The notes under the pieces: model-generated
Told to the model about the DNA's origin: nothing
Seen by the model: the letters and a program-made list of their open reading frames with translations, nothing else
Database searches by the model: none
Shown: piece by piece, positions 1 to 22,958 of the stretch
Numbering within the stretch: the first letter of the stretch is position 1
Layout: every line of letters starts with the position of its first letter
Made by a program: the position numbers and the translations under genes
Source: a virus
Virus record (IMG/VR): IMGVR_UViG_3300025759_000743
Span: 1-22,958 of that record
Reading direction: 5' to 3' (one strand)
Length of the DNA stretch: 22,958 bases

Positions 1-25
1 TCTCTAAGTTCGGATAAATAGAATG

Positions 26-53
26 TTACTTGTTGATTCTATGAAACTATAAT
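26..53 (+). promoter_or_regulatory. Possible sigma70-type promoter for the rightward block
   Basis: A perfect TATAAT lies at 48-53. The best -35 candidate is the poor match TTACTT at 26-31, with a 16-nt spacer. It sits upstream of the first gene of the rightward block, which has a clear Shine-Dalgarno. The region is AT-rich, so a chance TATAAT is possible. Confidence 0.35.
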
Positions 54-61
54 AATGCTTT

Positions 62-93
62 ACACCACCCATAATAGGTGTTAATAAGGTGGT
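62..93 (+). promoter_or_regulatory. Leader with two mutually exclusive hairpins
   Basis: ACACC (62-66) can pair with GGTGT (77-81), and ACCACC (64-69) can pair with GGTGGT (88-93). The two pairings share bases and cannot form together. They lie between the promoter-like box at 48-53 and the first gene. This could be a switching leader or an operator with GGTG half-sites. The stems are short and support is modest. Confidence 0.3.
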
Positions 94-114
94 ATAGCAA
101 ATGGAGGTTATCAA

Positions 115-261
115 GTGAGATACAATATTATAAACATTAAAACAAATCACGTCGTTTATTCAACTAATGATTACAAATTTGCGTCTACAATATGCAATCA
201 AGCAAATAAAGAATTTGCGCCCAGACAATATGCAATTATTCCATTGGAGGTTATTAAATGA
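115..261 (+). CDS. Small phage protein of unknown function (48 aa, GTG start)
   Basis: A 48-codon frame starts at GTG 115 behind a strong Shine-Dalgarno, GGAGG at 103-107. It ends in TGA 259-261, which overlaps the ATG of the next gene at 258 (ATGA coupling). No other gene covers this stretch, and the start and stop arrangement matches the coupled style of its neighbours. I do not recognise the protein: it is polar, with several Asn and Tyr and one Cys, and has no membrane segment. It is the first gene of the rightward block, so it may be expressed early. The start rests on the ribosome site, because no in-frame ATG is better placed. Confidence 0.6.
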   Translation: MRYNIINIKTNHVVYSTNDYKFASTICNQANKEFAPRQYAIIPLEVIK

Positions 262-449
262 AACTAACAAGACAACACTTCGAATTTATAGCGGATGAGT
301 TCGCCCCTTTGTTGGGGTGGGCTACCGATGTAGAAACCATGGCTAATTCATTAGCAAAAACAAACCCCAACTTTGACGCTGAGAAATTTAAGAAAAGAGC
401 ATTGAAGAACTGGGAAGCAAAAGCAGAAAGGGACGGATTCTATGAGTGA
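258..449 (+). CDS. Small conserved-looking phage protein (63 aa)
   Basis: The ATG at 258 overlaps the preceding stop, and GGAGG about 8 nt upstream gives a good ribosome site. The protein is soluble and mostly helical. Its pattern (N-terminal MKLTRxHFE, a later NPNFDxEKFxxR segment, Trp near the C-terminus) resembles short proteins I recall from many phages and prophages that have no assigned function. It overlaps the next gene by 8 nt. I see no catalytic or metal-binding motif, and its role is unknown. Confidence 0.7.
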   Translation: MKLTRQHFEFIADEFAPLLGWATDVETMANSLAKTNPNFDAEKFKKRALKNWEAKAERDGFYE

Positions 450-840
450 AGCAAACAAACTAATGTTAGAAGGATTAGAGCAACTAAACCAAGTGATAAC
501 AGGAAAGGAGGTAGTGGAATATAAACCCACTACCACCACAGACAAAACCTTTTGCGTTTTCTTTAGCAAAGATAATATAGCATATGACGCTATGTTTAGA
601 TTAGATGATGATGGTCGAATGAACTACCATTATAGAGAAGTGGAGGAAGACCCAGAGTTAACGATGATTTCATTCGGTGCAAATACTATTGATGAAACTA
701 AAAAGACTGTTGATGTGTTCAATGAAAATGCAATGCTTCCTATTATTCTTGCTCGTTTAAAAGAAAAGGCAATAGAAGATTACTGGGAGTGGAGACAAGA
801 ACTAGGCACAGATTTTGATGAATGTAGTATGAGGGTATGA
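442..840 (+). CDS. Hypothetical protein (132 aa)
   Basis: This 132-residue acidic soluble protein starts at ATG 442, inside the end of the previous gene, with purine-rich sequence (AGGGACGG) just upstream. It ends in TGA 838-840, which overlaps the next ATG at 840 (TGATG). The C-terminal third looks helical (LPIILARLKEKAIEDYWEW). I do not recognise the family and see no enzymatic motif. An in-frame ATG at 463 is an alternative start. Its place between coupled small genes suggests an early accessory role, which is inference. Confidence 0.65.
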   Translation: MSEANKLMLEGLEQLNQVITGKEVVEYKPTTTTDKTFCVFFSKDNIAYDAMFRLDDDGRMNYHYREVEEDPELTMISFGANTIDETKKTVDVFNENAMLPIILARLKEKAIEDYWEWRQELGTDFDECSMRV

Positions 841-983
841 TGAAGAAATATAGAGTAACGTTTACATACGAAGAAGAAGTAGAAGCCATTAACAGTTGGG
901 AAGCACTAATTACAGTAGGTTCAGATGAAAGAATACTTGAACATCTTGGATCAGATGCAACAGTGGAGGAACTAACACAATGA
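840..983 (+). CDS. Short hypothetical protein (47 aa)
   Basis: A 47-codon frame starts at ATG 840, overlapping the preceding TGA (TGATG), and ends in TGA 981-983, overlapping the next ATG at 980 (ATGA). It exactly fills the space between two genes with coupling at both ends. This is good evidence for a real gene despite its size. The product begins MKKYRVTFTYEEEVEA, with alternating residues suggesting a beta strand, then a helical acidic part. The family is unknown; it resembles short phage proteins with a single beta-alpha element. Confidence 0.65.
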   Translation: MKKYRVTFTYEEEVEAINSWEALITVGSDERILEHLGSDATVEELTQ

Positions 984-1180
984 CAGATTCACAGACAAAA
1001 CAGATAAGAAAACACCTTGAAGATGGTAAAACAATAACGGCAATCGAAGCACTCAATGATTACAATTGCTTTAGATTGTCAGCAAGAATCCATGATCTCA
1101 AGCAACAAGGTATGAACATACAACGAGAGAATGTTCGCAGAGGTTGGGATAATAAACTCGTGGCAGAATACAGGCTGTAA
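980..1180 (+). CDS. Helix-turn-helix domain phage protein (66 aa)
   Basis: The 66-residue protein shows one HTH-like domain: residues 7-45 carry IRKHLEDGKTITAIEALND followed by a CFRLSARIHDLKQQG segment. This matches the pattern I know for a small phage winged-helix family (I believe Pfam HTH_39), where the Leu-Ser-Ala-Arg-Ile-xx-Leu segment is the recognition helix. It probably binds DNA as an early regulator, but its target is unknown. It overlaps the previous stop (ATGA), is the last gene of the first coupled cluster, and is followed by a strong hairpin. Confidence 0.75.
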   Translation: MTDSQTKQIRKHLEDGKTITAIEALNDYNCFRLSARIHDLKQQGMNIQRENVRRGWDNKLVAEYRL

Positions 1181-1187
1181 GCGAAAG

Positions 1188-1217
1188 CCCTGCTTAGAAT
1201 GGAGGAACTAAGCAGGG
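1188..1217 (+). promoter_or_regulatory. Perfect 10-bp hairpin presenting GGAGG in its loop
   Basis: CCCTGCTTAG (1188-1197) pairs perfectly with CTAAGCAGGG (1208-1217) around the 10-nt loop AATGGAGGAA. No U-tract follows, so it does not look like an intrinsic terminator. The loop contains an ATG (1199) and GGAGG (1201-1205), so it may act as a ribosome or protein binding element, an RNA stability element, or an operator dyad. The structure is certain as sequence; the function is inferred. Confidence 0.55.
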
Positions 1218-1307
1218 GTCACAATCTACGAACAGGGAGAAACGCATTGTTAACTTACATCTCTCTGCAATATACAAACAAAACACACCAAGACAAGTGG
1301 ATTTAGT

Positions 1308-1673
1308 ATGGAACAAGATGAATTAAAAGAACACCGGAACTGGATAGCAGTACAAGTTGCAGTAATGAGACACAAATTCTTTGTAACTAATATGCAACCA
1401 GAAGTTTACAAAGCATACATGAACTCATGGTGTGATGCGTTGCAAGGATACAGCAAGGAAGAAATAACAAAAGCGATAGCACAGTATATCATTGACAGCC
1501 CAAGGACTACACCAAACGAAGGACTCATTCGACAGATGATAATTAAAACTAGGCCAAGAGTTAAGGTAATACCAAAAGAACCAGAGGTAAAAAAAGATAT
1601 ACCTAACCTCGAAGAGCGTAGAAGAATAGCACAAGAAGTAATGCAACAGTACCAAGTTAAGAGGGTTCCATAA
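1308..1673 (+). CDS. Possible replicative helicase loader/inhibitor-like protein (121 aa)
   Basis: The 121-residue protein has a central helical segment, about residues 30-75: a YKAYMNSWCDALQGYSKEE part, an alanine/isoleucine helix, then a proline-containing turn leading to LIRQMI. This order (W...L..y....i..ai..yi......P....l) resembles the N-terminal domain of phage helicase loaders or inhibitors such as SPP1 G39P. The C-terminal part is basic with a charged tail, as in loaders that contact helicase. No helicase gene lies in the window, so the role is tentative. The upstream ribosome site is weak. Confidence 0.45.
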   Translation: MEQDELKEHRNWIAVQVAVMRHKFFVTNMQPEVYKAYMNSWCDALQGYSKEEITKAIAQYIIDSPRTTPNEGLIRQMIIKTRPRVKVIPKEPEVKKDIPNLEERRRIAQEVMQQYQVKRVP

Positions 1674-1685
1674 CCCCCCCTGTTT
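1663..1685 (+). terminator. Weak possible terminator after 1308-1673
   Basis: GGGTT (1663-1667) and AACCC (1672-1676) form a short stem across the stop codon. A C-run to 1680 and then TGTTTT follow. The stem is only 5 bp and the T-tract is short and offset, so termination would be weak. It lies just before a promoter-like region that starts the recombination module. Confidence 0.2.
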
Positions 1686-1710
1686 TGGAACTAAATATAC
1701 GCCAATAAAG

Positions 1711-1732
1711 ACGATTAATTAACGTATGACAA
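1711..1732 (+). repeat. Left copy of inverted 22-nt site flanking the recombination module
   Basis: It begins with the core ACGATTAATTAAC and ends in GACAA. Its reverse complement occurs at 3541-3562 with 19 of 22 positions identical. It lies 53 nt upstream of the exonuclease start, in the promoter region. Likely a binding site for a phage regulator, such as the RHH or AlpA protein in the module. Confidence 0.55.
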
Positions 1733-1735
1733 CCC

Positions 1736-1764
1736 TTGCAACTGCTGATGTTATGTAATAATAA
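1736..1764 (+). promoter_or_regulatory. Possible promoter of the recombination module
   Basis: TTGCAA (1736-1741) is followed after 17 nt by TAATAA (1759-1764). A second box, TATAAT at 1767-1772, is too near the ribosome site (GGAGG 1775-1779) to be useful unless the message has almost no leader. The stretch is extremely AT-rich, which limits confidence. It is the only sizeable gap before the exonuclease gene. Confidence 0.3.
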
Positions 1765-1784
1765 TATATAATATGGAGGATATT

Positions 1785-2354
1785 ATGAATAGAAAAGGTT
1801 TTATCGGTGGCTCTGATGCAGTTAAGATTATGCGTGGGGAGTGGCTAGAATTATGGAAGATTAAAACAGGTCGCATTGAACCAGACAATTTAGATCATGT
1901 ACTACCAGTACAGATTGGCATACTCACAGAGGATTTAAATCTCTCTTGGTTTGAGCGTGAAGAAAATGTATTAATTATTAATCAACAATTACAACTTGAA
2001 AAAGATTTAGATGGTGTAAAGATTAAAGGAACAATTGATGGTGAAGTTGTAAGAGCCACAATTAAATCACTAAAAGATACTAGTCGTTACATTATTGAAG
2101 CTAAACATACTAATGCTTTTAATAATATGAAGAAAGTATCAGAGTATTATCAAGCACAAATGCAATTGTATATGTGGTTAGCAGAAGCAGATAATTGTTA
2201 TCTCTCTGTTATCTTTGGTAATCTTAAATGGGATTGGATGATAGTTCCATACGATGAAAGTTATACCGCAACAGTATTAGATATGATCAAAGAGTTCTGG
2301 GGATATGTTGCAAGAGATGAAGAACCAGACATAAACAGAGGAGAAGGACTATGA
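1785..2354 (+). CDS. YqaJ-type viral recombinase / lambda-like 5'-3' exonuclease (189 aa)
   Basis: This PD-(D/E)XK nuclease probably resects double-stranded DNA so that the annealing protein encoded next can pair strands. Visible motifs: IGGSD near residues 7-11, a glutamate in GILTED (E49), GTIDGEV with the metal-binding aspartate D85, IIEAK with E105 and K107, and the YYQAQMQLYMW helix (about 121-131) typical of YqaJ exonucleases. Length fits the family. I chose ATG 1785 because GGAGG at 1775-1779 is correctly spaced; the upstream in-frame ATG at 1773 overlaps that ribosome site. The stop overlaps the next ATG (ATGA), as expected of an exonuclease/annealing pair. Confidence 0.88.
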   Translation: MNRKGFIGGSDAVKIMRGEWLELWKIKTGRIEPDNLDHVLPVQIGILTEDLNLSWFEREENVLIINQQLQLEKDLDGVKIKGTIDGEVVRATIKSLKDTSRYIIEAKHTNAFNNMKKVSEYYQAQMQLYMWLAEADNCYLSVIFGNLKWDWMIVPYDESYTATVLDMIKEFWGYVARDEEPDINRGEGL

Positions 2355-2809
2355 ATAAACACATGGAGTTATGGAATAAGGTAAGCAAAACTGACCCTAA
2401 GTATATTAAACCAGTAGGTTTTGGGGCGCGTAAGTTTACAGCTATTGATCCGCAGTATCAGGTAAGAAGTATTACCGAACAGTTTGGAGCAGTAGGTGTG
2501 GGTTGGGGTTGGAACTCAACAACAGAATACATTCACTTTAATAATGGTGATGTAGCTGTGGTGTCAGGTGTATCAGTATGGACACACGCAGATGAGAAAA
2601 ATATATTCGGCCCATTTAATGGTTGTCGTAAATTTTTTGATGCTGGCAAGGGTAGACTTGCAGAAGATGCACCAAAGATGGCTATCACTGATGGCCTAAC
2701 TAAAGCACTATCACACTTAGGATTTAATGCAGATGTATTTTTAGGTGAGATGGATGGAAACAAATATGCACAAGATCAGAAAGGAAAAGGTAATGACACA
2801 GGTTGGTAG
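2351..2809 (+). CDS. Rad52/Sak-like single-strand annealing protein (152 aa)
   Basis: A likely phage recombinase that anneals complementary single strands made by the neighbouring exonuclease. Residues 42-56 (TEQFGAVGVGWGWNS) and 104-130 (EDAPKMAITDGLTKAL, then LGFNADVF) match the pattern of phage Sak/Rad52-type proteins, where a KxAxTDGLxxAL helix followed by a glycine turn is conserved. It is shorter than eukaryotic Rad52, as usual for phage versions, and the glycine- and lysine-rich C-terminus may be disordered. It is coupled to the exonuclease by a 4-nt overlap and overlaps the next gene by 17 nt. The exact subfamily (Sak or Sak3) is uncertain. Confidence 0.75.
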   Translation: MNKHMELWNKVSKTDPKYIKPVGFGARKFTAIDPQYQVRSITEQFGAVGVGWGWNSTTEYIHFNNGDVAVVSGVSVWTHADEKNIFGPFNGCRKFFDAGKGRLAEDAPKMAITDGLTKALSHLGFNADVFLGEMDGNKYAQDQKGKGNDTGW

Positions 2810-2975
2810 ACCTCAATCAGATAATAAAAAAATGGTAGCAATTAATCTATCTCTACCGCAAGCAATGCTTGATGCAGTACAAATACACGCAGATTCAATT
2901 GGAGAATCTAAAGGTATGATAATTCGAGCGGCACTAAGACAAATGTTTTTAACACAACAACAAAAGGAAAATTAA
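2793..2975 (+). CDS. Ribbon-helix-helix (CopG/Arc-like) regulator (60 aa)
   Basis: A 60-residue protein with a basic N-terminal arm, a strand (MVAINLSLP, about residues 15-23), and two helices separated by a Gly-Glu-Ser turn, ending in MIIRAALRQMFL. This is the standard ribbon-helix-helix order. Such proteins bind operators as dimers through the paired strand. The start at ATG 2793 has AAGG upstream and places the strand correctly; a longer in-frame start at 2745 would only add residues translated over the annealing gene. It may control the recombination module, perhaps through the inverted sites at 1711 and 3541. That target is inference. Confidence 0.75.
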   Translation: MTQVGRPQSDNKKMVAINLSLPQAMLDAVQIHADSIGESKGMIIRAALRQMFLTQQQKEN

Positions 2976-3167
2976 ATGACACTTGAACCAATGCACAGAT
3001 TACCAAAAGTAATGGAGCTAACTGGCTTATCTCGATCCAGTATATATCTTGCTCTTTCTAAAGGCACCTTTCCTAAACCTATTAAGATTGGTCAGCGCAG
3101 TATTGCTTGGCCTGAGAGTATTCTTATTGAATGGAGAGAAGAAAGAGAAAGAGCAACCAATGGCTGA
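2976..3167 (+). CDS. AlpA-like DNA-binding regulator / excisionase-fold protein (63 aa)
   Basis: The protein shows the AlpA pattern: a RLPKVMELTGLSRSSIYLAL segment (about residues 9-28), then GTFPKPIKIGQRSIAWPESIL and IEWREER. This is a winged helix-turn-helix of the MerR/excisionase superfamily. AlpA proteins act as transcription activators or recombination directionality factors in phages and prophages. No integrase is present here, so a transcription role is more likely. The ATG follows the previous stop directly (TAAATG) with an AAGGA ribosome site, and the end overlaps the next gene by 8 nt. Confidence 0.82.
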   Translation: MTLEPMHRLPKVMELTGLSRSSIYLALSKGTFPKPIKIGQRSIAWPESILIEWREERERATNG

Positions 3168-3540
3168 ATATGATAACACAAACAGAGGTGCAGTATTCTC
3201 ACCAAGAGACACAACAAAGATGGTACTTCAAGGTAAGATAAACTTAGAAGGTAATGACAGAGATGTTATTGTTGTGAGTGATACAACACAAGCTGGTCAA
3301 AAGATAATGAAATTGTATCAAAAGGTTGGTGCTATGTTTACCAATGATAAAGGTGACAACGAGAACAGACCAGACTTTAGTGGCAACATAGATGATTACG
3401 CTACCAATAAAGATATGCGTGTATCAGGTTGGACTAAAGAAAAGGATGGTAAGAAATGGTTGTCTCTTAGTGTTGAAGAGAAACGAGGAGTTGCACCACT
3501 ACCAAATGTTAATCAACTAAACGATGAGATACCATTCTAA
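3160..3540 (+). CDS. Single-stranded DNA-binding-like OB-fold protein (126 aa)
   Basis: Probably a phage SSB-like protein that coats DNA exposed by the exonuclease. The C-terminus ends NDEIPF, close to the acidic SSB tip DDDIPF that recruits partner proteins. The middle alternates strands, and the NRPDFSGNID and DMRVSGWTKE...KKWLSLSV segments (about 69-106) resemble the DUF736-like OB-fold pattern. The start at ATG 3160 lies 5 nt before the TGA of the AlpA gene; the longer frame from 3049 would add a shadow of that gene and is rejected. It is the last gene of the recombination module and is followed by an inverted site and large hairpins. Confidence 0.68.
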   Translation: MAEYDNTNRGAVFSPRDTTKMVLQGKINLEGNDRDVIVVSDTTQAGQKIMKLYQKVGAMFTNDKGDNENRPDFSGNIDDYATNKDMRVSGWTKEKDGKKWLSLSVEEKRGVAPLPNVNQLNDEIPF

Positions 3541-3562
3541 TTGTCGTGTGTTAATTAATCGT
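3541..3562 (-). repeat. Right copy of inverted 22-nt site
   Basis: The reverse complement begins ACGATTAATTAAC and ends GACAA, matching 1711-1732 at 19 of 22 positions. It starts immediately after the stop codon of the SSB-like gene. Together the two copies bracket the five recombination and regulation genes in opposite orientation. Confidence 0.55.
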
Positions 3563-3572
3563 ATTAAATAGA

Positions 3573-3614
3573 CCACAAGCTGTGGGTTTTTAAGTAGCTA
3601 CTTAATTACCCACA
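3573..3614 (+). terminator. Nested hairpins: possible terminator/attenuator
   Basis: Hairpin A pairs CCACA (3573-3577) with TGTGG (3581-3585) and is followed by GTTTTT (3586-3591), like a short intrinsic terminator. Hairpin B pairs TGTGGGT (3581-3587) with ACCCACA (3608-3614) and contains the perfect 16-bp palindrome TTAAGTAGCTACTTAA (3590-3605), with only a TT/TT mismatch between. A and B share TGTGG and exclude each other. This could be a terminator, an attenuator between the recombination module and the next genes, or an operator dyad. Confidence 0.5.
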
Positions 3615-3632
3615 CACCAAATGGAGAAACAA

Positions 3633-3875
3633 ATGAAAATAAAATACTCAAATGAATTACTAACCGAAATACACAAGCTATCAGTTTGGTGGGCAAATAA
3701 AGAAGTAGCTAGGTATTTAAAGCTAACTGAAGGACAGGTGCGTTATGCTTTATATAAATTAGAACCTAATCCATTAATTCCAGAAAGACAGAAAACATTA
3801 TTTGTTCCTGAGCAAGCTGAACAAAAAGTTACTCACACTGAAAGCCTTCTAAATTTTTTTGGAGGTGGGAATTAA
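3633..3875 (+). CDS. Small HTH-like phage protein (80 aa)
   Basis: The 80-residue protein has a helical N-terminal half: LSVWWANKEVARYLKLTEGQ followed by VRYALYKL (about residues 14-41), consistent with a helix-turn-helix that recognises DNA. The rest is polar and ends in a glycine-rich tail. I place the start at ATG 3633, because GGAG at 3623-3626 is well spaced; the in-frame ATG at 3621 overlaps that site. It is the first gene after the nested hairpins and may be regulated through them. The HTH assignment is by pattern only; no named family is recognised. Confidence 0.6.
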   Translation: MKIKYSNELLTEIHKLSVWWANKEVARYLKLTEGQVRYALYKLEPNPLIPERQKTLFVPEQAEQKVTHTESLLNFFGGGN

Positions 3876-4043
3876 ATGACTTCTTCTCAACAAGTAATTG
3901 ACAGGCTCAAACGAGTAGCTAGTATTATACAGCTAGACGCAGTAGAAAAAAATAGAACAGGAGTTAGAAACAGAGGAGATGAGTTACTAGCTTTACTAAT
4001 TTTATTAGAAGAAAAATTAAAGGAAGATAACAATGAAAGCTGA
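3876..4043 (+). CDS. Short helical hypothetical protein (55 aa)
   Basis: A 55-codon frame starts at ATG 3876, directly after the preceding TAA, behind a strong GGAGGTGGG ribosome site at 3861-3869. It ends in TGA 4041-4043, overlapping the next gene by 11 nt. The product is highly charged and almost entirely helical, ending in a leucine-rich, lysine/glutamate-rich helix (LLALLILLEEKLKEDN) suggestive of a coiled coil or a partner-binding helix. The family is not recognised. Its strong ribosome site and exact fit between neighbours support it. Confidence 0.65.
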   Translation: MTSSQQVIDRLKRVASIIQLDAVEKNRTGVRNRGDELLALLILLEEKLKEDNNES

Positions 4044-4335
4044 ACCAATATTTATGACACGCAGAGACAAAGTATTACACGAAGCCAACCAATTAATTAG
4101 TCAAGATAGAAACAATCAGTACGGAGATCCTCATATTAATATGCTAATGATTGCAAGAGCTTGGTCAGAGGTACTTGATCATACTGTACAAACGTGGCAA
4201 GTACCTATTATGTTAGCACAAATGAAACTAGCTAGGATATCAAGCGGTGGGTACAAAGAAGACTCTATCGTAGATGCTATAGGATACCTAGCATTGGCAA
4301 GTGAGATCAAAGATAAAAAGGTTTCCGAATTATAA
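4033..4335 (+). CDS. DUF6378-like phage protein (100 aa)
   Basis: Residues 14-92 match the pattern I know from DUF6378 phage proteins: a helix before DRNNQYGDPHINM, then ARAWSEVL, a PIMLAQMKLARI helix, and a GGYKEDSIVDAIGYLALASE ending. The family is common in phages, and its conserved acidic and histidine positions hint at a helical fold related to nucleotide-processing MazG-like proteins. That link is my inference, and no activity is established here. The start at ATG 4033 overlaps the previous gene by 11 nt. The end overlaps the following regulator by 35 nt. Confidence 0.72.
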   Translation: MKAEPIFMTRRDKVLHEANQLISQDRNNQYGDPHINMLMIARAWSEVLDHTVQTWQVPIMLAQMKLARISSGGYKEDSIVDAIGYLALASEIKDKKVSEL

Positions 4336-4582
4336 AGATGAGACTTATGTTACAGGGTCGTATGAAAAACTTATCGAGCAGATGGTTAATCATCGAAGCA
4401 CACTTGGTATATCACAAGAAGAACTTGCAGATAGAATTGGGTGCGCTTCATCACTCATTCATAAGTGGGAGCAACACAAGCGAGTGCCATCAGGCTTCTT
4501 GTTTACGTGTTGGTTAGACGCTCTTGGCTGTGAGATCACGATCAACTTCAAAGAAACTAAGGCAAGAGTCAGCAATATGTGA
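4301..4582 (+). CDS. XRE-family helix-turn-helix repressor-like protein (93 aa)
   Basis: Residues 21-75 form a Cro/CI-type DNA-binding domain: LIEQMVNHRSTLGISQEELA, DRIGC, SSLIHKWEQHKRVPS, then a hydrophobic helix, WLDALGCEI. The order ISQEELAxxIG...SxIxKWE is the classic XRE signature. It likely regulates transcription as a dimer. The frame opens at GTG 4301, 35 nt inside the previous gene, without an obvious ribosome site. An in-frame ATG at 4382 would cut into helix 1, so the upstream start or coupled translation is more likely. The C-terminal tail after the domain is short and basic. Confidence 0.75.
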   Translation: MRSKIKRFPNYKDETYVTGSYEKLIEQMVNHRSTLGISQEELADRIGCASSLIHKWEQHKRVPSGFLFTCWLDALGCEITINFKETKARVSNM

Positions 4583-4853
4583 AGCTTGTAATGTTGATTC
4601 AGATTTATTTGTAGCAATACTAGCTAATATAGAACCAGTAAGACATTACATTATATGTTTAGACTGCTATCAGAGGGATACATGGCAAACAAAAATAAAC
4701 TCAAAGGAACTTACCACGAAAACTGGTTCGTCAAATGGCTTACAAAAATTGGCATCGAAGCCAAGAGAGTACCGCTCAGCGGTGCACTCGGAGGAGAATA
4801 CTCAGGTGACATCCACCTCAACATCAACGGAAGAAAACTGGTGGGAGAAGTAA
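4524..4853 (+). CDS. Putative zinc-ribbon protein overlapping the next gene (109 aa)
   Basis: This frame fills the gap between the XRE gene and the nuclease and carries two CxxC pairs: C19-x2-C22 (CEAC) and C45-x2-C48 (CLDC), spaced as in a small zinc ribbon. The start could be TTG 4524 or GTG 4530; neither has a good ribosome site. Residues 54-109 are read from DNA that also encodes the nuclease and have the Ser/Thr-rich look of a shadow frame. The true gene may therefore be a shorter protein broken by a frameshift, or a real out-of-frame overlap of about 170 nt. I saw no canonical slippery heptamer. Function unknown. Confidence 0.4.
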   Translation: MAVRSRSTSKKLRQESAICEACNVDSDLFVAILANIEPVRHYIICLDCYQRDTWQTKINSKELTTKTGSSNGLQKLASKPREYRSAVHSEENTQVTSTSTSTEENWWEK

Positions 4854-5023
4854 AGTACAGGGATAAGTCCAGTTTCCCTAGCCCATTCACAGTGCTAACA
4901 GGAAGAGACATAGCATTCTACAAAAGAAAAACTGGCAAACCACAGACACTTGTAATACTAAGTGGCGAAGAATTTGAAAAACTAATGGAGAAAGATAATG
5001 AAAGCAACACAACAACAATTTAA
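4682..5023 (+). CDS. PD-(D/E)XK endonuclease, possible Holliday-junction resolvase-like (113 aa)
   Basis: The protein has the compact nuclease pattern: an N-terminal glutamate in GTYHENWFVKWL (E13), then SGDIHLNINGRKLVGEVKYR with the metal-binding D43, E56 and K58 (D-x12-E-x-K). The basic KRVPLSGAL segment between them resembles archaeal Hjc-type resolvases and phage Hjc-like nucleases. It could process recombination or replication junctions, in keeping with the nearby exonuclease/annealing pair. ATG 4682 is chosen because GAGGGA lies 6-11 nt upstream; an in-frame ATG at 4655 lacks a ribosome site. It overlaps the next gene by 26 nt. Confidence 0.72.
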   Translation: MANKNKLKGTYHENWFVKWLTKIGIEAKRVPLSGALGGEYSGDIHLNINGRKLVGEVKYRDKSSFPSPFTVLTGRDIAFYKRKTGKPQTLVILSGEEFEKLMEKDNESNTTTI

Positions 5024-5342
5024 AATATCAGTCGAACAAGAAATATTATATGGTAAGCTACTAAAAGAATCAGCTATTGCTATGGGTCAGGTAGGTAGAT
5101 TACCAGAGTTTAAAGTTTATCAAGCAACAGACAAATTAAACAATCAGAAAGCACAAGCGTATCAGATAATAAAAAATACTGGTGTAATAAATGCTTTACA
5201 ATTAGCAGAGAAAATGAACTTATCTAAACCTGATCACGCTAGAAATATTATTCAGAAATTAATTAGAGATAATAAAGTTGAAAGAGTTAAAAGAATTATA
5301 AGAGATTTCTATCCATACTCAGGGTATAAGATAAAACAATGA
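4998..5342 (+). CDS. Winged-helix-like hypothetical protein (114 aa)
   Basis: ATG 4998 follows GGAGAAAGATA, a good ribosome site inside the end of the nuclease gene. The first half is helical and polar. Residues 53-110 look like a winged helix: QAYQIIKNTGVINALQLAEK, then NLSKPDHARNIIQKLIRDNK and a basic beta-wing-like VERVKRIIRDFY...GYKI end. It probably binds DNA or protein in regulation or replication; I do not recognise a named family. Its stop overlaps the next start (ATGA at 5339-5342). Confidence 0.6.
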   Translation: MKATQQQFKISVEQEILYGKLLKESAIAMGQVGRLPEFKVYQATDKLNNQKAQAYQIIKNTGVINALQLAEKMNLSKPDHARNIIQKLIRDNKVERVKRIIRDFYPYSGYKIKQ

Positions 5343-5539
5343 CTGACCTTACAATAGAAAAATTTTTAAGACGAATGGATAAAGCCAACGTAGCTAACAA
5401 TGGCTTTCCATACGACAGAGTAATAACAAGCGATAAGTTCTTAGTTAAGTTAGGTCGAGAGGTGGGTGACTTAGTTAACCTAGTTCTTATACTTAATGAT
5501 GAGCTGGAAAGAATAAGAAAAAATTCTATTGATATTTAA
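5339..5539 (+). CDS. Hypothetical protein, last gene of the rightward block (66 aa)
   Basis: The 66-residue protein starts at ATG 5339, overlapping the preceding stop. It has a basic, polar N-terminal half and a hydrophobic helix near the end (VGDLVNLVLILNDELERIRK). The family is unknown and no catalytic motif is visible. It is the final rightward gene; its last 14 nt overlap the end of the leftward gene 5526-5744. No terminator separates the two converging operons, so read-through RNA from both strands could meet here. Confidence 0.6.
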   Translation: MTDLTIEKFLRRMDKANVANNGFPYDRVITSDKFLVKLGREVGDLVNLVLILNDELERIRKNSIDI

Positions 5540-5744
5540 ATTTTTCTCTGACTTTAATACACTGGCAGTCTATAAAAAATAAATCACCATCTTTTTTTTC
5601 AATAGCATTAGCCATAGAATACACAGCAGTCTTAATGTTAGCTTCACATTTTTCTCTGCTTGACTCAGCTACAGGTGGAACCCAAGCACGACACATCTCA
5701 CCAGTAGCAAACGTAGCACAATACACCATAGCCATAATCCACAT
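5526..5744 (-). CDS. Small membrane or exported protein (72 aa)
   Basis: The ATG at 5744 overlaps the stop of the phosphoesterase gene (TAATG). A TTG at 5753 is a weaker alternative. The N-terminus is strongly hydrophobic (MWIMAMVYCATFATG) and is followed by a polar stretch with four more cysteines: one soon after the hydrophobic part (EMC), one in the middle (REKC), and a C-x-C pair near the C-terminus (DCQC). It looks like a signal peptide or single membrane anchor with a short periplasmic domain that could form disulfides. No clear lipobox is seen. Being last in the late operon, it could be lysis- or envelope-related, but there is no direct evidence. Confidence 0.6.
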   Translation of the reverse strand: MWIMAMVYCATFATGEMCRAWVPPVAESSREKCEANIKTAVYSMANAIEKKDGDLFFIDCQCIKVREKFKYQ

Positions 5745-6847
5745 TATAAACAAACCTTTATACGACTAACTTCACCCTCTTGTTTATGATATGTAATCCC
5801 CTGCATCTGTGACCTACTGCTGTAAGCATGGCTAGAAGCATAGGAGTCTTTACCTGTTACAGCTCTGAGTTGCTCAACAAGTACGCCACCTATCTCACGC
5901 ATCATTGTGTGGTGTAGGTGTCCAGTAAAATAAAATCTGTGTTTAGTTCTGCCCCATATCTCAGGCCAAGCATCAGCCATATGCAACACAAGCCTATCTG
6001 CTTTTGCTTTGTCTCCGTGGTGCGCGGCAATCATGACACTTCCAAACTCATGCACGAAGAAATCAGCAGCGGTTTGTTCCACAGTCACTCTAGTATTATT
6101 TTTGTAACGCTCTGCCATTGCAAACATCACAGCCAAATAAGAAGTCTCGTTGTGATTACCACGCAATACCCTGCATATAACTTGCTCATGTTTTTGCAAC
6201 GCACAATCAATCGCAGATGCCAACGCAGATATTGCACACCTCAGTGCATAAAAAAATCTTTCGGATACATCAAGTGGATGTTTACTTCTAGGAGTTTGTG
6301 CGTTGTTGTCATCAGCGTGGGTTAAATCACCAACATCTAATATCAAAGCATACTTAGAATTAGGTGAGCTAGATACACACTTAGCCATACCAGTTTTAAT
6401 TCTATCTACTGCAATGTCAGAGTTATACTCAGCACCTGTCTCTTCAGCGTGCGCTCTCATGCCTATGTGTGCATCAGCTATAGGGTAGAGTGTAAGTAAG
6501 TTGTCCTCAGAAAAGCTTGGGGATTTTATTATTGGGCAAAGAACAATACCATTTATTATATCTCGTATTGATTCCGCTATATCATTGGTATCAATCTTAT
6601 CTATTTCATTTCTAAAATATAAACTAACGTCGTCAGTCTTAATCCAGCCAGAGTGTACAGCATTTATGTTAGCCATACCTGTTTCAGTCATGGCATACTT
6701 AATACCATCATCAGCTTCTTCATATTTTTTTGCTGAATTAATTCTGTGTCTTAGAGCAGAGCGACTAATGCCTAAAGCCTTTGCCGCTTTGACTTGACTT
6801 CCGTATTTAACAACAGCATCAAGTGCTTCTTGTTGTTTTGATGTCAC
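5744..6847 (-). CDS. HTH-metallophosphoesterase fusion protein (367 aa)
   Basis: Residues 12-40 form a helix-turn-helix (GSQVKAAKALGISRSALRHR). Residues 118-330 hold a full calcineurin-type metallophosphatase set: DAHIG (D125, H127), GDLTH (D174), RGNHNE (N231, H232), AAHHGD (H276, H277) and TGHLHH (H310, H312). Such enzymes use two metal ions to cut phosphodiesters; Mre11/SbcD-like nucleases share the motifs, and HTH fusions of this type occur in T7-like and marine phages. It may be a DNA-end nuclease or nucleotide phosphodiesterase. The start is GTG 6847, overlapping the stop of the upstream microprotein gene (GTGA). It is translated with the late operon. Confidence 0.85.
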   Translation of the reverse strand: MTSKQQEALDAVVKYGSQVKAAKALGISRSALRHRINSAKKYEEADDGIKYAMTETGMANINAVHSGWIKTDDVSLYFRNEIDKIDTNDIAESIRDIINGIVLCPIIKSPSFSEDNLLTLYPIADAHIGMRAHAEETGAEYNSDIAVDRIKTGMAKCVSSSPNSKYALILDVGDLTHADDNNAQTPRSKHPLDVSERFFYALRCAISALASAIDCALQKHEQVICRVLRGNHNETSYLAVMFAMAERYKNNTRVTVEQTAADFFVHEFGSVMIAAHHGDKAKADRLVLHMADAWPEIWGRTKHRFYFTGHLHHTMMREIGGVLVEQLRAVTGKDSYASSHAYSSRSQMQGITYHKQEGEVSRIKVCL

Positions 6848-6927
6848 TTACGTTCCTTACAAATACACTTGTCTACACAAGCACATGTGTCTTTGCATAT
6901 ACATTTACCATTACATTTGCAAGTCAT
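6844..6927 (-). CDS. Cysteine-rich CxC-repeat microprotein, metallothionein-like (27 aa)
   Basis: The 27-residue protein has eight cysteines at 3, 5, 9, 11, 15, 17, 21 and 23: four C-x-C motifs exactly six residues apart, with lysine and aspartate between and a basic C-terminus. This is what a metal-cluster (metallothionein-like) peptide looks like; Zn, Cu or Cd binding is inference. ATG 6927 comes one base after the stop of the upstream gene (TAG-C-ATG) with AGGA about 7 nt upstream. Its TGA overlaps the GTG start of the phosphoesterase (GTGA). It fills the only gap in this operon. It is too short for routine gene callers and may be unannotated in related phages. Confidence 0.72.
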   Translation of the reverse strand: MTCKCNGKCICKDTCACVDKCICKERK

Positions 6928-6928
6928 G

Positions 6929-7603
6929 CTAATTTCCTACCAATGGATTGTTAAGTGCCTTCATAATTTTATTGTCTAAATTAGTTTCAAGTGTATCTAT
7001 TTTCTCATCAAGCCTATCTACCTTTGCATCAATTCTAATTTCAAATGCACTGATAATATCTCTGATTGTTTTAACATTAGCCGCGCTTGCAGTGTTAACA
7101 TCCTCAACTGATTTCCTATTGCGCTGCTCTTGTTTATCTAGGTTGTCTGTTTGTTTATCTAGCTGTGACTCAACAGAATTTTCTACATCTCTTAACTCAG
7201 TAGCTTGTTTATCTAGCTGGGATTCTAGCTGTGAGTTAATCAAAGTCATATCTTCTTTCAGCTCCATCTTAAGATCATACACATCTGTTTGTAGTGTAGC
7301 TACAATATCTTTAATACCATTGACCTGCTCTCTAACTACTTGGTTCATTAGATCATCAGCTTCTTTTAAATTGTTAAACTCAGTAGCTATAATCTCTAAC
7401 TCATTGTGTACCATAGTAATGTGGTTATCTATGTGGCTCAGATCAGGACTAACAAACTTAGCTATCTTAGATTCCATGTTAAGATAACGTTGGTAAACTT
7501 CAAAGCCACCCCACAAACCACCAATCAATGTACCAAGCAGCGGAACAATAAGTAATAACTTTGAGCCACCTACTTTAATTCCCTTGTATTCTACTTCTGC
7601 CAT
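6929..7603 (-). CDS. Membrane-anchored coiled-coil protein (224 aa)
   Basis: Residues 15-32 form one hydrophobic segment (KLLLIVPLLGTLIGGLWGG), preceded by a short basic cytoplasm-like part and followed by a long acidic coiled coil (about 43-220) rich in Leu, Asp, Lys and Glu in heptad-like spacing. The LDKQ motif recurs at 130-133, 148-151 and 155-158, encoded by three copies of a 12-nt direct repeat (7130-7141, 7151-7162, 7205-7216). The layout resembles spanin-like or cell-envelope stalk proteins, but no family is recognised. ATG 7603 has GGAGAG upstream and overlaps the exported-protein gene by 13 nt. Confidence 0.7.
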   Translation of the reverse strand: MAEVEYKGIKVGGSKLLLIVPLLGTLIGGLWGGFEVYQRYLNMESKIAKFVSPDLSHIDNHITMVHNELEIIATEFNNLKEADDLMNQVVREQVNGIKDIVATLQTDVYDLKMELKEDMTLINSQLESQLDKQATELRDVENSVESQLDKQTDNLDKQEQRNRKSVEDVNTASAANVKTIRDIISAFEIRIDAKVDRLDEKIDTLETNLDNKIMKALNNPLVGN

Positions 7604-9183
7604 GTGACTCTCCTATCGTACTGAGTATCTATTAATCTATCCATCTTAGCATTGCTTCCACCAAACATAACAAAAGAAGCCAAACCATTATCTAAAATCT
7701 CTGTGTCTTTAATTGTAGTAGTAGGAAAAAACCCTTGAGTATCCTGTATTACTTGCTGATCATCAAAGAAAGACTTAGTGTTACCTAGAACTTGCATTAC
7801 TAATAGGGTTTTTATCTGGTTAGTATTATCATACTTACCTTTATCACCCATCTTAGTTAGAATTTTTTTGGCGGCTGTCTGTTGTTTATCTTTTACAGTG
7901 TTACTCTTTTCCACTTTAGCGTCCTGCTTAGAATCTTGGTCTTCGCTCTTTGCTTCTTCCTGATTTTTTTCTGGTTCTTTGTTAGGTTTTGGCTCTTCTT
8001 GTTTAGTTTCTTTTTGTACATTCTCTACCGTTTCCTCTGGCTCTGGTTCAGATTCTGGTTGCGGCTCAGCTTTTGGTTTAGGTTCTAGCTTAACTTCTGC
8101 AACCTCCACCTCTTCTACTTCCATAGAGACTTCAACAACTTCTATCTCTACCTCTGCTTCTACACTGTCAAAGCTTTCTACTTCTGGTACATCAAATTCT
8201 TCTATGCTTACATCTATTTCAAGCTCAACACTTTCATAGTTAACCTCTACATCTGGTAAGTCTATAGGTATTATTTCTATCTCACCTTCTGGTGTGACAG
8301 TAATGTCATTGTTATCTAGTATGTTTTCTATTACCTCAATGACTGTATCATCTATTGTAACATCAAGAGCTACAAACAATTCCATTGTAGTTACATGGTA
8401 ATCAATAATAGTTTGGATAGCATTGTAGATAACATTAATACTTACGTTATCAAACAGCGCGTAGTTCATTGACACACCTAGATTTCTACCACCAATCTCA
8501 ACAGTCATAGAAGTTAAACCACCTGAAAAATCAAACCCACCAGTATATGTTTGAAACCCTGACTCAACACCACTAGCTGAGAGTATATCAGTACCAGAGA
8601 AAGCAACACCATCTTCATTGTTACCTGTGATGTGTATGTAAACACTATCTTCTTTATCGTTCTTATCTACATCTATAGAGTAGGTAGTTCTACCTCCCTT
8701 AGTTACAGGATTAGTAAGACTACTAGGAGGAGTAATGGTTTGGACATAAGTAGTACCAACATTTTTGACACCTTGTTTTGTTGTGAATGACCCTGTTCCG
8801 TTTATACCAGCACACCTGCCTGAGTTTTCTATGCCCCTACAAGCTTCACCAGTGGGCATACTAGCTGGCCCTTGCCCACCCCAGTCCTGATCCATATCGC
8901 CTTCGTACCGCTCTTGTACGAACTCTGAGTCGCTATGAAGTATATCACCACTGTCAACATTAGTTACTATTGTAGTTTCTACTGTCTCAGTAGTAGTAAT
9001 AATAGTAGTAACACCATCAGGTTCTTGGATAACCTCTTCCTCGATTAGAGTATCTATTATAACAGAAGTTTCTGATGGAGTGCATAACCCAACAACCCCT
9101 GATGGGCATGAATCTATAGTAACCTCATTACTATCTGCTAGCAGTGGGCTAGCTAAGAAAAGTAATGGGATTAACTGTTTCAT
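7591..9183 (-). CDS. Exported acidic phage protein with signal peptide (530 aa)
   Basis: The N-terminus (MKQLIPLLFLASPLLADSN) is a clear signal peptide; cleavage near residue 16 is expected. A Thr-rich linker follows, then a Cys-containing segment (C26, C34, C115, C124), a beta-rich region at about 140-275 (SVYIHITGNN, SMTVEIGGRNLG), and a very acidic low-complexity linker (about 285-435; Glu, Pro, Val, Lys). The compact C-terminal domain (about 440-530) ends in a GGSNAKMDRLIDTQYDR segment. I recall similar GGSD-type tails in marine phage proteins but know no function. Export by an infected cell is predicted; a surface, adsorption-blocking or virion role is inference. Confidence 0.75.
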   Translation of the reverse strand: MKQLIPLLFLASPLLADSNEVTIDSCPSGVVGLCTPSETSVIIDTLIEEEVIQEPDGVTTIITTTETVETTIVTNVDSGDILHSDSEFVQERYEGDMDQDWGGQGPASMPTGEACRGIENSGRCAGINGTGSFTTKQGVKNVGTTYVQTITPPSSLTNPVTKGGRTTYSIDVDKNDKEDSVYIHITGNNEDGVAFSGTDILSASGVESGFQTYTGGFDFSGGLTSMTVEIGGRNLGVSMNYALFDNVSINVIYNAIQTIIDYHVTTMELFVALDVTIDDTVIEVIENILDNNDITVTPEGEIEIIPIDLPDVEVNYESVELEIDVSIEEFDVPEVESFDSVEAEVEIEVVEVSMEVEEVEVAEVKLEPKPKAEPQPESEPEPEETVENVQKETKQEEPKPNKEPEKNQEEAKSEDQDSKQDAKVEKSNTVKDKQQTAAKKILTKMGDKGKYDNTNQIKTLLVMQVLGNTKSFFDDQQVIQDTQGFFPTTTIKDTEILDNGLASFVMFGGSNAKMDRLIDTQYDRRVTWQK

Positions 9184-9791
9184 TTTTTTGGATTAAATAA
9201 TTTTTTAAAGAACTCTTTAGCTTTTTTTCTACCTTCTTCTTGTGCGCGTAAAAGCTCTTGCTGTTCTCTTTCTAACTCTGCTGCTCTTTTTATTCTAAGT
9301 CTTGCCCTTTGTTCTTTAGCTAAAATAACTTTCATTTCAGCACCATCTGGTATTTGAGCTACGTCATTCTCCCATGCTTCTTTAGCATCAAGCCCAATCA
9401 ATCCTTTGTATGGAGGGAAAGTACCAGCAAACCACATAGCATCAAACACTCTTGGGTCTTGTGATAATAAAGCAACACTAGCTACTTTCATCCCCATTCC
9501 ATAGAGTGACCTAGCTAGTTTTATTCTTTCACAGTTTAAATCTACTGTTGTTTGTCCAGAGCTGATGCCAATTCTTAAAGATTGCACAGAGCCAGAGTAA
9601 CCAGACCTACATATGTCAGAGTTATTAACTACCACACTAGGTGAGTTAGCAGTAGGTGGAGTTTTATCTACTGAAGTAACTACTGTTGATGTAACAGTAT
9701 TAGTATCAGCGGCATATGCTAAAGGAACTAACACTATTAAAAATAATAGTGATACAAATACCCAGCTTATTACTAAAAAACTTTTCTTCAT
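9180..9791 (-). CDS. Exported phage protein with signal peptide and C-terminal coiled coil (203 aa)
   Basis: Residues 1-27 are a classic signal peptide (basic MKKS start, long hydrophobic core, AYA cleavage motif). The mature part opens with a Thr/Val-rich linker. A domain with only two cysteines, C61 and C87, probably disulfide-bonded, continues into LYGMGMKVASVALLSQDPRVFDAMW, a pattern I recall from marine phage proteins of unknown function. The C-terminal 50 residues are a basic coiled coil (LERE...EEGRKK...). ATG 9791 overlaps the previous stop (TAATG). The product is probably periplasmic. It pairs by position with the 530-residue exported protein, to which it is coupled by ATGA. Confidence 0.75.
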   Translation of the reverse strand: MKKSFLVISWVFVSLLFLIVLVPLAYAADTNTVTSTVVTSVDKTPPTANSPSVVVNNSDICRSGYSGSVQSLRIGISSGQTTVDLNCERIKLARSLYGMGMKVASVALLSQDPRVFDAMWFAGTFPPYKGLIGLDAKEAWENDVAQIPDGAEMKVILAKEQRARLRIKRAAELEREQQELLRAQEEGRKKAKEFFKKLFNPKK

Positions 9792-10036
9792 TAGGATGCA
9801 GTGTAACCTTTACCTGCTGTAATTGCATTGGTGGTTGCTGTCATAGACTCGCTACCCCAATCTGACTTAGCTTTCATTAGCTCAAGGTGCGCTACATTTC
9901 TGTCTACACAATCTTGTCTTTCTTCTTTTGCTTCATCAGCCATACGGTTACCAGCTATCACAGCAGTAATAAGGTCTATTGAGTGACCCATTGCTGTGTA
10001 GTCTTGTGCTAGTTCTTCTGTTGTTCTGTCTGTCAT
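9791..10036 (-). CDS. Small phage protein downstream of the tail fibre (81 aa)
   Basis: The 81-residue soluble protein starts at ATG 10036 with AAGGA about 8 nt upstream, five bases after the fibre gene stop. The motif DCVDRNVAHLELMKAKSDWGSE (about residues 42-63), followed by a short Thr-Ala rich helix, resembles small proteins I recall near fibre genes in other marine phages. Function is unknown; an association with the fibre, such as assembly, would be inference from position. Its stop overlaps the start of the exported 203-residue protein (TAATG). Confidence 0.7.
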   Translation of the reverse strand: MTDRTTEELAQDYTAMGHSIDLITAVIAGNRMADEAKEERQDCVDRNVAHLELMKAKSDWGSESMTATTNAITAGKGYTAS

Positions 10037-10041
10037 TTTAT

Positions 10042-10413
10042 TTATCCTTCTAGTGTTGCTATGCGAGCGAGTGCCGCATCTAATGCTGTTGATAATTCTT
10101 GTACTGCTTTAGTTAATACTGGTATTAATGCTGCTTCTGCTACTTCTTGAGAGCCATCTTCTCTGTCATCCCACAATTTAAAACCATCTTTAATGCCGCT
10201 ATCAGCATCTATAGCGGTCTTAACTTCTTGAGCAATAAAGCCGTGGTTAGTGTTTGAGTTTTTAAAGACATCTGTTGAGCCAGCTTTATAAGCTCTAAAT
10301 GTTTCGGGAAGTTCTCCAAGATTTTTATACTTAAAGGTACGAGGTTTTAAAGCATTAATAAATGACAACCCTGCTGTAGAATCTACAATGTCTTTTTTGT
10401 AGCGTTCATCTGA
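10042..10413 (-). other. Peptidase S74 / intramolecular chaperone domain of the fibre
   Basis: The domain opens with SDERYKK, has the PRTFKYKNLG and NHGFIAQEV landmarks, and ends in a short helical tail (ALDAALARIATLEG). In the family a Ser-Lys pair cleaves the chaperone from the mature fibre after trimer folding. Cleavage before S1183 would leave a mature fibre of 1182 residues. Residues match by pattern; cleavage is inferred. Confidence 0.88.
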
Positions 10414-13400
10414 TACTGTTGACCATGTTGTATTACCGTGTGCTGCTCTAATATCATTAGCACCAACCCCAAGTGTTGTGTAACTAGCTTCTGCGGCTAT
10501 ATCATGACCAAAACCATTTGCGCTACTTGTACCGACTGCTGTTGTATCAGTGTAAGAACCTACGAGAGTATTTTCGCTACCTGTAGTAGTAAGTGTGCTA
10601 TGTGAGGCTGAGTTATAACCTATATAAACATTTGCGCTACCTGTGGTGACTTGACTTCCAGCACCATAACCATGACATGTGTTATAGTCTGCGTCTGTAA
10701 GATTACTTAAAGCATAAGCTCCACTTGCGGCATTGCTATGTCCAACAGTGCAATCTTCTAGTGCCTTGTATCCAACAGCAGAGTTGCCAGCAGCAGTCGT
10801 GTTATTGCCTAATGCAAGGTAGCCAACAGCTACGTTATTAGCACCCGTTGTGTTGTCAAACATTGCTTGATATCCCACCGCAACATTAGTTCCAGCGGTA
10901 GTATTTTTATCTAAAGCATTAGTACCGACAGCAGTGTTTTGACTCCCTGTTGTGGTGTAATACATTGCCGCAGTTCCCAAGGCAACATTCTGTGTTCCAG
11001 TCGTGTTTGTAAATAAAGCATCTCTGCCGACTGCTGTGTTATGGTCTGCTGTAGTGGTATTTGCACCTGCGCCCTTACCAAAGAAAGAGTTGTCATCTCC
11101 TGTAGTTAAATCTGTACCAGCACTCAATCCAACAACAGTATTCTGTGCGCCTGTTGTGATTGCATCTCCAGCTTCAGTTCCAATAGCTACGTTTCCTGAC
11201 GATGTGGTAGCAGAGGCAAGAGCAGCAACTCCTAATGCTGTATTGTTTTGACCAGTTGTAAGCGCACCTCCTGCATTGTACCCCACAATCGCATTCCAAC
11301 TACCTGTAGTCATAGCATCACCTGCAAGACCACCAATTAGCGTGTTTTGTACGCCTGTGGTTACTGCATGACCCGAATTATACCCCACTGCTGTGTTGTT
11401 AGACGCTGTGGTGTTTGCGGTTAATGCCCTACTTCCTAAAGCGGTGTTATACGATCCCGTCGTAGTGCCACTTAAAGACCAATACCCTAAGGAGGCATTT
11501 TCTAAACCTGTTGTAATCGCATCACTTGCTAGTGCACCCACTGCGGTATTTTGTGCACCTGTAGTGTTTGCTCCTAAAGTTTCAAAACCAACTGCTGTGT
11601 TATTACTTGCCGTAGTATTAGCATACATAGCACCCTTACCTATTGCTGTGTTACTTGCGCCTGTACTGTTAGTCTGTAGTGTCTGTCTACCAACTGCTGT
11701 ATTGTTATCTGCTGTAGTATTTCCGTGTAAAGCACCCCAACCCACACCTGTATTGCTAGCACCTGTGGTGTTACTTGCTAATGACTGACTAAAGGCTGTG
11801 TTATAAGCACCTGTAGTGTTAGCATATAAAGCACCTTTTCCAACTCCTGTATTATAAGAAGCTGTGGTATTCGCCTGTAAAGCATCCTTTCCAACTGCAA
11901 CATTATCCGCACCAGTCGTAATAGAATCACCAGCAAGACCACCGATTAGGGTGTTGTTTGTGCCTGTGGTTACTGCATTACCTGCGGCAAAACCTACTGC
12001 TACGTTATAGTTGTCAGTAGCCGATGTGAAGTTTTGTGTACTTAAAGCTCCGTATCCAAGAGCAACTGCTCTGCTACCTAATGTATCAACGGCTAAAGAG
12101 TCATAACCTAGTGCTACATTATAATCAGCATCAGTAAGTGCATCACCAGCTAGGCCACCGATGAGGGTGTTTCTTACGCCTGTGGTTACGTTTAGACCTG
12201 AGTTATGCCCTACTGCAACATTAAAAGTATCTGTAGAAGTTGTAAAGTTTTGATTCCCTAGTGAATTATAACCTACTGCTACAGATTTACTACCTTTAGT
12301 ATCACCACTTAAAGCCCATCTACCTATAGCTACATTGTAATCTGCATCTGTAAGGGCATCTCCTGCGGCAAATCCCATTAACGTATTCTCTACACCAGTC
12401 GTTATTGCATAACCAGCATCGTATCCAATGGCTGTATTTCCAGCATTTACATCCCCTGCGTTTTGAGTAAGCAATGCTCTATACCCAACCGCAGTAGACC
12501 TAGAGGCAGTATCTTCTGTACTTAAAGCTCCATAACCTATTGCTGTATTGTTATCACCAGTAGTAATCGCAGTACCTGCTTCGTCACCCACAGCCACGTT
12601 GTAGTTACCGCCAGATGCTATTGAGTTACCTGCGTTAACACCTGCTCTAAAGTTAGATGTACCTGCTGAAGCAGTAATAATATCTGCACCATCTGCAAAG
12701 GTAACGTCTGCCGCAAAGTTAGCCGCACCATCTACATCTATAACATCAAGGTTACTTATTCCATCAATGTCTATGTTGCCAGATATGTCTAAACTTGCCG
12801 CCGCTATCTCACCAGATGCAGTAAGAGTAGTTATGTTAGGATTAGCACCACTACCAGCTAGCGTTGCCATGTCAGCAATTACAGTGCTAGTAGCAAGTAA
12901 ACTTAAATCCTCTACGATTGCACTTGTTGCTAGTAAATTTAGGTCAGTAACTATGTCGCTTGTTGCCAAGGTATTTAAATCACTTACAATGTCAGATGTG
13001 GCTAGTGTGTTTATATCACTTACTATATCAGAGGTAGCTAAGAGATTAAGGTCAGATACTATATCAGCAGTAGCTAAAGTATTTAGGTCAGACACTATGT
13101 CTGAAGTTGCTAAGAGAGCCATGTCAGCAACTATATCTGTGGTAGCTAGTATGTTTAAGTCAGCAACAATAGCACTTGTAGCTAGTGTATTCATATCAGC
13201 AATAACATCTGATGTAGCAAGCAATGCCATGTCAGCTATTACATCAGTAGTACCAAGCAATGCCATATCAGCAATAACATCACTAGCTGCTAAAGCATTT
13301 ACATTAGATATTGCACCTGCAACAGCCGTTACATTACTAGCAACTCCAGCTACTGTTGTTACATTACTAGCTATACCAGCAACTGTTGTAACATTAGCTG

Positions 13401-13959
13401 CTATACCTGCTGTTGTGTTTATATTAGCTGTAATTGCAGAGAGAGAGTTAACGTTAGCTATAGTAGGGCCAACTTCTGCTGCGCCTGTACTCGCATTAAA
13501 GCCTAGAACAGTACCTTTTCTTGACGCTACAAGCGGTAACTCCATACTAACTGCTGTATCATCATCTGCTAGGTGTAAAGCTCGATCAATAGTATCATCA
13601 TTATCAGCTTGAATTGCTATAAATTTATCTAGCTCTGTGTTTAATGTACTAATAGCAAATGGCCCAGATGCAGGAAAGTCTGTTGTTCTAGCTAATGCTA
13701 TTGATCTTGTTATAACTACTGTACTGCCACCACTTATCCCAGTTACTGTATTACCAGATGTTGTGTTTATTGTCCCTGTTGTTCCGTCACCGCCTGATAC
13801 TGTATAGTGTGTTGCTATTGTTTTCTTAGTACCATCTACATAAAAATTAAGATCAGCTTCAGCGTAAAACTCAAACGGCACAGTAAATGCTGTTTGACTT
13901 GCGCCTTCATTAACCGAATAAGATATACGCGGTGTGTTTTCTGATAAACTAATAGTCAT
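10042..13959 (-). CDS. Tail fibre protein with tandem repeats and S74 auto-chaperone (1305 aa)
   Basis: The adsorption fibre of the virion. Residues 1-135 resemble the T7 gp17-type N-terminal domain that attaches to the tail (FEFYAEADLNFYVDGTKK, RTTDFP, DKFIAIQADNDDTIDRAL). Then come 10-residue repeats (about 169-220), twelve 12-residue repeats (223-366), and about 40 repeats of about 17 residues of the NTAVGYxAL type (about 450-1135), likely a trimeric beta-roll shaft. Residues 1183-1305 are an S74 intramolecular chaperone: S1183 and K1188 in SDERYK are the expected self-cleavage pair. The order after the internal virion genes matches T7. GAGGT precedes ATG 13959. Confidence 0.9.
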   Translation of the reverse strand: MTISLSENTPRISYSVNEGASQTAFTVPFEFYAEADLNFYVDGTKKTIATHYTVSGGDGTTGTINTTSGNTVTGISGGSTVVITRSIALARTTDFPASGPFAISTLNTELDKFIAIQADNDDTIDRALHLADDDTAVSMELPLVASRKGTVLGFNASTGAAEVGPTIANVNSLSAITANINTTAGIAANVTTVAGIASNVTTVAGVASNVTAVAGAISNVNALAASDVIADMALLGTTDVIADMALLATSDVIADMNTLATSAIVADLNILATTDIVADMALLATSDIVSDLNTLATADIVSDLNLLATSDIVSDINTLATSDIVSDLNTLATSDIVTDLNLLATSAIVEDLSLLATSTVIADMATLAGSGANPNITTLTASGEIAAASLDISGNIDIDGISNLDVIDVDGAANFAADVTFADGADIITASAGTSNFRAGVNAGNSIASGGNYNVAVGDEAGTAITTGDNNTAIGYGALSTEDTASRSTAVGYRALLTQNAGDVNAGNTAIGYDAGYAITTGVENTLMGFAAGDALTDADYNVAIGRWALSGDTKGSKSVAVGYNSLGNQNFTTSTDTFNVAVGHNSGLNVTTGVRNTLIGGLAGDALTDADYNVALGYDSLAVDTLGSRAVALGYGALSTQNFTSATDNYNVAVGFAAGNAVTTGTNNTLIGGLAGDSITTGADNVAVGKDALQANTTASYNTGVGKGALYANTTGAYNTAFSQSLASNTTGASNTGVGWGALHGNTTADNNTAVGRQTLQTNSTGASNTAIGKGAMYANTTASNNTAVGFETLGANTTGAQNTAVGALASDAITTGLENASLGYWSLSGTTTGSYNTALGSRALTANTTASNNTAVGYNSGHAVTTGVQNTLIGGLAGDAMTTGSWNAIVGYNAGGALTTGQNNTALGVAALASATTSSGNVAIGTEAGDAITTGAQNTVVGLSAGTDLTTGDDNSFFGKGAGANTTTADHNTAVGRDALFTNTTGTQNVALGTAAMYYTTTGSQNTAVGTNALDKNTTAGTNVAVGYQAMFDNTTGANNVAVGYLALGNNTTAAGNSAVGYKALEDCTVGHSNAASGAYALSNLTDADYNTCHGYGAGSQVTTGSANVYIGYNSASHSTLTTTGSENTLVGSYTDTTAVGTSSANGFGHDIAAEASYTTLGVGANDIRAAHGNTTWSTVSDERYKKDIVDSTAGLSFINALKPRTFKYKNLGELPETFRAYKAGSTDVFKNSNTNHGFIAQEVKTAIDADSGIKDGFKLWDDREDGSQEVAEAALIPVLTKAVQELSTALDAALARIATLEG
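10555..12612 (-). repeat. About 40 degenerate 51-nt repeats coding NTAVGYxAL units
   Basis: In-frame repeats of mostly 17 residues carry a core of Asn-Thr-Ala-Val-Gly followed by an Ala-Leu or Ala-Gly pair and an Asn-Thr-Thr turn. Some units are longer, with Asp-Ala-Asp or Phe-Thr inserts. Larger blocks also recur, such as LIGGLAGDALTDADYN. The units are diverged at DNA level, so this is an old, folded array and not a fresh expansion. Confidence 0.85.
12862..13293 (-). repeat. Twelve 36-nt tandem repeats coding LATSDIVSDLNT-type units
   Basis: Residues 223-366 of the fibre are twelve consecutive 12-residue units with a Leu-Ala-Thr-Ser-Asp-Ile/Val-Val/Ile core and Asp-Leu/Met near the end. 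The DNA copies are diverged but keep register without gaps. The regular Leu/Ile/Val spacing suggests a coiled or beta-helical shaft segment. Confidence 0.85.
13300..13455 (-). repeat. 30-nt tandem repeats coding NVTTVAGIAS-type units
   Basis: Residues 169-220 are about five 10-residue units built on Asn-Val-Thr-Thr-Val-Ala-Gly-Ile-Ala-Ser, a repeat known from many phage tail fibres. They adjoin the 12-residue array directly. Confidence 0.8.
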
Positions 13960-14017
13960 ATTTAACCTCTTTTTTCTGCCTTATAACGCAAGCTTTTACT
14001 TTGCAACGCACAATTAA
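13960..14017 (-). promoter_or_regulatory. Gap before the tail fibre gene; possible weak promoter
   Basis: This is the only sizeable non-coding gap in the leftward block. Read leftward it holds TTGCAA followed 15 nt later by TATAAG, a suboptimal spacing, and then GAGGT before the fibre ATG. It may give the fibre and accessory genes separate expression from the internal virion genes. Evidence is weak. Confidence 0.25.
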
Positions 14018-17000
14018 TTACCAATTCTTAAAGTTATTACTAAATTCATTTGAAGTATCTTTCCAAAACCACATTCCTGTAAATGGTAATGTTCGCCATA
14101 AATTTTTTGCGCCCTCTCCAAAATTTCTATCATAAAGAAGTTGCTTTAATGATTCGGCATAATCATAAGCAATGCTTGGCCCTGCTCCCCCTAATCCTAT
14201 AGCAGCAGCCATACCATTATCTTCTCTAAATTTTGGTTGTATTAATCCTCCAGATATATTTGGACCACCCATAGCCAAAGAAGTTTGCATAGATTGATAC
14301 ATTATATCTGTATATAAAGCTGCTATACCTCCTTGATCAAATCCTCTAGCAAACCAATCTCTCCAAGTCATATCTTCAAAAGCAAAATCTGGAGTTTTAG
14401 TTTTAACAATCATCATCCCTAAACCTAAAGAAAGAGAAAGCCCTAACATTCTATTTTTTAATCTATTTTGAGCAGCAGCAGTAGTAATTTTATTTAAAGC
14501 CCCCAAAGAATAACTATAAAATTGAAATGGAAATGCTAATAAACCGCTTTCTATTCTAGCATATCCTTTAACTACATCATGTTCCTTCATGTTAAATTGT
14601 TTAGCAACACCCATAGGGATATAAGCAGCTCCATCTACTATAATAGGTTTATCAGCAGGAGTGCCAAGAATAACTGTATTCATAATGCCAGTTTGCAATG
14701 CAGTTCTAAATGTATCTAATGTTTCTTTAGTCATTTTTGGCTGTTCTTTATGAACTCTTAAAGCAACATCATTTAAAATATTTTCAAATATAGCTTCTGG
14801 AGTTAAAATATCACTAGGATCAGTTGCATCTTTAAACATAGAAATAGGATAATTTTCTTTTATTAATTTTTTAAAATCAACTGGCGCATCTTTTGGAATT
14901 TGCGGAATGTTAAAATCTTCTGGCGCAAACTTGCCGCGTAAAATTTCTTTTTGTAAAACAAAATTAGCCCACATTTGAGGGGATTCAAAAGTTAAATTTC
15001 CTTTAGCATCAAACTCTGGTAAAGCTTTTACACCTTTTAATTTAGGGTTTAACCAAGGTTTAGCTGGAAATTGGCCTTTAATAAAATCAACATCGAATTT
15101 TATAGTATTAGTTTTTTTAGAATATGAAGCTGGTTGATAAATATTATTAGTATATTTTCTTGTTTCTCCATATTGAATTATAGAATCTGTTTTTGGAAAC
15201 TGATAATTATTTTCCCAATCTTCTGTATTTGCTAAATAAAAACCTTTATTAGTTTTTTGATGAGGAGCATTTGCAATCTCAATAGCTTTTTGTTCATCAA
15301 TACCATATGTAGCTAAATATGTTTTTTCCCAATCTGTTATTTTTTTATCTCTAAATTTTACAGACATATCAATTAAAGAGTGACTTCTAATTGTTCCGTC
15401 TAAAGCTTTTGCCAAATGTGTAATAGGTGCTAATCCATTAGCAAGAAAAAATGTATTTTTAATTTTATCGTAAGCATTAGAAGACCTAATATCACCAGTT
15501 ACATCTTCAACTATTCTTAAATGAGCATTGTTTTGAAATAATTCTGTGGCTTCCCCAACAAGCTTAGCTTCTCTTGCATTTAATGTAACAGAACTATCAT
15601 TAATTAAAGCTTGAATACCTTTTATTATATCTCCCATATCATGTTCCATTACAATTTTTGCAAAATCTGGTATTGCTGCAAGACCTGCGCTTTCTAAATA
15701 ACTAAATGTTGCTGCTTCTTTTAACCAAAACGCTGTAGCATTATCTAAACGGCTAGGATCAGTTTCTTTAGGAGATGTAACTATTCTTTGATACATTGCA
15801 AAGTAATCTTTTCTCCATTGATTTGCTAATTTACTAGAAACTCCTGCTGCGTACATATCATTAATTTCTTCATCCATTACTTCATGCACACTTAAACGAT
15901 TATGAGCTTTTGAATATTCTATTCGACCTGCTGCTTTTTCACTGTATCCTTTAAATACTGCTAAAGGATCTTGTACTAAATAATCCCAAATTTCACGAGT
16001 TGGAATATTTAATTCTCTATGTTTAAAATGCCTAGAAGAACCTCCACTTGTTATAGGAACTTCTCCCCTAACATCTTCTCCAATTATTTTATTATAAGTA
16101 TTTAAAACTCTTTTTTCTATTTCTTTAGGGTCTTTACTTAATTTTATTTCTTCTATTTTACCATTTGTATATCTTAATAAAACAGGATTATTTTCATAAT
16201 GATTATATAGAATTTTTTTTAAACCTTCTGGTTCTTTTTTTGCTTTAATTTTATTAAAAATATGAGGAAAATATAAAGTTTCTCCAGAAGGAGTAATACC
16301 TATTCCTTTTGCTTCTAAATATTGAGTATAAGCTAAAGATTCTTCTAAATCATTTATTTTTGCTTTTATTTGTCCTACAATTTTAGCATGATGATCTATC
16401 CAATCTGGTTGAGGATTTTTGTGTTTTGCAAAATTATCTATTGTTTGGTCTAATTTTATACGCTGTTCTTCCAAAGAACTTTGATATCTTCTTTTTCTTC
16501 CTATTATTCCTTGATCAACTAATTCTTCTCCATACTTTTTAAACTCTCCAAAAAGATCTTCTTGAAATTTAATTTCAGCAGCACTGCTTTCTTCGTCAAA
16601 TAATTTTTTTCTAGTTGCTTCAATTACAAAGCTTTCATGAGTAACGTCATTAGTATTTTTAAATCTATTATTAATTTTTGTTCCAACATCATTAAATTGT
16701 AAACCACCATATGTTTTTATTTTTGTATTAATAAATTCTCCGTAATGCTTTATACTATCTTGTTGAATTTTTACCCACCTACCATTATGGAGTGCTTTTA
16801 ATTGCTGAACGGATGGGTCAAGAATTTCATTTGCATTATGTAAATTTAATTTTAAACCTGCATCGTAACTTAATTTTAAAAAAGTTTTTTTAGCTTTGTC
16901 AGGGATAGCAGCACTAAGCTGCCTAGTAGTAGGTTTGCTAATAAGTTTAGAAATCCAACCGCCAGCAGCAATTCCATATTTATCTGTAGATTTTAAATTA

Positions 17001-17905
17001 GTTTCAGTTACTCTTCTTATCGCTCGTTCTTGTAAAATTTTTGTATTAGCAATTTCAAAACTTTGTTTTCTTTTTTTAACATTTCCTAAAGCTATACTAC
17101 TTATTTGTTTTCCATCAGGCCATTGGTTTGTTTGTATTATTTGTTCAAATCCAAAAATTTGATTATTGTTTGCGTTTAATTCATTTTTTAAATCTTGGTT
17201 TGTTTTGCTTTTAAATTCTTGCCTTGTTTTTTTTCTTGATGCAAATTTAACTTCTTCATCAGTCATAGAATGATAATATTTATTTGCTATTGAATCTTCT
17301 AACTTATCATCAGCATCTTTAATTAAATTTTTTAAACCTCTGCTTCTTATAGTTCTAGGAACAGCAGTTGCCCCACCTATTAATCCACCTGCAACAGAAG
17401 CAAAAGCAACATTTAAAGCAACTTCATCAGCAGTAGATAGTGCGTCAAATGGAGCGCGAATAGTTTCTAGCCCAGACTGAAAAATGCCAAGAGTTGCAGC
17501 ACTTCTAAGAGCTTGTCTTCCCATAAGTGCAGGAGCGCCCATTGGTAAAGCAATAAAATTTATTGGGTCAAGAACACCCGCTCCTAAATTTGCCCACAAA
17601 CCAGAATTTGCTAAAGTTTCTCTTCTTTTTTTGTTTTCGTCTATACCTCTTTTTAAACTAGCCATATGCTCTGCGCTTCTAGCATATAATAATGAACTAG
17701 AAAATTCTTCATAACCTTCTAAATCTTGTACTGGAAAATATTCCAAATCAACATCTGGAAAATTTTTTTGATTTGAAATCGCTTCAATAATAGGATCATA
17801 AGTATAACCTATTTGCGCTGCTACTGTATCCCAAAATGGAACATCAGGTGTAATTTCTTGAGGTAATTGTATTTGGCTTCTTAATTCAGATAAAGTAATT
17901 GCCAT
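14018..17905 (-). CDS. Large internal virion (ejection) protein, gp16-like (1295 aa)
   Basis: Probably the largest ejection protein, delivered into the host envelope with the genome. The size is close to T7 gp16 (1318 aa), and the position (after a gp15-size gene, before the fibre) is the same. Visible parts: an N-terminal region with Gly/Ala-rich hydrophobic segments at about 105-185 (LGAGVLDPINFIALPMGAPA, ALNVAFASVAGGLIGGATAV), a long helical charged middle, and a C-terminal region with hydrophobic stretches (FPFQFYSYSLGALNKITTAA, RMLGLSLSLGLGMMIV). I do not see the lytic transglycosylase motif present in T7 gp16. ATG 17905 overlaps the previous stop (TAATG). Confidence 0.7.
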   Translation of the reverse strand: MAITLSELRSQIQLPQEITPDVPFWDTVAAQIGYTYDPIIEAISNQKNFPDVDLEYFPVQDLEGYEEFSSSLLYARSAEHMASLKRGIDENKKRRETLANSGLWANLGAGVLDPINFIALPMGAPALMGRQALRSAATLGIFQSGLETIRAPFDALSTADEVALNVAFASVAGGLIGGATAVPRTIRSRGLKNLIKDADDKLEDSIANKYYHSMTDEEVKFASRKKTRQEFKSKTNQDLKNELNANNNQIFGFEQIIQTNQWPDGKQISSIALGNVKKRKQSFEIANTKILQERAIRRVTETNLKSTDKYGIAAGGWISKLISKPTTRQLSAAIPDKAKKTFLKLSYDAGLKLNLHNANEILDPSVQQLKALHNGRWVKIQQDSIKHYGEFINTKIKTYGGLQFNDVGTKINNRFKNTNDVTHESFVIEATRKKLFDEESSAAEIKFQEDLFGEFKKYGEELVDQGIIGRKRRYQSSLEEQRIKLDQTIDNFAKHKNPQPDWIDHHAKIVGQIKAKINDLEESLAYTQYLEAKGIGITPSGETLYFPHIFNKIKAKKEPEGLKKILYNHYENNPVLLRYTNGKIEEIKLSKDPKEIEKRVLNTYNKIIGEDVRGEVPITSGGSSRHFKHRELNIPTREIWDYLVQDPLAVFKGYSEKAAGRIEYSKAHNRLSVHEVMDEEINDMYAAGVSSKLANQWRKDYFAMYQRIVTSPKETDPSRLDNATAFWLKEAATFSYLESAGLAAIPDFAKIVMEHDMGDIIKGIQALINDSSVTLNAREAKLVGEATELFQNNAHLRIVEDVTGDIRSSNAYDKIKNTFFLANGLAPITHLAKALDGTIRSHSLIDMSVKFRDKKITDWEKTYLATYGIDEQKAIEIANAPHQKTNKGFYLANTEDWENNYQFPKTDSIIQYGETRKYTNNIYQPASYSKKTNTIKFDVDFIKGQFPAKPWLNPKLKGVKALPEFDAKGNLTFESPQMWANFVLQKEILRGKFAPEDFNIPQIPKDAPVDFKKLIKENYPISMFKDATDPSDILTPEAIFENILNDVALRVHKEQPKMTKETLDTFRTALQTGIMNTVILGTPADKPIIVDGAAYIPMGVAKQFNMKEHDVVKGYARIESGLLAFPFQFYSYSLGALNKITTAAAQNRLKNRMLGLSLSLGLGMMIVKTKTPDFAFEDMTWRDWFARGFDQGGIAALYTDIMYQSMQTSLAMGGPNISGGLIQPKFREDNGMAAAIGLGGAGPSIAYDYAESLKQLLYDRNFGEGAKNLWRTLPFTGMWFWKDTSNEFSNNFKNW

Positions 17906-20900
17906 TATTTATAACCTTCAACATCTAAATATCTACCTTGTAGTAAAGAACCAGTTTTAGCTTTATCTTTTTTTCTAAAAGTATTTTCATCAGCTAATCG
18001 TTTTCTTAATATTTCAGATTTTCTTAAATCTTTTCTATTTATTTCTTTTCTTTTTGCGTCTGCTTTTGCTTCAATATCTAATAAGTATTGCTCATTACTA
18101 CTAAATGCTAATGGTAACGAATTTCCTTCTTCATCTTGCGTTTTAATTGCAACTAATCCAGAAGGTGTTCTTTCGTATGCCATATAAATAGTTTGAAAAG
18201 ATGTTCCAGGTACTGCCATTAAAACTGCTTGTCTTTTAAAATTTGGAATTTTAACCCCATTAGGTAATGTTTCTGCTGGTTGATCAAATGATTCACTTGT
18301 TGCTGTTCCGTCTGGATTAAAAGGATCAAAATTTACATTTGGAGGATTCATATCATATTGAAATTTTCTATAACTTTGATCAGAATACATTCTATCTGGA
18401 TAATAAGTAGAAAAACCAATTCCCATTGGAGTTAATTTAGACTGCACATGACTCATAAAAGCATTATATAAATCTGTATTTGGAAAAACTTTTTTAAGAG
18501 CAAACTCCGATCTTTCATTATCTGCTGTTAAAAAATCTGTTACCAATCCATCTGTTTCTTTAAACATTCTATCATATAAATCACCTATTTTTTCTTGAAT
18601 TTTTTTAACAGGAATATTATTTCTTGCAGCGTGTAAAGTGTATTCATAAAATATATCAGAAGCTTTTCTATTTTGAGAAATTTCTGGATTTATTTCATCT
18701 AAAAATTTTATATATGATTGGTTAATTACTTTATCGTCTTGATCTTTTTCTGTTCCAAAAAGTCTTTTTAGCACAACATTATAACTTGTATCATCTCTAA
18801 ACGCTCTTGCTGTTGCAATATACTCTAATGCTTTGCCACTATCTCCTGTTTGGACTAAATCACTTGCAAAATCTAATGTAGCGTATGTTTCAGTATCTAA
18901 TCTTGATATAAGAAGGTCTTTTTCAAATCCTGTTTCAAGATTTGTTCCGTGACTATGAACACGAAATATTTCTAAAATAGCATTAGCTGTTGGCCCATCA
19001 TATAATCCAAGATTTTCTGCTGCATTTGTTAATGCGGTTTCATAAGCAAGCGGTAATGTGCCTTTTAGTGCATAAGCATTTAGATCATTAATAAATTCTG
19101 CTCCACGTTCTCCAGTTAAATTATCAACAAAAGTTTTATCTTTTCCATATTTTATAGCAAATTCTTTATCAAGAGCTTTTTGGTGAGCTTGTGTATTTCC
19201 ATTGCCATTTCTTGCTTCATTTACTAATCTTGCATGTGTAATATTTCCACTATTAGCACTTTCTGCGGTTCTTAAATTTGACTCTTCTTTGCTTATAGAT
19301 GTTTTGATTTCTGATTTAGAAAACCCTTGTTTTAATAAACTGTTTATAGAATTTTTTATTTCTGGAAAATCATCAAGTAATTTATTATTAGGATCTTCTT
19401 CTTTTGAGGATAAAAATAATTGAGTTGCATTTGCTAATTGCGAATCTCGAAAATTTATTTGATTAATACTTTCGTCAAGAAACAAAACATTAATATTATT
19501 TTTAAATCTTTCAGAAGAGCCAGTTAATAATTTATTTAAAGAACCTTCATTATTTAATAAATTAATTAATCTATTTTTTTCTTTTGTTATTTCTTCTAAA
19601 GAATTATTACCTGAGTTTATATATAATTCAAAATCATCTTGTAAATTTATACTTAATTCTTGTTGCTTTATTCTTTGTTTGCCGTCATTACCTGCATAAA
19701 TTTGACGCGCCCTAGTAAAAATATCATCTAACCCTTTTGTTTTAAGGTTATTATTTTTCCAAAATTGGAGTAGAATTGATTGTTCATCAGTAGCATTTTT
19801 TAATTCCATTCCATCGCTTTTTAAAACATTTTCTAGTTTAAGAATTTCAGTTTCATTTTTTCCTATAATTAATTTTTCAATTATAATTCTGCTTACATCT
19901 TCTTTTGCTTGCGTTTCTAAAGCTCTTACCGCTGCTATTTCATTATCATCTCCCTTTGCGTAAGTTGTTATATAATTCCTAATAGAATTTTTATTTTGTT
20001 TTAATATTGTTTCAAATTTTCCATCTGGCAAAAAATTATTAATATAATTAGATTTGTAATAATCTTTAGTTAAAGTATTAGTTTGGTTTGTTAAATTTTC
20101 TTCAATATTAGAAAGTGTTCTTACTCCATTTTCTATTGCTCTTGTTGTAAAATTTTTATTAAACTCTTCAACAATAGGTTTTAACGATTCAGCTAAATTT
20201 TCGTTTACTTCTGGAAAATCTTTTGTAAATTTTGTTAACTCTTTAAAAGTTTGTTTTTCTGAACCTCTTAAATGTCTTATATTTTCTCGATTTTCTAAAG
20301 CAGCTATTATTCTATTTCTGCCTTCATTACCTGCATTGTTAAATTGAATTTTACTTTGAGGAGAAAAAAGTATTTTTCCAGCTTCTAATCTTGATATTTC
20401 TTCGACACTTTCTTTTTCAAAATTACTAATAGAAGCCGCACTAATATATGGATTTATTTTTTCTAAATTTTCTAACTCAGTTATTAATTCTTCTAATTCA
20501 GTAAATGATCTAATTGAGCTTTCTTCTCCATATGCACTATAATTATTAGGAATACCATTTTTTAAAAATTTTTGCAGTTTATTTTCAAAGTGAGCTGCAT
20601 TATTTTTATCTGTTTTATCTTTTAATTTTTCAGAAATTATTAAATTTCCGCTTCTTACTAATGCTATTCCTCCAACTTTAATTGTTTCTTTCCATTTTCC
20701 TTGAGCGTTTTTGTGCATCTCCCCAACATATCGAGATAATTCTTCTGTGTATTTTTTTGGTTCGTATTCATATTTTATTTGTAATTCTTTTGCTTTATTT
20801 AATAATTCATCTTCTATAGAATCTCTAAACCTAGCATCAACAGTTTTTCTATAAGCATCTCTAGCAATAATGCCACCGCTCATTATTTTAGGATTTAATG

Positions 20901-21132
20901 CTTTTGGCTTTCCAGTTTCAGCATCAAAAGCAATTATCTCGGCTTGATCAATAGCCATAGCTGCATCAAAACCAGATTGTTCTGCTTGTTTAGCACCTTC
21001 CTTTAAAGCTATTTGATTTAACTGACTAGCAGTGTTAGCAACAGATTCCCACATTTCATCTTCACCAGTTTCAAATCTAGTAACACCTATTGGTCGATTC
21101 ATGTAGGATCTTTTTTGTTTAGTAACTGCCAT
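17905..21132 (-). CDS. Internal virion protein, gp15-like (1075 aa)
   Basis: A long, mostly alpha-helical, Lys/Glu/Asn-rich protein without membrane segments or catalytic motifs. The N-terminus (RPIGVTRFETGEDEMWESVA, then a helix with GAKQAEQSGFDAAMAID) is typical of podovirus gp15-size internal core proteins, which form the ejection tube with the gp14- and gp16-like proteins. It is larger than T7 gp15 (747 aa). The codons are visibly AT-richer than those of the fibre and tail genes on either side. ATG 21132 comes one base after the stop of the gp14-like gene. Assignment rests on order, size and composition, not on a clear motif. Confidence 0.65.
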   Translation of the reverse strand: MAVTKQKRSYMNRPIGVTRFETGEDEMWESVANTASQLNQIALKEGAKQAEQSGFDAAMAIDQAEIIAFDAETGKPKALNPKIMSGGIIARDAYRKTVDARFRDSIEDELLNKAKELQIKYEYEPKKYTEELSRYVGEMHKNAQGKWKETIKVGGIALVRSGNLIISEKLKDKTDKNNAAHFENKLQKFLKNGIPNNYSAYGEESSIRSFTELEELITELENLEKINPYISAASISNFEKESVEEISRLEAGKILFSPQSKIQFNNAGNEGRNRIIAALENRENIRHLRGSEKQTFKELTKFTKDFPEVNENLAESLKPIVEEFNKNFTTRAIENGVRTLSNIEENLTNQTNTLTKDYYKSNYINNFLPDGKFETILKQNKNSIRNYITTYAKGDDNEIAAVRALETQAKEDVSRIIIEKLIIGKNETEILKLENVLKSDGMELKNATDEQSILLQFWKNNNLKTKGLDDIFTRARQIYAGNDGKQRIKQQELSINLQDDFELYINSGNNSLEEITKEKNRLINLLNNEGSLNKLLTGSSERFKNNINVLFLDESINQINFRDSQLANATQLFLSSKEEDPNNKLLDDFPEIKNSINSLLKQGFSKSEIKTSISKEESNLRTAESANSGNITHARLVNEARNGNGNTQAHQKALDKEFAIKYGKDKTFVDNLTGERGAEFINDLNAYALKGTLPLAYETALTNAAENLGLYDGPTANAILEIFRVHSHGTNLETGFEKDLLISRLDTETYATLDFASDLVQTGDSGKALEYIATARAFRDDTSYNVVLKRLFGTEKDQDDKVINQSYIKFLDEINPEISQNRKASDIFYEYTLHAARNNIPVKKIQEKIGDLYDRMFKETDGLVTDFLTADNERSEFALKKVFPNTDLYNAFMSHVQSKLTPMGIGFSTYYPDRMYSDQSYRKFQYDMNPPNVNFDPFNPDGTATSESFDQPAETLPNGVKIPNFKRQAVLMAVPGTSFQTIYMAYERTPSGLVAIKTQDEEGNSLPLAFSSNEQYLLDIEAKADAKRKEINRKDLRKSEILRKRLADENTFRKKDKAKTGSLLQGRYLDVEGYK

Positions 21133-21133
21133 G

Positions 21134-21649
21134 TTATTTTACCTGCATACTTGGATATGTTGTCATTGGTTTTATAGTAGGCGTTGAAGCTGGCATTATG
21201 TTTGCAATATTATAAATACCTGTAAGAGCAGTACCCATCATATTAGCATACCCTGCACTTAAAGCATTAGCACCTCTTTCTTTTGCCAATCTTGCTTGCA
21301 CAGTCCTAGTTCGAGATTCATAATCAGCTTGAAAAGCTATAGCATTTAAATCTTCGCCAACAGTAACAGCATTAGCTTCTTGAAAAGCTTGTATTGATGC
21401 ACTATCTACATCAACGCCACTTGCAGAAAACACAGCCATATTAGATTTTTCAGCAGAAATATATTCTTGTACACGCGCATTTTGATTTTGCATTGCTTGC
21501 ACTTTTCCTACTTCTCTATCAATTTGTATTTGTTTACCTTGCCTGTCTTCAGCTTTTTTTTGAGCTTCTGCTTGTCTTTGCTGAGCGCTCATTTGAATCA
21601 TAGTGCTTCCAGCACTTGCAATCATCATTAATTCTGGGCCAAAACACAT
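21134..21649 (-). CDS. Internal virion protein, gp14-like (171 aa)
   Basis: A small ejection protein by position and size (T7 gp14 has 196 aa). It starts MCFGPELMMIASAGSTMIQM, a short hydrophobic start common in this family, then has a Gln/Ala/Lys-rich helix (about 20-70: QQRQAEAQKKAEDRQGKQ) and a Gly/Ala-rich hydrophobic C-terminal segment (LSAGYANMMGTALTGIYNIA, about 130-149). ATG 21649 overlaps the preceding stop (TAATG). In T7 this protein helps open the outer membrane at ejection; that role is transferred by analogy. Confidence 0.72.
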   Translation of the reverse strand: MCFGPELMMIASAGSTMIQMSAQQRQAEAQKKAEDRQGKQIQIDREVGKVQAMQNQNARVQEYISAEKSNMAVFSASGVDVDSASIQAFQEANAVTVGEDLNAIAFQADYESRTRTVQARLAKERGANALSAGYANMMGTALTGIYNIANIMPASTPTIKPMTTYPSMQVK

Positions 21650-22958
21650 TAGAATACTAACTCCGCTATTATACCATTAACCTGCATTGGTAATGGTGCT
21701 GATTGACTTATTGTGATCTGTGGATCACGATTGTACCCAAGTAACCTAAACTCTTTTTTGCCTGTAACTGGTTGTTGCTGCAAAGAAAAGTCATCAGTAA
21801 CTTGCCTAATTAAAAGATTAGTTCCATTTACACTTACAGATAGAGTAGTGTTTAAGTCAACAACTACACTAGCTAAACTCCTTGGTTCACCTGTAACTGG
21901 CCCACTTTGTGACACCATATCTATTGGATTTGTTATTAAGTTAACATCAAACTTTAATCCTATCTCTGCTACAGTAGCCAACTCAACAGCAGAAACATCT
22001 ACATTACCACCTGCTACAGTATATTGACCAAGATAGTTTGTGCCATTAACTACATCAACAACAGCACCATTAGCGTAAGTAGCAGACACATCAAACACAC
22101 CTGCACTACCAGTATAGACTTTAGACACATCAGTATTTAGTGCTGCTTGGAATTCACATAGAAACATTGTGTGCGTTCCTGCACCAGTGTTAATAACTAT
22201 GTTAGCAAATACCCTGTCATCTATAGTTACAGTAGACATAAATCTACCTTGACAAGTAAACTCTGTCCAACCTGCTCGCTTTTCATTTCTGTTAGAATTA
22301 AACACAGCAAGAGTACCATCATTGTTTACAACAAATATGTAACTTTCTGTTCTATCTATTGCACCATAAAGTATGTTCATTTCTTTTGGAGCTTTAATAA
22401 GATGGCTAGATAAAGCAGATACTGACCCTGCTGAATAAGCTAACTCTGAGTCAGTAAATAAATACTCTCTAACAATAGCTCCACCTTTTTGTACAAAAAC
22501 AGTAGCACCATCTATTACTTGTGGTTTAATAAAAGCACTACCAAAAGGCGTTTGTCTTTTAACTGTAGTTGTAGTTGGTGTTAATGGTTTGTTTTGAAAT
22601 GAAGGCACAAACATTTCAGATGTAGTTGTAAATATTTGTAAATCACGATTAGATACTAAATGTAGTATTTGGTTTATTTCACCGATACTTGCTGTAATTT
22701 GTATTGAGTCATTGTCTTCCGCTGTACCTACATCAAAATTATAATACTGAGCAGACTTACTCATAAAGATAGAATCTGGCTGAGATATAGTACCAGCAAA
22801 AACTAATCTGTTTTCATGGAATGTAACAGCCGCAGGAAATCCTCTAAGAGCAGAAAACGATTGCTCTGACCAATTAGCAGAAGCAGCGTGTGTAGTCATT
22901 ACTGGCGCACCACCTCCATCAACACTAGCATTTGCAGAACCACCTGCATCAAAAGTAT
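21649..22958 (-). CDS. Tail tubular protein B-like (gp12-like), 5' end outside window (435 aa visible)
   Basis: The nozzle/tail tube protein of a T7-like tail. The diagnostic segment is ANWSEQSFSALRGFPAAVTF followed by HENRLVFAG, which matches the W...RG+P..vtF...Rl.f.G pattern of T7 gp12-type proteins. The rest is beta-rich (NRDLQIFTTTSEMFVPSFQN, VFVQKGGAIVREYLF). The frame stays open from the ATG at 22899 to the window edge for 19 more codons (TFDAGGSANASVDGGGAPV), so 22899 is an internal Met and the true start is upstream. T7 gp12 is 794 aa, so up to half of the protein may be missing. Its stop overlaps the next start (TAATG). Confidence 0.8.
   Translation of the reverse strand, partial: TFDAGGSANASVDGGGAPVMTTHAASANWSEQSFSALRGFPAAVTFHENRLVFAGTISQPDSIFMSKSAQYYNFDVGTAEDNDSIQITASIGEINQILHLVSNRDLQIFTTTSEMFVPSFQNKPLTPTTTTVKRQTPFGSAFIKPQVIDGATVFVQKGGAIVREYLFTDSELAYSAGSVSALSSHLIKAPKEMNILYGAIDRTESYIFVVNNDGTLAVFNSNRNEKRAGWTEFTCQGRFMSTVTIDDRVFANIVINTGAGTHTMFLCEFQAALNTDVSKVYTGSAGVFDVSATYANGAVVDVVNGTNYLGQYTVAGGNVDVSAVELATVAEIGLKFDVNLITNPIDMVSQSGPVTGEPRSLASVVVDLNTTLSVSVNGTNLLIRQVTDDFSLQQQPVTGKKEFRLLGYNRDPQITISQSAPLPMQVNGIIAELVF

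Follow-up and report, generated by a model that had tools for sequence, protein, structure and literature searches.

The window analysed here covers an entire IMG/VR virus record, a linear 22,958-base fragment in which early genes lie on the plus strand to about position 5,540 and are followed by structural genes on the minus strand. Judged by the annealase, two pelagiphages, Lederberg EXVC029P and HTVC035P, are the closest isolates, with just 41–45% identity. The clade described below is a group of uncultivated phages that are probably marine. The early region contains a recombination operon bracketed by two inverted copies of a 22-nt site, termed U (upstream) and D (downstream), with the following features:

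1663–1676, plus strand: stem GGGTTCCATAACCC, terminator-like, where the preceding gene ends
1711–1732, plus strand: upstream site U, ACGATTAATTAACGTATGACAA, with the pattern ACGATTAATTAAC(N4)GACAA
1736–1764, plus strand: TTGCAA-N17-TAATAA, a candidate sigma-70 promoter for the exonuclease operon that lies 3 nt past U, assigned by reading
1785–2354, plus strand: YqaJ/RecE-like exonuclease, 189 aa (the ORF could start at 1773)
2351–2809, plus strand: Rad52-type single-strand annealing protein, 152 aa
2793–2975, plus strand: ribbon-helix-helix (RHH) protein, CopG/RHH_1-like, 60 aa, candidate site binder
2976–3167, plus strand: AlpA-like regulator, 63 aa (PF05930, 9e-17)
3160–3540, plus strand: SSB-like protein, 126 aa, with the C-terminus DEIPF
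3541–3562, minus strand: downstream site D, the inverse of U, reading TTGTCGTGTGTTAATTAATCGT on the plus strand (reverse complement ACGATTAATTAACACACGACAA)
3573–3590, plus strand: terminator-like hairpin CCACA-AGC-TGTGG followed by GTTTTT
3581–3614, plus strand: palindrome TGTGGGTTTTTAAGTAGCTACTTAATTACCCACA, a strong predicted RNA hairpin that overlaps the terminator-like stem
3621–3875, plus strand: first gene past the hairpin, an 84-aa ORF (ATG also at 3633)
4301–4582: Cro/CI-like helix-turn-helix protein (HTH_3), present in the whole clade

The elements TTAATTAA and GAC denote positions within the site sequence. The annealase matches human RAD52 by profile (E 0.0009), and its structural model (pLDDT 67) has RAD52 8rjw as the top Foldseek match (E 6e-5, TM 0.50). 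The RHH protein matches Pfam RHH_1 with an E value of 0.0015 and 18.8 bits, slightly below the cut-off of 20.5; its low-confidence model (pLDDT 65) consists of an extended N-terminus and then two helices, and a profile search against the PDB gave no useful match. The exonuclease gene overlaps the start of the annealase gene at its end, and its 189-aa product compares with about 250–275 aa in most diverged relatives, the C-terminal part being seemingly absent. The preliminary description counted exactly five genes between the sites, which is correct for the window, but most relatives with two sites have four and lack AlpA.

U and the reverse complement of D share 13 exact bases and agree at 19 of 22 positions overall, as first described, and a repeat search lengthens the match to 25 nt at 84%. 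Placement of U in the promoter region and of D just past the last stop was likewise borne out, as the first base of D directly follows the SSB TAA. The 13-nt core occurs twice in the whole record, with no third copy. When a position weight matrix was applied to the window and to three relatives (G001, G002 and G003, records of 25.7, 33.3 and 33.6 kb), each gave two strong matches of 28–35 bits against a next-best match below 10. Thus, the search for scattered copies that had been proposed at the outset returned only two per genome, and a scattered or genome-wide motif is ruled out. A host-genome motif is rejected as well, because only 6 scattered matches were found in 257 Gb of bacterial genomes.

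A blind count is a poor guide to whether such a pair is more than a chance likeness of AT-rich intergenic stretches, since an inverted pair of 19/22 appeared in 10 of 60 simulated AT-rich sequences of 6 kb and is not rare on that scale. With the comparison confined to the intergenic stretches on the two sides of the operon, 13 exact bases and 19/22, each allowed in either orientation, turned up in only 1 of 1,500 simulations apiece. Both copies are, moreover, conserved in 15 further contigs, so that chance similarity is refuted (we regard it as extremely unlikely) and the site pair is real and above chance.

Related contigs were gathered from IMG/VR by exonuclease, annealase and motif searches. 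The motif GATTAATTAAYRYRYGACMA is found in 24 contigs, of which 21 belong to the clade, two to an unrelated phage (L106/L108) and one (L104) is a chance match within a coding gene. In the unrelated phage (L106/L108, with L122), the site and the same right flank, GTATTAAA, are present at L108 3048–3075, with a 515-aa primase-like gene on one side and a 57-aa ORF on the other; its relatives L123–L128 lack the site. An Rfam search of the window returned no match, and a literature search on inverted repeats or promoters of pelagiphages returned no paper that matched on every term.

Among the 21 clade contigs, 15 contain both copies, always inverted and always at the same location, and the 13 distinct site-to-site segments (1,620–1,848 bases) share a single placement and arrangement. 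U is present in 16 of 18 related contigs that cover the region with the exonuclease operon; three others (L020, L021 and L101) end or are rearranged before U. In L101 (1–5272) and L021 (1–4126), two recombination modules lie in series, in the order RHH-SSB...RusA, followed by a further exonuclease of 265 aa, a protein resembling Erf and another SSB; these tandem modules are either a duplication or rearrangement, or an assembly chimera.

The sites are conserved beyond their surroundings. Between the window and four diverged members (L004, L007, L016 and L019), identity at third codon positions is 63–65% for SSB and 57–58% for the preceding gene, while both sites are 92–96% identical and the downstream hairpin region 91–96%. 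The intergenic stretches that hold the sites are 91–96% identical between genomes, and the sites themselves reach 92–100% where the adjacent SSB and TerX third positions are at 57–65%. Because both neighbours of D have diverged, selection is the simplest cause of its conservation. For U in L004 and L007, recent exchange along with the well-conserved exonuclease gene may be an alternative cause.

The preliminary description held that loss of one site beside an intact module would speak against its proposal, and such losses do occur. In L017 and L018 the operon is complete, but a block of some 43 nt including U has been deleted, and in L030 the whole operon and U are present while a different sequence replaces D. 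Each copy therefore persists without the other, D alone in L017 and L018 and U alone in L030; the two are not needed together, so each copy must have some function by itself. In L030, a long GAGAGTGCG...CGCACTCTC stem occupies the place of D 3' of SSB (2997 onward), followed by the usual hairpin.

Two inverted sites that bracket an operon could delimit a cassette that is transferable or invertible, or could be conserved linkers that provide homology for module swapping. Identity falls sharply past the downstream hairpin, where alleles of the gene at 3621 swap, and the rearranged tandem modules of L101 and L021 lie near such a junction, which speaks for this explanation. The remaining observations point the other way: a single orientation is seen in 13 of 13 distinct segments and no contig is flipped; the mosaic junctions lie within the module (exonuclease, RHH/AlpA and annealase) rather than at the sites; and no invertase- or transposase-type recombinase is found among the proteins scanned at 1308–6847. 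In about 40 diverged phages with exonuclease, annealase and SSB, no inverted pair rises above shuffled controls, and either copy can be absent. The earlier alternative of a transferable or invertible cassette is thus not upheld, nor does the site pair travel with the module and mark its exchange borders; given the single-site losses, the absence of inversion, the inner junctions and the modules without a pair, the cassette explanation is largely refuted, and we hold it to be quite improbable. The mosaic structure of the operon is illustrated by comparison with L012 and L015, where identity jumps from 87–88% in the exonuclease to 100% in the annealase and 82–84% in RHH, with AlpA missing. The genes after the hairpin (3621–4043 in the window) are exchanged between relatives, with alleles of the gene at 3621 only 35–40% identical in most, and constitute an allele-exchange hot spot.

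The neighborhood of each site suggests a role in transcription. At U, the candidate promoter lies 3 nt away, and its TAATAA is followed by a ribosome-binding site. A promoter scan at the operon chose the slightly different TTGCAA-N18-AATAAT, and promoter-like matches in the region are not above chance. The promoter core is kept in L017 and L018 although U is deleted, and so the sequence suggests a promoter plus accessory site, with U as the accessory site beside the candidate exonuclease-operon promoter. At D, a weak promoter-like TTGTCG-N17-TTAAAT can be read, followed by the hairpin at 3581–3614 (−16.7 kcal/mol, z −4.6). The terminator-like stem and the larger hairpin are mutually exclusive, because the 3' half of the stem is common to both, and a transcript from the candidate promoter at D would start in the 5' arm of the terminator and could form the larger hairpin only. 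L016 (about 6600–6640) has the exact reverse complement in place of the palindrome's 22-nt core. This natural inversion of a hairpin is the sole true inversion seen and is unrelated to the site pair.

The two copies might instead pair as RNA, since an operon transcript that began upstream would join its two ends in a 22-bp duplex. All three mismatches between U and D in the window would be G-U pairs on the plus strand, and 93.9% of the cells pair across six distinct genomes. Compensatory changes are nevertheless seen at 0 of 22 pairs in these genomes and pairing is broken at three columns, which makes the duplex weak as an explanation. U also lies upstream of the likely promoter and may not be co-transcribed with D, and L017, L018 and L030 keep a single copy; we judge RNA pairing improbable. 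A further proposal, that the sites are associated with an origin or a nuclease, for example in loading or starting the phage exonuclease/annealase system, would fit two specific copies beside recombination and SSB genes. No iterons or DnaA-like cluster were noticed, however, single copies are dispensable, and diverged relatives of the same enzymes lack the site, leaving this proposal very improbable.

The preliminary description proposed that the RHH or the AlpA-like product could bind both sites and loop the DNA. The sites, intergenic, constrained and limited to two per genome, do look like specific regulatory elements of this operon, and RHH tracks them: its gene is present in exactly the same 21 clade contigs as the site, and an RHH profile run over the other fetched loci, including carriers of diverged modules, found none. 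The association is suggestive only, because all of these contigs form one clade, and the co-occurrence may be due to shared ancestry. In L106/L108 the site is present and RHH was not detected within 6 kb. The gene for AlpA is limited to the window and three related clade contigs, so that most site-bearing contigs are without it, and three AlpA relatives elsewhere (L159–L161) lack the site. AlpA is thus disfavored as the binder, and as a required binder it is ruled out. Binding of a regulator to both sites is the best supported reading, with RHH rather than AlpA as its predicted candidate.

The sites could also be operators or promoter elements read by some other factor: AlpA, the helix-turn-helix protein encoded at 4301–4582, a regulator from outside the fragment, or the host polymerase (as UP-element or −35 context). 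TTGTCR-N17-TTAAAT at D resembles a weak promoter, U is located where UP elements and activators sit, the HTH_3 protein is encoded clade-wide, and L106/L108 carry the site and right flank GTATTAAA without RHH. Against these points, AlpA is missing from most site-bearing contigs, a general host element should recur in a phage genome that has only two copies, and bacterial genomes contain just the few scattered matches given above. Another reader of the sites is possible, though we doubt it.

We give roughly even credence to a model in which the sites are two operators (about 20 bp, GATTAATTAAYRYRYGACMA) of one regulon, with RHH as the most likely predicted binder. A phage-encoded transcription factor, most likely the CopG-like RHH protein encoded between the copies, would bind these operators. 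U adjoins the −35 of the putative promoter for the exonuclease-annealase-RHH-SSB operon, and a protein bound there would regulate the recombination operon and with it the RHH gene. D lies ahead of the next operon's hairpin leader and would overlap the weak −35-like TTGTCG, and binding at this position would govern the transition to that operon. The observed parts of the model are the restriction to two copies, their constant placement and orientation, the constraint on them, their independent loss and the co-occurrence with RHH; the promoters, the identity of the bound protein, the direction of regulation and any loop are inferred. That the operon in L017 and L018 runs without U counts against the model. 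More elaborately, RHH bound at both inverted sites might form a loop of 1.6–1.85 kb that insulates the operon and balances expression of the next one, an undescribed phage regulon that we consider rather unlikely.

Several known systems bear comparison with the operator model. Repressors of the CopG/Arc/omega type have operators at their own operon and at a second promoter; like the present locus, they combine a small RHH protein whose gene belongs to an operon with short specific sites that mark the boundaries of two transcription units. Such systems differ among themselves in how the operators are spaced and oriented, and RHH dimers usually read dyads. The present site has neither a clear dyad of this type nor a recognizable tandem heptad, and the RHH match falls below the Pfam cut-off. 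A dyad ATACGTTAAT-N11-ATTAACGTAT over U is perfect in four contigs (L003, L006, L012 and L030) but was rejected, as only 7–8 of 10 left-arm positions match in the window, L010 and L013; the dyad TTAATC-G-GATTAA at D was rejected since U lacks it. In the hexamer that follows AATTAA, variants retain a YRYRYR alternation.

In lambdoid phages, the red (exo-bet) genes belong to early operons under OL/OR operators, a layout similar to that of the exonuclease-annealase operon with operator-like sites upstream. Here, in contrast, there are no site arrays of the CI/Cro type, and a single site of about 22 bp stands at each operon end, the second past the last gene. The modules of Lederberg EXVC029P and HTVC035P also place a nuclease before an annealase that is 41–45% identical to that of the window, but differ in having no inverted site pair around them, other flanking genes and no RHH match. 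Inversion cassettes of the Hin/Gin type similarly have two inverted sites (about 22–26 bp) that bracket a segment; at the present locus no invertase is seen nearby, the relatives show no flipped orientation, and one site or the other can be missing. An inverted repeat that brackets genes in the manner of a mobile cassette can thus be a regulatory pair, each copy of which is lost without the other. Control of recombination genes in such phages is little known, and this motif has the specificity needed for predicting a two-site regulon from the DNA sequence. Elsewhere in the window, a 1,305-aa late protein (10042–13959) contains long arrays of 51-nt coding repeats.

Follow-up and report, generated by a model that had tools for sequence, protein, structure and literature searches.

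A strictly conserved phage microprotein with four CxC pairs, a candidate metal-thiolate peptide encoded in a late operon

The window analyzed in this work (the whole 22,958-nucleotide stretch of viral DNA, IMG/VR record IMGVR_UViG_3300025759_000743) contains a 27-codon frame plus TGA (positions 6844–6927, minus strand) that is a real gene, conserved in 36 other IMG/VR contigs. Its product, MTCKCNGKCICKDTCACVDKCICKERK, has cysteines at residues 3, 5, 9, 11, 15, 17, 21, and 23, that is, four C-x-C pairs with a period of six. The family appears to be undescribed and, as far as searched, restricted to phages. Judging from composition and cysteine pattern, the microprotein is probably a cytosolic metal-thiolate peptide that resembles a minimal metallothionein and is made late in infection.

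Translation of positions 6927–6844 confirms the eight cysteines and exact six-residue period that had been reported in a first-pass annotation of this DNA (the strand, minus, was absent from that annotation). The translational signals that it listed are also present: the gene upstream, which encodes a 224-residue protein with an N-terminal transmembrane (TM) segment and a coiled coil (6929–7603, minus strand), ends with TAG (6931–6929), followed by a single base (6928) and the ATG of the microprotein gene (6927–6925); a ribosome-binding site, AGGA (6935–6938, minus strand), is contained in the final codons of that gene, at a distance of 7 bases from the ATG; and the stop codon, TGA (6846–6844), overlaps the GTG start codon (6847–6845) of the next gene to give GTGA. 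The latter gene (5744–6847, minus strand) encodes a 367-residue HTH and calcineurin-like metallophosphoesterase (PHROG 704). By chance, the eight-cysteine pattern would be expected ∼1.6e-7 times in the window (both strands counted); it was observed once. The four 18-nucleotide units of the gene have only 3–7 of 12 bases in common outside the cysteine codons, so they are not a recent tandem repeat.

We searched IMG/VR with fixed DNA patterns and a profile-based search; the four-repeat DNA pattern alone returned mostly low-complexity noise in other frames, so the start codon or the lysines were kept fixed in later scans. The homologs in the 36 contigs share the signature CKCxxKC[IV]C in frames of 27–30 residues; removing the alanine requirement from the pattern returned the identical set. 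The contigs are partly redundant, and the independent lineages are fewer than 36: they provide 21 unique nucleotide sequences, encoding 18 unique microproteins, in at least five gene contexts. Homologous loci with a disrupted frame or altered cysteine spacing, which the first-pass annotation had said would speak against the gene, were looked for and none was found: all eight cysteines occur with identical spacing in 36/36 contigs, relatives with altered spacing being reachable by these patterns and the profile alone.

The substitution pattern is that of a protein-coding sequence under constraint. In pairwise counts with no tree correction, pN/pS is 0.185 for the 21 unique sequences; for the group linked to the phosphoesterase, it is 0.241 in the microprotein frame, whereas the two alternative frames have values of 1.56 and 1.53 (the phosphoesterase gene itself has a value of 0.10). 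Both TGT and TGC are used in seven of the eight cysteine columns, and the encoded amino acid never differs. Residues K4, K8, I10, A16, K24, R26, and K27 are also invariant; purifying selection acts on these as well as on all eight cysteines. The hypergeometric probability that all eight cysteine columns are found among the 15 invariant columns of 25 is 0.006. AGGA, AAGGA, or GAGG is located 5′ of the gene in every distinct upstream context. A chance frame or non-coding element might be suspected because the frame is very short and the CxCx3 pattern also occurs in other contigs, in antisense frames of low complexity; however, the purifying selection is specific for the frame, the spacing is kept throughout, and ribosome sites and coupling recur in different contexts, so we regard this explanation as extremely improbable, the frame-specific substitution pattern having already refuted it. 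The pattern scan and substitution-ratio check that had been proposed thus identify a conserved gene (pN/pS 0.19–0.24), and its description as a gene of the late operon is borne out by the frame-specific selection, the conserved spacing, and the ribosome sites.

The suggestion that the family might be undescribed agrees with the database searches. No match above the curated cut-off was found for the microprotein in Pfam or NCBIfam, and no match was found in PHROGs for any member up to an E value of 10; strictly conserved phage genes of fewer than 30 codons escape family databases, as this one shows. The arthropod metallothioneins (Pfam Metallothio_5) contain CxCx3CxC stretches, and theirs is the sole Pfam family of related meaning that was touched, by 1 of 10 members at a non-significant E value of 0.61. 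The PDB provided no significant match; IMPI alpha, a plant defensin, and TIM13 were rejected as relatives because they are insignificant matches in cysteine composition. With tblastn, nothing was found in named phages, and the one match in plasmids, inside drt3a, was insignificant (E value of 0.2); the genomes of 84,980 prokaryote species, scanned by pattern, gave nine matches, all repeat noise. HTVC027P, HTVC023P, 023Pt_psg01, DSL-LC04, MEP301, and HTVC115P, which are relatives by portal, tail, or coiled-coil proteins, do not have the microprotein. No description of a phage-encoded metallothionein was found in the literature searched; the one phage paper examined for the word metallothionein uses it in a table that lists bacterial genes (PMC3974807).

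The size, composition, and cysteine spacing of the microprotein, together with its lack of a signal sequence, fit a cytosolic metal-thiolate peptide of the metallothionein type. Members of the metallothionein class are very small, with 15–35% cysteine, CxC pairs, few or no aromatic residues, and every cysteine conserved among homologs; the 27-residue microprotein has all of these features, with 30% cysteine, no aromatic residue (one tyrosine is present in some relatives), no histidine, and seven lysines and arginines vs three aspartates and glutamates. The claim that it is a minimal metallothionein or metal-cluster peptide therefore holds with respect to composition but not with respect to membership in a known metallothionein family (Pfam, NCBIfam), and the lack of significant homology to any such family counts against it. 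The AlphaFold2 model of the apo form is a low-confidence coil (mean pLDDT 60), as would be expected for an apo-thionein, yet this is not diagnostic.

The fungal copper metallothioneins of the Neurospora crassa type are ∼25 residues in length, rich in serine and glycine, and have seven cysteines in CxC pairs. The phage peptide resembles these in its size, cysteine content (∼30%), repeated CxC pairs, and lack of aromatic residues and of a transport signal; however, it has eight cysteines, a strict period of six, and many lysines, and homology is not detectable. The bacterial metallothioneins SmtA/BmtA (Pfam Metallothio_Pro) and MymT are longer than the phage microprotein, with different cysteine spacing, and are host genes, whereas the microprotein has no Pfam or NCBIfam match. 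Nevertheless, they resemble the microprotein as we picture it: rich in thiols and with CxC pairs, they bind metal in the prokaryotic cytosol, and coordination of Cu(I) by the CxC pair is described for the Synechococcus metallothionein and for MymT (PMC6337107).

Metallothioneins bind several d10 metal ions in thiolate clusters. By analogy with this established chemistry, from which we infer metal binding as well as the metal, stoichiometry, and benefit, the microprotein would be made late in infection from a small cistron coupled to the TM coiled-coil gene. Eight reduced cysteines, in four CxC pairs with three residues between them and lysines beside the thiols, would wrap one small soft-metal cluster, putatively of Cu(I) or Zn(II), and the peptide would most likely buffer free metal and thiol-reactive stress shortly before lysis. 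If metal is bound, the microprotein would rank with the smallest known metal-thiolate proteins; it would be easily made by synthesis and would give direct access to metal handling as a phage lyses its host. Two observations fit less well: the strict conservation of I10, A16, K24, R26, and K27 exceeds the needs of simple metal buffering and may point to a specific partner or a fixed fold, and the conserved position among genes for membrane and lysis proteins (vide infra) is not required of a pure detoxification peptide and argues against one.

In all contexts, the TM coiled-coil gene is upstream of the microprotein gene, either as its nearest neighbor or with one to three small TM genes between them; the gene on the 3′ side differs. 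In loci of the window type, the order is TM coiled-coil, microprotein, HTH-metallophosphoesterase; in a second type (L181, L201, L217, and L256), the microprotein gene is followed by genes for small basic proteins. In the others, lysis genes follow: the coiled-coil gene, an 80-residue TM protein, the microprotein, a 3TM-holin-like protein, and a GH108 endolysin (L260 and L264); the coiled-coil gene, the microprotein, a holin-like protein, and a phage-lysozyme endolysin (L261 and L263); or the coiled-coil gene, three small TM proteins, the microprotein, a basic protein, a 3TM holin, and a GH108-like endolysin (L265 and L266). The 3TM-holin assignment is no more than likely, the Pfam matches being below the curated cut-off. 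The phosphoesterase is, therefore, not a constant neighbor. The idea that the microprotein buffers metal for this adjacent two-metal enzyme is not supported by the comparison: the gene for the same or a near-identical peptide is elsewhere followed by genes for small basic proteins or by holin and endolysin genes, and one peptide, MTCKCKDKCICKESCACIYKCICKERK, is encoded 5′ of the phosphoesterase in some contigs and 5′ of non-phosphoesterase genes in others, which argues against dedicated service.

The portal of the L266 phage is related to those of the pelagiphages HTVC023P and HTVC027P, and the nearest relatives of the tail protein of the window phage are in Vibrio phage ZCVPP1 and Methylophilales phage MEP301; thus, the microprotein occurs in unlike phage backbones. 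Identity to the window is 39–67% for the coiled-coil proteins and 70–93% for the microproteins. Most coiled-coil relatives do not have the microprotein, and several have TM, holin, and endolysin genes in its place. The microprotein gene is therefore an accessory one that occupies a fixed position in a late module.

This placement also bears on a different function, that of an accessory to the lysis module: the microprotein, with or without metal, would act on or with the membrane (the TM coiled-coil protein, the holin) and time lysis, the cysteine cluster being either a redox switch or a knot of zinc or copper with a structural role. In five loci (L260, L261, L263, L264, and L265/266), its gene is located between the coiled-coil gene (adjacent to it or separated from it by one, two, or three small TM genes) and a 3TM holin with a GH108 or phage-lysozyme endolysin, coiled-coil relatives without it have the holin and endolysin at that position, and its fixed non-cysteine residues and net positive charge would suit a partner. 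However, no holin or endolysin follows it in the window or in the L217/L256/L181 group, and it is missing from most coiled-coil relatives; by inspection, no microprotein has a hydrophobic segment, that is, the TM segment or lipoprotein signal of a holin or spanin. We consider the lysis-accessory function unlikely but keep it alive because non-cysteine residues are strictly conserved and the gene repeatedly lies next to lysis genes. That a phage-specific metallothionein family, traveling as a cassette beside the TM coiled-coil gene, controls the state of metal as the cell lyses is a doubtful extension of the metallothionein-like function; if true, phages would shape how bacterial copper or zinc is held or released at burst.

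A small, cationic, thiol-rich, and strictly conserved peptide could instead strip zinc from, or bind to, a host zinc enzyme (e.g., RNA polymerase or primase), and small phage proteins are described as acting through binding to host proteins (review, PMC11323111). Yet, the gene belongs to the late operon and is co-directional with the genes for tail and exported proteins; host takeover would be expected earlier, which makes this role improbable.

The same operon encodes exported proteins upstream of the microprotein, including proteins of 530 residues (7591–9183, minus strand; no Pfam or PHROG match) and 203 residues (9180–9791, minus strand; PHROG 20531, unknown function), and a disulfide-bonded peptide that functions with these neighbors outside the cytosol had been suggested. 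By inspection, however, none of the 18 distinct microproteins has a signal peptide or hydrophobic stretch (their N-termini are M-T-C or similar), and densely spaced CxC pairs favor metal clusters over native disulfides; the periplasmic location is not supported, and we judge a disulfide-bonded peptide very improbable. A RiPP precursor was also rejected, no modifying enzyme being recognized among the neighboring genes.

Several other features were noticed. No recognizable holin or endolysin was noticed in positions 1–22,958 of the window; relatives of the module have both right after the microprotein. Before the coiled-coil gene, positions 7591–10,036 encode a series of exported proteins, none with a Pfam match, to which relatives add a lipoprotein and more exported proteins; this series is a conserved, envelope-directed phage module of unknown role. 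Positions 10,042–13,959 encode a 1305-residue tail-fiber-like protein with many GNNTAVG-type repeats and a C-terminus that, by eye, resembles an S74-type chaperone.

Other CxC-rich microproteins were also observed. Like the window peptide, they are small and encoded near genes for TM or exported proteins; unlike it, they are acidic, with other spacing, and are non-homologous by eye. One, MLENCIACGCDPCICDDECDSCGA, is a 24-residue acidic frame just 5′ of an exported-protein gene in phages that have the coiled-coil gene but not the window peptide (L319, ∼1649–1723, and L317). The others, MSKMCSCRIGGICICWAIQYCNC... and MSCECEIECICEEGCECELDTCECITC..., are adjacent to one another, right after a small one-TM gene (L171, 12,458–12,794; L224, 8500–8836; and L168, minus strand), and this pair may be an independent metal-thiolate family.
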